Shown one piece after another: positions 1-64,000 of a stretch of 64,000 nucleotides of DNA (position 1 is the stretch's first letter; each line of letters opens with the position of its first letter). The notes beneath the pieces were generated by a model. That model was not told the origin of the DNA, made no database searches, and worked only from the letters and a program-made list of their open reading frames with translations. The DNA lies in contig NZ_CP042163.1 in the NCBI RefSeq assembly GCF_007725405.1, positions 3,286,001-3,350,000 on the forward strand, in the 5' to 3' direction. This DNA is from Shouchella miscanthi. Lineage in GTDB: Bacteria > Bacillota > Bacilli > Bacillales > Bacillaceae_D. The translations under genes and the position numbers were made by a program.

Positions 1-213
1 ACGCTCGAAAATCAAGTAGCGACTAGTACTAAGTTATCCCATATAAACAGTCAAGCAACGTTCATTCATCTTTAGTATCATGGTTTAGCAAAACACTCTA
101 AGGGGTGATTAAATGAGTAGTTACATACGATGCACCTCTGTTACCCCAAGCAGGATCATGTAATAACCCATCGGCTTTATTAGCCCCCTTGAGACCTCGA
201 AAAAAGCGGGGTT
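1..213. other. Non-coding start of the remnant prophage
   Basis: I see no complete gene here. A short reading frame starts at position 113 behind a good ribosome binding site (AAGGGGTGATTAA) but stops after 16 codons, which suggests the 5' stub of a deleted gene. It runs into a terminator-like hairpin. The stretch belongs to the decayed element that fills the first 3.1 kb. Confidence 0.4.
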
Positions 214-219
214 TTGTTT
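183..219 (+). terminator. Terminator-like hairpin, copy 1
   Basis: A C-rich arm (CCCC...CCTCG) pairs with GCGGGG and is followed by TTTTG. Nearly the same sequence, including the phrase CCCCTTGAGACCTCG, recurs at about 9785-9820 behind an accessory gene of the intact prophage, so the two copies are related. Confidence 0.6.
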
Positions 220-260
220 ATTCTCTTATTGTTCATTTATTTCTATTGGACAGAAAGTAT

Positions 261-350
261 CTACTTTAAGTCTCTTAACCTTAATTTAACCTGCCAATAT
301 TCTAACCGCTCCTGTAACTGCTCTTGCATCAAAATAACCACCGTAACCCC
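261..350 (-). pseudogene. 5' fragment of phage metallopeptidase-like gene
   Basis: The minus strand reads MQEQLQERLEYWQ and then KLRLRD before a stop. This matches the N-terminus of the HELLH protein encoded at 37165-37542 (TQEQLQERLEYWQGKLRLRD). Only the first 25 or so codons remain. It is direct evidence that the first kilobases derive from a prophage related to the intact one. Confidence 0.7.
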
Positions 351-412
351 TCTCTTCATCCAGCCTGAGTCAAAAAATTCTTTTAGAAAACCATTGCAAT
401 TGATTGAGGGAC

Positions 413-446
413 CGCGCACGGTAACGTGATCAGCTCTTTTTTTATT
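413..446. repeat. Shared element A, copy 1
   Basis: The block CGCGCACGGTAACGTGATCA followed by GCTC and a T run is repeated with one or two changes at 48989-49020 in the intact prophage. In both places it lies in non-coding DNA and ends in CTC plus a T run, so a terminator or small regulatory RNA is possible. No coding function is visible. Confidence 0.6.
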
Positions 447-556
447 TTGATCTTATGTGTGTTCGTGACGATGTAATTCCGCGTTTTACCGCGCTCTCCA
501 AGGGTAATGAATTAAAAGCGTTCACTAAACCTTAACTTTCAGAAGTATCTATAGAA

Positions 557-751
557 ATGGAGGTAATTAAAATTAAAAACGCATTATCAAAAACGTTAGT
601 CACTTCCTTTATCACAGTTGTAGGCATTTTAATCATATTGCTCATCTTCAATGGGGCATCTGTATTTAATAACACTCTATTAATGTCAGCACTGGCGTTT
701 ATTGTACTAATACATTTTATTATTATACTCTTCCGCAACCGTTCCACTTAG
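557..751 (+). CDS. Small membrane protein (hypothetical)
   Basis: A 64-residue protein with two hydrophobic helices (about residues 13-34 and 40-58) and a basic C-terminus. The GGAGG lies just inside the annotated ATG, so translation may begin a few codons later at a rare ATT. It is the first of three small membrane-protein genes in the same direction. No family was recognised; an immunity-type or prophage cargo role is only a guess. Confidence 0.5.
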   Translation: MEVIKIKNALSKTLVTSFITVVGILIILLIFNGASVFNNTLLMSALAFIVLIHFIIILFRNRST

Positions 752-802
752 ACTGATTCAACCTATTTATTAAATCGTAGTAAATGAATTGGAGGTCTTC
801 TT

Positions 803-907
803 ATGAATGAGAATAATGATAGAAAACCATTCCGCAGCAAGAAAGATATGTTCCTGTGGTTACTTGCAGGGATACTAGGCACTCTCATAGCTATAATAAT
901 ATTTTGA
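803..907 (+). CDS. 34-residue single-span membrane peptide
   Basis: The frame begins MNENNDRKPFRSKKD and ends in one hydrophobic segment (residues 17-34). A perfect GGAGG lies 8 bases before the ATG. Charged N-terminus and terminal membrane span suggest a small inner-membrane peptide. It is the middle gene of a three-gene run of small membrane proteins. Confidence 0.55.
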   Translation: MNENNDRKPFRSKKDMFLWLLAGILGTLIAIIIF

Positions 908-940
908 TACTCCAGTTAAACAAGATTTAGGAGGTATTCG

Positions 941-1138
941 ATGTATCGTTTTAACAGATGGACCTATTCCCTGACACTAGCTCTCATATGCGGTGCCGTT
1001 TACTTAGCATTGAGTTATTTTAATAACAATCAAGCGGAATGGCTAAACACCCTTATCCTAACCACCGCTTTATTCCTTACATGGGTGTTTCTTTTTCCAA
1101 GATTCTATAAAAATAAAAATGGTGAAGTTAAAAAGTGA
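941..1138 (+). CDS. Small two-span membrane protein
   Basis: A 65-residue protein with two hydrophobic helices (about 8-26 and 36-54) and a lysine-rich C-terminus. TAGGAGG sits 6 bases before the ATG. It closes the run of three small membrane-protein genes. No homologue was recognised; its conserved spacing with the two upstream genes suggests one transcript. Confidence 0.6.
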   Translation: MYRFNRWTYSLTLALICGAVYLALSYFNNNQAEWLNTLILTTALFLTWVFLFPRFYKNKNGEVKK

Positions 1139-1166
1139 TACTCCCTATAGAGGAGAGCGTTAATCA
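1136..1166. repeat. Shared element B, copy 1
   Basis: The 31-base block TGATACTCCC...AGCGTTAATCA with an internal CTCC/GGAG hairpin is repeated at 49449-49479, where it overlaps the stop codon of a small zinc-ribbon gene. It is one of at least four segments shared between the remnant and the intact prophage. Confidence 0.6.
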
Positions 1167-1232
1167 ACAATTACAAAAATTCACGGTGAGGGGAGGATTC
1201 GAGATCGTAAAAATACTCTAAGCGTGAATTCT

Positions 1233-1451
1233 ATGGAACAATTAGGAACTCAAGAAGAAAGAGGTACAAGAAATACTGAAGTTGTTGATATTCAAAATTG
1301 AGGAACGACTTTTGAAAACCCTACCAATTATACGAGCGATCGAAGTAACGATGAACTATTAGAGATCGAAATCTACAATGTAGGACACTCTTCTGTTGAA
1401 GTGTTTCCACCAACCGAGCTAACCCTGATTCGACAGAAGAGTGATTTTTAA
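1233..1451 (+). pseudogene. Small gene interrupted by one in-frame TGA
   Basis: The frame starts MEQLGTQEERGTRNTEVV, meets a TGA at 1299-1301 (possibly a former TGG), and then stays open for 50 codons (ELLEIEIYNVGHSSVEVF...) to a TAA. The downstream part reads like genuine protein, so I treat it as a gene killed by a single nonsense change. The function is unknown. Confidence 0.45.
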
Positions 1452-1524
1452 CGTATAGGGTATTCTCCCATACTTGCATTTTATAACGACTTTAGGACTA
1501 AAAACTGCAACTATACTGCAAATC
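1447..1524 (-). promoter_or_regulatory. Decayed copy of the phage late promoter
   Basis: The segment aligns with 39010-39087. It keeps the paired ACTGCAA repeats 11 bases apart (1504 and 1515) and the TATGGGA-GAATACCC block that corresponds to the extended -10 region. No phage regulator gene remains upstream. It supports descent of the first 3 kb from a related prophage. Confidence 0.6.
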
Positions 1525-1789
1525 AGTTATTTTCTTTTTTAGAGTCTTCATCTTTCCACTCAAAAAACACTACTAATAGGAAAGAAATTATTGCTAAAGG
1601 TAAAGTTACCATCAGTGCAATAAGACCAAAAGTATAAGTCCAAAATAAAGCGTTATTTCCAGTTTGATTCTGTATAAATTGTTCGTAAAGGTCAATTGCA
1701 AGAAAGAAAAGAAATATCGGAACTATAGTAATGACAATAGTCCAAAGTATTGTCTTAATTAATCTTTTAGAGAAAGATTTTGACTTCAA
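1523..1789 (-). CDS. Two-span membrane protein (hypothetical)
   Basis: An 88-residue protein with a basic N-terminus, two long hydrophobic helices (about residues 12-33 and 46-74) and an acidic/basic tail (KDEDSKKENN). Translation most likely starts at TTG, 8 bases behind GAGGT. It lies in the remnant element beside an unknown gene read in the same direction. No family was recognised. Confidence 0.55.
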   Translation of the reverse strand: MKSKSFSKRLIKTILWTIVITIVPIFLFFLAIDLYEQFIQNQTGNNALFWTYTFGLIALMVTLPLAIISFLLVVFFEWKDEDSKKENN

Positions 1790-1809
1790 ATTGTTTTACC
1801 TCACTTAAA

Positions 1810-2397
1810 TTAGAAGGAAGCATTAAATCTTTGATTTCCATGTGTAGGGAATAAGTTGTTAAATCCTTCATTATCTTTTGTATATACTAAGAAACTCATT
1901 CCTGATTTCGGTATATAAACAGCCACTTCATGCGCAGGTGCTAAATCATGGACTCCAGATACACTTCCAGATCCATTAGAAGTAATATTTACTGAGTAAT
2001 TATAATCAATATTTGGAGGTAACTCCATAAATAAAGGAATTCCCACTGAATGCTCAAGATCCCAAGAAGCTCTACTAGAGTTAATGCTAGAATTCGATCT
2101 CGTAAAAGTATCTGCTTCAGCCAGTTGTTCTTCAACTAATCTCTTATTCCCATTGTATCGACCTGTTACACTTATTGCCAAACCTCTACTATCAATGTAG
2201 GGGTATGAATTTGATCTATCTGCTTCAACACGGTTGTTTGTAAAATCTGCCCTAATTGCACTTCTTGTTCTGTAGCGGTCACTAAATTCGTCCCAAATTG
2301 CATTCCCCGCTGAATTCATACGATTATCTCCACCTATGTATCCCACCAAACCACCAGCTATACTTACATACTCATTAGGAATCTCCAATTGCCTCAA
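1810..2397 (-). CDS. Unknown beta-rich protein, possible cargo gene
   Basis: A 195-residue protein rich in Ser, Asn and Gly, with no membrane helix. It begins at TTG without a clear ribosome binding site, so the N-terminus may have been lost by decay. The C-terminal half contains repeated hydrophobic/polar patterns typical of beta sheets. It lies between the integrase remnant and a small membrane protein, a usual place for lysogenic-conversion genes. I do not recognise the family. Confidence 0.5.
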   Translation of the reverse strand: MRQLEIPNEYVSIAGGLVGYIGGDNRMNSAGNAIWDEFSDRYRTRSAIRADFTNNRVEADRSNSYPYIDSRGLAISVTGRYNGNKRLVEEQLAEADTFTRSNSSINSSRASWDLEHSVGIPLFMELPPNIDYNYSVNITSNGSGSVSGVHDLAPAHEVAVYIPKSGMSFLVYTKDNEGFNNLFPTHGNQRFNASF

Positions 2398-2574
2398 CGA
2401 AACGCTTTAATATAATTAATTTTCTGTTATTTCGAGCATTATTATTCTTTGCATCGAATCACTCCTTAAGGTTTGCTTTATTTTAAAAGCCATATTTATG
2501 GCTCTTAAAACCTAATTCAACTTCTTAATAATTAAGACCTGTAGTGATCAAAAACACCTAAAAAAAAATAAAAA

Positions 2575-2992
2575 CGGACGATTCAAATTGATGAGTTTGT
2601 TCTAGGAGAACTCAAAACCCTTAAGAAGATCATGAATGAGTACAAGCTCAGAAAAGGTAAAGAGTATAACGATCAAGGGTTTATATTTGTAGACACGAAT
2701 AGAAAGCCCGGTTACCCAATGATTATTAAAACTGTCGGTCGTAGAATAAAACGAATTTTAAAATTAGCTCAGTTGGATGAATCACTTACCCCCTTACTCT
2801 CCAAGACTTACCCATACCTCTTTATTAGCTGAGGCTGGTGTTTCTCTTGAAGAGATCATGGAACGATTAGGACATAAGAATGATTCAGTCACAAGAGACG
2901 TTTATCTACACGTAACAAAATCACGCAAAAAAGAGGCTGCTGTAAAGTTCAGCAACCTCATGGATAGTGTAAGAAATAAAAATTCGGGGTAG
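2575..2992 (+). pseudogene. Tyrosine integrase C-terminal remnant, frameshifted
   Basis: The first frame reads RTIQIDE... up to about 2795, then the reading shifts to a second frame carrying LTHTSLLAEAG, IMERLGHKN and VYLHVTKSRKK. These are the C-terminal motifs of phage tyrosine recombinases (H-x-x-R-H region, LGH, catalytic Tyr). The usual LRHTH has become RLTHT, and the N-terminal half is missing. The pseudogene sits 90 bases before an attachment core, just as the intact integrase does at the other end. Confidence 0.85.
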
Positions 2993-3080
2993 AAAGTATG
3001 TCAAAAGCATGTCATATCATACAATTAACTACACTAACAAACCCGAAACCCTTAAAGCATCAAGGGGTCAGAGAGGCATG

Positions 3081-3098
3081 TTACATCATGCCGCCCAT
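3081..3098. other. attL core of the intact prophage
   Basis: The 18 bases TTACATCATGCCGCCCAT are identical to 55938-55955, which is the end of groEL (reverse strand: Met-Gly-Gly-Met-Met-stop). The 22 bases before it are also similar (13 of 22 by eye). The site separates the remnant element on the left from the intact prophage on the right. Confidence 0.85.
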
Positions 3099-3231
3099 TC
3101 TGTTAATGGTTTTTTAGGGTTTCTTCTCACTTTTTTAAAGACTGGTTTTGAATACAAAACTACCAACAAAGTCAGTTTTATTCCTCCGTACTCCGCAGTC
3201 CTTATTATGTTTGTTATTTTTTCGTTAGTTT

Positions 3232-3459
3232 TTATAAACTAACATTATGCAATCCAATACTACCCTTAAAATAAGCAAACGACTCATCAATTATTTTTCT
3301 CATCTTTGCGTCATCTTTTATTTGTAAATCTTCAATATTCTTTATAACCTTGATCCAAACAGTTTCCAGTGTTTCATCGTTATCTGTTTCTTTGTATAAA
3401 CTGTATAAAGACTTCGCTTCAACCAGTCTCCCCCTCACCTTGTCTATTTTAATCTTCAT
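3232..3459 (-). CDS. Hypothetical protein downstream of aimP
   Basis: A 75-residue mostly helical, charged protein. The ATG is preceded by GAGGACC at good spacing. It overlaps the end of the preceding gene, so the two are translationally coupled. In phages with arbitrium loci the gene(s) after aimP form the aimX region; whether this protein or its RNA does that job cannot be seen from sequence. Confidence 0.6.
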   Translation of the reverse strand: MKIKIDKVRGRLVEAKSLYSLYKETDNDETLETVWIKVIKNIEDLQIKDDAKMRKIIDESFAYFKGSIGLHNVSL

Positions 3460-3622
3460 TACTCGGTCCTCTATACAGATACACACTGCTAATCTCTACC
3501 CAACGATTAAAACCATGTATATCTTTTTCTGGGGATAAATATTCTGCGTATACTTTTTTATTATCATGGACAATAAGTTTCCCGGACTGGTTCTCTATAT
3601 CCCAAAACTTAGATAACTTCAT
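3449..3622 (-). CDS. Hypothetical protein, candidate aimX-region gene
   Basis: A 57-residue protein beginning MKLSKFWDIENQSG, with GGGGG 7 bases before the ATG. It is the first gene after the terminator and inverted repeat that follow aimP, which is where the AimR-activated transcript starts in known arbitrium systems. It overlaps the next gene. No family was recognised. Confidence 0.6.
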   Translation of the reverse strand: MKLSKFWDIENQSGKLIVHDNKKVYAEYLSPEKDIHGFNRWVEISSVYLYRGPSNED

Positions 3623-3644
3623 TGTAGTTCCCCCTTTTTTTATG

Positions 3645-3691
3645 TACACATATAAATAGGAAGATACTCGATTCTCATATGCATATGTGTA
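3645..3691. promoter_or_regulatory. Candidate AimR operator (inverted repeat)
   Basis: TACACATAT at 3645-3653 and its perfect reverse complement ATATGTGTA at 3683-3691 are separated by 29 bases. AimR of phage SPbeta binds short inverted repeats separated by about 25 bases just upstream of aimX, so geometry and position fit. A 12-base palindrome CATATGCATATG lies beside one arm. Confidence 0.55.
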
Positions 3692-3694
3692 TAT

Positions 3695-3722
3695 AAAAAG
3701 ACGTCGTTGTATTAGACGTCTT
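3695..3722 (-). terminator. Terminator between aimP and the downstream genes
   Basis: On the minus strand AAGACGTC pairs perfectly with GACGTCTT across a 9-base loop, followed by TTTT. It would end the aimR-aimP transcript before the candidate aimX genes. Confidence 0.8.
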
Positions 3723-3757
3723 CTTTAGTTGTAATAAGTATAGCTTTGTAGTATAAA

Positions 3758-3913
3758 TTATGTCCCTGTACCTGGTTGTGTCGGTCCGCTAAGTGGTGTA
3801 CTAGTAGGCGCTGTACCTGTTCCCGGTTGTGTTGGTCCCGCTACTTCCGTCAAAGTAACTGATCCAGATACTAGGATAGTCACAGCGACGATTGAAAGTA
3901 ATAACTTCTTCAA
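3758..3913 (-). CDS. aimP: Arbitrium signal peptide precursor (AimP-like)
   Basis: A 51-residue peptide starting at TTG behind GGGAGGTGAG. It has a secretion signal (MKKLLLSIVAVTILVSGSV) and a short C-terminal part in which GPTQPGTGT occurs twice, the second copy being the very C-terminus. Export followed by proteolytic release of a C-terminal hexapeptide is how known AimP peptides work; here the predicted peptide would be close to QPGTGT. It lies 14 bases after the aimR stop. Two copies per precursor would double the output. The exact mature peptide is an inference. Confidence 0.8.
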   Translation of the reverse strand: MKKLLLSIVAVTILVSGSVTLTEVAGPTQPGTGTAPTSTPLSGPTQPGTGT

Positions 3914-3927
3914 TTTCTCACCTCCCT

Positions 3928-5019
3928 TCACTGATATTCCGAAATTGCTCTTTCAAATAATTGAGCAAAGAAATTATTTCCTGATTGCTTCATTAAACCG
4001 TATCCTTTAATGATTGGTTTAATATCTTTAGTTGCAATCCCTAAGTAAAGAAGAGCAAAAGGAGATTTTTTATCAACCGTTTCTAAAGCTTTTCTTGCTT
4101 TCTCATTTTCTTTCCTTACTAAGTATTGGAATGCCAATTCTTCGTCCTTTAAAGATTCTATTTCCTGATATTCACCATGAACATTCAATACAAACTGAAT
4201 GTCTTGCTCTATTTGAGCAGCCTTACTACTTGAAGCTAATTTATACAACCTTTTTGCTTCTTTTAAATTGTGTAAAGATAGCTCTTTATTACGATACATT
4301 TCAGCATGGCCTAATAAATGATAAGCGCATGCTACTAAATAAATTGGCACAAGCTTGCTCTTCGTTACCTCTTTTGCATGCATAATTGCTTCGTCAATAT
4401 CTTCATTCTCGTAGAGACAAACAAAAGAATAATTCAAATGGTACTTAACCTTAAGCGAATCTTTTAAAAACCCTTCTTTCAAAGTACCTATCTTTCTCTC
4501 TACACGATCTATGAAAGATCTAATGTTATATTGATCATTACGGAAATGTATTGATGTTTCAATTAAGTCTAACTTGAGTTGGGCATCTGGAACTGTAACT
4601 CGTCCATATAGTTCGCGACACTTTTCCCATGCCACTTCCGGAGTCATGATGTTTCTATCCCTATTGAAACGGTATATTTCTACCCATTCTTTAACCTCAC
4701 CACGGTGATCTTTATACTCGGTAAGCAAATCATCCATTAACTCTTGTCTTTCGAAATTAGAAGCGTATTCAAGTGAATTAAGTATACCAACTGGCTTTTT
4801 AAGCGTTCTGCAATAATCGTCCATTACCTCTAAGTAATCTTCTTCTATGTACCTAAGTACAGACAGCGTTTTCGAGAATCTTAAGTCTTTACTACCTTTT
4901 TTATCAATTACATCTGATATAAGGGATTTTGCAATGCCTGTGTTATGTGTAATGTCAATTTGCTTATTTCCCTCTTTGCTTAACCACTTGTTTATTGAGT
5001 TAAAAAGTACTTCTGACAT
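3928..5019 (-). CDS. aimR: Arbitrium receptor AimR-like transcription factor
   Basis: A 363-residue protein with an N-terminal helix-turn-helix (about residues 8-50, ITHNTGIAKSLISDVI) and a C-terminal series of TPR-like helical repeats. The pattern DYC, LEYA and WVEIYRFNRD resembles AimR of SPbeta-group phages (family knowledge). AimR binds the phage peptide; peptide binding stops activation of aimX and promotes lysogeny. The gene is followed by a signal-peptide gene, a terminator and an inverted repeat, the expected arbitrium order. A Rap/PlcR-type regulator with Phr peptide is the nearest alternative. Confidence 0.8.
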   Translation of the reverse strand: MSEVLFNSINKWLSKEGNKQIDITHNTGIAKSLISDVIDKKGSKDLRFSKTLSVLRYIEEDYLEVMDDYCRTLKKPVGILNSLEYASNFERQELMDDLLTEYKDHRGEVKEWVEIYRFNRDRNIMTPEVAWEKCRELYGRVTVPDAQLKLDLIETSIHFRNDQYNIRSFIDRVERKIGTLKEGFLKDSLKVKYHLNYSFVCLYENEDIDEAIMHAKEVTKSKLVPIYLVACAYHLLGHAEMYRNKELSLHNLKEAKRLYKLASSSKAAQIEQDIQFVLNVHGEYQEIESLKDEELAFQYLVRKENEKARKALETVDKKSPFALLYLGIATKDIKPIIKGYGLMKQSGNNFFAQLFERAISEYQ

Positions 5020-5359
5020 AGGGACCCCATTTCCAGTTCGACTTTTTTAAAAGTTTTGTTTTGTCGAACATTTTAAACGTAACACTTTATACACACACTT
5101 TGTATTGGGAAAATTATAAAACAAAAACAACGTGTAATTTGTCGAAATTTAGTTTTTTATTACTATTTTTTTAAAATCTTTGATTAATTCAAGGTTTTCT
5201 TTGTTGGGAAACATTACCCTATAAAAATATATTATCACAAAACATTTGTTCGTCAAACAGAAAAATAAAGTGGATTTTAATTTTATAATTAACTACAAAA
5301 CGGATTATTAACAGACTGTAAAACCGTCCCGATATATTCTAGGGGCGGAGGGCATCTAT
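5020..5359. promoter_or_regulatory. Intergenic control region aimR / XRE regulator
   Basis: This 340-base AT-rich gap separates divergent aimR and an XRE gene. GTTCGAC at 5036-5042 and GTCGAAC at 5063-5069 form a perfect inverted repeat with a 20-base spacer just before aimR. Further TTGTCGAA copies occur near 5141, and AAAACATTTGTTCG (5239-5252) is a loose LexA-like or operator match. A TATAAT for the aimR direction lies at 5113-5118. Confidence 0.5.
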
Positions 5360-5656
5360 ATGGAAACATTTGGCGAACGACTAGCCTACATACGAAAACG
5401 ACATAATCTTTATCAGTACGAGGTAGCTGATAAGTTAGGCATCCATAAAGTTACCTATGCTAATTATGAGCAGGATAAAAGACAGATGGATTACGCTACT
5501 CTTGTTAGGTTTTGCGAGATATTCAATGTGTCATCTGATTTCTTACTAGGTATAATCCATATACCACATAGGATAGATGAATACAGCAAAGAAGAGGCTG
5601 ACTTTATGAGACGCTCGCTCGATGTATATAGAGAAGTAAAACGAAATAAATATTAA
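5360..5656 (+). CDS. XRE-family transcriptional regulator
   Basis: A 98-residue protein with a classical Cro/CI helix-turn-helix at residues 5-60 (YQYEVADKLGIHKVTYANYE) and a short charged tail. GGCGGAGGG precedes the ATG. It is divergent from aimR and shares its control region, so it may regulate the arbitrium locus or the neighbouring FtsK module. It is too short to carry a RecA-cleavable domain. Confidence 0.85.
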   Translation: METFGERLAYIRKRHNLYQYEVADKLGIHKVTYANYEQDKRQMDYATLVRFCEIFNVSSDFLLGIIHIPHRIDEYSKEEADFMRRSLDVYREVKRNKY

Positions 5657-5664
5657 TAAAAAGA

Positions 5665-5697
5665 AAAAAAGCGCCGAATGTGGACGCTTCTTTTTTA
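5665..5697 (+). terminator. Terminator after the XRE gene
   Basis: AAGCG pairs with CGCTT and is followed by CTTTTTT on the plus strand. It also lies directly behind the converging minus-strand gene. Confidence 0.7.
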
Positions 5698-6156
5698 TGC
5701 CAAGGCTCCGCCGATCCCAACTAGCAAATTCATAAAAATCGGCATTAGCTGGACCAGTATATAGCCGATACTGGCATTTTGTATCAATCCCACCCCACGC
5801 TCCTTTTGGTTAATCATAAACATCAACGCGCCGCCTGTAAGCATCACAAGCGCAATAGGATATGATAGTGCTTGGATCGCGTCAACAAGTGGCATAAACG
5901 CTTCTACGATGGTTTCCTTTGCGCTATCAATCGGACTCCATGCAGGAATAGCGTCCATTGGCATAGTCTCGGTTGCACTCGCATAAACTGATTTAGCTTT
6001 TGCATTGGATATAGCGATTGCGGTTGCCCCCGCTGCCAATCCGGTGCCGACTTTTATGTTTAGCTGTCTACTGGCAGCTCTTTTTTTAGTTGGCTTTGGT
6101 GGACAATCTCTATTATTTAAAAAATCACTGACTGATCCGACTGTTTTTACTCGCAT
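5695..6156 (-). CDS. VirB2/TrbC-like two-span membrane protein
   Basis: A 153-residue protein with a basic N-terminus, a first hydrophobic stretch (about 36-50) that ends in a signal-peptidase-like ASA site near 60, and two later membrane helices (about 94-114 and 126-150). This layout, a long leader and a two-helix mature protein, is that of VirB2/TrbC pilin precursors of type IV secretion systems. It overlaps the FtsK-like gene and is the last gene of a three-gene unit. The assignment rests on topology only. Confidence 0.5.
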   Translation of the reverse strand: MRVKTVGSVSDFLNNRDCPPKPTKKRAASRQLNIKVGTGLAAGATAIAISNAKAKSVYASATETMPMDAIPAWSPIDSAKETIVEAFMPLVDAIQALSYPIALVMLTGGALMFMINQKERGVGLIQNASIGYILVQLMPIFMNLLVGIGGALA

Positions 6157-7348
6157 GCTCTACCACTCCCTCGATATAATCATTTTCTATCATCGGTGTT
6201 TGCACAATGTATTTGCGGTCTGTCAGGTAAACACCACGACCTTTTATAAATGGCAGGTGTGCAGCATCCGTTATCCCCTCACCTAGCACAACCTCACTCG
6301 CTTTATCAGTCTGCAGCTTAAAGCACAACTTAGCATCACAGTTTTGCTTAATATTGTGATTAAGTACCTCGCTGTATGGCGTTTGCGTGGCGTAGATTAG
6401 CCGATAACCGAGCGCCCCGCCTATTCGTGCTATACGTGATAAGATCACTTCACACTGGTTCTTGATTTGCTTCAGCTCTTTATCCTTTTCAATGCCCGGC
6501 GCCAACTCTGCTCCTTCATCAATAACGACAAAGTGCCTTGCCTTTATACCTGCCTCTTGTACGTTCTCGTAGCCACCTTCTTTCAAATAGGACATGACTC
6601 CATCCATTTGTACGTTGATTGCTTCCAGTCTCTCCAACGCTTCCTCTGCGTCGCTCGCAATACCTTGTATCTGAGGACATTTACTGTAACGGCTAAAGGT
6701 TAGACCACCTTTGAGGTCAATTAATGTAAATAAGGCATTATCAGGTTGATTAGATATAAGAGTCGTGATGGCCGTCTTTAAAAAAATTGATTTACCATAC
6801 CTTGTCGTACCTGCCACAACCATGTGCATGACCTTATCAAAATCGTGCTTTATCTCTTTATCCCTGCTTACACCGATCGGTACCGCCCAGTCTTTGCAGT
6901 TGTTTTCGTACGGAAGATACTCGGTTAAGGGATGATTATAGATCTTTACTTTTAATGTAGTGTCATAGCTCAACAAAACCTCTTTTTTGTATGTCTCTCC
7001 GTTCGTGATTCGTTTGATGTTCTGTTTTAACCCTTTGTTCACATCCACATTTTTAATGTTAGTTAACTTAAAGCCTTCCTTGGATCCATTGAGGCTCGTT
7101 TCGATTGCTTCTTTTTTCTTTTTAAAATCTGTGAAGGTAAGTCCTTCCGGTAATCGGTAAACGTATTCGGTATGGTCGCTCGCTTTCTTCGTCCTCAGCA
7201 ACTTTGGTGTATCCTCTTTTTGGTTGTATTTGATGTATAAACCACACTTTCGGAATATCCGGTCTAACCTCTGTTTGTCGGTATGGCCCTCTTTAAGATA
7301 CTCGGCACCTAGCCACGCTGCACCGCCTAACAACAGCTCTAGAATCAT
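6125..7348 (-). CDS. FtsK/SpoIIIE-type DNA translocase
   Basis: A 407-residue ATPase with an N-terminal hydrophobic helix, Walker A GTTRYGKS (residues 180-187) and Walker B FVVIDEGAE (about 268-276). The core matches FtsK/SpoIIIE/TcpA double-stranded DNA pumps. It lacks a gamma domain and multi-pass membrane anchor, as in plasmid and mobile-element versions. It overlaps a small RHH-like gene upstream and a pilin-like gene downstream, so the unit looks plasmid-derived. Similar genes occur in lysogeny regions of B. cereus-group phages; their role there is not settled. Confidence 0.85.
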   Translation of the reverse strand: MILELLLGGAAWLGAEYLKEGHTDKQRLDRIFRKCGLYIKYNQKEDTPKLLRTKKASDHTEYVYRLPEGLTFTDFKKKKEAIETSLNGSKEGFKLTNIKNVDVNKGLKQNIKRITNGETYKKEVLLSYDTTLKVKIYNHPLTEYLPYENNCKDWAVPIGVSRDKEIKHDFDKVMHMVVAGTTRYGKSIFLKTAITTLISNQPDNALFTLIDLKGGLTFSRYSKCPQIQGIASDAEEALERLEAINVQMDGVMSYLKEGGYENVQEAGIKARHFVVIDEGAELAPGIEKDKELKQIKNQCEVILSRIARIGGALGYRLIYATQTPYSEVLNHNIKQNCDAKLCFKLQTDKASEVVLGEGITDAAHLPFIKGRGVYLTDRKYIVQTPMIENDYIEGVVEHASKNSRISQ

Positions 7349-7626
7349 CTTTGTGACCTACTAAGCATCGGATTATATGGAGGCGGTGTTTGTGGTTTTT
7401 TAGGTGTTACCGTTGCTACCAGTTTAGTTGGTAGTACCTTGCGCTCTGGCTGTGGTGTAGCGGTGTGAGTAGTATCGGATGGTAGTAGCCCTTTCCGTTT
7501 GATTTCATCATCCAAGAGCTTTTTGATAAATCGCGAAAAAGATTTTTTGCCGATTAGCTGCAGTCTTAGAATGTCATCTTTATTTGTCTTGTTGAAGCTA
7601 ATAGATCGCACCCACTTATTACTCAT
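7345..7626 (-). CDS. Ribbon-helix-helix-like small DNA-binding protein
   Basis: A 93-residue protein. Residues 5-45 (RSISFNKTNKDDILRLQ..., SFSRFIKKLLDDEI) follow the strand-helix-helix pattern of RHH proteins, and the rest is a Pro/Thr-rich tail. Its stop overlaps the FtsK-like start, so both are probably one operon. A role as specificity partner that binds DNA for the translocase is an inference. Confidence 0.5.
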   Translation of the reverse strand: MSNKWVRSISFNKTNKDDILRLQLIGKKSFSRFIKKLLDDEIKRKGLLPSDTTHTATPQPERKVLPTKLVATVTPKKPQTPPPYNPMLSRSQR

Positions 7627-7765
7627 GTGATCACTCCTCTGTTGTCGATTGATACATGATATTAGCGGTATTGCTTGGCATATAACTTAAATGCAAGATT
7701 TTTTTCTTTTTATGAATAAAAGGGTTGTCCTAATTAAGCGTAGAATTTTACATAAGGGTGATAAA

Positions 7766-7987
7766 ATGAAGAGCTTAATTGGAGAATTGATCGATGAAAG
7801 AGGATTGAAAAATGTATTCATTGCAAAAAAAATGGGGGTTTCGCAAGCTCAAATTTCCAAATGGAGAACTGGCGCTTCTTTTCCGCGAGTCGATAAATTA
7901 TTCAAATTGGCGGCTATTTTGAACGTGAAAGTAGATGACCTATACGACATGACCGATGATAGCGGTAATAGTGAGTCTGAGGAATAA
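7766..7987 (+). CDS. XRE-family regulator, Cro-like
   Basis: A 73-residue protein with one helix-turn-helix (FIAKKMGVSQAQISKWRTG, about residues 18-36) and an acidic tail. The ATG lies 6 bases behind AAGGGTG. It is divergent from the RHH-FtsK unit, so it probably represses that unit. No other domain is visible. Confidence 0.8.
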   Translation: MKSLIGELIDERGLKNVFIAKKMGVSQAQISKWRTGASFPRVDKLFKLAAILNVKVDDLYDMTDDSGNSESEE

Positions 7988-8029
7988 AAGTGATTTTGAC
8001 GGTAGTACCTGACGGGGAAATACAACTAA

Positions 8030-8063
8030 AAGCTAATAGCTTAGCTTGGCGTGCTATTAGCTT
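8030..8063. repeat. Perfect 11-base inverted repeat
   Basis: AAGCTAATAGC and GCTATTAGCTT flank a 12-base loop in the gap after the XRE gene. No T run follows directly, so it may be an RNA hairpin or a protein site. Confidence 0.5.
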
Positions 8064-8106
8064 ATGATTGCGGACAAGTAGTTTATTACAAGTTAAGCAC
8101 TGCAAA

Positions 8107-8135
8107 AGGATCAATTTTAATTGGTTCTTTTTTCT
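8107..8135 (+). terminator. Terminator after the XRE gene
   Basis: AGGATCAAT pairs with ATTGGTTCT (two G-U pairs), followed by TTTTT on the plus strand. It insulates the LexA-type promoter that starts at once behind it. Confidence 0.65.
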
Positions 8136-8137
8136 AG

Positions 8138-8166
8138 TTGTATACGAACATTTATTCGCATATACT
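8138..8166 (+). promoter_or_regulatory. SigA promoter with a LexA (DinR) box in the spacer
   Basis: TTGTAT at 8138-8143 and TATACT at 8161-8166 are 17 bases apart. CGAACATTTATTCG at 8145-8158, one mismatch from the Bacillus SOS box CGAACNNNNGTTCG, fills the spacer, so LexA binding would block RNA polymerase. The gene behind it is likely induced by DNA damage. Confidence 0.65.
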
Positions 8167-8197
8167 ATCAGTAACCTAAAACGAAGGAAGATCAAAT

Positions 8198-8602
8198 ATG
8201 GACATTAAGCAAGCTGTGATAGAAATTGCGAAAGCCGCACCTTTTGAAGACTTGGCCGCAAAGGAAATTGACAACCGTCCAGAGATAACAATACGCGTTT
8301 ATGTGATTACTCGTCTAACTAGAGAGTATATACACAATATACATGCCCAAAATTTCGATATGCACCAACAGATGCTTAAATTGATTGCTGACGATCTTTT
8401 CTTGATGAGAAGTTTCTTCCGCAAAATGAATATCCGTGTTGAAGACAATCCAAGTGAATCAGAGCTAAAATCACTACACTGGCGTTACTGGATAAATGGG
8501 CGAACAGGCACAGTTGGAGGCACAAAAACAGTATTAAAAAAGAATATTAAAGAAACCTTATTAAGATATAGAAAGCGGCTAAATGATGAAATGTCCTTTT
8601 GA
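8198..8602 (+). CDS. Unknown protein under an SOS-type promoter
   Basis: A 134-residue, mainly helical protein without membrane segments or recognisable motif; it begins MDIKQAVIEIAKAAPFEDLA. CGAAGGAAG precedes the ATG. The promoter 32 bases upstream carries a LexA-like box, so expression is expected when the prophage is induced by DNA damage. An antirepressor or induction aid is possible but unproven. Confidence 0.7.
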   Translation: MDIKQAVIEIAKAAPFEDLAAKEIDNRPEITIRVYVITRLTREYIHNIHAQNFDMHQQMLKLIADDLFLMRSFFRKMNIRVEDNPSESELKSLHWRYWINGRTGTVGGTKTVLKKNIKETLLRYRKRLNDEMSF

Positions 8603-8929
8603 AAAATCCTTTGAGCAGCGTTTAGAGGATCTAGATGAGGATCGACTGTGGGAAGAAATTTTAGCGGGTATAAGCGATGAGGATAAGCGCTCGAGTGTTA
8701 CTAAGTCGTCGTAGCTTATGTGGCGGAAATGACAAATGTCGTTGCGTACGGAGACCGATTGATGTAGGTCTCTTTTTTGTTGCTCAGTGAAGGCAAAACC
8801 GTAATTGTAGAGTGCGTAGTTAACAACTTGATTGTAGTTACCATAATGATTGTTGGCGTTAGGGTACCGATCAATAATTGCATCATGGATGGACCATAGA
8901 TAAGCGAATGCTTCAAATTCTCTTCTCAT
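8579..8929 (-). CDS. Small HEPN-like protein (hypothetical)
   Basis: A 116-residue protein starting at an ATG behind a near-perfect TAAGGAGG. Residues near 70-80 read VRNDICHF, which fits the R-x4-H motif of HEPN ribonuclease folds such as Abi-type proteins. The Ser/Arg-rich C-terminus overlaps the end of the convergent gene by 24 bases. A short plus-strand frame lies opposite its end. The HEPN call is suggestive only. Confidence 0.5.
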   Translation of the reverse strand: MRREFEAFAYLWSIHDAIIDRYPNANNHYGNYNQVVNYALYNYGFAFTEQQKRDLHQSVSVRNDICHFRHISYDDLVTLERLSSSLIPAKISSHSRSSSRSSKRCSKDFSKGHFII

Positions 8930-9046
8930 ACTTAACCTCCTTAAATATCCTATTCTACACAAGTAACGATAAACCTTTAACAACTGTTTAGTAATGAATT
9001 AATTACCGATATATACTATAGTTATCTAAATAAGAGGTGATTTTAA

Positions 9047-9766
9047 TTGAATGAGAACGATAAAAGTAAAAGTACAACTATTAATCAAGATGATTATCTA
9101 GATAAATTTGATAAAAAGAGAAAAATGATGGCTCTTAATTATGCTTTGGATATTAGAAAATTTGAAATAGAACTGTATTGGAAAAGAGCGACTTATTTTT
9201 GGACTTTTCTTGCTGCGACATTTGCTGGCTACTTTTTACTTGTATCCTCAGAAAGAGATATGTCATCAAGTATATATGTCGTTATTCTTAGTTGTATAGG
9301 ATCGGTCTTTGCTTACAGTTGGTGGAAGGTCAATGAGGGTAGTAAAACCTGGCAAGATAACTGGGAGAGACAAGTCGATTTATTTGAGGATGATGTTTTA
9401 GGTCTGCTCTACAAATCCTTAATAATTAAAAATAATACACCTAAATTTTATTCAGTATCAAAGATAAATTTAAACTTAAGTAAGAATATCTTCCGTATTT
9501 GGTTGGGATTAGTTATAGTTCACAGCATTCTATTTATCGTGGACAAAATTTATAGATTTAACTCTCCCCCACCTGATTTACCTCCTGATTTTATACATGA
9601 ATTTACTACAATAACTATTGTTGAATCTTTCTTATTAGTGATTGCATTCATTTCATTAAAAATAATTATAAAAATAATTGATAGTTCAACAAACAGTTCT
9701 CATGACCTAACTAATAAAGGTGAAGATGAGAACTATACAGTTTATTTAAGAGAAAATGGAAAATGA
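9047..9766 (+). CDS. RipA-like octameric membrane protein
   Basis: A 239-residue membrane protein with helices near residues 48-68, 75-90, 150-168 and 190-210. The block FWTFLAATFAGYF followed by FAYSWWKVNEGSKTWQDNWE matches the pattern of RipA-family membrane proteins (family knowledge). It starts at TTG behind AGAGGTGA. It lies in the prophage accessory arm before a DUF3644 gene and ends at a terminator, which fits a lysogenic cargo or defence function. The molecular role is unknown. Confidence 0.65.
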   Translation: MNENDKSKSTTINQDDYLDKFDKKRKMMALNYALDIRKFEIELYWKRATYFWTFLAATFAGYFLLVSSERDMSSSIYVVILSCIGSVFAYSWWKVNEGSKTWQDNWERQVDLFEDDVLGLLYKSLIIKNNTPKFYSVSKINLNLSKNIFRIWLGLVIVHSILFIVDKIYRFNSPPPDLPPDFIHEFTTITIVESFLLVIAFISLKIIIKIIDSSTNSSHDLTNKGEDENYTVYLRENGK

Positions 9767-9782
9767 TGTAATGATATTTAAT

Positions 9783-9820
9783 AACCCCCTTGAGACCTCG
9801 CTGAGAAGCGGGGTTTTTGT
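9783..9820 (+). terminator. Terminator-like hairpin, copy 2
   Basis: CCTCGCT pairs with AGCGGGG across GAGA and is followed by TTTTTG. It closes the RipA-like gene and shares most of its sequence with the hairpin at 183-219 in the remnant element. Confidence 0.75.
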
Positions 9821-9915
9821 GTTTATATTTATAACAATATATAAATGTTTAATGAATCCTTTGTATATATAAAGTATAATAAAAATTACAATCTTTTAGA
9901 AAAGGCGTGGGTATT

Positions 9916-10902
9916 TTGGCAACTGAAAAACCAATTGCGGACAGATTATTAGATAAAAGTCACGAAGCATTTATACTAGGAATTGAAATCTACAATAAAC
10001 CCACCATACAATACAGAGTTGAGGGATTCGCCTTTTTTATCTGTAACGCTTGGGAACTAATGTTGAAATCACACCTTATAAAAAAATTTGGAGAAAATAG
10101 CATTTACTACAAAGAGAGCGATAGAACAATTTCGTTAGAGTATGCCGTTAAACAAATATTTACCAACGACAAAGACCCCTTAAGAAAAAATTTAGAAAAG
10201 ATAATTGAGCTACGTAATACGAGCACTCACTTTATAACAGAAGAATATGAAATGGTTTATATTCCCTTGTTTCAATCATGCGTAATTAACTTTTCCGAGA
10301 AATTAAGTGAATTTCATAATTTTGATGTAACAACTCTAATTCCTCAAAATTTCCTTACACTAAATGTCTCAATGGAAGCGATTGATAATAGCAAGATAAT
10401 CGCTAAATATCCAGAAGAAATTGCGAAGAAAATAATTGATGTAAATGAAGAGATTAGTTATCTTAGCAAGAAATCTAACGCTCATGGTAAATTTGCCATA
10501 GTTATAGAGCATCAACATTTTTTAGTAAAAGATAAGAGTAAAGCAACTTCATTCGTTGGCATCGATAATAATTCGGATGTGAAAATTAAGGTATTAAGAG
10601 AAATAAAAGATCCAAATAAAACACATCCTCATAGTGCAAAAAATTGTATTAATTCGTTAAAAAAGAGATTAGGTAAAAGCGAAATTGAATTTGGAATTAA
10701 TATGCATGTATTCTTGTTATTCGTGGATTATTTCGAATTAAAATCAGATGAGGCTTATTGCTTTCAATTTCAATCTGGGGAATCGGGGAAACAAGTGATA
10801 TACAGATACTCACAGAGAACAATCGATTTAATTTATAAAGAAATTGAAGCAGACCCTGAGTATATATATGATAAATTAAAAGAGGGCATGAAAAAAAGAT
10901 AA
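9916..10902 (+). CDS. DUF3644 HEPN-domain protein, probable phage defence
   Basis: A 328-residue protein. The N-terminal domain contains IIELRNTSTHF, an R-x4-H motif (about residues 100-105) typical of HEPN ribonucleases, and the overall pattern fits DUF3644, a family often found near defence genes. I chose TTG as start because AAAGG lies 10 bases upstream; GTG nine bases earlier is too close. It stands between the RipA-like gene and the lysis genes, a common place for lysogen-expressed superinfection-exclusion genes. Confidence 0.7.
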   Translation: MATEKPIADRLLDKSHEAFILGIEIYNKPTIQYRVEGFAFFICNAWELMLKSHLIKKFGENSIYYKESDRTISLEYAVKQIFTNDKDPLRKNLEKIIELRNTSTHFITEEYEMVYIPLFQSCVINFSEKLSEFHNFDVTTLIPQNFLTLNVSMEAIDNSKIIAKYPEEIAKKIIDVNEEISYLSKKSNAHGKFAIVIEHQHFLVKDKSKATSFVGIDNNSDVKIKVLREIKDPNKTHPHSAKNCINSLKKRLGKSEIEFGINMHVFLLFVDYFELKSDEAYCFQFQSGESGKQVIYRYSQRTIDLIYKEIEADPEYIYDKLKEGMKKR

Positions 10903-10925
10903 CCTCAGGGGCAAAGGAATTCTAA

Positions 10926-10937
10926 GTGGTTAACCAC
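10926..10937. other. 12-base palindrome
   Basis: GTGGTTAACCAC is a perfect palindrome in the gap between the DUF3644 gene and the endolysin. The rest of this gap is AT-rich, with runs of TATAT and no gene. Confidence 0.4.
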
Positions 10938-11068
10938 ATACTCCCATTCGGGAACCCAGCCTTATCCATCGCAAGTTATCTTTATTATATATATTATATC
11001 TTATATCGAGATATATGTATAGTTTTTTATAACGTCTTAAGATAGCTGTATAATAGTGAATTTGTTTA

Positions 11069-11092
11069 ACCCCGCCGAAGCGGGGCTTTTTT
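11069..11092. terminator. Bidirectional terminator between converging genes
   Basis: CCCCGC-CGAA-GCGGGG is a perfect GC stem with a tetraloop, followed by CTTTTTT on the plus strand and preceded by AAAC. It serves the accessory gene and the end of the late operon. Confidence 0.85.
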
Positions 11093-11094
11093 GT

Positions 11095-12189
11095 TTATCC
11101 CAACTGATTTACTCTTGCTCTAACTTGATTATACTGCGCCTGTGAGATACCTAATGACTTCCTACGCGCCTCATGTCCATTACCATGCTTGCCTGCTATC
11201 ACCTCTCTAGCCATCTGGTCAACGGATTTAACAGGACTCTTTGTTCCGCCACCTGCACGACGGTTAACCTCAGCTCGCACTTTCTCGTATTCTGCCTGAG
11301 AAATTCCCAAGGATCTTCTACGGTTATCATGACCATTGCCATGTTGGTTGTTGATGACTTCCGTAGCCATTTGAGCAATGCTTTTTTTAGGCTTGGCTGG
11401 TGCTGGCTTTGATGATCCTAGACCTGATTTCCGGTTGACTTCCGCTCTCACCTTCTCGTATTCAGCTACACTGATACCTAATGATTTACGTCGGTTTTCG
11501 TGCCCGTTACCATGCTTTTGAGCGATTACTTCATCAGCCATTTGAGCGATGGATTTCTTCGATGGTTTAGGAGCAGGTCTATTATCAACAATTACCCCAC
11601 CTGTCTTTGTATCGTTCGGAATCGTCACTTCTCCACCTAAATAAGCAATCGCCCCTTTAGCAATTGCCTCGCCTTGCGCTTTCAATTTGTCATCATCACG
11701 CATAACAGCCACATCGTGGCGAGAGTCCATGAACCCGCCCTCTGTTAGTATTGCAGGCATCCTCGTCTCTCTTGTGATATGCAGATTCGCCTTTTTAACC
11801 CCACGATCACGCAATCCCATTGCTTTAACATATAGAGGGTGTACAGCCGCCGCTAACCTTTCAGCGTCTGGGTGATTGCCATTTTGGGTAAAGGTTTCAA
11901 TACCGGTCTCCTCATCTCTCCACCTAGAGCCCAAAGCGTTATGATGGACAGAGATATAAATATCAGCGCCCCATGAATTAGCGCGGTCTGTACGTGTTTT
12001 TAGCGATACATCTGTTTTACCCGTCGGATCATCTAAGCGTAATACCTCATGACCTGACGCTCTAAGGACAGCAATTGCGGCAAGTACTACCTTATTGTTA
12101 AAGTTCCATTCGTACTCACCCGCTGGTGTTCTTTTACCTGCTGTCGATCCATTACCTCCGTGTCCTGCACACATTGCAACTTTAGCCAT
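11095..12189 (-). CDS. Endolysin: N-acetylmuramoyl-L-alanine amidase with three CW_7 repeats
   Basis: A 364-residue enzyme. Residues 1-180 form an Amidase_3 domain with zinc ligands visible in CAGHGGN, the following YEWNF glutamate and ISVHHNA, and the catalytic region TEGGFMDSRHD. It cleaves the bond between muramic acid and the stem peptide. The C-terminus has three similar 42-residue repeats (MA-EVI-KHGNGH-RR-SLGIS) like the Cpl-7 wall-binding motif CW_7. It is the last gene of the late operon, next to the holin. Confidence 0.93.
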   Translation of the reverse strand: MAKVAMCAGHGGNGSTAGKRTPAGEYEWNFNNKVVLAAIAVLRASGHEVLRLDDPTGKTDVSLKTRTDRANSWGADIYISVHHNALGSRWRDEETGIETFTQNGNHPDAERLAAAVHPLYVKAMGLRDRGVKKANLHITRETRMPAILTEGGFMDSRHDVAVMRDDDKLKAQGEAIAKGAIAYLGGEVTIPNDTKTGGVIVDNRPAPKPSKKSIAQMADEVIAQKHGNGHENRRKSLGISVAEYEKVRAEVNRKSGLGSSKPAPAKPKKSIAQMATEVINNQHGNGHDNRRRSLGISQAEYEKVRAEVNRRAGGGTKSPVKSVDQMAREVIAGKHGNGHEARRKSLGISQAQYNQVRARVNQLG

Positions 12190-12191
12190 AA

Positions 12192-12458
12192 TTATTTCCC
12201 CTCCTTAGTTTGTCCATCACGATGTTTTACAAGTTCGAATAACCCTGTTGCTGATAGACCTGCAAAACCACCAGCCCATAACCTTAATGTTAATTCCATG
12301 TCAGTAAAAGGCGTTGCCGCCGCACCGATCGATAGACCGATAACCAACGCAATTAAAGGCAAAAGATTTACCTTCACCTTGAACGTCTTTTTAACCAACT
12401 CAATAAGTGCTAACACGATAGGTGCAAGCACTGTAGCGAACAATAAAACTTCCTGCAT
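12192..12458 (-). CDS. Phage holin (A118-like)
   Basis: An 88-residue protein with two or three hydrophobic segments (about 5-22, 33-52, 60-75) and a charged C-terminus, in the order holin-endolysin. It ends 2 bases before the endolysin start. It permeabilises the membrane so that the endolysin reaches the wall. The pattern resembles holins of Listeria phage A118 type. Confidence 0.8.
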   Translation of the reverse strand: MQEVLLFATVLAPIVLALIELVKKTFKVKVNLLPLIALVIGLSIGAAATPFTDMELTLRLWAGGFAGLSATGLFELVKHRDGQTKEGK

Positions 12459-12479
12459 ATAAATTCCTCCTCATAATAA

Positions 12480-12507
12480 ATAGCCACCCCGAGTCTCACA
12501 GGATGGC
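12480..12507 (-). terminator. Hairpin after the XhlA-like gene
   Basis: On the minus strand AGCCATCC pairs with GGGTGGCT and is followed by ATTTATTAT. It is a weak terminator or attenuator between the XhlA-like gene and the holin. Confidence 0.5.
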
Positions 12508-12882
12508 TTACGTCGTTGGGAATCCCCCTAAAAGCTGTATGATGGCTAATATGATGACAGTAAAAATACCACCAGCGCCAAACACAATTTTAAGTAGCTC
12601 CCACTTCCCTTTTTGATTTTCCCTCTTCAACTCGTATTCTGATTCCACAACACCAAGTCGATCATCGACCTTATTTACGCTGTCTTTAACACCATTTACC
12701 GCGTCTTTAAATCCTTTTGTATTCTCTGCAATCTGTATCAGAACACCCTTTTGCTCAGAAAACAATATATGCAACTTATGGTGATCGTCCTTCATATCAT
12801 CCATTTTTTTTACTACAGGAGCCAACTGCTTTTGAATCTCAACCTTTACTTCGGCTCTTGTAATCGGCGTGTTGTTCTCCAT
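12508..12882 (-). CDS. xhlA: XhlA-like hemolysin / lysis accessory protein
   Basis: A 124-residue protein with a long coiled-coil N-terminal part (heptads through about residue 90) and one C-terminal membrane helix (about 96-118). This matches XhlA of the PBSX lysis cassette, which helps the holin. It stands directly before the holin gene. Its start overlaps the preceding membrane-protein gene. Confidence 0.8.
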   Translation of the reverse strand: MENNTPITRAEVKVEIQKQLAPVVKKMDDMKDDHHKLHILFSEQKGVLIQIAENTKGFKDAVNGVKDSVNKVDDRLGVVESEYELKRENQKGKWELLKIVFGAGGIFTVIILAIIQLLGGFPTT

Positions 12883-13274
12883 GCTATTCCTCCCAAGACA
12901 GCGATAGCCGCACTAAATAAACTCATAGCTAAATAGCGATAAGGCAATACGCTCGGTGTACCTGCATCAAATGAGGCTAATGCATATAAAAATAGCAAGA
13001 TGGTTGTCATTAACCCTCCTGCAATAAACAATAAATATTGATATTTGGTTTCAGCGACTACCGCAATTGATAAAACCACAGCGGCCGCGAGAAATAATAT
13101 TCCCCATCCGTACTGCGGTATTAATGTTGCCATCACTTTGTAAGTTTCAGATTGATAAAACAACCCTCGATCCGAGAAAATAAAGAAAATCCCTGTGACG
13201 CCCATATAGAATGTTAAGACTATTGACAGTGTGTCTAGCATGGTGTCATATTTGATCATCTTGTTCTCCTCCAT
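12846..13274 (-). CDS. Four-span phage membrane protein
   Basis: A 142-residue hydrophobic protein with four predicted helices (about residues 10-28, 50-70, 77-97, 108-128). The start chosen is the ATG six bases behind GGAGGG. Such proteins often stand between baseplate genes and the lysis cassette of Firmicutes siphophages. The role is unknown, perhaps in lysis timing. Confidence 0.7.
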   Translation of the reverse strand: MEENKMIKYDTMLDTLSIVLTFYMGVTGIFFIFSDRGLFYQSETYKVMATLIPQYGWGILFLAAAVVLSIAVVAETKYQYLLFIAGGLMTTILLFLYALASFDAGTPSVLPYRYLAMSLFSAAIAVLGGIAWRTTRRLQEPK

Positions 13275-13402
13275 CGCCTTCCCTCCTCTCATGTGCCATA
13301 TTTATCAGGAGTTTTGGCTCGTTTACTCCCTTGTGTTTTGTGCTATAAATAAGTACCGCCTTTTCCTTGTGTAAGGCGTAGGGGAGTATCGGCTCCCCGT
13401 TT

Positions 13403-13822
13403 TCATGTTAGATCCAATGTCACTCCATAAAAGATGAGGTTTGATGCTACTAACGCATTTCTTAACCTCACCTGCCCGTCAGTTGAGATATCTAGGATTG
13501 CACTACCTGACACTAAACCCAACAACCCTCCTGTAAGTCCATCCAGCCCTACTACAAGCATTTTTGGCGTTATTGGTCTAAATCCTTGCGGCAAGACTGT
13601 AATGACCGTATTCGCTGATAGTAAACCCGAGCGAACGGCTCCTTGAAAACGAATTACATTCGGATTGAATTTAGCTACTTTTAAAGTGTGACCATCTAAA
13701 TTGCGGTAGTTATTTTGTAGGGCCAAAGAGTTCCAAGGTGGATTAGCACCCATTGCTTTTGCCATTTCCATTGCTTGATCCGCTTTCTCCTGATGGGTTA
13801 ATTCTTCAGGCACTTTCCTCAA
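13403..13822 (-). CDS. Phage baseplate-region protein (hypothetical)
   Basis: A 139-residue protein with a helical N-terminus and a beta-rich C-terminus (TVITVLPQGFRPITPKM). Its start overlaps the stop of the tail endopeptidase gene. Position and composition suggest a baseplate or fibre-associated structural protein. No family was recognised. A GGGGAG/CTCCCC hairpin follows it. Confidence 0.6.
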   Translation of the reverse strand: MRKVPEELTHQEKADQAMEMAKAMGANPPWNSLALQNNYRNLDGHTLKVAKFNPNVIRFQGAVRSGLLSANTVITVLPQGFRPITPKMLVVGLDGLTGGLLGLVSGSAILDISTDGQVRLRNALVASNLIFYGVTLDLT

Positions 13823-15411
13823 GACAACACCTCCTTTATTAAGATTTCAATTGGTGCATTTATCGGTGGTGCATCAGTAAAACTAATTTGCGTTGTGCTT
13901 GTTTCGTTATAATCCGGTATGAATCCAACGGGCAATAAGTCAGCAGGAGTTCCACTTATACGCTTCGTATAGCCTACATACACGTCTAATTGGTTCATGC
14001 CAATATCATAAGAAAAAGGCAATGTAAAAACCGTTTGAGTACCGTCACCTATGAATAAGGCTCTTGACCTATTGCGGTTATTGGCTTGATTTAAAGCATC
14101 ACTAGCTTCTTGCTGTGCAGAAGCTACTTTTTCATCAACCTTGTTCAAATCATCGCGTACCGCTCTAATATCCGCTTCCACATCGCTAGATGAAGGGTTG
14201 CTATCCCATCTACGAACTTGCTCGAGCGTTACATGTCGTGTCATATCGTTAATATGATTTGATAAATCTTGACTGTTTCCACTAACTGCTTGTTGAGCAG
14301 CCTTTGCTACTTCATTAGCGTTGATTGACTCTTGCCTAGCGACCGCAACAGATGCATTCAACACATCGATGCGTTTGTTATTCTGTTCAAGACCATTGAT
14401 TTTGTCTGTGATGTCACGACGAAAAGAGCCCAGTTCGACAACGGGACTTCTGTTTTCATATGGATAGCGCTCGACGGAAATGATCTTCGCTTGAATATCG
14501 AGCTGCATCTTTTCATGTATGGCCCAAATATAGTCCCCTAATTGAAAGTCATGTAGCTTAAGACCATTCTCTACTAATTCCTCGTATTCCACTTCTAAGT
14601 GATAGTGCGGCAGTCCACTTGCTCTACGCGCCGCCTCTGCATCAATACCAGCTTGGGTGGTAAAGCGGTCATCCTGAAAGAATGCTTTATACAAGCGCTT
14701 ATTACCAGTTTCGTGATCGGTATACCGTCCGCTATGTTCAGACTCGTATATCGTTTTAACAATCGGTTGGTCAGTCTCCTCATTCATTCGCCCCCAACCT
14801 TCGATGTACGTGATGATATCAGATCCGTCTTGATGCTCACGAATCGATTTAAGGTTGTGACCGTGACGGAATTGACCATCGGTGTAGCGCGCAATTTCAA
14901 CCGCTATCGTTAAATGTCTGCCGCTTATTCGGTAATGGACACCAAAACGATCCATAATCTGTTGCATCATTTCAAGCGCCGAAGCGCGGCCGAAGTTTTC
15001 AAAGTCTTCACTAGGCAAGTCTGCACCGACAAAGGTATATGTGACACCTGTGTTTGCTAAAGCAAGATCAAGCGCTCGTCTGATACGCAAGGCGCCTGTT
15101 GTTTCGGTTGTTTGATACTCAGCTTTTAAGATATCAAATATCTCATGACGCGCCTCTATAGACTTTACGACAGTGGTGCCGAGTGGATCGTGGTCGTATG
15201 GATCAATGACATAGCGCTCGTTCTCGAATATGATCGCTTCTTTTGGCAAGAGGAGATCAAATAAATGAGCATTACTCTCATCCTTTTGGATGCTGAATGA
15301 GAAAGATTTCTCGCCATCGTCGGTTTCTCGCGCTGCCTCGGCAAAGGTGCCTGTGAGTGGTTCAAATACACCGGACATAGTTTGGATAATAATTGGATCA
15401 GGTTTTTTCAT
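13819..15411 (-). CDS. Tail-associated protein Tal (prophage endopeptidase tail family)
   Basis: A 530-residue protein. Residues 1-330 resemble the gp27-like baseplate hub domain of siphophage Tal proteins; the following part is a coiled coil, and the C-terminus has a short beta domain. The ATG lies behind GGAGGG. Tal forms the tail tip and often helps wall penetration. Unusually, it is separated from Dit and the long fibre gene by a tyrosine-recombinase gene and three small genes. Confidence 0.8.
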   Translation of the reverse strand: MKKPDPIIIQTMSGVFEPLTGTFAEAARETDDGEKSFSFSIQKDESNAHLFDLLLPKEAIIFENERYVIDPYDHDPLGTTVVKSIEARHEIFDILKAEYQTTETTGALRIRRALDLALANTGVTYTFVGADLPSEDFENFGRASALEMMQQIMDRFGVHYRISGRHLTIAVEIARYTDGQFRHGHNLKSIREHQDGSDIITYIEGWGRMNEETDQPIVKTIYESEHSGRYTDHETGNKRLYKAFFQDDRFTTQAGIDAEAARRASGLPHYHLEVEYEELVENGLKLHDFQLGDYIWAIHEKMQLDIQAKIISVERYPYENRSPVVELGSFRRDITDKINGLEQNNKRIDVLNASVAVARQESINANEVAKAAQQAVSGNSQDLSNHINDMTRHVTLEQVRRWDSNPSSSDVEADIRAVRDDLNKVDEKVASAQQEASDALNQANNRNRSRALFIGDGTQTVFTLPFSYDIGMNQLDVYVGYTKRISGTPADLLPVGFIPDYNETSTTQISFTDAPPINAPIEILIKEVLS

Positions 15412-15426
15412 AGACCCTCCTTTCAA

Positions 15427-15456
15427 TGAAAAAAGCACCCCAATCGAGATGCTTCA
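15427..15456 (-). terminator. Terminator after the internal recombinase gene
   Basis: On the minus strand AAGCATC pairs with GGGTGCTT and TTTTTT follows. It lies between the recombinase stop and Tal, so late transcription must read through it to reach Tal and the lysis genes. Confidence 0.7.
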
Positions 15457-16476
15457 TTGCACTAAGTGCTTTCTATATTGTTCTTGCTTGTATTCCTTTG
15501 TTATGTGAGCATATCGCAATGTTGTTTGCGGATTGCTATGTCCAAGGATTTCTTGAACCGCTTCTAACTTTGCACCATTATTTAAAGTCAAAGTCGCGAA
15601 TGTATGCCTTAGCACGTGACACGAAACTTTATGATCAAGATCACAATTCTTTGCTATTTTTTTGATCTCATCTTGGATGGTCTTTTTATCCATACGTCTG
15701 ATCGGCGACCGCTGCGTAACCATCAATGCAGGACAATCATCATTTCGCGATTTTAGATACTTGTTAAGGTGGTACATGGCTTTGAACGACAAGTAAACCT
15801 CTCGCTCTTTATCACCTTTCCCGACAACGTTGCTACTCATGTTTTGTGCATTGATATCAGATCGATCAAGAGAGTGTATCTCTGACAAACGACAACCAGT
15901 GGCGTAAAACACCTCTAAAAAGGCTCGTTGTCGTATCGTTTTACACGATTCCCTCATTAGTTCTAATTCTTCTATCGTCAACGCTTTCGGCATGCGTTTT
16001 TCAGTCTTAGGTGGATTTATTTTCAAAGTTGGATCACGCTGAATAAACTCTTCGGCGACAAGCCATCCAAAGAATGACTTTAACACCGATAGCTTTTTCC
16101 CAATTGTGCTCATTTTTCGATTTTCGTAGCTGGAAAGGTACGTTCTAATGTCCGCACTCGTAATATGCTCAGTCTGTTTGTTATGATGATCCATGTGCTT
16201 ACAAAAGAGCCTGAGATCAATGCCGTAACCTTTTATGGTCTCTTTGCTTCTGTTCTCAAGCTTCTTGGCTGAAAGGAACATCTCAACCTTTTTAGGTAAG
16301 TCTGACTCGACTTGTTGGGCTCGAGACTGTTTTACATGGTACTTGGATACAATAAATGACACTTTGTTTCTAAGCTTGTCCACATCAATCCCTGGCACAA
16401 GATCATACACAAGTGCAACCATTTCAGACAACAAATACTCTTGCGCGTTGACTTCCATTCTTGCTACGTTATTCAT
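15454..16476 (-). CDS. XerC/D-like tyrosine recombinase inside the tail module
   Basis: A 340-residue recombinase with a SAM-like core-binding domain (about 75-160) and a catalytic domain with the Arg in FYATGCRLSEIHSL, the box HVLRHTFATL, LGHSNPQTT and the Tyr of RYAHI. It lacks the AP2-like arm domain of the main integrase, and so is closer to XerC/XerD. It has its own promoter and terminator. Lying between fibre and Tal genes, it could be a separately acquired gene, a resolvase of phage multimers, or an invertase-like enzyme for host-range genes; none is shown. Confidence 0.9.
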   Translation of the reverse strand: MNNVARMEVNAQEYLLSEMVALVYDLVPGIDVDKLRNKVSFIVSKYHVKQSRAQQVESDLPKKVEMFLSAKKLENRSKETIKGYGIDLRLFCKHMDHHNKQTEHITSADIRTYLSSYENRKMSTIGKKLSVLKSFFGWLVAEEFIQRDPTLKINPPKTEKRMPKALTIEELELMRESCKTIRQRAFLEVFYATGCRLSEIHSLDRSDINAQNMSSNVVGKGDKEREVYLSFKAMYHLNKYLKSRNDDCPALMVTQRSPIRRMDKKTIQDEIKKIAKNCDLDHKVSCHVLRHTFATLTLNNGAKLEAVQEILGHSNPQTTLRYAHITKEYKQEQYRKHLVQ

Positions 16477-16704
16477 TTTTTATTCCCCCAGCGGAATGTA
16501 TTGCGCTTTAGACAACACCTGCCAATAAAAATAGAGCAGGTGCGCATCTGGGTGCGCTGACGGTCAGGGAGCTACCCTTTCCTACCTACTCCTAGGCTAT
16601 CATACCACGTTTTTCCATTCAACAAATAGACGAACATTTGTGCTTGATATTATTCGACAATTACCAGACAGTAGCGTCCAACCAACTCTATAACCAGTTG
16701 TTAT
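16477..16704. promoter_or_regulatory. Control region of the internal recombinase
   Basis: The minus strand has TTGTTG (16620-16625) and an extended -10 TGGTATGAT with TATGAT at 16599-16604, spacer 15. CGAACATTTGTGCT at 16631-16644 is a poor LexA-like match. The leader holds two hairpins, CACCTGC/GCAGGTG near 16517-16543 and GCGCA/TGCGC just beyond it, whose role is unknown. Confidence 0.5.
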
Positions 16705-16827
16705 TTAAGAATTAATGTCAAACCAATCAAATACAGGTACTTTTCTATCTATTTTTAAAATACCTTTCTTGTGTAGTTCTTTTTCGATTTTTTCAATTCG
16801 ATTTTCAATCAAAGTTTGCTTTTTCAA
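16705..16827 (-). CDS. 40-residue phage peptide
   Basis: The frame starts at TTG behind GAGAGGTGAT and reads MKKQTLIENRIEKIEKEL, a charged helix, then a short aromatic tail ending VFDWFDINS. It fits the position of small baseplate-adjacent proteins such as XkdX but is not clearly that family. Confidence 0.5.
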   Translation of the reverse strand: MKKQTLIENRIEKIEKELHKKGILKIDRKVPVFDWFDINS

Positions 16828-16844
16828 GATAATCACCTCTCGAC

Positions 16845-17147
16845 TTAATTATTTAATGGTAGTTGACCGTCTTCTAAAACATCTCTTGCTTCAATAAACT
16901 CTCCATCAGACTTTAAATTAGCATATATCTGTCTTGTGAAGTTAAGTGCATCATCGTGCAAATCAACTGTCATTGTTCTACGTTCCGTTAGAATTGGCGA
17001 TTTACCTTGGTTGAAATAAGACCTACTTACGTACCCGTGCAAAAAGTATTCACACTGGTCACTTCTAACAACTAATGAATCAATTCTATAATAAGCATTC
17101 CATACCTCAATACCACTATCCGTTATTGTTGTTTTCAACAGACCCAT
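16845..17147 (-). CDS. Phage tail-region protein (hypothetical)
   Basis: A 100-residue protein with a beta-rich centre (GIEVWNAYYRIDSLVVR) and an acidic end. The ATG was chosen because GGAGGG stands at suitable distance. It overlaps the preceding coiled-coil gene. Possibly a fibre chaperone or accessory fibre protein, as often found directly after a fibre gene. Confidence 0.6.
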   Translation of the reverse strand: MGLLKTTITDSGIEVWNAYYRIDSLVVRSDQCEYFLHGYVSRSYFNQGKSPILTERRTMTVDLHDDALNFTRQIYANLKSDGEFIEARDVLEDGQLPLNN

Positions 17148-17313
17148 CCTTCTCTCCCTCCCCATCTTCAAGTTGTTTTATTAGGTTATATGCACCCGAT
17201 AACCTTAGTAGTTCGTCCGATACTTGCCCTAAATAATGTTCTGTCTTCGCTCTTTCTTCACTGAAATTTTGTATAGCTGTCTCGATTTCTTCCTTCTTTT
17301 GTTGCAAATTCAT
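17116..17313 (-). CDS. Small coiled-coil protein after the tail fibre
   Basis: A 65-residue, highly helical protein (heptad pattern over residues 1-50) with an acidic, Asn-rich tail. It lies 18 bases after the fibre gene. Its size and place fit a fibre-assembly chaperone, but nothing proves this. Confidence 0.55.
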   Translation of the reverse strand: MNLQQKKEEIETAIQNFSEERAKTEHYLGQVSDELLRLSGAYNLIKQLEDGEGEKDGSVENNNNG

Positions 17314-17330
17314 TTTCTCTACCCCCTAAT

Positions 17331-18785
17331 TTAAGCAATCATATTTTTCCATGTTAGTCCTTCGCAAATCCTAATCTTTCTAGTTGAGCTGTTATAATAC
17401 ATTCTTCCGTTTTCTGGTGTTGGATCACTTGTTAATTCACCTAATTTAACTGAACCGAAAAACCAAGTTTTTCCTAGCCCATCTATCCTCATCACTTCTG
17501 GTGCTGATCCATTTGAATTAGCAGCACGAACTGCAAAATGAGAATCTACTCTTAAATCTCTTTGATAGCTTCCAATGTGAATATGCGTACTCGCTGGGTA
17601 ATGTGCATTATCTCCAAATAACTTTAAAGCAGCACCTCTTCGATCCGTTTCAAAACGCTTACCATAAGAAATTTCCCACTCATTATCCTTAATAATGCCT
17701 GAAATAATATCTGTAAAACCCGATTCAGAAGCTACTTTAAGATTATCTGTTGATTGACCGTAAAAGATGGTCCCTTTTTCAAGCACTGGAGGTACTGTAT
17801 CGTATTTACCGACTATTAATGCTCCGCCGATGCGGAATCGTCCTGATGGGAAAAGTCTTGCCAACTCAACATCTTTTCCATTTTTCATATGGTGGATATT
17901 TAAAAATGATGTTAAGTCTCTTGCATAGTCACCTAAATAGATGTCCATACCTCCGGGGTTCGCTAGGTAGCTACCACCAAACATTTTAATTGACGCACCA
18001 TCACGATTCCCTGCACCGAATTTCGATCCACCAGTGAAATCCAATGAACCTGCATTATTGGTTTTTCGTATTGCTTGGAAATTTTCAAAAGCTACTTCAC
18101 CAAAAAACTTTGCTGTTCTTTCGCTAAAGTCGTAGCCCAAATTATCCCTATCAGTACCGAGTTTAACTACACCCATCTCTTTAGTGATTGGATTAAAAAC
18201 TTGTATGTGCGCTTCCATTTCTCGCTTACCGACAAGCATTGTAAATCGGTATTTTTCGTCTGCGCTCCAACCTTCGAATACATGACCGCCATTAATAAAA
18301 GACCCTATTCCATCGACAGAATTCCAACGACCACCACCACCACGAACACTTATCATTGCGTCTGTTTCAAGTACACCTTTAAACGTGTTGTGTATACGAG
18401 TTTTATTCCGATCAAATCCATAATTCCAACGTATGTCATCCCAATTAGACCAATTAGGATTAATCGGTGATTCTAAATTCGCTTTTTGTGCCAACTGCGC
18501 GGTAGTCCGTTGCTGTACCGCGTCCAATTTAGCGGATGCATTTGGGTAAACTTTACCGTCTTCTACATCCACGCGAATCATTTTGGTTTCGTCTAATTGC
18601 TCTTGCCCGTCCACTGCTTCAAATAGACGTTTCTGCGTAATTTCGCTTTTCCAATCTGCGGAAGCCGCTTTATCTTCTGCTTTCTGCGAACGCTCACGCG
18701 CTTCCTTTGACTCCTTATGCAATCCCGTTATATCTTCAAGCGTTTGATAAAGCCGTGGGCCTACCTGATCATTAATACCTGACAT
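17331..18785 (-). CDS. Tail fibre / receptor-binding protein
   Basis: A 484-residue protein with a coiled-coil N-terminal region (about 15-100, ESKEARERSQKAEDKA), then repeated Gly-rich beta segments (GGGGRWNSVDGIGSFINGG, and two GGxxLANPGG-like blocks), and a C-terminal head beginning TPENGRMYYNSSTRKIRICE as in many phage fibres. The start follows TAGGAGGG. It most likely binds the host surface. Confidence 0.75.
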   Translation of the reverse strand: MSGINDQVGPRLYQTLEDITGLHKESKEARERSQKAEDKAASADWKSEITQKRLFEAVDGQEQLDETKMIRVDVEDGKVYPNASAKLDAVQQRTTAQLAQKANLESPINPNWSNWDDIRWNYGFDRNKTRIHNTFKGVLETDAMISVRGGGGRWNSVDGIGSFINGGHVFEGWSADEKYRFTMLVGKREMEAHIQVFNPITKEMGVVKLGTDRDNLGYDFSERTAKFFGEVAFENFQAIRKTNNAGSLDFTGGSKFGAGNRDGASIKMFGGSYLANPGGMDIYLGDYARDLTSFLNIHHMKNGKDVELARLFPSGRFRIGGALIVGKYDTVPPVLEKGTIFYGQSTDNLKVASESGFTDIISGIIKDNEWEISYGKRFETDRRGAALKLFGDNAHYPASTHIHIGSYQRDLRVDSHFAVRAANSNGSAPEVMRIDGLGKTWFFGSVKLGELTSDPTPENGRMYYNSSTRKIRICEGLTWKNMIA

Positions 18786-18795
18786 GCAATCCCTC

Positions 18796-19617
18796 CTAGA
18801 AGTACAAAAAGCGGAGGTCGAATTCAATCGTAAAGGCTCCGCTTGTACCTGTTATTTCGAAAATGTTTTCTCCTACCGCCAATGTCATGACATTGCGGTT
18901 TGTTTGTCCGAATATAGATGACCCGTTTTTACGCGAAAAAACACCATCTAAAACAATGGTGTCATTTGTATTGCTTGATCCGTTGTATCGCCATACCTCT
19001 CCTGTTGTCCGATTTGTAATCGTGAGGTTGTTGCTTGCGCCTTTGTAATAGATACGTAGGTAATCATGACGCCCATCTACAACGGTGTCGCCTAGATTCC
19101 ATACACTAAATCGTCGTTGTGTAAATTCGTATGAGAGAGGCACGCCAAGCGGTATATTCTGCCCGAATGCCCAAACATCCTCACGAAAGGTAAAGTCGTT
19201 TCTAAGCGTCCCTAGAGACTCAGCATATGGGCTTTTTGAAATGAACGGCACTTCAAATTCCCCAACTGGTCCCGCAATCCGATTAACAGAAAAAGAAGCA
19301 GCGCATTTTACACGCCACCTCTTTCTTGATTCCTCACTTGTATAAACAATAAATTCCTCTCGGCTGTCGAAGATGCGAAACACCTGTGAGCGTAGCATTG
19401 CATAATGATAGTTATTAACGCCGGTTAAGTAAAAACGAGCGTACAGCGTACGCCCTTCGTATGTTGTGCCTAGATCGGCATAACCATCTACACCCGGTCT
19501 AGTAGAGGTTTCTGTTACTGGGGAGGGAGAGTCTATGATGAAATCAGAGCATATCAACCCTAGTTCCTCATCCAGCACATATTTTGTACCATCTAGCCTT
19601 TCTACTGTAACAATCAA
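18796..19617 (-). CDS. Distal tail protein Dit
   Basis: A 273-residue protein with the Dit N-terminal signature (DFIIDSPSPVTET, PGVDGYADLGTTYEGR) and a galectin-like C-terminal domain. Dit forms the hexameric hub between tail tube and tip. It starts at TTG behind AGGAGGGGGA and overlaps the stop of the tape-measure gene. Confidence 0.88.
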   Translation of the reverse strand: MIVTVERLDGTKYVLDEELGLICSDFIIDSPSPVTETSTRPGVDGYADLGTTYEGRTLYARFYLTGVNNYHYAMLRSQVFRIFDSREEFIVYTSEESRKRWRVKCAASFSVNRIAGPVGEFEVPFISKSPYAESLGTLRNDFTFREDVWAFGQNIPLGVPLSYEFTQRRFSVWNLGDTVVDGRHDYLRIYYKGASNNLTITNRTTGEVWRYNGSSNTNDTIVLDGVFSRKNGSSIFGQTNRNVMTLAVGENIFEITGTSGAFTIEFDLRFLYF

Positions 19618-22600
19618 CGTCTTCCCCCTCCCTTCATAATGCTTTTATTCATAGCCATGTCGGCTTGCAGTTGGTTGATTGGCTTAACGATAGACCTCGC
19701 TAATGATCTGCCATCCACGTTTAAGACAAGCTCATCAGGCATTCCGTCAAATCCTTGTCCAACTAACTGATTAAGCTGTTGTAACAAGCTAACCACTTTG
19801 CTGTCGTTGTCTGTGAAGCCAAGGTTATCACCCGTCTCTTTCCAGATTGCTTTTTGTCTTACGCGCTTCGCTGGATCGTGAGAGATAACCGACTCTGCCC
19901 ATCCACCTTCTGCAATCCAAGCTAACTGAGCCATGTCTACAATACCGCCATCCGCAAAGCCAGATGGGTTAAGCGGTCTGCCATTTCGTCGCACTTCGTA
20001 GTGGACGTGCGGTCCTGTGCTGTCGCCAGTTGAACCTACAAGGCCAATCGTTTGTCCCGGTCTGACGACATCACCAACAGATACGAGGTTACGGCTATTG
20101 TGGGCATATCGATATTCTAAGCCGCCACCTGACTGTACATAAATGACGTTTCCGTATCCTGTACCCCATCCGCTTTTTGTGACTCGACCAGCGGATTGTG
20201 AAGGGATTGGCGTACCACTTGGCGCCGCCCAGTCATCACCATTGTGAGGTTGTATTCTACCCGTGATAGGATGACGCCTAGCTGGGTTAAAGGATGACGA
20301 CTTTCTAAATGGAGACGGCCAACCCGGACCATTGCCTCCACCACCTGCGCTAAAGTCAGGTAATAAGCCTTTCACATAATCAATGACCTTATTCTTTGCA
20401 TAACCAAAAGCCCCTTTTGACATCTCACCCATGCCACCAGGGAAACTAGGAGCGACAACGCCCATTGTATCCAATACTTTGTTCATGAGGTTCTTAGCGC
20501 CTCCTGCCATCCAGTCCCATACGTCCATTGCTTTGTCTTTTAGGGCACCAACACCATTTTTCACAGCGCCTACAGCACGACCGCCCATGTCCTTTGTCCA
20601 ATCAATCGCGCCAGATACAAATTTACCGACGCCATTGTTGTAGTGGGGTAATGAGCTTAAAAAGCTTTTCGTATCTGGACCACTCATTACAGCGGTACCT
20701 CTTGGCATGTTGACTAGCGTATCTGTATTAGGTGACATCGCTAAGCGACCATTCGGGAACTGAATCAATTCCTCCATACCACCATCACCGACCATCGCAA
20801 GACCGCCGGGGTGCCCACCTGTACCTTTAGCATATTGCGGAATCTCGCTGTTGTTTAGCTGACGTCCCCTGTTACTTCCACCTGAAGCACTCGCGTAGTT
20901 CGGCTTCCATTCTGGTAATTTAGTGCTTACTCCGATCTTATCAAGCACCCAGTTTACGCCACGGATAACGCCGTTAACACCTACAGCTAAACCCTCTAGC
21001 ATTCGGTTACTAACTGAACTAATGCCTTCCTTAACTTTGTTGGCCATGTTTTTAATCCCCGTACCAATTCTACCAGGTAAGTCTCTTGCTGCAGATACGA
21101 TGTCGTCAAATGTATTCCTAACATTCGTCCACATGTTGGATACAATGTCGCTTACCCACTTCCTTGCGGTGTCGAAGCCGTTGCGGATGTTATCTCGAAT
21201 CCGAGTTACGCGAGACGCGATATTTTCATAAATACGTGTCCATATAGATCGAATGAATGTCCAGACGTTATTAAAGATGCTCGATATCGTCTCTCTTGCA
21301 GAATTGAACGTGTCTCGAATGCGATTGAATATTGAAAGCACACGGTCACGAATGGCATTGAAGATACTAGTCCATACCCTTCTAATGAAAGCGAGAACGG
21401 CATTGAAAATACCCATCGTATTATTTCTGGCCATCTCCCAATGCTGACGTATCCGATTTACCGTATTTTGCACAAATGTCCTTATTGTCGTATAGATGCT
21501 GTTCCACACTCGTTTTATAAAATTCCACACAGAATTGAATATTGATCGAGTTGTGTTGAGAACAAAATTAAACGCTGATCGTACGGCATTAAAAATATTG
21601 TTTGCGGATGTACGGATAATGTTAAACAGATTCGTCCAGAGATTTGAAATGAAGTTACGTACTGTGTTAAAGATGTTTCGCGTCGTATTCCAGACATTCG
21701 TAAAAGCTGTTCGAACCGCGTTAAAGATTGTTGTTGCGACTGTTCGAATGATAGTGACATAAACATTCCAGACCGTTGTAATGAAGTCCTTTACCGTGTT
21801 AAACACTGATTTCGTTGTATTGTACGTTCTTGTAAATGCTGACTTAACAGCATTAAAAATACGACCAGCGAAATTCCTGATCGTCGTAAACATGAAATTC
21901 CATATACGACTAATGAAGCTGGCAATTGCGTTTACAGTCCCCATCGTATTGTCTCTCGCTGATGACCACGTTCGAGTTATAAATTGTTCAATGGATGATA
22001 GGATCTTGCTGAAAAACTTATAAATGCCATTCCAAATGGTTGTTACCACTTTCCATACGGTTGTCAGGTACCATCTAACAATGCTTACATAACCGTTAAA
22101 AGCAGTTGAAATCCCTTTTCCAATCCAACCGAACACCATCGAAAATATATTAACAACAGCGTCCCAACCTTTTTTTACTATTTTTCCAGCATTTGAAAAG
22201 AAAGAAACTATTGTATTACCAATACGACTAAAACCTTTGATTACAATTGAGCCGATATATCTAACTCCGTTAAAGATCGTCTTTAGTCCACTCCAAAAGT
22301 CTTTAAAGAACTTAATTAAACCTTGAAATAGGTTTCTACTAACACTAACTATAAAATTCCAAGCGCTTTGTATCGCTTGCCAAGCAGGTTGGACGCCGCC
22401 TCTAAACAAATCGACTACTACTTTCCAACCTTGACGTACAATAGAACGAACAATTTGAAACAATACTCTTACACCTGTTACAATCCTACCGAAAAATGTT
22501 AGGTTAATTACTCCCCAGATAAGTTCTACGGCTCCGAAGAATAAGTTCTTGATTCCTTCCCACATCTTCGAAAGGTCGCCAGTAAATATACCAATAAAGA

Positions 22601-24704
22601 TGCCTATGATACCCTGAATGACATTGACCGCGCCATTAATAACGTTCTTTATCGCTGTCCATATCATATCAACAACAAATAAAACTGCTGGCATGACAAA
22701 GTTCACGATTGATAGGATCGTGTTAAATGCATTGGATACAGCATTGGAAATGGATTGACCTTCTTTTTGCCAAAACCCATAGATCTTATTAAACATCGTT
22801 AAAACAAACGGAACGACTGCATTTACGGCATCTTTAAGATATGGCATCGCGAATGATGCAACTTCTTTTATACCGCCTAAGACTGATTGTAATGTAGGTA
22901 AGATGTTCTTGAAATGTTCAACCATTGAGCTACCAAAACTTTGCACAATCGGTATAGCTGCTTGAAAAACATTTTTAATGATACTGAACCCATCGCTTAA
23001 CGAAAGCAAAGGCAACTTACTTATAGCATTAGATATATATTCAAACGCTGTTACAGCAACATCTTTCACAATCGTTATTGCATTAGGTAATTTACTAAAC
23101 GTATCACCGAACCATGCCATCGCCGCTTGAATATGGGGTTTCATCGGTTCCATGATGGTTGCCATTGTTGATGATATGGATGATTTCAAACTATCAACAG
23201 AACCTGTCCACGTATCTTTCATTCGCTCCATTAAACCAGCCATGGCAGCAGTCTCACCAGCAACGCCATCGGTTCCGTTTTGCATGCCCTCTACAAGCGA
23301 TTCAATTGCCCAAGTAGACTCGATAGATCCACTCGAAATTTTCTTTTGCATTTCATCAACGCTTATACCCGCTTGGTTAGCCAAGATTTTAAGAGCAGGT
23401 ACACCATTACCCTCTAGTCGCCTAATGGGATCGAGGCTAGCATTGGCTGTTATTTGTAAATCTCCAAAAGCGGCCGCAATCATGTTCAATCCTTGCGATC
23501 CTTTACCAGCACCAGCTGCAGCATCACCAATTGCTTGCATTGTTGGAACTACTTTATCCGTTTCCATCCCGAATGCTACAAGGTTTCTCGCAGACTCAGC
23601 CAGATCAGGGAACGCAAAAGGTGTTGTACGAGCAAATGTAAGGACGTCATCTAGAAAAGCATCTGCTTTCTCAGCATCACCCAACATGACTTCTAGGGAC
23701 ACACCAGCGTTTTCAATCGCAGATAAACGCGCCATTCCTGTATTGGCTAATGCACCTGTTGATAACAACCCTAGCGCCGTCGCGTACCCTTTTACGACAT
23801 TCGTTGCCTCGCGGAAAGGCGATACGATTCCACCAATAACACTTCTCGATATAGAAGCAGTGGCGGTCATTACAGGTTGTGCAATCGTCCCTACAGCGTT
23901 CCGGAATGTAGTTAAGCCACCCCCAAGGTTTCTTAATACGCTATTTACTCCGTTAAAAGCCGAGGTCATGATAGACGCCTGTTGAGGCATCTGGCTCGCT
24001 GTGTTTGCAACTTCTCTTCCCACTCTACGTAAAGATTGAACAGAGCGAGAGGACATCGTTTCGAAGTTCCTCGCCATTGCATGTGTTGATACATTCGCTT
24101 CATTCAATGGGTTTCTGAGGGTTCGTATCGCGTTACTAAGCGTATTTGTTTGACGAACGCCTTGTGTGCCTAATGAACGCATAGAACGATTCATATCTTC
24201 GGTTGAGCGTGCATTGTTACGCATCGCCGATATAAATTGACGTGAGTAGTTTGTCGAGGTTCTGTTCATTTGATTAAATGAACGTGTCGATTCGGTTGCC
24301 ATCGTCCTTGTACTTCTAGCAACAATCGATCCCTGTCTGGCAATATTTTGATACTGTTGAGCGGTCATCGTTCCAAACGACCGAACTTGTCCAGACGTAC
24401 GGTTTACGACTCGACCAAATTCATTCGTTCGATTGGCGAGTGTAATTGAACTACGGCTCGCTAATGTATTAGCTTTGGACATATTGTTAATACGTGCTGT
24501 AACCGTCCTTGTTTGTCCATCTGCTGTTTTAAATGTTCTCGTCATTGTACGAGCGGCTTGATTCGTCTGATTTAAACCACGCGTATTCTGTACAGTACCT
24601 TGAGTCATTGACCGCAAATCTTTTGTAGCTTGTCTAATAGCGGTTCTTAAACCTCTTGCATGAGCAGTGAAGTTTGCACGTAACTCACGTACAGATGTTG
24701 CCAT
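19614..24704 (-). CDS. Tail tape measure protein with M23 endopeptidase domain
   Basis: A 1696-residue protein, the largest in the window. It has an Arg/Thr/Asn-rich coiled N-terminus (to about 260), a tape-measure core with membrane-type helices, many degenerate W-x-F repeats (about 800-1240), and near 1490-1590 a peptidase M23 domain with HNGDD and HVHYEV zinc motifs. It sets tail length and the peptidase may open the wall during DNA entry. The repeats probably allow length variation. Confidence 0.95.
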   Translation of the reverse strand: MATSVRELRANFTAHARGLRTAIRQATKDLRSMTQGTVQNTRGLNQTNQAARTMTRTFKTADGQTRTVTARINNMSKANTLASRSSITLANRTNEFGRVVNRTSGQVRSFGTMTAQQYQNIARQGSIVARSTRTMATESTRSFNQMNRTSTNYSRQFISAMRNNARSTEDMNRSMRSLGTQGVRQTNTLSNAIRTLRNPLNEANVSTHAMARNFETMSSRSVQSLRRVGREVANTASQMPQQASIMTSAFNGVNSVLRNLGGGLTTFRNAVGTIAQPVMTATASISRSVIGGIVSPFREATNVVKGYATALGLLSTGALANTGMARLSAIENAGVSLEVMLGDAEKADAFLDDVLTFARTTPFAFPDLAESARNLVAFGMETDKVVPTMQAIGDAAAGAGKGSQGLNMIAAAFGDLQITANASLDPIRRLEGNGVPALKILANQAGISVDEMQKKISSGSIESTWAIESLVEGMQNGTDGVAGETAAMAGLMERMKDTWTGSVDSLKSSISSTMATIMEPMKPHIQAAMAWFGDTFSKLPNAITIVKDVAVTAFEYISNAISKLPLLSLSDGFSIIKNVFQAAIPIVQSFGSSMVEHFKNILPTLQSVLGGIKEVASFAMPYLKDAVNAVVPFVLTMFNKIYGFWQKEGQSISNAVSNAFNTILSIVNFVMPAVLFVVDMIWTAIKNVINGAVNVIQGIIGIFIGIFTGDLSKMWEGIKNLFFGAVELIWGVINLTFFGRIVTGVRVLFQIVRSIVRQGWKVVVDLFRGGVQPAWQAIQSAWNFIVSVSRNLFQGLIKFFKDFWSGLKTIFNGVRYIGSIVIKGFSRIGNTIVSFFSNAGKIVKKGWDAVVNIFSMVFGWIGKGISTAFNGYVSIVRWYLTTVWKVVTTIWNGIYKFFSKILSSIEQFITRTWSSARDNTMGTVNAIASFISRIWNFMFTTIRNFAGRIFNAVKSAFTRTYNTTKSVFNTVKDFITTVWNVYVTIIRTVATTIFNAVRTAFTNVWNTTRNIFNTVRNFISNLWTNLFNIIRTSANNIFNAVRSAFNFVLNTTRSIFNSVWNFIKRVWNSIYTTIRTFVQNTVNRIRQHWEMARNNTMGIFNAVLAFIRRVWTSIFNAIRDRVLSIFNRIRDTFNSARETISSIFNNVWTFIRSIWTRIYENIASRVTRIRDNIRNGFDTARKWVSDIVSNMWTNVRNTFDDIVSAARDLPGRIGTGIKNMANKVKEGISSVSNRMLEGLAVGVNGVIRGVNWVLDKIGVSTKLPEWKPNYASASGGSNRGRQLNNSEIPQYAKGTGGHPGGLAMVGDGGMEELIQFPNGRLAMSPNTDTLVNMPRGTAVMSGPDTKSFLSSLPHYNNGVGKFVSGAIDWTKDMGGRAVGAVKNGVGALKDKAMDVWDWMAGGAKNLMNKVLDTMGVVAPSFPGGMGEMSKGAFGYAKNKVIDYVKGLLPDFSAGGGGNGPGWPSPFRKSSSFNPARRHPITGRIQPHNGDDWAAPSGTPIPSQSAGRVTKSGWGTGYGNVIYVQSGGGLEYRYAHNSRNLVSVGDVVRPGQTIGLVGSTGDSTGPHVHYEVRRNGRPLNPSGFADGGIVDMAQLAWIAEGGWAESVISHDPAKRVRQKAIWKETGDNLGFTDNDSKVVSLLQQLNQLVGQGFDGMPDELVLNVDGRSLARSIVKPINQLQADMAMNKSIMKGGGRR

Positions 24705-24729
24705 TCTTCATCCTCCTTTCAAGGCACAA

Positions 24730-24757
24730 TAAAAAGCACCCTGAAAGCAGGATGCTT
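24730..24757 (-). terminator. Terminator behind the cargo gene
   Basis: On the minus strand AGCATCCTG pairs with CAGGGTGCT across CTTT and is followed by TTTTTAT. It lies directly in front of the tape-measure gene within the late operon. Confidence 0.8.
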
Positions 24758-25733
24758 ATGCAAGAAGCTTACATAGCTTCTGATATTCTTTTGCGTCAGC
24801 CTTTAAGTACATTGTGTAGTTTACGTTTCCGTCAGAAAACGCAATTGCTACAACTGAATCATCTTTCTTCCTACCACCTATAGCGGCACCTACGATAGCA
24901 CCAGCGCCCCATGTAATTGGAGCGGTGACGATACCACCTACAACGGCACCCGCAGCGGCTTTACCGCCAGAGCGCTTTCCTTTTTCTTCCCAACCCATTC
25001 CGTTTACTGTGATAGATTTATTGCCAATCTTCAATGCGCCGGACGAATCACCTGCTTTTATAGTTACATTTCCTTTTTTAAGCTTAGGGTGCCCTCCTAA
25101 GTGTTCCAACTTTAAAGATCCAAAACTTAAAGAGACTGATGAATTGGATGACTCGCTGTAACTAGTAGAAGTTTTGTTTTTATTAGGCAATAACCTTTTT
25201 TCCCAACTGACTTTGTATTGTTCAATTTCATCGTCTGACAAATTATCGTTATTTAGCTCAATTAGTCTTTCTTTCCATTGACCACTTTTCATTTTCCCAT
25301 AATCATAATTAGCTTGTTTCATCTCTTTTTCCAGTGATTCAATTTTTACATCATGCTCTTCTCGTAAATCACTAATCTTCTTTTCAATTACATTGGTCTT
25401 ATTCTCATTATCTTCAAAAGAAATTAATTTCGTTTCCAGTTTGTATAGTTTAATCGCAATTTGCTTTTCGCTTTTCTTATAAAGATAAGCTTTTTTGATT
25501 GCTACTTTTTCTAGAGCTAGTAGTTCAATCCTGCCCTTTATTTTTTCTTTTTCATTCTCTTCAACTTCGTTTAACATTCTTCTCTTTAATTCTGATGAGA
25601 CATTCCAAATTATATCTAGTTCAATATCTTTCTCTTTGGATAATTGCTCAAGTCCTTTTTGCATAGAACGTAATTGCTGTTCTCTTTCGTCACCATGAAT
25701 AATCGATGACCAAAATCCTTGTTTCTCAGCCAT
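24756..25733 (-). CDS. Coiled-coil protein with glycine-zipper segment, probable moron
   Basis: A 325-residue protein. Residues 20-180 are a charged coiled coil, about 195-245 beta-rich, and about 255-285 a Gly/Ala hydrophobic segment (AAAGAVVGGIVTAPITWGAG) before a C-terminal domain with MYLKADAKEYQKL. It does not fit a tail role and breaks the usual chaperone-tape measure order. It has a TATAAT just upstream and a strong terminator after it, so it looks like an independently expressed insertion. No family was recognised. Confidence 0.65.
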   Translation of the reverse strand: MAEKQGFWSSIIHGDEREQQLRSMQKGLEQLSKEKDIELDIIWNVSSELKRRMLNEVEENEKEKIKGRIELLALEKVAIKKAYLYKKSEKQIAIKLYKLETKLISFEDNENKTNVIEKKISDLREEHDVKIESLEKEMKQANYDYGKMKSGQWKERLIELNNDNLSDDEIEQYKVSWEKRLLPNKNKTSTSYSESSNSSVSLSFGSLKLEHLGGHPKLKKGNVTIKAGDSSGALKIGNKSITVNGMGWEEKGKRSGGKAAAGAVVGGIVTAPITWGAGAIVGAAIGGRKKDDSVVAIAFSDGNVNYTMYLKADAKEYQKLCKLLA

Positions 25734-25762
25734 AAGAAACACCTCCGCTTATCCTTGTATCT

Positions 25763-25849
25763 ATTATACGTAGATAAGGCTTAACATTCCATTAAAAAGT
25801 ATAAGAATATTCATTATCTATTTACAATTACTCATCGTTTTTCGATAAT
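25763..25849. promoter_or_regulatory. Divergent moron promoters
   Basis: Plus strand: TTTACA (25821-25826), 17-base spacer, GATAAT (25844-25849), a good SigA promoter for the zinc-ribbon gene. Minus strand: TATAAT (complement of 25763-25768) with a weak -35, facing the coiled-coil gene. Lysogen expression of both is likely. Confidence 0.6.
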
Positions 25850-25881
25850 AAATATGAGGGACAGCCACGAAAGAGGTATCG

Positions 25882-26100
25882 ATGTCAAAAATTAATCCAC
25901 TAATCGCCGATCAAAAAATTGATTTTAAATGTGAGTGTGGTCGTAAGATATCCATTAAGTTTAAGGACGCCACAAAAAGAAATGCGAAAACAACGTGCCC
26001 GCGTTGTAGAACCGTCATTCATTTTGACCAAGATAAATCCTTCAAACGAGAATTAGATAAGTTGAACAAATCGTTAGATAAACTGACTAAATTATTTTAA
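25882..26100 (+). CDS. Zinc-ribbon protein on the opposite strand, moron
   Basis: A 72-residue basic protein with two Cys pairs (CECGRK near residue 18 and CPRCR near 41) forming a zinc ribbon, then a charged helix. AAGAGGT precedes the ATG. It is the only plus-strand gene between the lysis genes and 48.7 kb and has its own promoter, which fits a lysogen-expressed insertion. Its target is unknown. Confidence 0.75.
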   Translation: MSKINPLIADQKIDFKCECGRKISIKFKDATKRNAKTTCPRCRTVIHFDQDKSFKRELDKLNKSLDKLTKLF

Positions 26101-26282
26101 CTCCTAAATAATTGGTTGTCCCTCACTTTACTGATCGCTTTATTTAATTGATTGTAGCTTTGCGTTGTTTTCTCTGTTACTGCTTTTAACTCTTGGCTAT
26201 TCTTGATACACTCTTGCATCATTTCATTTACTTCTACAATGCTTGAAGAATCGAACTCTAGAACGACCTTGGTCTCATTCAT
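26097..26282 (-). CDS. Small tail-region protein (hypothetical)
   Basis: A 61-residue helical protein starting MNETKVVLEFDSSSIVEV behind AGAGGTGA. It follows the tail-chaperone extension by 5 bases and overlaps the stop of the converging zinc-ribbon gene by 4 bases. Possibly the original small gene before the tape measure. Confidence 0.55.
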   Translation of the reverse strand: MNETKVVLEFDSSSIVEVNEMMQECIKNSQELKAVTEKTTQSYNQLNKAISKVRDNQLFRS

Positions 26283-26287
26283 TGCTT

Positions 26288-26698
26288 TCACCTCTTTTCC
26301 TGTTCGGCTTTTAGTCTATTCATTAGCTCCTGATCCCACTTATAGACCTTCGCGGGACCTCTCTTCTGTTGGTTAAATTCTTTAGGTTTAAGCTCTTTAG
26401 CAAACTTTTCTTGCGCCTTCTTTTCATCTTTCGATTGCGGAGTACGCGAATTTACCATCATGAGATATTCAATATACATACGTTGTCTCTCTTGATCGGC
26501 CTTACTTTCATCCTCCGTTAGAACCGCGTCCATAAAGCCTAAAAGGGACATCGCAGACATTTGCCTAATTTGATTATAACCACCTAGCTTGTTGGCTAAC
26601 TTATAGCCGAAAGCTTCCTCTAAGCTGACGGCTCCACTTCCGTTTCCTTCTTCTCTTTCTTGAGGAACTTGAACGCCTTCTTGGCGACGCCCAAAGAC
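26288..26698 (-). CDS. Tail assembly chaperone extension (gpGT frame, made by -1 frameshift)
   Basis: After the slippery heptamer AAAAAAG (complement of 26698-26704) the -1 frame is open for 136 codons: through EEGNGSGAVSLEEAFGYK, IRQMSAMSLLG and the charged end KAEQEKR. It has no start codon with a ribosome binding site of its own before MSAMSLL. Fusion with gpG would give a protein of about 269 residues. Tail chaperone pairs made this way are usual in siphophages just before the tape-measure gene. Confidence 0.8.
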   Translation of the reverse strand, partial: VFGRRQEGVQVPQEREEGNGSGAVSLEEAFGYKLANKLGGYNQIRQMSAMSLLGFMDAVLTEDESKADQERQRMYIEYLMMVNSRTPQSKDEKKAQEKFAKELKPKEFNQQKRGPAKVYKWDQELMNRLKAEQEKR

Positions 26699-27096
26699 TT
26701 TTTTGCACGTTTAACCAACTTTTCAATATCATTCTCTTCAACAACAGCCTCGAAGATATCAAATACGTCTAGTACCTTTTGTGCTCTGAGTGTTTCCAAA
26801 TCGATATCAGACAGCACAGCCAGTAATTCAAATGCCTTTTCAGGCAACTTAACCGTCAGTGTTTCAAAGGAAGATACTAATTTCTGAACCATTTGCTCAT
26901 CGGTCAAACCCTCTGATTCTTCTAAGAAATCATTCACAACGTTTAAAAGTTGTTCGTCTTGCTGTAAAACGTCAAAGATTTCTTTTAGAGTCCGCATTGC
27001 TTTTTCTAACTGAAATACGCCAATCGCTTCGATTTCATGAGCGACCTTCTTTACTTCGCCTTCTTCACCTTTTACTTTTAACGAGATTGTTGTCAT
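26620..27096 (-). CDS. Tail assembly chaperone (gpG-like)
   Basis: A 158-residue acidic, helical protein with a basic end (KKAFKFLKKEKKE). AGGAGGAAG precedes the ATG. It lies between the major tail protein and the tape-measure region and contains the heptamer A-AAA-AAG in frame, so part of the ribosomes would shift into the downstream frame. The chaperones coat the tape measure during tail assembly. Confidence 0.8.
   Translation of the reverse strand: MTTISLKVKGEEGEVKKVAHEIEAIGVFQLEKAMRTLKEIFDVLQQDEQLLNVVNDFLEESEGLTDEQMVQKLVSSFETLTVKLPEKAFELLAVLSDIDLETLRAQKVLDVFDIFEAVVEENDIEKLVKRAKKSLGVAKKAFKFLKKEKKETEVEPSA
26698..26704 (-). other. Slippery heptamer for -1 frameshift
   Basis: The frame-0 codons GCA-AAA-AAG give A AAA AAG, a strong -1 slippery site. 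The -1 frame that follows is open into the gpGT extension. Confidence 0.8.
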
Positions 27097-27107
27097 TTAA
27101 CTTCCTC

Positions 27108-27136
27108 CTAATAGATAAGGGGCATAAGCCCCTTTA
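27108..27136 (-). terminator. GGGGC/GCCCC hairpin after the tail-protein extension
   Basis: On the minus strand GGGGC-TTAT-GCCCC follows the stop of the extended major tail protein by one base and precedes TTATC. It may be a weak terminator or an mRNA-stabilising stem. Confidence 0.5.
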
Positions 27137-27229
27137 TTCGTCTTCTTCTATCGGTTCTTCTGGTTCCCCGTCCGGCTCTTCAGGTTGTGGTTCAGGTTGT
27201 GGTTCAGGCTCCGGTTGGGGCTCATTAGG
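27134..27229 (-). CDS. Pro/Glu-rich C-terminal extension of the major tail protein (+1 frame)
   Basis: The major tail protein ends ACG-CCC-TAA. Shifting +1 on CCC to CCT lets reading continue as AAT-GAG-CCC... for 30 codons (PEPEPQPEPQPEEPDG and an acidic end) to the stop. The extension has no start codon of its own and reads as a regular proline-rich acidic tail. +1 shifts at proline codons in tail and capsid genes are known from Listeria phage PSA. Confidence 0.75.
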   Translation of the reverse strand, partial: PNEPQPEPEPQPEPQPEEPDGEPEEPIEEDE

Positions 27230-27788
27230 GCGTATCTAATCCCGAACGATCACCAATATAGAAATAGTTTCCGTCCTTTGTTGGGTCTGCGCCGTCTTTA
27301 GGAAATACGGAAAATGTCATCGGCACATTACCTTGCTCGTTGCCAAATGATCGGTTAAAATCGCCAATCGCCGCAACTTTATAGAGATAAATATCTTGAG
27401 ACGAATCAGATGCATTTCTCGGACGAATTGTTAAGGTGCGTGCTCGTTCCCTGGCAGATGAACCAATTTTTGCATCTTGCAGTCCTATTACTCGCCCATC
27501 AGTACCCTCAACCTCGCTCGCAAAAGACATAGCTGCGTGTAAGATTTTAAGCGTCTGACGTGCTGCTGAAACAACCACCTCTGCTTCCCATCCAACTAAA
27601 CGTTTATCCCATGCTGTATTTCCGTAATCTAAAATAACGATGTCTTCAGTTTCTGGTGTGAGTGTCACCTCTCCACCTTCGTTTTGCATTTCATCTACAC
27701 CATCAAAACGAATTTCGCTATCTAAACCCTCATCAATGATAAAAGTTGCTGGACCAAACGGAATGTCATATGGATTAAATTCTGGCAT
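27225..27788 (-). CDS. Major tail (tube) protein
   Basis: A 187-residue beta-rich protein starting MPEFNPYDIPFGPATF, with the strand pattern of tube proteins and the usual place between tail terminator and chaperones. Its last sense codon is CCC followed by TAA, a site for +1 frameshift that would add an acidic proline-rich tail to a minority of subunits. Confidence 0.85.
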   Translation of the reverse strand: MPEFNPYDIPFGPATFIIDEGLDSEIRFDGVDEMQNEGGEVTLTPETEDIVILDYGNTAWDKRLVGWEAEVVVSAARQTLKILHAAMSFASEVEGTDGRVIGLQDAKIGSSARERARTLTIRPRNASDSSQDIYLYKVAAIGDFNRSFGNEQGNVPMTFSVFPKDGADPTKDGNYFYIGDRSGLDTP

Positions 27789-28198
27789 TATAATTCCTCC
27801 TTGATTTCTAATAGAGTCACATCAAAGTTGATGGACCATTGCATGAGATCGCCCTCTAGACCGATTTGTATCGGGTCTTGAACTGCGGACATTAAAAAGA
27901 CGCGATAGCTCTTTTTCTCTATCCCGTCGTCTATTGATATATCAAAATTACGATCTAAACCTCGGCGGTGGAAAAGATCGAATACCTTATATGCTGCGTG
28001 TTGCGCTAAATCCCAATCAGAAGAGCGTATCCAAACCTGATAGTTAGGGTATCTCATCACAATTTCGCTTGATGAAGGACGCGAGCCACCTTCGCTATAT
28101 ACTGTACCTGTGTTGTCCGGTGCCGTATATTGGTCATACGTCCACGTTAGCTTAGGTAAAGCCCTCGCTAACTCTTCACGCATCCAAGCTTGAATCAC
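27788..28198 (-). CDS. Tail terminator / minor capsid-type protein
   Basis: A 136-residue protein between the head-tail joining protein and the tube protein. Size, alpha/beta pattern (YPNYQVWIRSSDW) and place fit the tail terminator that caps the tube. Start and stop overlap both neighbours by one to four bases, so translation is coupled. Confidence 0.75.
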   Translation of the reverse strand: MIQAWMREELARALPKLTWTYDQYTAPDNTGTVYSEGGSRPSSSEIVMRYPNYQVWIRSSDWDLAQHAAYKVFDLFHRRGLDRNFDISIDDGIEKKSYRVFLMSAVQDPIQIGLEGDLMQWSINFDVTLLEIKEEL

Positions 28199-28659
28199 TT
28201 GCGCCCCCTCCTATCCATGGTTCGTTCTAAAATGCGTTCTCCCGTTCGTTGGAAATCTTTATCCGTTACACGGATAGCTCGCTCTAAATAAAGTCTCCCT
28301 GCCCTTTCGCCTCGCCACGCTGGTTTATTGTGCGTTCTTCGCCCTCTACCACCAACGTAATAGTTATCACCCGGCATTTTGTCATGTACACCCATTCGAT
28401 AGGGTTGATAATGCCTGACAAGCGCATACTTTGAAGAAGAACCACCTTCAAATTCAAACCCTTGTCCCTTTTTCTTAGGTGGATCAAAGGAGATAGAGTC
28501 CTCTAAATCCCCTTCATCATGATGTACAAGTGCTTTGGCGCCTTCTTCAAGCAACGCACTATACTTGCCTAGCTCTTGAATGGCTGCACGCTCAAACCTC
28601 TTAGGCATCGCCTTAAACTCTTTTTCAAGCTCTTTCAACCCTCGCCATTGAACACTCAT
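28195..28659 (-). CDS. HK97 gp10-like head-tail joining / tail completion protein
   Basis: A 154-residue basic protein with the HK97 gp10 pattern: MSVQWRGLKELEKEF at the N-terminus, HHDEGDLEDSI and SSSKYALVRHYQPY, then a basic helix. It joins the neck to the tail. I chose the ATG near the end of the preceding gene because upstream frame is shared with that gene. Confidence 0.8.
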   Translation of the reverse strand: MSVQWRGLKELEKEFKAMPKRFERAAIQELGKYSALLEEGAKALVHHDEGDLEDSISFDPPKKKGQGFEFEGGSSSKYALVRHYQPYRMGVHDKMPGDNYYVGGRGRRTHNKPAWRGERAGRLYLERAIRVTDKDFQRTGERILERTMDRRGRK

Positions 28660-28669
28660 AAAATCGCGT

Positions 28670-29011
28670 CTAGCCACCGTACACCGTCCTGAAATAGACC
28701 TTCGAACCGCTAAGGTTCGTTGACTCTTCCCAGTTAACAACCTGAGCCTTGCGCTCTTGGCCGAATGTGTCTGTATACGAAATGGTTGAGTCGAAACCGA
28801 ATTCAACATCAGGCGGTAAGTCAAATTCAATACTCGTTTTCTCTTCCACACCCTGACGGTTACGCACGACCCTAACTTTGTTTGTGATACGCGCTTTTGT
28901 CGGTGTTTCTTTAGGTGCTATAGGGCGACCGCGATTGTCGGTGATAGGATTGCCATTTTCGTCTAATTGCGTTGTCATGACGACTACATCGTCTCTCATA
29001 GGAGGTTTCAT
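28670..29011 (-). CDS. Head closure protein (head-tail connector 2)
   Basis: A 113-residue beta-barrel-like protein with GNPITDNRGRPIAP and GFDSTISYTDTFGQER. It follows the gp6-like connector with a 4-base overlap, the position of the head-closure (stopper) protein that seals the packaged capsid. Confidence 0.75.
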   Translation of the reverse strand: MKPPMRDDVVVMTTQLDENGNPITDNRGRPIAPKETPTKARITNKVRVVRNRQGVEEKTSIEFDLPPDVEFGFDSTISYTDTFGQERKAQVVNWEESTNLSGSKVYFRTVYGG

Positions 29012-29340
29012 TGTAGCCGCCCCACTCTACCTTTAGACTTGAGTAATGATCTTACTTCAGGAGCAATCTCGCTACCACCTATTGAAGCTGCCACGCGATT
29101 GGTAGAAAAAGAGGATACCCCTTGCCTACGAAGCTTAGCGTATTCCTCTTCCTCTCCTTCGAGCATGTACAAGAGTTGCAAGGCGACAGCGCGTTCAGAC
29201 AGAAGAGAAGCACGGTAGTGCGCTTTAAGTACCTCCTGCGCATTGAACACATGCTTTACCTTGTCATCAGACGATAACTCATCATATAAGGCTGTAAAGG
29301 GCATTTGAGCAAGATAAGCGTTAATAGACTCGAAGTCCAT
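29008..29340 (-). CDS. gp6-like head-tail connector
   Basis: A 110-residue helical protein with MPFTALYDELSSDDKVKHV and LLYMLEGEEEEYAKLR, in the connector position after the capsid gene. It docks on the portal. The ATG behind GTAGGTGA is preferred to an upstream GTG. Confidence 0.7.
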   Translation of the reverse strand: MDFESINAYLAQMPFTALYDELSSDDKVKHVFNAQEVLKAHYRASLLSERAVALQLLYMLEGEEEEYAKLRRQGVSSFSTNRVAASIGGSEIAPEVRSLLKSKGRVGRLQ

Positions 29341-29341
29341 T

Positions 29342-29557
29342 CTATTCACCTACTTCTTTTTTCTGCCCTTTGCCTTTTTGTTTCTTTTCAGACGCATGTC
29401 CTTTTTCGTTCCCTTGCTTGGCTTTGCCATCGTTTATCACCTCAACATAACCAATAGACGACAAATAAGCGGCGGATTTCTCATCGATCTCCAACTGCTC
29501 CCCTTGCCGCTTTCCATCTACAACAGCGTTTAACACTTTTACTTTTGTTTTAGCCAC
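29342..29557 (-). CDS. Small head-region protein
   Basis: A 71-residue protein with KVKVLNAVVDGKRQGEQL and then a Lys/Gly-rich disordered tail. The N-terminal part resembles the short Rho-N/YqbF-like proteins that follow the capsid gene in PBSX-type phages. The exact role is unknown. Confidence 0.6.
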   Translation of the reverse strand: MAKTKVKVLNAVVDGKRQGEQLEIDEKSAAYLSSIGYVEVINDGKAKQGNEKGHASEKKQKGKGQKKEVGE

Positions 29558-29569
29558 GAATAACCCTCC

Positions 29570-30589
29570 TTATGGTGTAAATACATCGAGGTGACGGACT
29601 AAAGATGGTACCTCTAGAATCGGCAACCCGGCACCGACAGCACGGAAGATAGACTGAATTGGTTCTTTCTTGTCGTATGCATCTAAGAACAAACCCGGTT
29701 GAAAGTTATTCTCTAACGTAGGACCTTCAAGATATTCTCCAACGCCTTGTGACAACATAACAATACGGTTGACGGGCATAAACTCATGATTCACAATCTC
29801 GCCTGTATAAATATCTTTATACGTCATGCTGCGGTTTTTGATAATTTGAACAGGTGGTAATCCAAAGTTATCTAGCACCGTCGCAAGCTCTTCGTTAGAA
29901 ACACGAAGCGAATTAGACGGTCGCCCTGATTCTGCGATGATATTCGTATTTCGAAGCATTTTTGCATTAATTTCACGTGATATCCACATAACCTCTGGCT
30001 CTTTACCGTTATTTTCAAATGCATATGCTTCTACTTGTTCTAACAAGAATCCAATCATATCAAAATCATCGGAATCAAAATCATTGCCATTCGTAAGTGC
30101 GATCTTGTTTTCCTCTGGGATTCCGTAATTAATGGTATAGCTGACGTTATTTTTCTTATATGCATGAGCACCTGTGCAAAGTGCCTCCATTTTCGATAAC
30201 TGCTGTAGTTTACGTAAGCTATCAATTAGGTTAACGCCTTTACTTACGAGCGTATCAATCATTGCCTGAAACTCTTGATTGTTTCGAGATTCATTGATTG
30301 CTTGTAGCTCCTCGTAGGTAACGATGTCTTTCAAACCGTAATAAGCAATCTCATCAGCCATTGATGCAACAGCGTTGCGATCTACAACTGGCGGCTCTGC
30401 ACCGTAACCAATGTAAGCGCCAATTTGTGGTGTGTTTTTAACAATTTGATAAGCAAACTTACGATCATAAGTCTGTCGTGTTGGTAAAAAGCTATCAGCT
30501 TCCGTAGCTTGTACGTCTTCTGCAGACGCATCTACAAGACCTCGTAAAGCTTCGCTTTGAAATTCTTCAAGATGTGTAATACCTGCCAT
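29570..30589 (-). CDS. Major capsid protein
   Basis: A 339-residue protein between a decoration protein and connectors. The features TRQTYDRKFAYQIVK, GAEPPVVDRN and the C-terminal beta region (PIQSIFRAVGAGLPILEVP) fit HK97-fold capsid proteins of the gpE type. There is no long N-terminal delta domain because a separate scaffold gene is present. Confidence 0.9.
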   Translation of the reverse strand: MAGITHLEEFQSEALRGLVDASAEDVQATEADSFLPTRQTYDRKFAYQIVKNTPQIGAYIGYGAEPPVVDRNAVASMADEIAYYGLKDIVTYEELQAINESRNNQEFQAMIDTLVSKGVNLIDSLRKLQQLSKMEALCTGAHAYKKNNVSYTINYGIPEENKIALTNGNDFDSDDFDMIGFLLEQVEAYAFENNGKEPEVMWISREINAKMLRNTNIIAESGRPSNSLRVSNEELATVLDNFGLPPVQIIKNRSMTYKDIYTGEIVNHEFMPVNRIVMLSQGVGEYLEGPTLENNFQPGLFLDAYDKKEPIQSIFRAVGAGLPILEVPSLVRHLDVFTP

Positions 30590-30604
30590 GTGTGTATCCT
30601 CCTC

Positions 30605-31012
30605 TTATTGAATGATATTTTTTGTGTAACGCAAGAATGGGTGCGTTGCTTTTTTAAATGTCTCTGTAACCGTATCAGGCAGTTTAGCATCATAAACTGA
30701 ACCACGAATAAGTACTTCACCTACAATAGCATCCTCCCCTTGCATGTTTACATCAACATTGAGTAAAGCGAATTCATCGTAGCCAGATGGCAAAGCAGGC
30801 TCTTCACCACTTGTATCATCTGCGTAAACCTCAAACTTTCCAGTTTCTAAGTTCCGCGCAACAGGTGTGCCTACAGGTAAGTATTTTTCGCCAATAGCTT
30901 CCGCATCTAGCGTGATACCTGCCTCAATATATTGGAAATGCTCAGAAGACAAGATGTTAATACCACCGCGAAATTCCGGTTCTTTTCTTTTCGTTTTAGA
31001 ATAATATGGCAT
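30605..31012 (-). CDS. Head decoration protein
   Basis: A 135-residue beta-rich protein with GINILSSEHFQYIEAGITL and GTPVARNLETGKFEVY. This matches the small decoration proteins placed just before gpE-type capsid genes. It probably stabilises the shell. Confidence 0.75.
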   Translation of the reverse strand: MPYYSKTKRKEPEFRGGINILSSEHFQYIEAGITLDAEAIGEKYLPVGTPVARNLETGKFEVYADDTSGEEPALPSGYDEFALLNVDVNMQGEDAIVGEVLIRGSVYDAKLPDTVTETFKKATHPFLRYTKNIIQ

Positions 31013-31024
31013 GTCGTTTCCTCC

Positions 31025-31654
31025 TTAGCGAATTTTACCGCTAGCTTTAGCACGCGCATAAGCGTTTTTACCAAGTTCGCGGGTGTCTTTCTTTTTAGTT
31101 CCACTATTGTTCTTTTGTTTCACTCCTGGACCATAACCAGATTTAGAAGATTCCTCTTCCTCCTCTTTTTCAGAGAAGAATTCAGGAAACTCTTCTGCTA
31201 GGTCTTCGAATAGCTCCTCTAAGTTCGTTGGTTCGCCATCATCATCCAATTCAATCTCATCAATACTGATAAGCTTCGTTGCGAGTTTAGCGTTGAACTT
31301 ATTTTCCATTGCGTATTCTTTGACCGCTGCCCTCTTCTCTTTACGCTCAGCGCGGGCGAGACGCTCTTCGTGCTCATCAAGTTTAGAATTAGATTTATTA
31401 TCCTCTTCCTCTTCTTGATTACTTTGCTCCTCTTGTTCCTCCGACTTTTCCTTCTTTGCATTCTTTAAACGACGCTTGATCGTTTTCCCTACCTTTGCAT
31501 CATATTGCTTTTTAAATTCAGGATTTTTTAGTAACTCCTCAAGGTCAGGGGTAGATTCCTCTTCCTCTTGGTCTAAATCGTCCTGCTCTTCCTCTTCCGC
31601 AAAGAATTGTAGGTTCATAGGCAAAGCCTTCGTATACAATGGTTTAGCAAACAT
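31025..31654 (-). CDS. Capsid scaffolding protein (DUF4355-like)
   Basis: A 209-residue, very acidic and helical protein. NLQFFAEEEE at the N-terminus is typical of phage scaffolds, followed by coiled coil and a basic C-terminus. AAAGGAG precedes the ATG. It directs shell assembly and leaves before DNA packaging. Confidence 0.85.
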   Translation of the reverse strand: MFAKPLYTKALPMNLQFFAEEEEQDDLDQEEEESTPDLEELLKNPEFKKQYDAKVGKTIKRRLKNAKKEKSEEQEEQSNQEEEEDNKSNSKLDEHEERLARAERKEKRAAVKEYAMENKFNAKLATKLISIDEIELDDDGEPTNLEELFEDLAEEFPEFFSEKEEEEESSKSGYGPGVKQKNNSGTKKKDTRELGKNAYARAKASGKIR

Positions 31655-31761
31655 AATCGTTCTCCTTTCATCTGCGCTTCTGGTGCGCGATCCCATTATT
31701 TACTCGTACATGGTTAATGTTGCGTTGTGTCGCAGCACGGTTTGACACGACAAATAAGCCA

Positions 31762-32862
31762 CTATCCACTAGAGGCTTTTGCGTTTCGTTTGATTGCTCG
31801 CATTTCTGCTTTCTTATCTCGAAAATTAAGCGAGTTGACTTTCTTCATACGTCTAAAGGCGCCTAATGTCTTAGGGGCATCATCACCTAGCAACATGACC
31901 ATTTCAGCGTATTGTTTCTTTTCGGCGTTACGTTGTACGCGTTGTTTTTGCTCTCTTTCATACGCTCTCTTTTGTGCAGGGGAGCGAACATCCTTCACAG
32001 GATCAAAGGCTTTCCACCGGTCTTTCTCTTCCTGAATCTCTTTAGGTGTCTTGTATTCCATAACATAAGGTCTACATGTACAACGGCAGTTCGGATGAAA
32101 CGGCGGTAGCTTAATATTGTTGTCATTGATTGACGCAAACCCTTCATGCTCACCTGTTAAGCTCACGACAAGGTTTTGATATCTAGCGCATACCTGACAC
32201 GTTTGCCCCTGACCGCTTATCTTGACGGTTGTCACTCCGTTTTCAGTGTAGCGATTGACAGCGCCTTTCGTGTTAGCATCCCTTAGTTTCGTTCGAACCA
32301 CTGTACTAGCGTAGAAGTCGATTGGTAACAGCTTCCCATCAATAGTACGATGACCGACAATGCCATGTTCTTTAAATCTCTGGCTGATGCGAGCGGATAT
32401 CACGCGATTATGATCACCTTGAATAGACCCACGCGCCATATCATCTTTAAAGGTCTGTCTGACCTGATTAATATCAGCGGCCATATAACTCTTGGCAACT
32501 TCGAGCGAAGCTCGTATGTCTTCCATTCCACTGTTTGTGATCTCAAATAAAGCCTCTCGGTGTAACTTACGCTGTAGAATGGGACGAATAACCGCTTGGT
32601 CACTCTTCACAATGCCAGCGACCGCCAACCCCTCTTCCCTTAGCAGCGTATTACCTGTTATCAAACCAGACGTATACGCTTCTAGGATTTCGTTAGGCAA
32701 GACTTCTTCAATGGCTATTCCTAAACTATCGAGTGTGTCAGAGATTGAACGTATAAGCTCCTGTGCGCCTCTGTCGGTCGATAAACCTTCTATACTACCG
32801 ACGTTACGGTAAATGTCTTCTAGAGCATCAGAGAAGTAGCGTAGAAGTTGGTCAATGTTCAT
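31762..32862 (-). CDS. Head morphogenesis protein (SPP1 gp7-like)
   Basis: A 366-residue protein with a helical N-terminal part and, near 225-285, GQGQTCQVCARYQN and PPFHPNCRCTCRPY, the Cys/His signature of SPP1 gp7/Mu gpF minor head proteins. It overlaps the portal gene by 4 bases. It affects DNA ejection and procapsid assembly. Confidence 0.85.
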   Translation of the reverse strand: MNIDQLLRYFSDALEDIYRNVGSIEGLSTDRGAQELIRSISDTLDSLGIAIEEVLPNEILEAYTSGLITGNTLLREEGLAVAGIVKSDQAVIRPILQRKLHREALFEITNSGMEDIRASLEVAKSYMAADINQVRQTFKDDMARGSIQGDHNRVISARISQRFKEHGIVGHRTIDGKLLPIDFYASTVVRTKLRDANTKGAVNRYTENGVTTVKISGQGQTCQVCARYQNLVVSLTGEHEGFASINDNNIKLPPFHPNCRCTCRPYVMEYKTPKEIQEEKDRWKAFDPVKDVRSPAQKRAYEREQKQRVQRNAEKKQYAEMVMLLGDDAPKTLGAFRRMKKVNSLNFRDKKAEMRAIKRNAKASSG

Positions 32863-34457
32863 TCTTCATCGCTCGTCAACGGTTGGTCGCGGTTATCAAG
32901 GTAACTCGACAACGTGCCACCACCAAATGTATTAGGCGTTTCTGATGCCATTTCTAAGCGCTCTAGCTCTTGTTGTATCCACTCTTCTGATGCCAGAGGG
33001 TTACAGTTGCGCACAGTTGTTTCAAGGCTCTGCGTGCCTTTCTCGTAAGCCATCGCGTTCTCTTCCAGCAATTCTTTGCGGCTAATTGGAATCATAGAAC
33101 GAATTGCAATGTCCGGTTCCTCAATCATTACCGCCTCATCCTCTTCTGCCATGAGCCACAAAATATTTTCATAGAGCTGTTGGAGGAAGTAGATGTACTC
33201 GCTTTGTATCTGCTCCGCTTTTAGAATGGATGTTAGAAGGTCGTAGAACTTCGCTACACCACTTTGAGCGGATGCGGTACCAGTTGACTCACCTAAGTAG
33301 TAATCAATCGCCTTTGAGCTTGTACGCGTTTCTGACAGAACCATCTGCATAAGGTTGCGCACAGTCTCAATGTCACCAATCTTGCTCGTATCAATTTGAA
33401 TGATCTCAAGCGCTTTTCCGTTCTCATCAAACGTTGTGATCTCTAAATCGCGATGATCAATCTTTTTCTCCGGGTTGTCTTCCCCATAGCGTTGAGCCGC
33501 TAACTCTTCCAATCTACTGAATACTTCTTCACTCACTGCGATACGAGGTTTACCATTACGCTCAAAAGTTATAGCCGAGCGCGTTAGTGTCCAGTTGATT
33601 TCATCCTGCTTTCCTTCTATGCCTTTAAGGCAACTACGACCTAGCGGGTTTCGGAATGTCTTCTCGTTTGCCCAATACACAACAAATGGACGGTTGCGCC
33701 CTTTGTATACCTTCTTGAGATCCTTCATACCAAGTAGCTGTTTCGCTTCCTCTTCATCAACAGGGATAAACTCAGTGCTGTTGTCCTCACCCATAAAGAG
33801 TAGATGTTCAGTGTGCAATCCATCTTTCTCCACTCGTTCACGGTAAACGTGTAAATAGCGGTCGTCATCGATCTTGCGATCATAAACCAGATCTACACCC
33901 AAATCGTCATCGTGCGGAAAATAAACGTCACGCTGTTTCATTTCCATACGTGGGCCCAGTTCGTCGATCCATACACAACCAACCAAACCACCATCTACCT
34001 GATGCTGAACTATGTTCGTCCAATGTTCGGTACGAAGCTTGCTGTTCTTCTCAATTTGTTCAATGATCTCTTGTTGCGCGTCCAGTATTTCAGCATTTAG
34101 CGAGTTGTCATCTGGTCCCTCTATCATGCTGTCTGTTTCGTCGTCCAGCTCTTCGATCTGTTCTTGTCGTCTTAAAAGCGAGGATGTGACCGAACCAATC
34201 GAACGAGCAACGAGTACCGCAGGTATCTCTGGTATTAACTTACTCACATTCGCTATGATGTAAGGCGTCTGTATTTGTTGTGCTACATGATTCCCCTCTG
34301 CGATTGCGTCTGTGATCTCGCCTTGTTGCGCTAGTCGTTTAGCGCGTGGGAACAATTCAATATGATTACCTTCGTACAGGTCGCGGTACCGCTCAATGCT
34401 TCCGTGTGTCTCTTCTATGATGCTCTTGTCAAACTTGTCCCATGTTCGTAATGCCAT
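32859..34457 (-). CDS. Portal protein
   Basis: A 532-residue protein located directly after the large terminase. It has the wing/stem/crown arrangement of SPP1-type portals: the region KIGDIETVRNLMQMV and SETRTSSKAIDYYLGES is characteristic. It forms the dodecameric DNA channel at the capsid vertex. Confidence 0.88.
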   Translation of the reverse strand: MALRTWDKFDKSIIEETHGSIERYRDLYEGNHIELFPRAKRLAQQGEITDAIAEGNHVAQQIQTPYIIANVSKLIPEIPAVLVARSIGSVTSSLLRRQEQIEELDDETDSMIEGPDDNSLNAEILDAQQEIIEQIEKNSKLRTEHWTNIVQHQVDGGLVGCVWIDELGPRMEMKQRDVYFPHDDDLGVDLVYDRKIDDDRYLHVYRERVEKDGLHTEHLLFMGEDNSTEFIPVDEEEAKQLLGMKDLKKVYKGRNRPFVVYWANEKTFRNPLGRSCLKGIEGKQDEINWTLTRSAITFERNGKPRIAVSEEVFSRLEELAAQRYGEDNPEKKIDHRDLEITTFDENGKALEIIQIDTSKIGDIETVRNLMQMVLSETRTSSKAIDYYLGESTGTASAQSGVAKFYDLLTSILKAEQIQSEYIYFLQQLYENILWLMAEEDEAVMIEEPDIAIRSMIPISRKELLEENAMAYEKGTQSLETTVRNCNPLASEEWIQQELERLEMASETPNTFGGGTLSSYLDNRDQPLTSDEE

Positions 34458-34467
34458 GTGTCACCTC

Positions 34468-35745
34468 CTACCAAGGGTTTGTTGAACTTAACCCCGCTTT
34501 CTTTGCAAATATAATGGTGTTCACAAAATAACGATCACCGTCCATATGATGATCGTTTTGCTTGATTGGTTTATCTTCGCCGCGTTTAGCCGCTTTCTGA
34601 TCCCACGTATAGGAGCTGAACTCCTTAAATGTTTCAATGCAACAGTCGTTGTAGAGAATGAGCATACGGTTCAGCGCGCTTGCTACGTTCTGTATACCGT
34701 TCGCTACATCGTTCTTTGCGTCTTGCACCCTAAAGCTATCTCTTTTAAGCTGAGCCTTAAAACTAGCAGCAGAGGGATCGACAATGACAGAGGATATGCG
34801 ATAACCATTTGTAAACTCTTTTAGATCACGGCTATACTCAACGTCCGTCTTCTGTTTGCCTTTCTCGCGACCATCGTAGTGGTATTCTTTCACCTTATAC
34901 CACGTGTTCTTTTCCTTGCCCCACAATCCAAATGTCGTAGGGTTCTGCGTTCCGTAGTCAATCGATACATAAAACTGCGAATAGCGCCGTTCCTCTGTAG
35001 GTACGACGTGATAATCTTTATTAAACATGTCATAGATAACGCCCTCAGCGAGTACCCATAGACCTAAGATATAGCGCTTATAGAATATGCCCGTGTACAT
35101 CCGCTTGTATCGCTCTTTAATCGCTTTTGAGAGCGAAAGGTTATCATCCATCGTAAAGTGTAAATGTAGCAGTCTTTTTTCGTGCTTAAGATCAAGAAAC
35201 TTCGTTTTGAACCAATGATGCGGTCCAGCAGGATTGCAGTTATACCACATCTTCGACCCGTCCACCGAACAACGCGCGGTTGCTTGGTTAACAAATGATT
35301 CAGGCATGAGCGCGACCTCATCAAAGAACATACCCGCAAGGGTAATACCTTGGATTAAGTCTTGACTACTTTCATCCTTACCACCAAAGATATAGAAGTA
35401 ATTTGCCTTACCTCTGAATGTAATGGACAAATAGTTATCTGCGCGGTGATCCTTAACGTGATAGCCCCTAGACTTGAGCATTCGCTTTAACGGTGTAATA
35501 ACGTTCCGTCTAAGCGCTCCTATCGTCTTACCAGACATGCCAAGGTTTTCCTCGTTGAATGTCTCCATTGCCCACATAATGTACGAGAGAGACATGACAA
35601 CCGTCTTACCCGCTCGGACTGAACCATCACATATGATGCCATCGTTATCTTTAAAAGGCGATGCATCTTGCCACCATGTTAATACCTTGAGTTGCTTCGT
35701 GCTGAACGGTTTAAATTTAAACAGCGCAGGTTTAAGCTTCTTCAT
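34468..35745 (-). CDS. terL: Terminase large subunit
   Basis: A 425-residue packaging ATPase/nuclease of PBSX/Terminase_3 type. Walker A is GSVRAGKTV (about residue 40), Walker B GMFFDEVALM, and the nuclease domain has FYVSIDYGTQNPT and VIVDPSAAS with the metal-binding aspartates. I use the internal ATG, since the upstream extension lies inside the small-subunit gene. Confidence 0.95.
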   Translation of the reverse strand: MKKLKPALFKFKPFSTKQLKVLTWWQDASPFKDNDGIICDGSVRAGKTVVMSLSYIMWAMETFNEENLGMSGKTIGALRRNVITPLKRMLKSRGYHVKDHRADNYLSITFRGKANYFYIFGGKDESSQDLIQGITLAGMFFDEVALMPESFVNQATARCSVDGSKMWYNCNPAGPHHWFKTKFLDLKHEKRLLHLHFTMDDNLSLSKAIKERYKRMYTGIFYKRYILGLWVLAEGVIYDMFNKDYHVVPTEERRYSQFYVSIDYGTQNPTTFGLWGKEKNTWYKVKEYHYDGREKGKQKTDVEYSRDLKEFTNGYRISSVIVDPSAASFKAQLKRDSFRVQDAKNDVANGIQNVASALNRMLILYNDCCIETFKEFSSYTWDQKAAKRGEDKPIKQNDHHMDGDRYFVNTIIFAKKAGLSSTNPW

Positions 35746-36538
35746 CGTTCCACACCTGCTCACTAGCGCCCTTTATCGCATCCATAAAGCCGTCATCTTC
35801 GTACTCTTCTTCATCATTAGAGAGGAGACTGACTTCCGCTTTTGTCTTGTTAACGTTAAGCTGCAACTGTTCTAACTTGAGTCTGCGAGTATCATCTTCA
35901 TGTGCCATATCGTTAAACTGTTTAATGGATGAGCGTAACTCTGCAATAGCTCTAGACTGCGCGCTCAAGAAGTTTGCTTGCTTATCCCATGCATATTGAT
36001 TGTCGTATTGAAGCTCTTCTGCAAAAGCAACCTTTACCAAGTTACCTTCTGAATCGACTTTCAAGCCACCCTTAACTTTCGTGAGCGCCCTTGTAGAATC
36101 ATTGGCATCGTTCACCCACATAATCTTTTGAGAACGCAAAATTGCGGCGTATTGTATTTGTATCTGATCCCACAAAAGATCAACAGGGTTTGCATCTTCA
36201 AGCATACCGATGATCTCCAATGTTTCTTTTGGCATGTAACGAGAAAAAAGCCCGTGCTTTAGCGCGGCACTGTTCCGTTCGGTAAATTGATTTTGTGGAT
36301 TGGGATTACCACTCCGATTCTGTTGTTTCTTTCTTGATTTATCTGGTGCGCTCTTTTTAGTAACGCTCCCTTTGCCATTAGTAACGTTACCATTGCGCTC
36401 CCATTCATCATGGCTCTTCCATTTGCGTATCTGAGACGGGGAACAACCTAACTCCTCCGCTATCTCTTTCAACGGCTTCTTTGTCTCTTTCCATATCTCA
36501 TACGCTTCGTCTCTTCTTGGATCTCTCTGTCTAGCCAT
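35732..36538 (-). CDS. terS: Terminase small subunit
   Basis: A 268-residue protein with an N-terminal helix-turn-helix (EIAEELGCSPSQIRKWKSHD), a basic linker rich in Lys/Asn, and a helical oligomerisation part. It recognises the packaging site. It overlaps the large-subunit gene. The size and domain order match PBSX/YqaS-type subunits. Confidence 0.9.
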   Translation of the reverse strand: MARQRDPRRDEAYEIWKETKKPLKEIAEELGCSPSQIRKWKSHDEWERNGNVTNGKGSVTKKSAPDKSRKKQQNRSGNPNPQNQFTERNSAALKHGLFSRYMPKETLEIIGMLEDANPVDLLWDQIQIQYAAILRSQKIMWVNDANDSTRALTKVKGGLKVDSEGNLVKVAFAEELQYDNQYAWDKQANFLSAQSRAIAELRSSIKQFNDMAHEDDTRRLKLEQLQLNVNKTKAEVSLLSNDEEEYEDDGFMDAIKGASEQVWNDEEA

Positions 36539-36574
36539 CTACATACACCTCTGCCCCCTTCTTTGCTGATCTAT

Positions 36575-36898
36575 TTAAATAATGCCACTATACAAACCTA
36601 CCGGCTTTGTATATCTATCATCGTTAACCAATAAGCGAATAAATTCATCTTTGTGTTCCAGATAGAACTCGCGCTCTTTATCGGTCATAGGTACAGACTC
36701 CGCTAAGTACTTCTTATCTAATCGTCTTGCAGTCAGCTTTATCCGCTCTCCATCCTCGAATTTTATCGTTTCAACTGAGAATTGAATTGCACTGTTTTCC
36801 ATTACCACAGATGCAGCAGGTGCCGCCCAATCTACACATGGTGTACCTACAACTCCACCAGTTTTATACCCTTTATAAACTCCATAACAATTCATCAT
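36575..36898 (-). CDS. Hypothetical phage protein before terS
   Basis: A 107-residue protein with GTPCVDWAAPAASVVMENS and a helical, charged C-terminus. GGGGTGAA precedes two tandem ATGs. It lies at the start of the packaging genes. No family was recognised. Confidence 0.65.
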   Translation of the reverse strand: MMNCYGVYKGYKTGGVVGTPCVDWAAPAASVVMENSAIQFSVETIKFEDGERIKLTARRLDKKYLAESVPMTDKEREFYLEHKDEFIRLLVNDDRYTKPVGLYSGII

Positions 36899-36914
36899 TT
36901 CACCCCTCAATTTT

Positions 36915-36946
36915 CATAATAAAAAAGCAGCCCCTCGGACTACTTT
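36915..36946 (-). terminator. Terminator, late leader region
   Basis: On the minus strand AGTAGTCC pairs with GGCTGCT around GAGG and TTTTTT follows. It lies over the 3' end of the 64-residue gene. Confidence 0.65.
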
Positions 36947-37134
36947 GCGTGGTATTTCATGTATCTCGCTTCTAAAGCTTGCGTTACGGCTACTGTCTCA
37001 CCCTCTGTGATGGTCTTGTTCTTGATCTTAGGCAGAATCGTATGTAGCCATTGCGCGAATTCCCTGTCTTGTTTCATGCGTTCCGCTTCAAGCTCAATGA
37101 TTACGTTTAAATCAGGTATCTTCTTTTTCTTCAC
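36940..37134 (-). CDS. Small helical phage protein
   Basis: A 64-residue basic/acidic helical protein (MKKKKIPDLNVIIELEAERM). It is followed at once by a terminator. No family was recognised. Confidence 0.6.
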   Translation of the reverse strand: MKKKKIPDLNVIIELEAERMKQDREFAQWLHTILPKIKNKTITEGETVAVTQALEARYMKYHAK

Positions 37135-37164
37135 AACCGCTCACCTCTTTTTCCATATCTTACA

Positions 37165-37542
37165 TTATTCCCGATCTAGCGACAATAAGGCTCTTGTGAT
37201 ACTTTCTATAGCTTGCTCTTCAAACACACAACCGCCCCCTATATCTTCTTTATCCTTGTTGATAGGCATAGTGTGTATGTGTAATAACTCATGTACTAAC
37301 GTATGCTCCATGTCATTGAGAGGAAATCCATCTGAGCCGTTCCAATCCATCGGATCTAGTATTTTAATTGCCGCTTCTCTCGACTCGTAAAGAGCATGTA
37401 TTTCACCAGCGCGACCAGTAACTTCAAATTCAACCAGCCGTTTTATCTTAGCTGTGATGATCCAATCCCTCAGTCTAAGTTTTCCTTGCCAGTATTCTAA
37501 ACGCTCTTGCAACTGTTCTTGCGTCAATATGACCTCTTCCAC
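37165..37542 (-). CDS. Putative phage metallopeptidase (HELLH)
   Basis: A 125-residue protein with VHELLHIHT (about residues 87-95), an HExxH zinc motif, followed by FEEQAIES as possible third ligand. It is close to the small phage proteins of SprT/minimal gluzincin type. A broken copy of its N-terminus lies at 261-350 in the remnant prophage. The substrate is unknown. Confidence 0.7.
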   Translation of the reverse strand: MEEVILTQEQLQERLEYWQGKLRLRDWIITAKIKRLVEFEVTGRAGEIHALYESREAAIKILDPMDWNGSDGFPLNDMEHTLVHELLHIHTMPINKDKEDIGGGCVFEEQAIESITRALLSLDRE

Positions 37543-37563
37543 CTAAACCCCTCCTCTTTAACA

Positions 37564-37603
37564 CACAAAAAGAGAACCGCCTCGTAAGGTAGTCCTCTTT
37601 TCA
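37564..37603 (-). terminator. Terminator, late leader region
   Basis: On the minus strand AAAAGAGGAC pairs with GTTCTCTTTT around a 14-base loop that ends in a GC stem, followed by TGTG. It stands after the 135-residue gene. Confidence 0.65.
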
Positions 37604-37607
37604 GGTA

Positions 37608-38015
37608 TCACATTCTGACTTTCTGAACAATTCTATTAGATATTTGAACAATTCTGTTACTCGCGTTTATTTGTTTGTCTTTTTCAACCTCAAATTTTTC
37701 AGAATCTGTCTTGATGTTAACTGTATCAAGAGTATCAGACATACCTTGAGTAGCGTCGACAAACTGCCTATAAGCTTCGATTAGCTCATTGTGCTCTTGT
37801 TTCAATTCAATGGGAGCTTCAAGCCTCTTTAAATCCTTAAACTGATTTTCAAATTCCATTATACCTTCTTTATAAATCTCTTTCACTGCTATAACTTCAC
37901 TTAACCCTTTCGGTTCAGCAGTTTTAAACTTTTCGCTTGTAGCGGTCATCCTTTGTCCTATTGCCGCAACAGCAAGCATGTATTTCTTAATAGCTTGGTT
38001 TAATTTAACTTTCAA
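37608..38015 (-). CDS. Hypothetical helical protein
   Basis: A 135-residue, almost wholly helical protein with repeated charged segments (EIYKEGIMEFENQFKDLKRL). It resembles small periplasmic-type four-helix proteins but has no cleavable signal peptide. It is bracketed by terminators. No function can be assigned. Confidence 0.6.
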   Translation of the reverse strand: MKVKLNQAIKKYMLAVAAIGQRMTATSEKFKTAEPKGLSEVIAVKEIYKEGIMEFENQFKDLKRLEAPIELKQEHNELIEAYRQFVDATQGMSDTLDTVNIKTDSEKFEVEKDKQINASNRIVQISNRIVQKVRM

Positions 38016-38064
38016 TACAAAAACCCCCTTTCCGCACTATTCGACATCAAAGAGGATTATCCTG

Positions 38065-38184
38065 TTATTTTTTCACACACCCTGCCCCATACGTACAAAA
38101 CATTCTTGTCTTTTCCTCTGTCTCGTATATCTTCTGGGCAAATACGCATTTTACGCAATCTTTATTGGGATCGATCTTCTTCAT
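38065..38184 (-). CDS. 39-residue Cys-rich phage peptide
   Basis: The frame reads MKKIDPNKDCVKCVFAQK and ends MFCTYGAGCVKK, so four cysteines could bind zinc. AAGGAG lies 7 bases before the ATG. A small zinc-finger protein of unknown role. Confidence 0.6.
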   Translation of the reverse strand: MKKIDPNKDCVKCVFAQKIYETEEKTRMFCTYGAGCVKK

Positions 38185-38204
38185 GTTTATTCTCCTTAAG
38201 AGCG

Positions 38205-38234
38205 AATATAAAAAGACGTCCGCTAGGACGCCTT
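38205..38234 (-). terminator. Terminator, late leader region
   Basis: On the minus strand GGCGTCC-TAGC-GGACGTC is followed by TTTTTAT, a strong terminator behind the RyR-domain gene. Confidence 0.8.
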
Positions 38235-38569
38235 TACTTAGCTGAATCGACTACCGCCTTGAATAAGTAGTCCTTTACACGTTGTTCTTTCGGTAACTCG
38301 CTATAAGCGACGAAACAAGGATGCTCTTTCTTCTCTGGATCTTTTATAGCTCCATACTTCCATCCGTTCTCTTGTTTATCTTTCATCCAGTTCTCATGGG
38401 ATTGTTCTGGCGTCACATCATTTTCTAAGTGAAAACAAACGCCATTGATTGCACTATCCTTTTGCCACTGCGGAGCTTCCTCCCATTTCGGTTGGCTCTG
38501 ATCTCCTGTTGCTTGACAATAGGCACGATTGACTTCATGCGCTGTTTTCGCTATTTGTTCTATGTTCAT
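38234..38569 (-). CDS. RyR-domain protein
   Basis: A 111-residue protein that matches the RyR repeat seen in phages: VNRAYCQATGDQSQPKWEEA, SAINGVCFHL, SHENWMKDKQENGWKYG and KDYLFKAVVDS. The domain is named after the ryanodine receptor; in phages its function is not established. It is the first gene after the late leader RNA. Confidence 0.85.
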   Translation of the reverse strand: MNIEQIAKTAHEVNRAYCQATGDQSQPKWEEAPQWQKDSAINGVCFHLENDVTPEQSHENWMKDKQENGWKYGAIKDPEKKEHPCFVAYSELPKEQRVKDYLFKAVVDSAK

Positions 38570-38591
38570 TTAATTCATCTCCTTTTAATAT

Positions 38592-38632
38592 AAAAAGCGC
38601 ATACGGCTATTAAGCTCGTACACGCTTCTTTT
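38592..38632 (-). terminator. Terminator at the end of the late leader RNA
   Basis: On the minus strand AAGCGTGTACG pairs with CGTATGCGCTT over 11 positions (two G-U pairs) and TTTTTAT follows. It divides the structured leader from the first late gene. Confidence 0.8.
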
Positions 38633-38639
38633 TTGTTTG

Positions 38640-39015
38640 TTCATCGGGTTAGGATTTGCACCTAACAAAGTATAGGATAGGCGTGACATCAGACGCCTCG
38701 TTTTACTGCTATGGGTAGGTGTACGGTTACTCAAAAGAGCAAAGGACACGACTTTCCACCTCTATTCGGCTGTGTTCCTACCTTACTTACTGATCCCCGA
38801 ATAGCTCTCCTATACCTGATTAACGTCTACCTATTCCGTCACCGATGTGTAGTTTTTCACGCTTGCGTAAGCAAGACCACTGGAGTGAGGGGCTTATCTT
38901 GCTTACGGTACGTGATATTATAGGTTTGCACTCCACGTGAGGCATGGACAGCCCAATCTTTGTGCGCATTACACGCCTCTAGCCCCAATATGGAGTGCGG
39001 AATAAGTTATATCGT
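38640..39015 (-). ncRNA. Structured late leader RNA with tRNA-like domain
   Basis: No gene fits these 375 bases, but the minus strand is full of paired segments. First GCACTCCA...TGGAGTGC (8 bp) enclosing GAGGC/GCCTC; then CGTAAGCAAGA...TCTTGCTTACG (11 bp); then a tRNA-like domain: CATCGG/CCGATG acceptor, TG, D-arm ACG-GAATAGGTAGA-CGT almost as in bacterial tRNA-Leu, a long GTATAGG/CCTATAC stem in place of the anticodon stem, inner CTATTCGG/CCGAATAG and GGCGT/ACGCC, and T-arm GTTAGG-TGCAAAT-CCTAAC, followed by ACA. Known large phage RNAs (GOLLD, ROOL) or an antiterminator RNA are possible relatives. Confidence 0.7.
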
Positions 39016-39017
39016 AT

Positions 39018-39087
39018 TGGGTATTATCCCATACTTACATATTACTATGGATTTAGGGTCGAAAACTGCAAACTTACTGCAAACTTA
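39018..39087 (-). promoter_or_regulatory. Late promoter with paired activator sites
   Basis: On the minus strand two exact AGTTTGCAGT repeats start 11 bases apart (complement of 39065-39074 and 39076-39085), and about 37 bases downstream lies an extended -10, TGGGATAAT (GATAAT, complement of 39023-39028). There is no -35 consensus, so an activator is probably needed. A related copy exists at 1447-1524. Confidence 0.65.
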
Positions 39088-39525
39088 CACCCATCCAATT
39101 ATGTGCCCTATTTCTTCTAACACTTTTTTTCGGTAATAATGACATGTTCTTTCACTCACATTTATCATGTCAGCAACTTGAATTGCAGAATAATTTTTTC
39201 CGCTCCAATATTTAACCCTCACAAATTTCATTTGATTTTTATCTAACCCGTTATATACCCTTTCGATCGCATCAGCTATCTCTTCATAATTTCTAAGTTT
39301 ACGATCTTCAACAAGACGGGTTGCAATTCGCTCTGTTTGTCGCGAAATTGCTCGTACGCTGTTTACCCCCTTCCCTTGGTTTTCATCTACATATTCTTGA
39401 TAAGGGTAAAGCAATTCCATTCTGCGCTTTTCTATTTCTTTCACGATATGAGGGTATTGGTATAACTCAGCCTCCACATGTTTTAACCTTGAATTATAAG
39501 CTTTTCTTTCTGCGATTGCTGTCAT
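39085..39525 (-). CDS. ArpU/RinA-like late transcription regulator
   Basis: A 146-residue protein whose C-terminal part (YWSGKNYSAIQVADMINVS, ERTCHYYRKKV) is a sigma-70 region-4-like helix-turn-helix, as in ArpU-type late regulators. The N-terminal half is helical. It is placed directly before the late promoter, and its stop codon overlaps the first activator repeat. It most likely activates late transcription. Confidence 0.8.
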   Translation of the reverse strand: MTAIAERKAYNSRLKHVEAELYQYPHIVKEIEKRRMELLYPYQEYVDENQGKGVNSVRAISRQTERIATRLVEDRKLRNYEEIADAIERVYNGLDKNQMKFVRVKYWSGKNYSAIQVADMINVSERTCHYYRKKVLEEIGHIIGWV

Positions 39526-39539
39526 TAAGAACCCCCCTA

Positions 39540-40253
39540 TTATTCGTTGATACGTGCATCTTTAGCCATCTTCTTTAGTAACCAATACGATTGTTCACTC
39601 TTATGCTCTTCCGCATGACAAGCGGCGCACAGAAGCACAATGTTACTCTCTACATGAAGTCCACCTTTTGAAAATCGTTCTTTATGATGAAAATGCAATC
39701 TGTTTTCACTAAAACATTTAGTGCACTTGTTACGATCACGCTTCCTAACTTCGTTTTTTATAAATTCTGGTATAGTGCGTTCTGCTTCAAACCCTTTTGT
39801 TCTCCTGCCTAGGTACATTCTTAATCGATGTATTTCATTTTTCGTGATCATGAGATCACTTATATATCTATCCGCAATCCAATTTGGCACTTTTTTACGA
39901 CGCTCGTATCTCTTAAGTTCGTCCGCAAATATTCCAATCCGATGACTCATTTTGTTAGTGTTATAGCCTCGTAACATTCGAAACCCTTGTATCTCTGCCC
40001 CGGTGTATTCTAGTTCATCTGGTTGTCTCTGATTTTGTGCAGCTTTATAGTTAGTGAGTGTCTGCCGTTCTTCATGAACTATAGCAACCCCTTTATTCTC
40101 AGTGACGTAATCCCAATATTCTTGAATACTGATGTTATAATGGCCTAAGAAGTCTGTTAGGGAGATTGAGCCTTTTGGGTTGCGTCTCATGCTTCTAAAT
40201 TCTTCTACAGTCAGCTCTTCAAATGGTTTTTCTATGAAATCGACTTTACTCAT
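39540..40253 (-). CDS. HNH endonuclease-domain protein
   Basis: A 237-residue protein. The C-terminal 70 residues carry an HNH motif with zinc Cys pairs (KCTKCFSENRLHFHHKERF, LLCAACHAEEHK). The N-terminal part is helical and may bind DNA. It lies in the DNA-metabolism block between a hypothetical gene and the late regulator. A role in packaging cleavage or as a homing-type nuclease is possible. Confidence 0.8.
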   Translation of the reverse strand: MSKVDFIEKPFEELTVEEFRSMRRNPKGSISLTDFLGHYNISIQEYWDYVTENKGVAIVHEERQTLTNYKAAQNQRQPDELEYTGAEIQGFRMLRGYNTNKMSHRIGIFADELKRYERRKKVPNWIADRYISDLMITKNEIHRLRMYLGRRTKGFEAERTIPEFIKNEVRKRDRNKCTKCFSENRLHFHHKERFSKGGLHVESNIVLLCAACHAEEHKSEQSYWLLKKMAKDARINE

Positions 40254-40269
40254 GCACTCTCCCCTTTTC

Positions 40270-40611
40270 TTAACCGGTTTCGTTCTGCCACCTCAATATG
40301 CTTTGTAACAGGCTTGCTTCGGTTCGTGTGTTGTTCATGCTGTCTAGCCCTGCCTTATACATTTCTCTAGCTATATCACGCTTAAAACGAAGTTCTGCTA
40401 TGTCTTTTTGCCCCTTTGCTAATTCAAGAATGAGTGTAGCCGGGTACTTTCGATCATCTTTTAACCTCAAGATCTCCTGCCTTAACGCAATCTTGTATGC
40501 TTTTTCCGTTTCTGCTTTATCTTTCGCTAGATTAAAGATCTTTTTACTGGTCACATCTAGCCTCTGCTGCACCTCTCGCATTGACTGGATGACGCTTTGT
40601 AAATCACTCAT
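40270..40611 (-). CDS. Hypothetical helical phage protein
   Basis: A 113-residue almost fully helical protein (QSVIQSMREVQQRLD, REMYKAGLDSMNNTR). It overlaps the neighbour gene by 8 bases. No family was recognised. Confidence 0.6.
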   Translation of the reverse strand: MSDLQSVIQSMREVQQRLDVTSKKIFNLAKDKAETEKAYKIALRQEILRLKDDRKYPATLILELAKGQKDIAELRFKRDIAREMYKAGLDSMNNTRTEASLLQSILRWQNETG

Positions 40612-40807
40612 ATAAAGCTGCTAAGGTTTTATACCGATCATCCTGCTCCATCCACCAAAGAACATCCCAAGCCTCTAATAAAATTCGGTATGATTCCGGT
40701 AATGAAATTGGATTAGTTGATGCATACCCTTCAGCAAGAAGTCTTAACTGTTTAATATAGCGGTTGTCTATTCCTCTTATCGAAAGATCATACTCAAAAC
40801 TATTCAT
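40604..40807 (-). CDS. Hypothetical small phage protein
   Basis: A 67-residue protein starting at the ATG that overlaps the stop codon of the nuclease gene before it (ATGA), so translation is coupled. Helical pattern with YRILLEAWDVLWWMEQ. No function known. Confidence 0.6.
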   Translation of the reverse strand: MNSFEYDLSIRGIDNRYIKQLRLLAEGYASTNPISLPESYRILLEAWDVLWWMEQDDRYKTLAALYE

Positions 40808-41238
40808 TTCCTCACCCAACCCTTTTTATTGTTCTTCTGCCAGACAACCAACTCTATGCCCATTACGCTCTCAAACATCTTCTTAACGAGTGGAAAGCGT
40901 TCATTTGCGTATCCTTTTACGTCAATGACTTCCTCTTTGCCATCTTTATAAGTCACTTTGAAATCTGCAGTATACTTCCATGGCTGGCGCATCCTCTTAC
41001 CTGTGCCGCTACACAACGTGCATTTGTTCATTCTGAGCGTTTTTTTATTCTCGACCTTCCCATTACCCTCACATCGGTAACACGGCACAGAAAAGGCGCT
41101 CAAGAGCGTGTACTGCGGTTGTAATTCAATTGCTTTTACGTTCTCGTCTGACCTTAGCAGGAGATAGAACTCACCTTCTGCCTTGGAGTCGAATTCATTT
41201 CCGTAGTAGCTTGTCTTTCTGCTTTTTATCTTTGCCAT
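40804..41238 (-). CDS. DUF1064 VSR-like endonuclease
   Basis: A 144-residue protein with the DUF1064 pattern: FDSKAEGEFYLLL, a zinc-ribbon insertion (CYRCEGNGK...CTLCSGTGK), YTADFKVTYKDGKEEVIDVK and ELVVWQKN. The D-x(n)-D-x-K residues form the PD-(D/E)xK active site. Such proteins are thought to act as phage resolvase or repair nucleases. Confidence 0.85.
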   Translation of the reverse strand: MAKIKSRKTSYYGNEFDSKAEGEFYLLLRSDENVKAIELQPQYTLLSAFSVPCYRCEGNGKVENKKTLRMNKCTLCSGTGKRMRQPWKYTADFKVTYKDGKEEVIDVKGYANERFPLVKKMFESVMGIELVVWQKNNKKGWVRK

Positions 41239-41344
41239 TGCGCCGCTCCTCTCTTCCCATTAGAGCAAGAGCAATGGAACAATATACAATCACTGCTGCT
41301 AGTAATATAAATGAGCTAATAAATATCTTTGGTAAATGGATCAC
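41195..41344 (-). CDS. 49-residue single-span membrane peptide
   Basis: The frame starts at GTG seven bases behind GAGGAG and reads MIHLPKIFISSFILLAAVIV, a membrane helix, followed by a Lys/Arg-rich tail. It overlaps the start of the nuclease gene. The function is unknown. Confidence 0.5.
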   Translation of the reverse strand: MIHLPKIFISSFILLAAVIVYCSIALALMGREERRNGKDKKQKDKLLRK

Positions 41345-41520
41345 ACTTCTTGCTCCTCTCCGCATCCCTTACAGGTTCTTGTCCACTCGCTTTTCGCCAC
41401 TCTCAGCTTGAATCTTCCATCACCACATTCACACCGTCCATGTCTCATTCTGACCTCCGGCTCAGGAGCAGGACCCTCTCTCTGCTCCCTTACCGCATCA
41501 GACCATTTAGGTTTCACCAT
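41341..41520 (-). CDS. Small zinc-ribbon protein
   Basis: A 59-residue protein starting MVKPKWSDAVREQRE at an ATG that overlaps the dUTPase stop codon (TAATGG). It has the Cys pairs CECG and CKGCG of a zinc ribbon. The role is unknown. Confidence 0.6.
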   Translation of the reverse strand: MVKPKWSDAVREQREGPAPEPEVRMRHGRCECGDGRFKLRVAKSEWTRTCKGCGEEQEV

Positions 41521-42095
41521 TAATAGCCGTTTGCTTGCCGTTCGTGGTTGATTTTGTTCTTGTCTAAGTAGGCTTGTTCGATCTCTTCCCATGTGAATCC
41601 AAGACTTTCTCCTATCACCAAGAAGATATTTAACATGCTTTTGAAATTTCCGACCGTATTGTAAGCACTAAAGTCACCGACCTTATCAAACATACGTAAG
41701 AAATAGTTGGTCACATTTTCTTGATCTTTTGCATCATCATGGTAGAAATAAATGTTATCCACTAATCCATTTAATTCAGGATCTATGACAGAATTCCCTA
41801 TACTCAATACAAAGTGCAGGCAGTCTACATACTCTTCGAGGAGTGGATTATAAGGTGCTGGATATGCACCTAGTTTTAATTCTGGGTCACTGTATTTCAT
41901 TCTCGGTGCAAAAGTTCTCGCCTTCTGATTCTCGCTCCAAAACTTAAACCCTCTCCACTCGTTGGCGCACTCTCCTAGCTCTACTAGAAGGGCTAGGATG
42001 CGTTCAGGCAAAAGATCTTTGCCTTGGAGTTCTTTCTTTTCAATGATTGCCTCGTCTAGTTCTTTTTGTATTTGAAACAGCTTTGTTAGATTCAT
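41520..42095 (-). CDS. dUTP diphosphatase, dimeric all-alpha type
   Basis: A 191-residue enzyme of the dUTPase_2/MazG fold. ALLVELGECANEWRGFKFWS holds the Glu residues that bind magnesium, EEYVDCLHFVLSIGN the second metal motif, and YLDKNKINHERQANGY the usual C-terminal signature. It removes dUTP to keep uracil out of phage DNA. Confidence 0.92.
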   Translation of the reverse strand: MNLTKLFQIQKELDEAIIEKKELQGKDLLPERILALLVELGECANEWRGFKFWSENQKARTFAPRMKYSDPELKLGAYPAPYNPLLEEYVDCLHFVLSIGNSVIDPELNGLVDNIYFYHDDAKDQENVTNYFLRMFDKVGDFSAYNTVGNFKSMLNIFLVIGESLGFTWEEIEQAYLDKNKINHERQANGY

Positions 42096-42104
42096 AAGCG
42101 CCTC

Positions 42105-42254
42105 CTAAAATATAATGGTTACTGCCATTGCCGCTATTGCTACACATGTCACCAAGCTATATGTTCGTTTGTCTTCTTCGTGTTTTTCTCCGATTGTTCC
42201 GAGTCCAAATATTACGATCATGATTGCTAAAATGATTTGAAATGTAATTAACAT
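42105..42254 (-). CDS. 49-residue two-span membrane peptide
   Basis: The frame reads MLITFQIILAIMIVIFGLG, then a polar linker and a second helix (VTCVAIAAMAVTIIF). CAGGAGATG precedes the start. It overlaps the end of the upstream nuclease-like gene by 7 bases. No function known. Confidence 0.55.
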   Translation of the reverse strand: MLITFQIILAIMIVIFGLGTIGEKHEEDKRTYSLVTCVAIAAMAVTIIF

Positions 42255-42820
42255 TGTTTCATCTCCTGTCTATTCCACCTACGGCCGTATTTCTCTTCGA
42301 CTTCTCTGCGGTAGTTGGAGTATTCATCTCTCATACGTTCATACTGCGACCGTTCATAACTGATACGACGATTCATATAATTTACAAAGTCGGGATCATT
42401 GCCGTTAAATAACTTCTCCGCTTCTCTAGCTAGTGATCGAATCATGCTATCTTTTAACACCTGTTCATCAATTAAAAGTTCCTGTTTGCGCGCTCTCTTT
42501 TTGCACCACCCATGCACATAAACTCCAATGCCCGGCGGTATCTCATCCTTTACCTTGTCAAAAAGCTCCTCGGTCATAACGTAATAGTTTAAGTGACCGA
42601 CAAAAGTCTTTTTTGCTTTGCTTCTAAAATCCGCAACAGACACTTTAATTTCATAACAACGCCAAACACCTTTTGTGTCGTAAGTCATGTAATCCACGCG
42701 CTCTTTGCCAAACCAGCCAATTGTTACCTCGAAGCCACCAAAAGTCCCTTGCTTGATAGTCGCTTTGTATATGGCCCTTTCAAGTTGAAGGGTTAATTCT
42801 GTCTTAGCCACAGCATTCAC
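42248..42820 (-). CDS. MmcB-like PD-(D/E)xK protein
   Basis: A 190-residue protein with RVDYMTYDTKGVWRCYEIKV, which contains the D...ExK residues of the restriction-endonuclease fold, as in MmcB-type phage proteins. The C-terminus is a long basic/acidic helix. A role in phage DNA processing is inferred from the fold and the neighbours SSB and dUTPase. Confidence 0.7.
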   Translation of the reverse strand: MNAVAKTELTLQLERAIYKATIKQGTFGGFEVTIGWFGKERVDYMTYDTKGVWRCYEIKVSVADFRSKAKKTFVGHLNYYVMTEELFDKVKDEIPPGIGVYVHGWCKKRARKQELLIDEQVLKDSMIRSLAREAEKLFNGNDPDFVNYMNRRISYERSQYERMRDEYSNYRREVEEKYGRRWNRQEMKQC

Positions 42821-42826
42821 CCTTTC

Positions 42827-43255
42827 TTAAAATGGTAAATCATCCGAACTAATATCAATCGAACCGTCATTTGCAAACGGATCGTTGTCGTACTTACCGT
42901 TATTGTTATTCGTGTTATTGCCTCCACCTTGGCTATTCCTCGGCTCTAGGAACTGCACCGACTCTGCGACTACCTCAGTCACAAAAACCCTCTTCCCCTC
43001 GTTGTTGTCGTAGCTGCGCGTCTGTATTCTGCCATCCACACCCGCTAGGCTTCCTTTCTTGAGGAAGTTAGCAACGTTCTCTGCTGGTTTGCGCCATATA
43101 ACACAGTTGATAAAATCTGCTCCTCTTTCTCCTTGTTGATTAGAAAATGGTCGATTTACGGCAATTGTAAAGTTCGCTACAGCCGTTCCATTAGCCAAAA
43201 ATTTAAGCTCAGGATCGCGCGTAAGGCGACCAACTAAAATTACTCTATTGAGCAT
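42827..43255 (-). CDS. ssb: Single-stranded DNA-binding protein
   Basis: A 142-residue OB-fold protein: [17 protein letters not shown] at the N-terminus, the core to about residue 105, a Gly/Asn-rich linker and the acidic tip DISSDDLPF that binds repair and replication partners. It coats single strands in phage replication and recombination. Confidence 0.95.
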
Positions 43256-43775
43256 TGTTATTATCCTCCTTTAAATTTAGATAGCTTATTTTGTTATAAA
43301 CAGACCTTCTTGAAATCCCTAAAAGACGCGAAATTTCTGTCGGTTTCTTGCCCATGAGAAAGAATTGCTTTAACTGTTCATCCACATCTTTATAGAAAGG
43401 GTGATCTTTCCGATCCTTATATCGTTGCCTTGCTTTTTTGGATATCTTTTTTCTTGTCTCTTCGGATCTTTTCAATCCTGTATGATGCATAACTGTATGA
43501 TCCGTATGATTCATCACTTCTAGGTTAGTCAGTCGATTATCGTGCTTAATTTCGTTCAAGTGGTGTACAACTTCATCACTTTTTAAATAACGCCCTAAAT
43601 GATGTTCCATTATAACCCTGTGTTCCATAACATAGCCTGATACATCACCATTTGGATGGGTTTTAATTAACAGTACAACGTAACCCATTCTGGTTCTTTT
43701 TCTTCCAGTTATGTCGTGGATGTCTTTCCCGATAGTAATGGAGTAAAAGGTCTGCTTTTCAATAGGCAAACCCAT
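43245..43775 (-). CDS. HNH homing-type endonuclease with C-terminal HTH
   Basis: A 176-residue protein. Residues 45-95 are an HNH_3 motif ([33 protein letters not shown]), followed by a basic linker and a helix-turn-helix ([20 protein letters not shown]). This arrangement is that of free-standing phage homing endonucleases. It overlaps the ssb start by 11 bases. Confidence 0.8.
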
Positions 43776-43955
43776 CTATACTCGCTCCTTTATGATTAAC
43801 AGAGCTTTTTGCTCGTCGTCTGCGATCTCGTCATGTCCGTCTGTAAGTACTTTTACCGCCACTGTTCCATTAGCCTGACGCGCCAACCTAGCTACTATGC
43901 TGATGCCTTTGTATATGTCTGCTGTGTTGTCGCCGTTATGTTGTATCGTTAACAT
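43776..43955 (-). CDS. Hypothetical small phage protein
   Basis: A 59-residue protein (MLTIQHNGDNTADIYKGI...). An ATG nine bases upstream is only 2 bases behind GGAGG, so I use the inner ATG. It ends one base before the HNH gene. No family recognised. Confidence 0.55.
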   Translation of the reverse strand: MLTIQHNGDNTADIYKGISIVARLARQANGTVAVKVLTDGHDEIADDEQKALLIIKERV

Positions 43956-44109
43956 GTTCTTCATTGCCTCCTAATAGTGTTATTAGATCCATAGATTGCA
44001 TGTACCTGACTTTCTCAGCGCAAACTCTTCCGTACCCGATCATTTGGCTTTCTGGACTCATTAGCTTGCGCTGGCACCTTTTACAATGCGTATAAGGAGC
44101 TTCACTCAT
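43936..44109 (-). CDS. 57-residue zinc-finger phage protein
   Basis: The frame reads MSEAPYTHCKRCQRKLMSPE and GYGRVCAEK, a Cys arrangement like the DUF6011-type zinc fingers of phages. Its start overlaps the stop of the preceding gene (ATGAGTGA), a sign of coupling. The function is unknown. Confidence 0.6.
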   Translation of the reverse strand: MSEAPYTHCKRCQRKLMSPESQMIGYGRVCAEKVRYMQSMDLITLLGGNEEHVNDTT

Positions 44110-44257
44110 GGGTTACTCCCTCCCAATCGGACAGAGGCTTTCTCACCCTGCCCGGTATTTTATCTTTCGCTACATTTCGTTCCGTTTCTCCCTCTGCGTA
44201 TATCTGGATGACTAACAATCGCTCTTCGCCTTCTCGATGGTACGTTAACCACCGCAT
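44102..44257 (-). CDS. 51-residue hypothetical phage protein
   Basis: The frame reads MRWLTYHREGEERLLVIQIY and ends in a basic part (KIPGRVRKPLSDWEG). It overlaps the next gene by 8 bases and the end of the HNH gene before it by 13, consistent with a tightly packed operon. Confidence 0.55.
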   Translation of the reverse strand: MRWLTYHREGEERLLVIQIYAEGETERNVAKDKIPGRVRKPLSDWEGVTHE

Positions 44258-44703
44258 TTTTCTTGCTCCGCTATCATGAATTTTTCGAATGCTTCATGCG
44301 TTGCGTTCGGTATTAACCCTTCTTTGTAAAGGTCGAATCGATCTGCCCAATACCATTTCCCGAAGCGAGATTCTAGCTCTTCTCGCCAATAATCGGCATG
44401 TGATCGGTCTTGATGGCATTTCTTATGCAGTGATTCAACCAACGGCACAAGGTTGCGCCATGATCCTCTACCGCCTTGACTCCTAAACTTTACGTGGTGC
44501 ATTTCTATCGCTGTGTGACCTGTCATTGCACATCCGTCGCCCCAGTATTCCATTGCCTTCTCGTAATCCTTTTTGCATATCTGCCCTCTCGTTTTACGCG
44601 ATGGAATCTTAACGCCTTTGAATTGCTGCATCTTCTTGCTTTTCTTTGGCCGCTTCTCCTTAAACTTAGGAACAGGGTTGAACTGTTGCGATAGGTCTTG
44701 CAT
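44245..44703 (-). CDS. HNH nuclease-like phage protein
   Basis: A 152-residue basic protein with GCAMTGHTAIEMHHVKFRS, GRGSWRNLVPL and LHKKCHQ, the HNH fold. GCGGAGGTG precedes the ATG. It directly follows the sigma-factor gene. Phage recombination (NinG-like) or homing are possible roles. Confidence 0.8.
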   Translation of the reverse strand: MQDLSQQFNPVPKFKEKRPKKSKKMQQFKGVKIPSRKTRGQICKKDYEKAMEYWGDGCAMTGHTAIEMHHVKFRSQGGRGSWRNLVPLVESLHKKCHQDRSHADYWREELESRFGKWYWADRFDLYKEGLIPNATHEAFEKFMIAEQEKCGG

Positions 44704-44705
44704 CG

Positions 44706-45383
44706 TTACACCTCCGCGTATTCTTGCCATGATTTAGCTATCTTTTTTCGCAATATCCGTCCAACATGAGCTTGTGTTATTCCGAATATCTCAGCAATTT
44801 CACTTTGAGTGTGCTCTTGTAAATAAAGCTTGAGCATTTGCCTGTCTTTATAATTTAATTTTGAGAAAAACTCTTCGACGAAAACTTGTGTTTCGTCTAA
44901 TGGCGCCGATTCAAGGTAATCTTCTATTCTTCTCCCTTTTTGATTTTTAATCTGCTTATCACTAGATACAAAAGATTGATTTATGCAAATTATCGCTTGT
45001 TCAACCAAATCTTTTTTCGCTCCAATTAAAAAACTCAGTTCATCAACCGTTTTAGATTCATAATTCGGTATCTTCTTAATACTCAACAAACTCTCTTTAA
45101 CCGTTCTGGGCACATGAATCTTTATGTTTGTATCTCGAAATGCTTTTAAAATTTCAAACGTAGCATTATTAAAGGCATGTGATCCGAATGACTTCCCGAA
45201 TTTTTCATCATACGAATGGTAGCCCTTAGTAAACCCTATAGCACTAATGTTGTAGACATCGGCAAATTCCATCCCGTATGCCTTTGCTTGGTTAAATCTT
45301 TTAAGGGCAGCTATTTTCACGTACTTCTCATACTTATCAAAGGCTTGGTCAATATCTAGCCACTCTCCATTTATCTCTTTCAT
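44706..45383 (-). CDS. Phage-encoded sigma-70 family factor
   Basis: A 225-residue sigma factor. The region-2-like part (FADVYNISAIGFTKGYHSYD, AFNNATFEILKAFRD) is followed by a region 3 (PRTVKESLLSIKK) and a region-4 helix-turn-helix (QSEIAEIFGITQAHVGRILR), as in SigB/SigF-type factors. Probably it redirects host RNA polymerase to middle or late phage promoters. Together with the ArpU-like regulator it suggests a two-step switch. Confidence 0.85.
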   Translation of the reverse strand: MKEINGEWLDIDQAFDKYEKYVKIAALKRFNQAKAYGMEFADVYNISAIGFTKGYHSYDEKFGKSFGSHAFNNATFEILKAFRDTNIKIHVPRTVKESLLSIKKIPNYESKTVDELSFLIGAKKDLVEQAIICINQSFVSSDKQIKNQKGRRIEDYLESAPLDETQVFVEEFFSKLNYKDRQMLKLYLQEHTQSEIAEIFGITQAHVGRILRKKIAKSWQEYAEV

Positions 45384-45649
45384 TGGAAGAACGGCCTTTC
45401 TCGCTCTTTTAATATTCCTCTATCTACAAAATCAGCAGCTAGAATAAAAACATCTACCCAGAATCGATTGAAGTGCTCGGCAATGTCCATGACTCCTCTG
45501 CCTTCCTTCCACAGCTTTTTAAACTCTCGCTTTTCTTCAGGTGTCCATAGATAGTTGAACTGGATACCCGCCACATAAGCGCCCTCTTTTAAGCTAATCT
45601 TTTGCTCTGCCCACGTTCTATTGGGCAAGTGCTGTTCGTTCTTCATCAC
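45380..45649 (-). CDS. Hypothetical phage protein
   Basis: An 89-residue protein with EEKREFKKLWKEGRGVMDIA, a helix-turn-helix-like segment. It overlaps the sigma-factor gene by 4 bases and the small gene upstream by 32. No family recognised. Confidence 0.6.
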   Translation of the reverse strand: MMKNEQHLPNRTWAEQKISLKEGAYVAGIQFNYLWTPEEKREFKKLWKEGRGVMDIAEHFNRFWVDVFILAADFVDRGILKERERPFFQ

Positions 45650-45800
45650 GAAGCCTCGCCTCCAATTCTGCTAGTTGTTTCATACGTCTTGGTCGTGTTT
45701 CGTTAAGATAATGCTGATATTTGTAATCTGACTCTTCACAGGTGCAGGGGGTTATTAACCATCCCCCTGGTATGTTTTTACCTACTGTACATTTACACAT
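45618..45800 (-). CDS. Small Cys-rich phage protein
   Basis: A 60-residue protein with MCKCTVGKN and TPCTCEESD and a helical C-terminal half. It could bind a zinc ion. It starts 3 bases after the helicase-loader gene. Confidence 0.6.
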   Translation of the reverse strand: MCKCTVGKNIPGGWLITPCTCEESDYKYQHYLNETRPRRMKQLAELEARLRDEERTALAQ

Positions 45801-45803
45801 GGT

Positions 45804-46640
45804 TTATGCCTCCAAATCTTTCGCAAAATTTATTAAACGCTCTTTCGCAAGCTCTTTTCGATAGCTCGTTGCTTTATTTTCAATCGTGATACACATTTCA
45901 CTTAGCCGATCCACTGAACGTCCACCGATCTTCTCATGCAGTTCAGATGGCTTTAAATTACTTGTATAGAAAATTGGGCGCTTCTTACGATAACGGTGGT
46001 CTATGATGCCAAAGAACGTCTCTTCCACCCATTCCGTTACTTTTTCAGCCCCTATATCATCTAGCACAAGCAAATCGCATGTTACCAATGCCCTTATTAC
46101 TTCGTCGTATTTAAAATTGCTCTTGTCACCAAACGTGCTCTTGAGCTTGTCCAACATGTCCTTTGTCGTTTGGAAAACAACCGTATGTCCTTTACTATTT
46201 AATTCATTTGCCACTGCTGCAGCTATATGACTTTTACCGTTGCCGTAGCTACCCCAGATTCCTAAAGATGTACCGCCGAACTCTTCAAACTCATTCACGT
46301 ATTTCCGCGCCGCTTTAAATGGCTTTTCCGTTCCTGATCGATGAATGAAGCTTTCAAACGTTGAATTGGCGAATTTCTCACCCATAGTCGAGATATTAAA
46401 CAAACGCTTAGTTGTTTTATCCTGCACGAATCGCTCTCTCTTAATCTCTTCTTCTTTCATTTTGCGAGTCACACACTCACACACTGGCTGAACAATCTTT
46501 GTTCGATTAAGAATCTCAACCTTCATTTGCGGGATAAACTCTCCACAATGGGGGCATTCAGCCCCACCGTCTTTAGAGGGAAAGTTCGTCGTATTCTGCT
46601 CCATCACTTGGCTTATTGCCCTTGCTGTTGCCTGAATCAA
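45804..46640 (-). CDS. Helicase loader, DnaC/DnaI-like ATPase
   Basis: A 278-residue AAA+ protein. A zinc motif at the N-terminus (CPHCGEF...CECV), Walker A LGIWGSYGNGKSHIAA (about 130-140) and Walker B LLVLDDIG identify it. It starts at TTG, 8 bases behind AAGGAGG, and overlaps the initiator gene. It loads the replicative helicase at the phage origin. Confidence 0.92.
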   Translation of the reverse strand: MIQATARAISQVMEQNTTNFPSKDGGAECPHCGEFIPQMKVEILNRTKIVQPVCECVTRKMKEEEIKRERFVQDKTTKRLFNISTMGEKFANSTFESFIHRSGTEKPFKAARKYVNEFEEFGGTSLGIWGSYGNGKSHIAAAVANELNSKGHTVVFQTTKDMLDKLKSTFGDKSNFKYDEVIRALVTCDLLVLDDIGAEKVTEWVEETFFGIIDHRYRKKRPIFYTSNLKPSELHEKIGGRSVDRLSEMCITIENKATSYRKELAKERLINFAKDLEA

Positions 46641-47358
46641 CCTTAACGCCTCCTTTTCTAGACCAAGACTTTATTGTGAAGTAGTGGCTTTTGTATCTTC
46701 TTCCTGTACTGCCTATATAATCGTTAAGCCTAATCATTAGATCTCTTGTTATATCTTTTCCAAGATCATCAACGAGTTTGTTAAGTTCGGATTCCGTAAG
46801 TTTGACGAAGTCAAAATAGAGATTTTTCTTTTCTTCTTCTTTTTGTTCTTCTTTTTGTTCTTCTTTTTCTTCTTCTTTTTCTTTTTCTTCTTCTTGTTGA
46901 ATTTTTTCCGACGTATCGTGGTACGTATCGTTGAAAGCCTTGCTATACGTATCGTAGATGGATTTTAGCTTCTGATTTTCAATTGAATCACTTACATACT
47001 CGATCAACGTTTTATCTTTGACTTGAGATAGCTCTTTTTTGACGCAATCCTCAACTGGCTTACCTCCGCGATTAAGGTTATATTTCCCCCAGTTTTTTAT
47101 AGCGATCTCTTTCGTTAGATCGTTGTATTTAATTAACTTGTGATGGTTGATAAAGCGATCAAACAGAGACTTGATACTCTCTGGCGAATAACCAATCTCG
47201 AAAGCCGCAACCTTTTTCATAAGCTCATAGATGCCTGTTTGAGTTGTATGTTTGTTTGTAAGCAGATATAGGAAGAACAGCTTGTCCTCTGGTGTAAGTT
47301 CCTCAGTCACTTTAGGATCATCCCAAAATTTTGTTTGTACCTGTCTGAATTTAGCCAT
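46573..47358 (-). CDS. Replication initiator (DnaD-type N-terminal domain)
   Basis: A 261-residue protein. Residues 1-100 form a winged-helix DNA-binding domain (FRQVQTKFWDDPKVTEEL..., FEIGYSPESIKSLFDRF), then a low-complexity Glu/Lys linker and a C-terminal domain. It resembles initiators of PBSX-like phages. Its own coding sequence contains three ACGTATCGT repeats (46911-46955), probably the origin it binds. Confidence 0.85.
   Translation of the reverse strand: MAKFRQVQTKFWDDPKVTEELTPEDKLFFLYLLTNKHTTQTGIYELMKKVAAFEIGYSPESIKSLFDRFINHHKLIKYNDLTKEIAIKNWGKYNLNRGGKPVEDCVKKELSQVKDKTLIEYVSDSIENQKLKSIYDTYSKAFNDTYHDTSEKIQQEEEKEKEEEKEEQKEEQKEEEKKNLYFDFVKLTESELNKLVDDLGKDITRDLMIRLNDYIGSTGRRYKSHYFTIKSWSRKGGVKVDSGNSKGNKPSDGAEYDELSL
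46911..46955. repeat. Iterons, probable phage origin of replication
   Basis: ACGTATCGT occurs exactly at 46911, 46923 and 46947; the distances are 12 and 24 bases, so all lie on one helix face. Iterons inside the initiator gene are known from lambda and other phages. An AT-rich stretch follows on one side. Confidence 0.7.
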
Positions 47359-47401
47359 TTGTAACTCCCCTTAAAAAATAGTTGCTATTTGCTAAAAAGT
47401 T

Positions 47402-47439
47402 GTACTAACAGCAAGCCTTTTATGGTATACTGTTAGTAC
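47402..47439. promoter_or_regulatory. 10-base inverted repeat before the initiator gene
   Basis: GTACTAACAG and CTGTTAGTAC flank an 18-base centre between the antirepressor and the initiator. An extended -10 (TGGTATACT, plus strand) lies inside. A related CTAAC/GTTAG repeat stands before the Gam-like gene at 52566-52585. Confidence 0.5.
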
Positions 47440-47457
47440 CTAATATTTGATACGGAA

Positions 47458-48219
47458 TTAACTAGCCTCTGTTGCCGCAGTGGCTTTTTTTCTGTCTTCT
47501 AACGCTTCAATGCCGCGCTTTTTCATAATTTCATGGATGAATAATCTGCCTTGCTGAGTCCAATGTGTGTTAGGTCTTGAGTTACCGCCATCATCAATGT
47601 GTGTATGAGACTTGGTATAGCCCTTGTTCATATGCTTGTTGTATAAAACCCACTGCTTACCAACCTTACGTTGTACACCCTCTTCATGGAGGATCTTGTT
47701 AAGTGCTTTTGCACTTAGTCCGTAATCCGCCGCTATTTGCGTTACAAGCATCGTTCCAGATGACTTAAGTATTTGGTCAACGTAGTCTGCTTTCTCTTCG
47801 TATTCAGCCGCAAGAAGCTCTAACTGCTGTTTCTCCTCATGTTCTTTGATCCACGCTTTCGCTCTTGCTACTGGATCATTAATCATGTAAGACGGTTGTG
47901 CGACACTTAGAAGCTTGTCCCTCATTTCATTGAAGGCATTTATATAAGTCTCTTTAAAGCGACTAGCATCTTTCCCTGTGTATCCCATGACAAGAAAAGC
48001 AAATCCATCTTGAGAAATGTAATACTTTTGGTACTCTCTGCCTCGCTCGTTCGTGTAAGTTGACTCTCCAAAATTGGCGAGTGAAAATTCTTTGCTGCAT
48101 TCAAGGTTTCTAATATCCCTCAAAACTTTATCGTGAGTTTTCCCGAACCTCTCAGCGACAGTCAAACTATCAGTTACTACTCTGTGATTGTTAATAAAAA
48201 CAAGTTCATTCATAGTCAA
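47458..48219 (-). CDS. Antirepressor: Rha-type N-terminus and KilAC C-terminus
   Basis: A 253-residue protein. Residues 1-105 match Rha family proteins (TDSLTVAERFGKTHDKVLRD, YYISQDGFAFLVMGYTGKDA), and the C-terminal part (about 115-245) resembles the KilAC antirepressor domain. Such proteins interfere with phage repressors. It lies beside a Cro-like gene and starts the replication block. Confidence 0.85.
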   Translation of the reverse strand: MTMNELVFINNHRVVTDSLTVAERFGKTHDKVLRDIRNLECSKEFSLANFGESTYTNERGREYQKYYISQDGFAFLVMGYTGKDASRFKETYINAFNEMRDKLLSVAQPSYMINDPVARAKAWIKEHEEKQQLELLAAEYEEKADYVDQILKSSGTMLVTQIAADYGLSAKALNKILHEEGVQRKVGKQWVLYNKHMNKGYTKSHTHIDDGGNSRPNTHWTQQGRLFIHEIMKKRGIEALEDRKKATAATEAS

Positions 48220-48351
48220 TTCCTCCTTTTTGTTTTTAAGGAAAGCTCCTGCTGCTCGTTTCGTATTAGCTCCGAAGCTGCAATCCCATTGAGAACAGCT
48301 TCATCGCTACAACTTGTCCACTTAACCACCTCCTCGGAAGTGATCTTATAA

Positions 48352-48552
48352 TCAATCTAGGGAAATGAGCTCAGCCATTTCACAATTAAGAGCTTCGCAA
48401 ACTTTCTCCGCGACAGGTATGTTAATTCTCGATACCTGATTCAACTTCCAACTGTGTAGTGTTGGTCTACTAACTCCCGATATTGAACTTAGTTCACTAA
48501 TGGACTTGATTTCTGCTTTGGACATCATTTCTTCCAAGTTGAAACGAGCCAT
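48352..48552 (-). CDS. Cro/CI-like small regulator
   Basis: A 66-residue XRE protein with the helix-turn-helix SISELSSISGVSRPTLHSW at residues 17-35. AGGAGGTG precedes the start. It is divergent from a second small HTH gene at 48724, which makes a second switch separate from the CI/Cro pair near 54 kb. The gap to the antirepressor holds a possible short frame of about 42 codons without good start. Confidence 0.8.
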   Translation of the reverse strand: MARFNLEEMMSKAEIKSISELSSISGVSRPTLHSWKLNQVSRINIPVAEKVCEALNCEMAELISLD

Positions 48553-48723
48553 TCTTTCACCTCCTGTTGTAGATAATTATATTTCACTTTACCATTATTG
48601 TAAAGCTTCAATTACAATATAGTAAAATAAGACTATCATTTTAGGTAAATCACTTGCATAAAAAGCTCTTTTGGTTTAACATATTTGTAAAGCTAGATAA
48701 CATATTTGGAAGGGAGGATTACA

Positions 48724-48945
48724 ATGCGAAAAGTGCAATTCCATCTTCACGTTCTTATGGGCAAGAACAGAATCAAAAGCATAAACGATCTTGCAAAGAA
48801 GACTGGCATTAGTCGTCCTACTCTTACGAAGATCTACGACAACAACACAACAAGAGTAGATTTTGAAACAATACAAACCTTATGTGACTTTTTTGACTGC
48901 AAGCTCTCCGACCTTATGAGCATGGAAGGAGATACGGAAAATTAA
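48724..48945 (+). CDS. YozG-like XRE regulator
   Basis: A 73-residue protein with the helix-turn-helix SINDLAKKTGISRPTLTKIY (about residues 20-39). GGGAGG stands 9 bases before the ATG. It is read away from the Cro-like gene and is one of few plus-strand genes of the prophage. It probably acts on the shared 170-base control region. Confidence 0.8.
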   Translation: MRKVQFHLHVLMGKNRIKSINDLAKKTGISRPTLTKIYDNNTTRVDFETIQTLCDFFDCKLSDLMSMEGDTEN

Positions 48946-49252
48946 ATGTTTAGGTCCAGTTGCGAAATTAATCTAACTGGAAGGAGGGGCGCGCACGGTA
49001 ATGTGATCAGCTCCTTTTTAGTATGTAATGAGACGTTTCGACAAATGGCGCGTTCGACCTTTTAGCCAGATGTTAAGTACGTATGTTCGGTTTCGAAACG
49101 TGCTGAAAGGAGAGTTTGACTCCCCTTATAGCTAATGTCGGATCAATGCTTTTGCTATGCTAGACTCTATACATCTTCCTATTACTCGACTTTCTAACGT
49201 AGTTAAAGGAAACTTATCGCGACTTCTTTTTATAATTTTATTTCTCTGCCTT
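48946..49252. other. Gene-free stretch with shared element A, copy 2
   Basis: No gene was found. Shared element A (GCGCGCACGGTAATGTGATC and on to CTCCTTTTT, 48989-49020) is framed by AAGGAG...CTCCTT, which could terminate plus-strand transcription. A CCAGTT/AACTGG stem precedes it. CGTATGTTCGG near 49080 is a loose operator-like motif. Confidence 0.5.
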
Positions 49253-49429
49253 TTATTCACGCTCATCCCCCTCGTAGTCCTCATTAATAATTAGCTTAAT
49301 AAAGCCATCTGGTTTTTCATCAAGGTATTTAATTAATTCATCAACCGTACTCGAGTTATATTTCTCTTCATCCGCTTTATCTTGTAGAAATGAAATTAAA
49401 GCTGCTAGATCTGAATAATACAATTTCAT
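49253..49429 (-). CDS. Hypothetical small early protein
   Basis: A 58-residue acidic helical protein starting MKLYYSDLAALISFLQ behind GGGAGGG. It is the last gene of a block of small early ORFs. No family recognised. Confidence 0.55.
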   Translation of the reverse strand: MKLYYSDLAALISFLQDKADEEKYNSSTVDELIKYLDEKPDGFIKLIINEDYEGDERE

Positions 49430-49448
49430 ACATTTTCCCTCCCAAGTG

Positions 49449-49479
49449 TGATACTCCCCACAGAGGGGAGCGTTAATCA
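49449..49479. repeat. Shared element B, copy 2
   Basis: Counterpart of 1136-1166. It contains CTCCCC-ACAGA-GGGGAG and overlaps the stop codon of the zinc-ribbon gene. Confidence 0.55.
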
Positions 49480-49649
49480 GCATCAAATCCTTTTAACACA
49501 GCAATGTTATGCCAGACTACCTTCATAACTTCACTAGATGATCCAATTACTTGATGCGCTTTAGAATTACAGGTCTTGCATATAAACCATTTAAAGTTTC
49601 TAATACTGTCGGTATGCTGCATTTCACTTGAGCACTTGTAACAGATCAT
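49473..49649 (-). CDS. Small zinc-ribbon early protein
   Basis: A 58-residue protein starting MICYKCSSEM with a second pair CKTCNSK near residue 30; two CxxC knuckles form a zinc ribbon. GAGGAAGAGGG precedes the ATG. Role unknown. Confidence 0.6.
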   Translation of the reverse strand: MICYKCSSEMQHTDSIRNFKWFICKTCNSKAHQVIGSSSEVMKVVWHNIAVLKGFDAD

Positions 49650-49660
49650 CCCTCTTCCTC

Positions 49661-49885
49661 CTATACCTGAAAGTAACTTAGTTTCACTGGCACATTTACC
49701 CACGACTTGTACAACTGATCGTTAACATAGATGTCATACTGAGTATGAACATGATCCTCATAATCAAGAGTTGAGTTTTTGATTTCCGTTACAATTAAAC
49801 CACTCTTACCGTTAGCTAACTTTCCAACAAAGTAACACTCATCATCCATGTATCTTCCTGATTCAATGCCTAATATTTCGCTCAT
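49661..49885 (-). CDS. Hypothetical small early protein
   Basis: A 74-residue alpha/beta protein (CYFVGKLANGKSGLIVTEIK) behind TAGGAGG. Not recognised; one of the small early ORFs that may act against host functions. Confidence 0.55.
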   Translation of the reverse strand: MSEILGIESGRYMDDECYFVGKLANGKSGLIVTEIKNSTLDYEDHVHTQYDIYVNDQLYKSWVNVPVKLSYFQV

Positions 49886-49912
49886 AGTGATTCCTCCTAT
49901 ACAGTAGTAGCC

Positions 49913-50098
49913 TTACTCGTAATCCGCTAAATTCCTGTAAACGCCGTTCTCTTCATAACCGAACCACATGTAGCATTCACTCATGAACCACTCTTGCATA
50001 TCTTTTTTAATTTGCTCCAGAGTTGGCTCTGTACTGTATGTCTGTACCTTCTCTACTTTGGTGCCATCTACTTCAAAATTAAATTTAACTTCATGCAT
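49913..50098 (-). CDS. Hypothetical small early protein
   Basis: A 61-residue acidic protein starting MHEVKFNFEVDGTKVEKV with a Trp/Tyr-rich C-terminal part. TAGGAGGGG precedes the start. Not recognised. Confidence 0.55.
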   Translation of the reverse strand: MHEVKFNFEVDGTKVEKVQTYSTEPTLEQIKKDMQEWFMSECYMWFGYEENGVYRNLADYE

Positions 50099-50110
50099 CC
50101 GTTTCCCCTC

Positions 50111-50386
50111 CTATAGCTTCTCGCAAAATACGTGAGCCACGAACGTGTCATTATCAAACATTACAGTTCCTATAAAATCCATATAACTTGCTGTATCAAG
50201 TAATGGATTCCCTGTCGTTCCGATTACGACTGTATAATCATCCATTTCTTTTACTTCTGGATCGACTATAGCCCATAGAACTAACTGATCTTTCTGATTG
50301 GCAACTGATAAAACTTTTGCCCCTTCTGGCAATTCCAAATTTTGTGTAAGAACCAATTTCAAGTTATATTTAAATATTGATTTCAA
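50111..50386 (-). CDS. Hypothetical early protein
   Basis: A 91-residue beta-rich protein (LPEGAKVLSVANQKDQLVLW). This pattern recalls DUF7352-like phage proteins, but the match is only by eye. The intergenic leader resembles those of its neighbours (ACTGCCTATATAGGAGG type). Confidence 0.55.
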   Translation of the reverse strand: MKSIFKYNLKLVLTQNLELPEGAKVLSVANQKDQLVLWAIVDPEVKEMDDYTVVIGTTGNPLLDTASYMDFIGTVMFDNDTFVAHVFCEKL

Positions 50387-50412
50387 ACGTTTTCCCTCCT
50401 ATATAGGCAGTA

Positions 50413-50691
50413 TCATCGTTCTATAAGTACGCAATCCTCTTCAAGTACTCTAAATACTTCGGTTTCATCTACTCCGCAACATATTACATTAAGCACTTTT
50501 TTTATCTCGTCATGATTGACTGGTTTGCCACTAATTTCAATTGGCGTTTCAACCCACGTATTAGATTCAAGAGCACCTATTACTTTGTGCACATACCATT
50601 CGTTCGCTACTCCGTATCTTTGCTGTTCGATCTTTACGTAATCACCAAAATCAATATCATTTGTTTTTCGATTACCTTTAAATGCTGACAT
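50413..50691 (-). CDS. Hypothetical early protein
   Basis: A 92-residue protein with a beta-rich pattern (YGVANEWYVHKVIGALES). CTAGGAGG precedes the start. Not recognised. Confidence 0.55.
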   Translation of the reverse strand: MSAFKGNRKTNDIDFGDYVKIEQQRYGVANEWYVHKVIGALESNTWVETPIEISGKPVNHDEIKKVLNVICCGVDETEVFRVLEEDCVLIER

Positions 50692-50715
50692 GCTTATCCT
50701 CCTAGTGGCAGTAGC

Positions 50716-50904
50716 CTAATTGTTTATTCCTAAAAACTCACGTAATTCCGTTTGACTCTTACCAGTTGGATAAGCAGTTGTAGCGCTCATTTTTACAAGT
50801 GTCGATACAGCTTCATAATGTTCCTGTTCCATAGCTAACAAGTGAACTTCTCCATTGATTTCTAATACCGCTGTCACCTGTGAATCTTTTAAGTTTGTCG
50901 TCAT
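50716..50904 (-). CDS. Hypothetical small early protein
   Basis: A 62-residue protein (SQVTAVLEINGEVHLLAMEQ) behind TAGGAGG. Not recognised. Confidence 0.55.
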   Translation of the reverse strand: MTTNLKDSQVTAVLEINGEVHLLAMEQEHYEAVSTLVKMSATTAYPTGKSQTELREFLGINN

Positions 50905-50952
50905 AAGATCCTCCTAATAGCCTAATTGTTTAGTAACTCCGATTCCCTTTGC

Positions 50953-51225
50953 TTATTTAATAATCCGGTCGTAAATATGATGTGCATCATAAAACCAATG
51001 TGTTTCATGGCCCGTCTTCTCGCACTTTAAAACAGCGGTCACTTTATGAGGTTTTGATCCAGCAATAAGGTAACCTTTGTACGTGCCCCACTCATATGGT
51101 TTGCCGACAATTTTCTTTGCCATTTCAACCTCTGTATCTCTCAAATCATTTCTTAATCGTTGATGATAAGCTAATATTTTTACAGCCTCTGCAAGATCAT
51201 CTATACGATCATTTAAGGCGACCAT
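50953..51225 (-). CDS. Hypothetical early protein
   Basis: A 90-residue protein with an N-terminal helix and a beta-rich C-terminus (YEWGTYKGYLIAGSKPHKVT). AAGGAGG precedes the start. Not recognised. Confidence 0.55.
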   Translation of the reverse strand: MVALNDRIDDLAEAVKILAYHQRLRNDLRDTEVEMAKKIVGKPYEWGTYKGYLIAGSKPHKVTAVLKCEKTGHETHWFYDAHHIYDRIIK

Positions 51226-51263
51226 GTTTAATCCTCCTTATCGCTGTTTGGTCATACTGCGAA

Positions 51264-51383
51264 TTACCATCCGTATTCTTCTGGATTAATAATTCCGAGT
51301 TCAATGTCACTAACACATTCCTCGCATATGCCAGTTTCTCGTTCTAATTCACGTTCGCAAATTTCACAATAAATTACAGCCAT
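51264..51383 (-). CDS. 39-residue zinc-knuckle peptide
   Basis: The frame reads MAVIYCEICERELERETGIC and EECVSDIELG, two CxxC pairs for a zinc ion. GGGGAGG lies 9 bases before the ATG. Likely a real small early gene. Confidence 0.6.
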   Translation of the reverse strand: MAVIYCEICERELERETGICEECVSDIELGIINPEEYGW

Positions 51384-51412
51384 TTAAATTCCTCCCCTAC
51401 AGTTTATGGATA

Positions 51413-51775
51413 CTACTTGTTCTTTGAAATCAATCGTAAATCTGTTGGTCTAATAGTTTCACGGACAACCTTATCTACTTGGTGGTCGCCTACGTATTGC
51501 TTGTGTTCATCCGTCACATTTACAAACCCGATATACAAACGGTTGATAAAATCCTGCTGCTCTTCCATCCGCTCTAACATGCCGCTAATGTATACGGCTT
51601 GATCGACATTCTCTTGCATGGCGTGCTTTGCTAGATCGCTGTTGCTCCAATCAGAAGGCGTAAAGGGTTTAGGGTACTTATGACACCCCTTCTCTATTTG
51701 TTCTCTACGAACGGCTTCTCTGTACTCATGCGCCTCTTTATAAAATGGATGTTCCAAGTGCTGTTTAAGATCCAC
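51413..51775 (-). CDS. Hypothetical early protein
   Basis: A 120-residue helical protein (QHLEHPFYKEAHEYREAVRR, MLERMEEQQDFINRLYIG). It overlaps the stop of the next small gene by 11 bases. Not recognised. Confidence 0.6.
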   Translation of the reverse strand: MDLKQHLEHPFYKEAHEYREAVRREQIEKGCHKYPKPFTPSDWSNSDLAKHAMQENVDQAVYISGMLERMEEQQDFINRLYIGFVNVTDEHKQYVGDHQVDKVVRETIRPTDLRLISKNK

Positions 51776-51875
51776 GTTTATCCCCCATCTGCTTTAAAGC
51801 ATTGCGTATGTCGTTGTGTAGGCTGTCAGGTATGTGTGACAGCCATTCTTGTAAAGCCTGTTGTGTATCGCTCAT
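51765..51875 (-). CDS. 36-residue early peptide
   Basis: The frame reads MSDTQQALQEWLSHIPDSLH, an amphipathic helix, and its ATG overlaps the stop of the upstream membrane peptide (ATGA). Plausible only because of the tight coupling. Confidence 0.4.
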   Translation of the reverse strand: MSDTQQALQEWLSHIPDSLHNDIRNALKQMGDKRGS

Positions 51876-51973
51876 ATGCTTAACCACCCAATGGCTAAAA
51901 TCGCTCCTAGCCCTATGCAAATGATTCTATCTACCAACAACTGAGCGTTTGTGATTTCCTTTGATTTAGCACT
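51872..51973 (-). CDS. 33-residue membrane peptide
   Basis: The frame starts at GTG behind GAGGTGATC and contains a single helix (VDRIICIGLGAILAIGWLSI). It begins at the last base of the Gam-like gene. Function unknown. Confidence 0.45.
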   Translation of the reverse strand, partial: SAKSKEITNAQLLVDRIICIGLGAILAIGWLSI

Positions 51974-52527
51974 CATTTGATCACCTCAAGACTAAATTTG
52001 TCAGGGCGTGGCGTTACTTCTACACCGGGTATCTGTTCGCCGTTCTCGTCGATCAGTACACCGTTTATAACCTTGGCCGCTTTCTTAATAGCTGACCAGT
52101 CAGTCGATTCTTTCACCTTGACCATTTCGTTAGCTTTGGCATATTTAAAGAGCATGTCCTCGTCTTTCGTAAATTCAGGCTGTTGTTTAACCATTTTCAG
52201 CTTCACATTCGGTAGTTCAATGGATTTCTTTTTCAGCCCACCTTCCAATTGCTCTCGAAGGAAAAACTCTAATCGATGCGTGTAAAATTGCTCGGATTCC
52301 AGATAAGGTCTTTTAGCCTCTTCTGCCCACTCTTTCAAGCGATTCTCCTTGTTTTTGAGAGCTTCCAATTGACTGTCGAGCATATCTTGAATCTCTTGTT
52401 GCTTACCTTTGTGGTACATGATGCGAGCGTCAGCTACCAATGCATCCTCCATATTTGATACGGTAAAGTCCTCAGCCTGCTCACCATCGTTTAAAATTGC
52501 TTCAACCTGCTTCTGTAATTCAGTCAT
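51973..52527 (-). CDS. Gam-like host-nuclease inhibitor
   Basis: A 184-residue protein with a long coiled-coil N-terminal half and the C-terminal pattern KKKSIELPNVKLKMVKQQPE, KESTDWSAIKKAAKVINGV, RPDKFSLEV that is typical of Mu-Gam-type DNA-end-binding proteins. It likely protects linear phage DNA from host exonuclease and supports the annealing protein encoded next to it. Confidence 0.75.
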   Translation of the reverse strand: MTELQKQVEAILNDGEQAEDFTVSNMEDALVADARIMYHKGKQQEIQDMLDSQLEALKNKENRLKEWAEEAKRPYLESEQFYTHRLEFFLREQLEGGLKKKSIELPNVKLKMVKQQPEFTKDEDMLFKYAKANEMVKVKESTDWSAIKKAAKVINGVLIDENGEQIPGVEVTPRPDKFSLEVIK

Positions 52528-52557
52528 ATTAATTCCTCCATTATTTGAAAAGTGTGT

Positions 52558-52620
52558 TATAATTGGACTAACCTTTTTATGTTAGAGCGCTTTCGTGGTT
52601 GTGAGCGCTCTATTTTTGTT
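52558..52620 (+). promoter_or_regulatory. Extended -10 and terminator facing plus strand (short RNA?)
   Basis: TGTTATAAT (TATAAT at 52558-52563) is followed within about 50 bases by a perfect hairpin AGAGCGCT/AGCGCTCT (52584-52611) and ATTTTTGTTTTT. The unit would yield an RNA of about 50 bases antisense to the Rad52-gam junction. The CTAAC/GTTAG repeat inside could instead be an operator for the minus-strand genes. Confidence 0.4.
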
Positions 52621-53287
52621 TTTCATCTATCTTCCTCTGTAAAAAATCATTAATTTTTTCGTAAGAGTGACCTTCATCAATTTTGTCATTAAAGAATTTT
52701 TCAAAGCCATCCTTTGTGCCAGCTAACGTTTCCCACTTAGCTTCTAGATCAATAACAGATAATTCCTGATAGTGACTTGGGGTAGGATTATTGTTTGGTT
52801 GATTATTACTCGGTAACGCCCATGCAGGTAATGTAGGTGCATCCCATCGACCTGTTATTTCATCATTACCTTTGCCTGATTTAATATAAAATTGACCTTT
52901 GTCTTTTATATCCACCCAATACTCATCAAGATTGTAAAGGTAACGACCAATACCAAACTGTACAGCCGCTCGTTTCATAGCCCCACTGAAACCGCCTTTG
53001 GTACTCTCGATATTCGTTTCATCAGAAGCATCCCATTTCGTGACCCACTCACCGCCAATTTTGACTGTGATACCGCACATAACGCCTTTTTGTCTCCACT
53101 CAACATATTCGTTTTTCCACCCACCTACGCCGAACACTTCATCTAAACGATTCATGATAGCTCGGTTCGTCACATATGCCATTACAGTTGCTTTCGGCCC
53201 TTTTTTTGTCTTCATTGCTCTCTGCACCCGCCACTCAATATCTTCTGCTTTAAACGGCATTTGGAGCTGTTCCATAATGTTATCCAT
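52610..53287 (-). CDS. Rad52/22-family single-strand annealing protein
   Basis: A 225-residue protein whose first 150 residues fit the Rad52 fold of phage annealing proteins: FKAEDIEWRVQ, VMAYVTNRAIMNRLDEVFG, GGWKNEYVEW and GAMKRAAVQFGIGRYLYNL. The C-terminal part is a flexible linker and helix. Start at ATG, 8 bases behind GGAGG. It works with the Gam-like protein and SSB in phage recombination. Confidence 0.9.
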   Translation of the reverse strand: MDNIMEQLQMPFKAEDIEWRVQRAMKTKKGPKATVMAYVTNRAIMNRLDEVFGVGGWKNEYVEWRQKGVMCGITVKIGGEWVTKWDASDETNIESTKGGFSGAMKRAAVQFGIGRYLYNLDEYWVDIKDKGQFYIKSGKGNDEITGRWDAPTLPAWALPSNNQPNNNPTPSHYQELSVIDLEAKWETLAGTKDGFEKFFNDKIDEGHSYEKINDFLQRKIDEKQK

Positions 53288-53303
53288 GTGTTTCACCTCC
53301 TCT

Positions 53304-53507
53304 TTAGAATTTAGTTACCAACAAATCTCCTTGAATGCTTAATGTGCGAAACCCATGCTTGTGTAGCTCTAATGCGATAACGCCTTTAAGTCGGTCAAAA
53401 TCTCTAAAGAATGAGCGATCAATGAGCGTGTGTGGTGATCCTTCCGCATAATCCTCTTGTACAAGGGCTATACAGCGGCGTTTGATTTCTGATGTTGTTT
53501 CTATCAT
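53304..53507 (-). CDS. Hypothetical early protein
   Basis: A 67-residue protein (MIETTSEIKRRCIALVQEDY...) with helical start and a short beta end. AAGGAGG precedes the ATG. Not recognised. Confidence 0.6.
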   Translation of the reverse strand: MIETTSEIKRRCIALVQEDYAEGSPHTLIDRSFFRDFDRLKGVIALELHKHGFRTLSIQGDLLVTKF

Positions 53508-53559
53508 TGTTAAGCCTCCTTATTGAAATAAAAACGCTGTGACCATATAATGAATTTGA

Positions 53560-53868
53560 CTACATAGCCTTAATGGAAAACATTATTTCTTGAGCGTTAT
53601 TCGTGTTTTTATTAACCCATTCGAAGAACAAGTTAGTCGGAACCCTCGGATAACCAAGTTCTCTCAAGACAGGAAAATCAGAGCGATTAAATAATTCGGC
53701 ACATTTTGATTCACCAATATCGCATAATTCCATAAATTGCTTACGTGTTAAAAGTGGTGGAAGACTTCTTTCGGCTTCAATTTCTTTTATAATGATAGGA
53801 ACCAATTCTTTCTTAAGCTCACCAACTATGGTAGAAACTTCTTCAGTTGATAATGAAAAGTTAGGCAT
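53560..53868 (-). CDS. DNA-binding early protein, excisionase-like
   Basis: A 102-residue protein with LTRKQFMELCDIGESKCAEL and ELGYPRVPTNLFFEWV, a winged-helix pattern as in phage excisionases/DUF771 proteins. Its place beside the switch fits a control role in excision. A gcgtaacgc operator lies between it and the Cro-like gene. Confidence 0.65.
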   Translation of the reverse strand: MPNFSLSTEEVSTIVGELKKELVPIIIKEIEAERSLPPLLTRKQFMELCDIGESKCAELFNRSDFPVLRELGYPRVPTNLFFEWVNKNTNNAQEIMFSIKAM

Positions 53869-53890
53869 TTAATTTCCTCCTTTTATTTAC

Positions 53891-54206
53891 GCGTAACGCT
53901 TAATTATTTTTCAAAAAAATTTCTTACATCTTCACCTAATGCGTCTGCTATGGCTTGAAGCGCCAATACATTCGGTTGCCTCTTCCCGGTAGAAATACCG
54001 TAATACCAAGCAACTGTACGATTGCATTTAGTAGCAATGTGAGTTTTTGTAACACCTTTTTCTTTTCTTATTTCTTCAATTTTAAGATGTACTGCCTTCA
54101 TTTTTCTCACCTCCTAAGTGAGCGTTACGCTTAATATATTTTTATTATAAATGTGCGTAACGCTTAAGTCAACATTAATTTTATGTTTTTTACGCTTTTC
54201 GCTTAA
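53891..54206. promoter_or_regulatory. Operator set of the CI/Cro switch
   Basis: The motif GCGTWACGCTTAA recurs at 53891 (before the excisionase-like gene), 54122 and 54155 (between cro and cI), and a weaker copy at 54194 (10 of 13). The GCGTWACGC core is palindromic. All copies point the same way. They are the likely binding sites of the CI and Cro-like proteins. Confidence 0.75.
53904..54101 (-). CDS. Cro-like regulator of the main switch
   Basis: A 65-residue XRE protein starting MKAVHLKIEEIRKEKGVT with helix-turn-helix THIATKCNRTVAWYYGIS. AGGAGGTG precedes the ATG. It faces the opposite strand from cI with the shared operators between them, so it should head the lytic transcript. Confidence 0.85.
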   Translation of the reverse strand: MKAVHLKIEEIRKEKGVTKTHIATKCNRTVAWYYGISTGKRQPNVLALQAIADALGEDVRNFFEK

Positions 54207-54257
54207 AATATTAAATTTACTGCTTAATAATGGTATATTACGAAAGAGGTGTTTACG

Positions 54258-54617
54258 ATGAGTGTACTAAGTGAGCGTTTAAAAGAGGCCCGACTAAAAT
54301 CGGGATTAAAACAAATCGAAGCAAGTAAAAAACTCGGTATATCAAACGGGACTTTGTCTGGTTATGAAAGAGATTATCGTGATCCAGATACAAATATCCT
54401 TAATAAAATGGCTACTCTGTATGATGTATCAGTTGATTGGTTGATCGGTAAAACTAATACCGAGTCCGAAGATGATGTTATTGAAGCTGCTTTAAAAGAT
54501 CCTAAAGCAAAAGTATTGTTTGCCAATTGGAATGACATGAATGATGAACAAAAAGATGAAGCTCTTCAAATGATTCAATATGTACTATATAAGAAGGATA
54601 AAGACAATCGTGTCTAA
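54258..54617 (+). CDS. CI-like repressor (short)
   Basis: A 119-residue protein with N-terminal helix-turn-helix (KQIEASKKLGISNGTLSGYE) and a helical C-terminal part (VDWLIGKTNTESEDD, NDEQKDEALQMIQYVL). It has no peptidase-type RecA cleavage domain, so induction probably needs an antirepressor or another signal such as arbitrium. Confidence 0.85.
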   Translation: MSVLSERLKEARLKSGLKQIEASKKLGISNGTLSGYERDYRDPDTNILNKMATLYDVSVDWLIGKTNTESEDDVIEAALKDPKAKVLFANWNDMNDEQKDEALQMIQYVLYKKDKDNRV

Positions 54618-54646
54618 AAACAAACTCAACACCAAGGAGACTATTT

Positions 54647-55849
54647 ATGTATTTTGAGACTGTCACCTTAAAATCCGGACAAACCCGATGGGTTGCTATG
54701 GCCGATGGACCCGCCGACCCAGTCACAGGCAAAAGGAAGCAAATAGCTCGAAGAGGAAAAACTAAGAAAGAAGCAAAACTAAAAGTTGAGAAGGAAATAG
54801 CTAAACGAGAAGATAGTGGCTTTAGTTCAAGGCAACTGAAATCAAAAACATTTGATCGAATGGCAGAAGAATGGATTGCCACATATGCGCTCTCTGGCAA
54901 AAAGAGAGGGTCAGTTCGTATTCGAGAAAAAGATATTAATGTTTTAAATCGTTCTTTCGCTAAGGTCCCAATTGACCGTATCACTCATTCTGTATACCAG
55001 AAATTCATTAACATGCTGCCCGAAAGATATTCATTAAATAGCATAAAAAGCATCAATGGAACAGCCGGTATGATTTTCAAATACGCATTAAGAGAACAAT
55101 TAATTAAACACAATCCAAATGACGGGGTTTCTATACCTAAACAAATTAAAACGGTTGAAGACATAAAGAAAGACCCAGTCGAAGAAAAATATTTAGATCA
55201 CGATGAATTAAATTTATTTTTCGAAGCTCTAACAAATAATGCGCTTGAATTAGATATGGAAAGATTTTATACTTTAGCCTTCTCAGGAATGCGCCCAGGG
55301 GAGTTGTGCGCCCTACAGAAAGAAGATCTTGATTTTCAAAACAATACAATAAGCATATACAAGACTCTTTATAACGAAAACAATAATATGAAGAGTTACG
55401 AACTGAACACACCAAAGACGATAGGCTCTATTCGAACCATCGAGATGGAAGAGTCCGTAATGAAAATGCTTAAATCATTAGTTAGGAGTAATGATGAGCG
55501 GAAAATGAGGTTAAGAACGAAGCATGATGATTTTCACGACAAAGATTTTGTTTTTTGTCGTCCTAATGGTTATCCGTATGTAACTAAAAATGTAGCTGAT
55601 CGTATGGAACGGTTAATTAACATGACCAATATAACTAAACATGCTACACCTCATATTTTCAGGCACACTCATATCAGTATGTTAACAGAAGCTAAAGTTG
55701 ACTTACCTACCATTATGGAAAGAGTCGGTCATGAAGATGTAGCAACCACTATGAAAGTTTACACTCATGTAACTAAAAAAATGAAAAAAGATGCTCCCGC
55801 GCAAGTATCAAACCTCCACGAGAACATCATCAAAAAAATTTCTTCTTGA
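54647..55849 (+). CDS. int: Phage integrase (tyrosine recombinase)
   Basis: A 400-residue integrase with an AP2-like arm-binding domain (1-55), core-binding domain (65-165) and catalytic domain: Arg in FSGMRPGELCALQ, HIFRHTHISML, VGHEDVATTM and Tyr in KVYTHVTKK. The gene is 88 bases from attR. It integrates the phage into the groEL 3' end. It follows the cI gene, as usual. Confidence 0.95.
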   Translation: MYFETVTLKSGQTRWVAMADGPADPVTGKRKQIARRGKTKKEAKLKVEKEIAKREDSGFSSRQLKSKTFDRMAEEWIATYALSGKKRGSVRIREKDINVLNRSFAKVPIDRITHSVYQKFINMLPERYSLNSIKSINGTAGMIFKYALREQLIKHNPNDGVSIPKQIKTVEDIKKDPVEEKYLDHDELNLFFEALTNNALELDMERFYTLAFSGMRPGELCALQKEDLDFQNNTISIYKTLYNENNNMKSYELNTPKTIGSIRTIEMEESVMKMLKSLVRSNDERKMRLRTKHDDFHDKDFVFCRPNGYPYVTKNVADRMERLINMTNITKHATPHIFRHTHISMLTEAKVDLPTIMERVGHEDVATTMKVYTHVTKKMKKDAPAQVSNLHENIIKKISS

Positions 55850-55884
55850 AAAATGTTAGTTTTATGTTAGTTTTTCAAGAAGAA
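55840..55884. terminator. Bidirectional terminator between int and groEL
   Basis: TTCTTCTTGAAAAA and TTTTTCAAGAAGAA are perfect 14-base arms with a 17-base loop (two ATGTTAGTTTT units). The left arm overlaps the end of the integrase gene. It would separate the prophage from groEL. Confidence 0.75.
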
Positions 55885-55937
55885 TCATCTTAAATTACCT
55901 CATAAACCCTATCAAATCAAGGTTTCAGGGGGATGAT

Positions 55938-57608
<1,671 letters not shown>

Positions 57609-57629
57609 TTATTCGTTCTTTATTAGCTT

Positions 57630-57914
57630 TTAGCCAATGATTGCTAGAACATCGCTTTCGCGAAGAATAAGATAGTCCGTACCTTCATACTTTACTTCTG
57701 TACCTGCATATTTTGAGAAGATGATGGAATCGCCTTCTTTTACTTCAAGCGCTACTTTTTCACCGTTTTCTGTTACACGACCTGTACCTACAGCTACGAC
57801 CTTGCCTTCTTGCGGCTTTTCTTGTGCAGAGTCAGGTAGTACAATCCCACTCGCTGTTTTTTCCTCTGATTGGATTTGCTCAATAATGATGCGATCTCCT
57901 AATGGTTTTAACAA
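57630..57914 (-). CDS. groES: Co-chaperonin GroES
   Basis: A 94-residue protein with [12 protein letters not shown] at the start and the mobile loop [17 protein letters not shown] choose TTG as start, 9 bases behind GGAGG, which gives the usual GroES N-terminus; the upstream GTG is too close to the ribosome binding site. It caps GroEL. The operon is under CIRCE control. Confidence 0.98.
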
Positions 57915-57954
57915 GGAAAACACCCTCCTTTGAAGACGTATGTAGTGATTATTA

Positions 57955-57981
57955 TTAGCACTCGTTTGTGATGAGTGCTAA
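57955..57981. promoter_or_regulatory. CIRCE element
   Basis: TTAGCACTC-N9-GAGTGCTAA is the perfect inverted repeat bound by HrcA. It sits just downstream of the groES promoter. Confidence 0.97.
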
Positions 57982-57991
57982 CACATTTCCT

Positions 57992-58020
57992 ATGATAATC
58001 ATTCTGCTCGCGTTTTGCAA
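57992..58020 (-). promoter_or_regulatory. SigA promoter of groES-groEL
   Basis: On the minus strand TTGCAA (58015-58020) and TATCAT (complement of 57992-57997) are 17 bases apart and precede the CIRCE repeat. Confidence 0.75.
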
Positions 58021-58140
58021 GAGGTAAGCCTGACTTTTTTTTGGACAGTTTCTTTAAAAAGGGTCTGAAAAGGAAAACGAATGCATAATATGGTATGATG
58101 AGTGGGAATTTAGACTGATCATGTGTAAAGGAGTTCGCTT

Positions 58141-59055
58141 GTGAATAAGATCTATTATAGCTTAGGAATTTTGTTTTTCGTTATTATGCAAATTGCTGTA
58201 GCGTTTACGCTTGTGGTCGTTTTTCAAGGTGTTTTAACTATGAATAGCGGGCTATCCATTCTTCTTGCTGTTCCATTAACAGTTGCCATTGCGTTTCTAA
58301 CGTCGCGAATGGTTAGTCGAAATACAGTAACGATGCGATACGCACTCGTTGTACTTGCCTATATTGTGATGCAAACAGGACTTGCTTTAGTTGCTTCTAC
58401 TCTACTTGCATCGATTTTCAACGTCACAAACCAAGCCCTTTTAATCGGTCTATCGTCCATACTCTCATTTACTGTCGGTCTTGTTGTTATTTTACTGATT
58501 TTACGTCGAGACGAACAGCTAGATGGTGGGTTAAGAGAACCTAAAATGAAAACAGGCGAAACCGTTGCTTGGTCCATTATCGGTATCTTTCTAGTATTTG
58601 GGACACAAATTGTCGCCGGCTTACTTCAGTCTCTGTTGTTTGGCATTGATCAAGGGTCTGAGAATACGGCGGATTTAGTTGCGATTGCACAAGAATTTTT
58701 ACCGTTCATTATTGTTATTGCTGTTATAGGTCCGATCATAGAAGAACTGGTTTTCAGAAAAGCAATATTTGGCTGGCTATATCGCCGCACAAACTTTTTC
58801 GTTGCAGGGTTAATTAGTTCTCTTATTTTCGCTGTCATTCATTTTGATTTTGAACATATTCTCATTTATGGCGCAATGGGCTTTGCCTTCGCCTTCCTTT
58901 ATGTGAAAACAAAACGAATCATTGTTCCAATTATCGCCCACATTGCACTAAATTCATTTGTCGTTGTTGTTCAAGTACTCTTCATTGATAAAATTAATGA
59001 GTTTATGGACACGGCTACTTTCATCTCTACTATGATTGGAATGATATTATTATGA
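58141..59055 (+). CDS. ydiL: CPBP intramembrane metalloprotease (YdiL-like)
   Basis: A 304-residue protein with about eight membrane helices and the CPBP/Abi motifs EELVFRKAIF, HFDFEHILIYG and HIALNSF. The neighbourhood with ydiK and groESL is the same as in B. subtilis. It starts at GTG behind AAAGGAG. The substrate is unknown. Confidence 0.92.
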   Translation: MNKIYYSLGILFFVIMQIAVAFTLVVVFQGVLTMNSGLSILLAVPLTVAIAFLTSRMVSRNTVTMRYALVVLAYIVMQTGLALVASTLLASIFNVTNQALLIGLSSILSFTVGLVVILLILRRDEQLDGGLREPKMKTGETVAWSIIGIFLVFGTQIVAGLLQSLLFGIDQGSENTADLVAIAQEFLPFIIVIAVIGPIIEELVFRKAIFGWLYRRTNFFVAGLISSLIFAVIHFDFEHILIYGAMGFAFAFLYVKTKRIIVPIIAHIALNSFVVVVQVLFIDKINEFMDTATFISTMIGMILL

Positions 59056-59225
59056 GATTCTATGGTTTCTTCTACATTCTACTTGCCTTTCTTTTTGTCT
59101 ATTTAACGTATATTCAAGTAGAAGCAAATGGGTGGGGGATTTTCCCAGTCGTGCTCGCTTTTGTAGCTGCAGTTGATTTCTATCTTGGCTGGCAAGCACT
59201 TAGACGACCTCCCAAAGATAAATAA
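59052..59225 (+). CDS. ydiK: YdiK-like small membrane protein (DUF4305)
   Basis: A 57-residue protein with two helices (MRFYGFFYILLAFLFVYL and WGIFPVVLAFVAAVDFYLGW). The ATG overlaps the stop of ydiL. It matches YdiK by size and gene order. Confidence 0.8.
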   Translation: MRFYGFFYILLAFLFVYLTYIQVEANGWGIFPVVLAFVAAVDFYLGWQALRRPPKDK

Positions 59226-59233
59226 CACACGTT

Positions 59234-59266
59234 AAAACCGACCGGTTACCAAACCGGTCGGTTTTT
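59234..59266. terminator. Bidirectional terminator
   Basis: AAAACCGACCGGTT and AACCGGTCGGTTTTT form a perfect stem between ydiK and the converging dehydrogenase gene. Confidence 0.9.
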
Positions 59267-60340
59267 GTTCCATTCTTCAATTTGATCAATTGCTTTTCGT
59301 ACGTCTACTGCACTGATGACGCCTGGCATAACATGAATAGACTCTTCTTGAATCGTCGCTTTTTCACATACCTCGTTTAAATCCGCTGAACCTACGTCAA
59401 TCCCTAAATTGACTAATGAAGTGGGTAGTTCCACTTTATGATAAAAAGGTATTAACCGTTCAATTTCATTCCAATTTTCTTCTAAAGCAAGCTGGACAAG
59501 AATACCGTAAGCCACTTTGTCCCCGTGCAGAACATCGTGAGTTTCTCTCAATGCTGTTAAGCCGTTATGGATCGAATGAGCGCCTGCAATACGTCCATAT
59601 TTGTCTCCAAACCCTCCGACCATACCACCTAGCATAATGATTGCTTCCACTACTTTACAATAGGCGCTTGATACTTCTTTATCTGCTAACGACTTTATGC
59701 TTTCTTCACTTTTTTCAAGTAATACAGACTGACAAAGCTGTGCAGCATAATAAGAGATATCAAGTGCTGCACGCCTATCTGTAATGGCACGAAGCTGAAC
59801 ATCGGCCTCGTACCATTTCGCCAGTGTATCTCCAATTCCAGCAAGAAAAAAAGCCTTCGGTGTTGTAAGCAATACATGTGGGTCTACTAATAGCAGACTT
59901 GCATTCTGTTCATACACATCAAAGTGAGTATAAACCCCTTCCTCATTATAGATAACAGAAATGGGTGTCCACGGTGCACAATTAGAAGCAAGAGTTGGAA
60001 TAAGTACATATGGCTGAGAAAGGAGATGAGCTGTCCCCTTTACGGCATCCATTAACGTTCCTCCTCCTACTCCAATAAGTGCATCATAGTTCCCATCCAG
60101 CGCCATTTCTGCTAAACGTCTCATTTCAGCTACTGAACACAGACCAGCATAAGGCTCATATGTTGCTTCAACTTCTTTCAATTCTGGCCAAAAAGCAGCA
60201 ATGGCTTTCCAAGAAGCATGACCGTGAACGACAAGCACTCGCTTATACTTTCGTGCTACTAGCCTTTCTTCTAACTCAGATAAGACGCCTTCTGCAAAAA
60301 CATATTCCTGTGGTGCACCACGAACGATAAGCGAGCTCAC
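59246..60340 (-). CDS. Iron-containing dehydrogenase, HcxA/YbdH-like
   Basis: A 364-residue enzyme of the glycerol dehydrogenase/iron-ADH family. The nucleotide loop IGVGGGTLMDAVKGTAH and metal ligands in GIGDTLAKWYEAD, GAHSIHNGLT and HGDKVAYG are visible. It overlaps the metQ end by 4 bases and is thus the last gene of the metNIQ operon under the S-box. The closest named relatives are E. coli YbdH (HcxA), which reduces 2-oxo acids. A role with methionine-derived 2-oxo acids is inferred from the operon. Confidence 0.85.
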   Translation of the reverse strand: MSSLIVRGAPQEYVFAEGVLSELEERLVARKYKRVLVVHGHASWKAIAAFWPELKEVEATYEPYAGLCSVAEMRRLAEMALDGNYDALIGVGGGTLMDAVKGTAHLLSQPYVLIPTLASNCAPWTPISVIYNEEGVYTHFDVYEQNASLLLVDPHVLLTTPKAFFLAGIGDTLAKWYEADVQLRAITDRRAALDISYYAAQLCQSVLLEKSEESIKSLADKEVSSAYCKVVEAIIMLGGMVGGFGDKYGRIAGAHSIHNGLTALRETHDVLHGDKVAYGILVQLALEENWNEIERLIPFYHKVELPTSLVNLGIDVGSADLNEVCEKATIQEESIHVMPGVISAVDVRKAIDQIEEWNKNRPVW

Positions 60341-61158
60341 TGTTCCATCCAGTTTGGCTTTCCAAACCCTTCAAACTCTTCATCGATGACAGCTTCAAAT
60401 TCGTCCGATTCAATAACCGCTTGAATATCTTGAGCTAATTGTCCGTCTACGTCTTCAGAACGAACCGCAACCACATTTCGGTATTGATCAGCCATATCTT
60501 CCAACTCTAATGCCGTTGTTAAATCCAACCCTGCCGAAAGAGCAAAATTACCTGGCACGGCAGTGAGTGGCTTTTGCCCTACTTCTCTTGGAAGCTGCGC
60601 GGCTTCGAGTTCAACAAATTGGAGATTGTGTTTGTTTTCATCAATGTCTTGAATAGAAACTGTTAACGGATCGATTTCGTCTTTAAATGTAATTAAGCCA
60701 GCATCTTCTAACATTAAAAAGGCTCTTGCCCCATTGGTCGGGTCATTAGGTATCGCTATTTCTACACCATCTTCAATGTCCTCTAGCGATTGGTACGCTT
60801 CTGAGTAGATACCCATTGGGGCAGTTGGTACCGTTACTAAGCTAGCTAAGTCTAAATCATTGTTTTCTGCAAAAGCATCTAGATAGACTTGGTGCTGAAA
60901 TAAATTTGCATCATCTGTGCCATTGGCAAGCTCACGATTTGGGATAATATAATCCTGGTATTCATTGATCGTAACAGAATACCCTTTTTCTTCAAGGCCA
61001 GGAACGATGGCTTTTGTGAGCATATCACTATACGGTCCGGCTGTCGCACCAAAACTTATTTCTTGACTATCCTCTCCTGCATTACTGTCACCACATGCAC
61101 TTAATGTTACTAATGCTCCAAGTGTAGCTACACTCCAAATCCAGTTGGTATTCTTCAT
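60337..61158 (-). CDS. metQ: Methionine ABC transporter lipoprotein MetQ
   Basis: A 273-residue lipoprotein of the NlpA/MetQ family. The signal peptide ends in the lipobox LSACGD, and NEYQDYIIPNRELANGT and LFQHQVYLDAF are family motifs. It captures methionine for MetI-MetN. Confidence 0.95.
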   Translation of the reverse strand: MKNTNWIWSVATLGALVTLSACGDSNAGEDSQEISFGATAGPYSDMLTKAIVPGLEEKGYSVTINEYQDYIIPNRELANGTDDANLFQHQVYLDAFAENNDLDLASLVTVPTAPMGIYSEAYQSLEDIEDGVEIAIPNDPTNGARAFLMLEDAGLITFKDEIDPLTVSIQDIDENKHNLQFVELEAAQLPREVGQKPLTAVPGNFALSAGLDLTTALELEDMADQYRNVVAVRSEDVDGQLAQDIQAVIESDEFEAVIDEEFEGFGKPNWMEQ

Positions 61159-61179
61159 TTGTTTCTCTCCTTTAATTGT

Positions 61180-61851
61180 CTATTTTCTTTTATCTGTCGT
61201 TTTTGCAATAGAGTCTCCAAGTAATTGCAATACTTGAACAAACGCAATTAAAATTACGACCGTTGAAATCATAATGGTATTGTCGTAGCGATAATGACCA
61301 TAACGGATTGCTAAATCCCCAACACCGCCTCCACCAATCACACCAGCCATTGCTGAATAGGCAACAAGACTAATGACGGTTAAGGTTAATCCTTGAATCA
61401 TTGAGGCTCTGCCTTCTAAAAACAACACATCTTTAATAATCATCCATGGTGTTGCACCTGTAGCAACAGCTGCTTCAATCATCCCTTTATCAATCTCACG
61501 CATAGCACTCTCCACAATTCGAGCAAAGAAAGGAATGGCTGCTACTGATAGCGAAACACTTGCTGCAACAGGACCGGTTGTCGTTCCTACAATAAGGTTC
61601 GTAAACGGATATAATGCAACGAGTAAGATGATAAATGGTATCGAACGTATGATATTCACAAAAACACCTAACACATTCTGCACCACACGATTCTCCCAAA
61701 ATAAGCCCCGATCTGTTGCAAACAACACAACCCCTAACGGAAAGCCGATAACAATCGCCACAGCGGTGGAAATACTAATCATCAACAGTGTTTCAAGAAA
61801 TGCACTCCACATTGTAGGCAACATCTCAATTAAGTGGGGAATGTCCATCAC
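61180..61851 (-). CDS. metI: Methionine ABC transporter permease MetI
   Basis: A 223-residue permease with five helices and the EAA loop (EAAVATGATPWMIIKDV). It overlaps the metN end by 26 bases. It forms the channel of the uptake complex. Confidence 0.95.
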   Translation of the reverse strand: MMDIPHLIEMLPTMWSAFLETLLMISISTAVAIVIGFPLGVVLFATDRGLFWENRVVQNVLGVFVNIIRSIPFIILLVALYPFTNLIVGTTTGPVAASVSLSVAAIPFFARIVESAMREIDKGMIEAAVATGATPWMIIKDVLFLEGRASMIQGLTLTVISLVAYSAMAGVIGGGGVGDLAIRYGHYRYDNTIMISTVVILIAFVQVLQLLGDSIAKTTDKRK

Positions 61852-62851
61852 GAATCACCTCCACTTCAGCAGAACGCTTTTCAATATAAGCCAATGCTTG
61901 TTTAACGGCCACCGCTTCTCCTTGAAGCTCAAGGATAAAAATACCTAAAGGCTTTCCATCAATATATTCAATGGCACCATGTAAGAAATTACCGTTTAAC
62001 GAAAATTGTTGTAGCATATCAGAAATAATACCTTCTCCAGCAATCTCTCCTTTAAATACCACTTTTGCAATAGTACCCGTAAACTGCGCAAGGGTTCGCT
62101 CTGGAACGTTAAACGAAACAACATTCTCAATAAATTCTTTTGTTAATTCTTCTTTCGGTTCGGCAAACAAGTCATATACGTTACCTTGTTCAACAATTTT
62201 GCCATCTTGCATCACCGCCATCTTATGACAAATCTCTTTTACAACGTTCATTTCATGCGTGATAAGGACGATCGTTAAACCTAATTCCTTATTCAACGAT
62301 TGAAGTAACTGCAAGATGGATTTCGTCGTTGTCGGGTCAAGTGCAGAAGTGGCTTCATCACATAGCAAAACACGTGGGTTATTTGCAAGTGCTCTCGCTA
62401 TACCAACCCGTTGCTTTTGTCCACCGCTTAACTGGGCAGGGTACGCATCTCGCTTATCGGAAAGACCCACACGCTTGAGCAGTTCGTCCACCCTTGTTGG
62501 GACAGTGCTCTGTTCAACTCCTGCTGCTTTAAGTGCAAATGCGATATTTCCATAAACCGTCTTCTGATTAATCAAATAAAAGTGTTGAAAAATCATTCCA
62601 ATTTTTAAACGAGCTTCCCGTAGCCTGCTTGAATTTAGTTTCGTTAAATCAATACCGTCAACATTAATGGTTCCGCTTGTTGGACGTTCTAGCAAATTCA
62701 TACAGCGTAGGAGTGAACTTTTTCCTGCACCTGAATAACCAACAATGCCAAATATTTCTCCTTTTTCGACTCTAAACGAAACATTATCTACACCAATAAC
62801 CGTTCTTTTTTTGCTCTTATAAATCTTTGTTAATTCACGCGCTTCAATCAT
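61826..62851 (-). CDS. metN: Methionine ABC transporter ATPase MetN
   Basis: A 341-residue ATPase: Walker A GYSGAGKSSL, signature LSGGQKQRVGIARAL, Walker B LLCDEATSALD, and a C-terminal NIL regulatory domain (about 265-335) that binds methionine. It powers the transporter and is the first gene of the operon. Confidence 0.97.
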   Translation of the reverse strand: MIEARELTKIYKSKKRTVIGVDNVSFRVEKGEIFGIVGYSGAGKSSLLRCMNLLERPTSGTINVDGIDLTKLNSSRLREARLKIGMIFQHFYLINQKTVYGNIAFALKAAGVEQSTVPTRVDELLKRVGLSDKRDAYPAQLSGGQKQRVGIARALANNPRVLLCDEATSALDPTTTKSILQLLQSLNKELGLTIVLITHEMNVVKEICHKMAVMQDGKIVEQGNVYDLFAEPKEELTKEFIENVVSFNVPERTLAQFTGTIAKVVFKGEIAGEGIISDMLQQFSLNGNFLHGAIEYIDGKPLGIFILELQGEAVAVKQALAYIEKRSAEVEVIRDGHSPLN

Positions 62852-62865
62852 CCACTCACTCCCAA

Positions 62866-62900
62866 ATAAAAAATGCTTCTTTCATGATGAAAGAAGCATC
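62866..62900 (-). terminator. S-box terminator
   Basis: ATGCTTCTTTCAT and ATGAAAGAAGCAT form a 13-base stem followed by TTTTT on the minus strand. It is the expression platform that stops transcription when SAM is bound. Confidence 0.9.
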
Positions 62901-62921
62901 GAAAACCGGTCTGTTTTTTCG

Positions 62922-63028
62922 ACTTATCTTCCAGAATAAAATGATTCTGTAGGATTTGGCACCTTCCAAATAAATGTGGAGGTTGCTGGACGTCAACGGG
63001 CCTATTCCCTCAGTCGCTCTTGATAAGT
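62922..63028 (-). ncRNA. SAM-I (S-box) riboswitch
   Basis: On the minus strand CTTATCAAGAG opens the P1 stem, followed by CTGAGGGA, GGCCC, CAGCAACC and the closing GATAAG, the known S-box core. It switches off metNIQ when SAM is high. Confidence 0.95.
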
Positions 63029-63051
63029 GTTAACGATTTAGTTGTCTTTGT

Positions 63052-63080
63052 ATACTACCGTGTTGCGACTCTTTTGTCAA
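63052..63080 (-). promoter_or_regulatory. SigA promoter of the metNIQ operon
   Basis: On the minus strand TTGACA (complement of 63075-63080), 17-base spacer, TAGTAT (complement of 63052-63057). It lies 25 bases before the riboswitch. Confidence 0.75.
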
Positions 63081-63111
63081 AACAAAATCTTACCATTTAT
63101 TTTAATTCATA

Positions 63112-63999
63112 TTAGCTCTCTTCTTCTATCAATCCCTCTTCAACGAGGAATTCATAGGCAACGATGGCCACACTTTGCCTTTCAATATCAACTTGATAAT
63201 TTAAGGCTCGCATTTTTTCACTATCAAGAATGTCCGCTAGTGGTTGCAACAACTGTTCAATTTCTGGATTGTCTTCAAATACATCTAAACGAATTTGTAC
63301 AGCTGCATTATAAGGAGCAAAAAAGGTGTGATCGTCTTCTAAAATGATTTGGTCATAATCATCAATCCTTGCATCCGTTTCGTACCCCATTGCTACTTCT
63401 AATTCCTCATTGTACAACGCTTCGTACAATAACCCAGCATCCATGTATTCAATGTTTCCATTCCCAAATTCAAATTCATATGTTTCTTGAAGACCTGGAA
63501 GACCATCCGCCCGATTGGCAAACGCGGCATCGGTACCCATCCGAATTTCACCTGGATTGTCTTTCACGTATTGAGCTAAATCAGACAACGACTGAATTTC
63601 TAACTCCTCGGCCTGTGCACGGTTCATGATGAGCGCGTACGTATTGTTCACATTTGAAATGTTCATCCAGTGTAGTCCATTCTCTCTGTCTACTTCTTGG
63701 AGTGTTTCGTATGCTTCTTCAGGGTCTGTGATTGGCTCCATATTTAAATACGTTGCAATCGCTGTTCCTGTGTACTCCCAAGACACATCCACTTGACCAT
63801 TTTCTAAAGCAGAGCGAAGGACATTACTTCCTAAATTCTCTACTTGTCGAACCTGATATCCCGCATCTTCGAGAATAAAATACGTCATTTCCGATAAAAG
63901 ATATTGCTCTGTGAACGATTTAGCACCTATTGTAATACTGTCCCCGAAGCCTAAGTAGCTACAACCGCTTAAGGATACACCTAAGAGGACAACTGAACC
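63112..63999 (-). CDS. Osmoprotectant ABC transporter substrate-binding lipoprotein (OpuCC/OpuBC-like), partial
   Basis: The gene continues past the window end. Visible are the end of a signal peptide with lipobox (LSGCSYLGFG), then SITIGAKSFTEQYLLSEM and NGLHWMNISNVNNTYALIMN, typical of glycine betaine/carnitine/choline-binding proteins of the OpuBC/OpuCC group. The start codon lies beyond 64000. Confidence 0.92.
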   Translation of the reverse strand, partial: GSVVLLGVSLSGCSYLGFGDSITIGAKSFTEQYLLSEMTYFILEDAGYQVRQVENLGSNVLRSALENGQVDVSWEYTGTAIATYLNMEPITDPEEAYETLQEVDRENGLHWMNISNVNNTYALIMNRAQAEELEIQSLSDLAQYVKDNPGEIRMGTDAAFANRADGLPGLQETYEFEFGNGNIEYMDAGLLYEALYNEELEVAMGYETDARIDDYDQIILEDDHTFFAPYNAAVQIRLDVFEDNPEIEQLLQPLADILDSEKMRALNYQVDIERQSVAIVAYEFLVEEGLIEEES

Positions 64000-64000
64000 G

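Follow-up and report, generated by a model that had tools for sequence, protein, structure and literature searches.

The window, a stretch of 64,000 nucleotides from Shouchella miscanthi (contig NZ_CP042163.1, positions 3,286,001 to 3,350,000), holds a prophage of ~52.9 kb that is bounded by two copies of the att core TTACATCATGCCGCCCAT (Table 1). Directly at attL, where the original prediction had placed it, lies a locus made up of aimR, the gene of an arbitrium receptor; aimP, whose TTG start is found 14 bases past the aimR stop; a terminator-like hairpin; two palindromes; and a pair of small ORFs that are candidates for aimX. Upstream of aimR are two predicted promoters, P1 and P2, and the divergent gene of a 98-residue XRE regulator; 98-codon ORFs with the identical METFGERLA start also lie beside aimR in L084 and L078 (L numbers designate our collected loci).

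The genes of the CI-like repressor and of the integrase are at the attR end. The repressor matches only HTH families and no S24/LexA-type domain was found in it, which bears out the expectation that it lacks a cleavable domain. The further claim that the arbitrium locus is far from CI holds for the linear prophage, in which some 50 kb separate the two, and fails for the circular phage genome, in which the prophage ends are joined and the aimX end of the locus (3232) is ~1.5 kb from CI, beside int. The CI region has a repeat of its own (GCGTAACGCTTAA-type, read from the sequence) that differs from the palindromes at aimP.

Table 1. Features of the arbitrium locus and its prophage, with positions in the window
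Feature	Positions	Strand	Evidence or remark
attL core TTACATCATGCCGCCCAT	3081-3098	.	sequence read
aimX candidate 2, 75 aa, start overlapping candidate 1 stop	3232-3459	-	ORF list
aimX candidate 1, 57 aa, behind AAGGGGG	3449-3622	-	homolog in L009
Palindrome 2 of possible AimR operator, 18 bp	3645-3662	-	arm search, PWM
Palindrome 1 of possible AimR operator, 18 bp	3674-3691	-	arm search, PWM
Terminator-like hairpin after aimP, AAAGAAGACGTC-9-GACGTCTTTTT	3694-3725	-	sequence read; fold
aimP, 51-aa propeptide, hydrophobic leader, TTG start behind GGAGGTGA	3758-3913	-	ORF read from sequence
C-terminal signal copy GPTQPGTGT, stop codon next	3761-3787	-	sequence read, codon comparison
Internal signal copy GPTQPGTGT	3812-3838	-	sequence read, codon comparison
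aimR, arbitrium receptor, HTH and TPR-like helical repeats, 363 aa	3928-5019	-	profiles, AlphaFold2 model
Second Spo0A-box 7-mer TTCGACA upstream of aimR	5062-5068	-	pattern search
Predicted P2 of aimR, TTTCGACA-N21-TATAAT, includes TTCGACA	5113-5147	-	pattern search
Predicted P1 of aimR, TTGACG-16-TAATAT	5229-5256	-	promoter scan; layout in relatives
LexA-like box CGAACAAATGTTTT inside P1	5239-5252	-	pattern scan, 1 mismatch
XRE regulator, 98 aa, divergent from aimR	5360-5656	+	family search
LexA-like box in promoter-like TTGTAT-17-TATACT before ORF 8198-8602	8145-8158	+	pattern scan
CI-like repressor, HTH only, 122 aa	54249-54617	+	family searches
Integrase, attR end	54647-55849	+	family searches
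attR core TTACATCATGCCGCCCAT	55938-55955	.	in 3' end of groEL

The receptor and its relatives

The predicted AimR-like receptor with HTH and TPR-like repeats is well borne out. A profile search against the AimR and Rap/PlcR families, which the original prediction had proposed, gives AimR matches above curated cut-offs: 157.8 bits (cut-off 70) for NCBIfam NF038310, 'AimR family lysis-lysogeny pheromone receptor', and 84.5 bits (cut-off 26.7) for Pfam PF22871, to which phrog_1728 (6e-39) can be added. The AlphaFold2 model of the protein (pLDDT 89.0, pTM 0.86) finds AimR chains at all of Foldseek's PDB ranks 1-16 (TMq 0.65-0.79, at 16-18% sequence identity to AimR structures), compared with TMq 0.35-0.43 for those Rap and PlcR chains that appear in the list of 50 matches. 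A profile built from ten relatives matches four distinct sequences in the PDB, all of them AimR/arbitrium receptors; no Rap or PlcR match turned up in the Pfam, PDB-profile or NCBIfam searches. By its profiles and its predicted fold, the product is a member of the AimR family, and we regard it as virtually certain that the locus belongs to the AimR/AimP arbitrium systems.

A receptor match at E <= 0.001 is found in all 13 Shouchella genomes searched. Within the family, 17 of 41 genomes match a ten-row receptor profile (E <= 1e-10), and the single receptor protein matches 5 of 397 genomes of the order (E <= 1e-20), all Shouchella. In phages, tblastn of the receptor finds two records of a single phage, SpaA1, at 21.7% identity; the same search in plasmids found nothing. 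From 110 loci, 53 distinct receptors were taken, 12 of which, the window's own among them, score over 450 bits and constitute what is called the HTH clade below. The closest relatives of the window's receptor (L003, L007 and L008) are chromosomal and come from three genomes that include the window's own; in the receptor tree, the window, L003 and L007 group together with support of 100/100.

A propeptide with a doubled signal

The aimP product reads LKKLLLSIVAVTILVSGSVTLTEVA-GPTQPGTGT-APTSTPLS-GPTQPGTGT, ending exactly with the second repeat, so that the 51-residue ORF, its place 14 bases after the receptor gene and its doubled motif are all as originally described. The hydrophobic leader suggests that AimP is exported. 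An NCBIfam search with the propeptide gave no family match. The two 27-nt signal copies differ at four codons, with all four differences silent and none changing an amino acid. Because of this, the doubling can be ascribed neither to chance nor to a fresh duplication.

Propeptides were seen for 10 of the 12 HTH-clade receptors (L043 lies at a contig edge and none was found for L013). In nine of the ten, GP[TS][QNH]P plus three to four residues forms the C-terminal end, the endings being GPTQPGTGT, GPTQPGGS, GPTQPGGT, GPSHPIIDT, GPSNPIQGS (twice), GPTNPPVDK, GPTQPIIN and GPTNPVDR; the tenth propeptide, that of L021, has the ending GPGNIIHPTT. Outside the HTH clade, propeptide endings vary widely. 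Four of the ten precursors are multi-copy (two copies in the window, L010 and L012, three in L011), and the 53 receptors taken together have six such precursors, the other two being those of L099 (GHNVPG twice) and of L062, from another genus (IPSDNIRVNS twice); signal boundaries and copy numbers were read by eye from propeptide listings. Copies 1 and 2 of L011 repeat the window's pattern, with four silent and no replacement codon differences, and the third L011 copy and the L010 and L012 pairs have one or two replacements. When copy number is mapped on a 14-receptor tree, precursors must have switched between the single- and multi-copy states three times or more.

A two-copy precursor of a signal unlike GMPRGA had been foreseen, and GPTQPGTGT does occur twice with no xxxRGA ending. 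The proposal that the signal is the C-terminal hexapeptide QPGTGT fares less well: no copy, and none of the ten HTH-clade propeptides, has lost the upstream G-P, which makes a hexapeptide unlikely. Since G-P is retained in internal and terminal copies alike, the signal is taken to be 8-9 residues long, probably an 8-9-mer rather than QPGTGT. There is a good probability that both copies are functional. Alanine precedes G-P in all five HTH-clade precursors that have an internal copy (L021 included), and glutamate is at -3 in three of the five. Signal-peptidase cleavage directly before the internal copy was considered and set aside in view of that glutamate.

Downstream of aimP

The hairpin that follows aimP is missing from the terminator scan because its loop is 9 nt and the scan accepts at most 8; the stretch 3640-3757 folds with z -4.2. 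Beyond it, the outer arms of the palindrome pair constitute an inverted repeat, TACACATAT-29-ATATGTGTA, for which a comparable 9-bp arm pair appears in 4.5% of shuffles (the window locus taken alone). Inverted outer arms whose two sides change jointly are present in 4 of 13 loci (TACACATAT/ATATGTGTA, TCACATTT/AAATGTGA, TTCACATAT/ATATGTGAA and TCCTATTT/AAATAGGA, with spacers of 29, 25, 28 and 28 bp). Among the same 13, no such repeat was found in L003, L007, L011, L012, L013, L021, L055 or L014, and that of L001 is at best degenerate. The palindrome pair ranks first when the window is scanned by a PWM to which the site itself contributed. Over the window as a whole, the loose palindrome pattern (up to three mismatches) is at chance level, with 29 matches against a mean of 38.5 in shuffles, and what speaks for an operator is therefore its location, its PWM rank and the way in which the two arms change jointly. 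SPbeta AimR binds ATCACT-25-AGTGAT and retains similar affinity at spacings of 23-28 bp, according to portions of PMC6458997 and PMC9232636. It is fairly likely that the double palindrome is the AimR operator.

The two small ORFs that follow are without family matches (for candidate 2, PF20529 at E 0.024 is below that family's cut-off), and tblastn of candidate 1 in phages found nothing. Candidate 1 has a homolog at the same position in L009 (39% identity over 49 aa, E 6e-15 in a single comparison). L010 and L020 have another ORF pair at the aimX position, with 61% identity between them. The aimX candidates are of two types, unrelated in appearance.

Upstream of aimR: P1 and a LexA-like box

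P1 has a LexA-like box between its -35 and -10 elements, and the same arrangement is found in six rows from four lineages (the window; L001; L010; and L009, L043 and L042 together). The P1-type stretches point at aimR from 235-255 nt upstream and read TTGACGAACAAATGTTTTGTGATAATAT in the window and TTTACGAACATAAGTTCTGTGCTATACT in L009. By our own grouping into nine lineages, four have a P1 with such a box, as against 4 of 185 control ORFs. Of 52 receptors, 5 have a stricter LexA pattern in their upstream sequence, and these 5 all belong to the HTH clade; among the controls the figure is again 4 of 185. (For the LexA and Spo0A-box counts, 52 of the 53 distinct receptors were used, L020 being dropped for its short upstream sequence; the controls comprise every ORF of at least 150 aa in these loci that has 300 bases of upstream sequence, with chance ORFs not filtered out.) The boxes of the host's own lexA (CGAACTTTTGTTCG, at -108) and recA (CGAATAAATGTTCG, at -141) genes are of the type seen in P1, the window's P1 box being imperfect on one side, with GTTT for GTTC. 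Among 36 CRISPR spacers of another Shouchella, one agrees with the L009/L043-type P1 promoter at 33 of 34 bases.

Single sites are at chance level. In the window, LexA-like sites with up to two mismatches number 10 against 12.9 expected and the promoter scan as a whole returns 10 against 10.2; in the genome, the exact LexA box is not enriched, with 9 strand matches against 21 for the pattern read backwards. The weight of the case is accordingly placed on the position, direction and layout that are common to four lineages, with the proviso that the aimR promoters share descent, so that their conservation is not fully independent. As read from the sequence, LexA control of P1 appears likely.

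A second predicted LexA-like box precedes ORF 8198-8602; its 14 bases are those of the host recA box, read in the opposite orientation. A search for the 134-aa product of this ORF in phages found nothing; the ORF, possibly SOS-controlled, may on a speculative view add an antirepressor-like function. These boxes bear on the suggestion that communication could be a main induction signal because CI is not cleavable. Half of that is right, in that CI indeed has no cleavable domain, but the two predicted boxes would give SOS a route that does not depend on a cleavable CI. Entry of SOS elsewhere than at CI fits a CI-like protein of this kind, and it may be through aimR that the signal enters.

P2 and a Spo0A-box 7-mer

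The Spo0A-activated spoIIG and spoIIE promoters are characterised by 0A boxes together with a long spacing between the -35 and -10 elements, and 21 bp is a long spacer for an ordinary sigma-A promoter. P2 has that geometry. In the 4.25-Mb genome, TTCGACA-N20..22-TATAAT has three matches, each at an HTH-clade aimR, and none for the backward control. Widening the spacer to N19..23 yields five matches, with the backward control still at 0: three are the N21 promoters of the three HTH-clade aimR genes and two have N23, one located in the gap before a convergent gene and the other inside a coding ORF. In the 13 genomes of the genus, the N20-22 pattern is found 13 times against 10 backwards; five of the 13 are at aimR and the other eight were not inspected. 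Because of that genus-wide count, the case for P2 is based on the window's genome and on shared geometry. The 0A-box 7-mer occurs upstream of aimR in seven of nine lineages against 14 of 185 control ORFs, and the P2 geometry recurs with other -10 letters in L009, L043, L042 and L010, and with one box mismatch in L013. No 0A 7-mer was found upstream of aimR in L012, L055 or L014. Read on the opposite strand, TTCGACA is TGTCGAA, the Spo0A core box (PMC3485338, in part). Spo0A control of P2 is a possibility that we put at somewhat less than even.

Alternative explanations

The receptor might be a Rap/PlcR-type regulator of host processes that is in a prophage by chance, given that AimR, Rap and PlcR all belong to one superfamily and that a sister AimR of 52% identity (L003, L007, L008) sits in a seemingly ordinary chromosome. 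The match to the NCBIfam AimR equivalog, the TM scores against AimR as opposed to Rap/PlcR chains, the PDB profile search with its exclusively AimR matches and the gene order aimR-aimP-terminator-small ORF lead us to reject that identity as extremely improbable. The double palindrome poses a closer question, since it might be the operator of another protein, either the 98-aa XRE regulator or CI, or else an RNA hairpin. Two tandem 18-bp palindromes resemble the operators of XRE dimers, the region does fold as RNA and, counting directly against the AimR operator, L009 and L020 have different outer arms in spite of an identical AimR recognition helix (a half-site TTC[AC][CT]AT would reconcile them). 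Yet L077 (L009) has no ORF of at least 60 aa resembling the XRE regulator beside aimR, and the palindromes occupy the position of the SPbeta AimR operator (PMC9232636 and PMC6458997, each in part). CI is judged an unlikely owner of the site, its region having a different repeat and the PWM finding no equally high score elsewhere in the window. Taken together, these alternatives are unlikely, and the AimR operator is the preferred reading of the palindromes. As to aimX, it could act as an RNA whose transcript in the circular phage passes through attP and continues in antisense direction into int and cI: aimX reads towards attL and int and cI towards attR, so that they are convergent after circularisation, and the terminator scan finds nothing between 3000 and 3240 on the aimX strand. 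That stretch folds with z -2.3, however, and with 1 of 200 shuffles as good, which makes weak termination possible; L009 has a terminator-like hairpin (sequence read) directly after its aimX ORF; and the ORF homologies between the window and L009 and between L010 and L020 argue for proteins. An RNA function is quite improbable and is retained as a minor alternative.

For P2, the chances are close to even that TTCGACA-N21-TATAAT serves as a promoter or an autoregulation site, has no more than a likeness to a Spo0A box and conveys no sporulation input. The paralogous promoters share ancestry; a conserved T[TG]CCCAAY motif, which may be the real regulatory site, follows both promoters; and the genus-wide pattern hardly exceeds its backward control. 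The host's spoIIGA has no near 0A box at the corresponding place: a scripted search 19-24 bp from a -10 returned no 0A-like 7-mer at up to two mismatches, which makes spoIIGA a weak control, and reading by eye gives GTGACA-N21-TATACT. Against these points stand the 21-bp spacing, which is that of spoIIG and spoIIE and long for sigma-A, and the retention of a perfect 0A 7-mer (by the consensus in part of PMC3485338) in promoters whose 21-nt spacers otherwise differ.

A proposed circuit

We consider it likely that the locus is an arbitrium system (aimR, aimP, terminator, possible operator, aimX-like ORFs) of a temperate Shouchella phage that works as follows. In the lysogen, LexA would hold P1 off; DNA damage would release transcription of aimR and aimP through LexA at P1, and Spo0A~P might, less certainly, stimulate it at P2. 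Peptide-free AimR would bind the double palindrome (3645-3691) and switch on the small ORFs (3622-3232), favouring lysis or induction. The exported precursor would be cut into two identical signals of 8-9 residues, doubling the signal output per transcript, and peptide imported from other lysogens would shut AimR and favour lysogeny. A damaged or starving host with few phage-carrying neighbours would thus tend to lysis, and one with many such neighbours to dormancy. The most comprehensive version, an arbitrium with three inputs in which LexA and Spo0A drive aimR-aimP directly and the doubled GPTQPG-type peptide vetoes lysis, and in which the phage, its repressor being non-cleavable, would sense SOS via its communication receptor, is offered as a tentative and rather doubtful proposal. 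For another phage group, the LexA-like box in the aimR promoter suggests an answer that is easy to test. Should the Spo0A box also be functional, the timing of lysis would depend on sporulation in addition to neighbours. With copy numbers from one to three, the GPxxP signals provide a natural series in which to study the effect of signal number and length on communication between phages.

Comparison with known systems

The window's locus shares with the arbitrium of phi3T and SPbeta the AimR fold and the order aimR-aimP-terminator-operator-small ORF (PMC9232636 and PMC6458997, in part), as well as a C-terminal signal and an inverted operator, here a candidate, downstream of aimP. It departs from them in its GPxxP signal in two copies, as opposed to a single SAIRGA or GMPRGA hexapeptide, and in a possible operator that consists of two 18-bp palindromes. 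Clade 2 arbitrium signals have six residues (PMC9232636, in part). The absence of an xxxRGA ending and conservation over 8-9 residues set the window's propeptide apart from the SPbeta group, not necessarily from the family. The LexA-like and Spo0A boxes upstream of the window's aimR are also distinctive: the five SPbeta-group upstream regions scanned have neither, and the six SPbeta-group/SpaA1 regions together have no 0A 7-mer and no LexA-like box within two mismatches. The P31 region of phage SpaA1/BceA1 has in common with the window an AimR homolog, with the 21.7% identity already referred to; unlike the window, it has an ORF annotated after P31 (P32) that is without a hydrophobic leader, a convergent XRE gene, and an upstream region lacking both boxes.

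Multi-copy propeptides and arbitrium are each already known. Several signals per precursor are a feature of RRNPPA systems (PMC9765709, PMC11343458, PMC5199041), with tandem signals in Phr-3T and Phr-105 (PMC11343458), duplications in Phr/NprX (PMC5199041) and repeats in 3 of the 11 atypically long AimR-associated propeptides of Table 3 of PMC9765709, as far as the available portions of these papers go, in which no repeated AimP sequence is shown. Like these precursors, the window's has identical or near-identical copies; in contrast to them, it belongs to a Shouchella phage AimR and has a GPxxP signal. The literature search found no paper on arbitrium in Shouchella or clausii, and a partial survey of the arbitrium literature, covering portions of PMC8612738, PMC12768286, PMC10075063, PMC11343458 and the reviews PMC12472986 and PMC13389391 among others, found no report of a LexA or Spo0A site at aimR.

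The chromosomal sister system

The chromosomal sister AimR (L003, L007, L008) has, like the window's, a P2-type promoter. It differs in its single-copy signal and the lack of a double palindrome, and L003 and L007 have no LexA box within two mismatches. The flanks L085 and L087 have neighbours in common and the downstream sequence of L086 is nearly the same; inspection of L085 and L087 by eye recognised no prophage, except for one possibly phage-derived ORF. The sister peptide is GGPTQPGGS/T, with the six residues GPTQPG in common with the prophage signal. From this resemblance it could be imagined, improbable as it seems, that within one cell the sister peptide acts on the prophage receptor, either jamming it or supplying it with signal.

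Elements at and around the aimR promoters

The arbitrium receptor gene aimR has two predicted promoters, P1, with a LexA-like box, and P2, and the motif T[TG]CCCAAY follows both of them; it occurs twice in each of six loci (the window and the related loci L009, L043, L042, L010 and L001) and once in each of L011, L012, L013 and L014. We know of no regulator for it. The P1 of some related loci is matched by a CRISPR spacer: an array in another Shouchella genome (L148, G010:C1:538825 region), with 37 repeats and 36 spacers in the stretch examined, contains one spacer of which 33 of 34 bases are those of the LexA-box promoter P1 of L009/L043-type loci, while reversing the spacers of this array as a control yielded no match.

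LexA-type boxes are also found elsewhere. The 14-mer of the host recA LexA box recurs in the promoter-like stretch ahead of a 134-aa ORF, of which L084 has a homolog with a similar stretch upstream; this ORF is possibly an SOS-induced antirepressor. On the 3' side of the propeptide gene aimP, promoter-like sequence in both L011 and L012 contains a box of the LexA type (GAACGTGTGTTC and GAATGTTTGTTC, respectively) and is directed at a convergent CI-like gene, making it a possible source of SOS-driven antisense transcription on the repressor.

Features of the window
Feature	Position	Strand	Remarks
T[TG]CCCAAY motif copies	5105-5111 and 5204-5210	(-)	
T4SS-pilin-like and FtsK/SpoIIIE-like genes	5695-7626		adjoin aimR
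134-aa ORF and upstream stretch	8145-8602		no recognised family
Integrase fragments	2632-2992		two frames; just left of attL
Second tyrosine-recombinase-like ORF	15454-16476		340 aa; among tail genes, distant from att sites; identified by eye only

Neighbouring genes and other loci

In L084 the T4SS-pilin-like and FtsK/SpoIIIE-like genes likewise adjoin aimR and, judged by eye, are nearly identical to those of the window; genes of L078 resemble them in appearance. The integrase fragments, of which 2777-2992 scores 27.9 bits against Pfam Phage_integrase (cut-off 27.1), may be remnants of a previous prophage that occupied the same groEL site. Elsewhere, the 2.6-Mb genome G003, of the same genus, yields 16 AimR-like matches, many of which are accompanied by a short propeptide of their own, and at L025 one receptor gene is followed by two different tandem aimP-like genes, whose products end in GNPPVNVGS and GGPPVHVGT.
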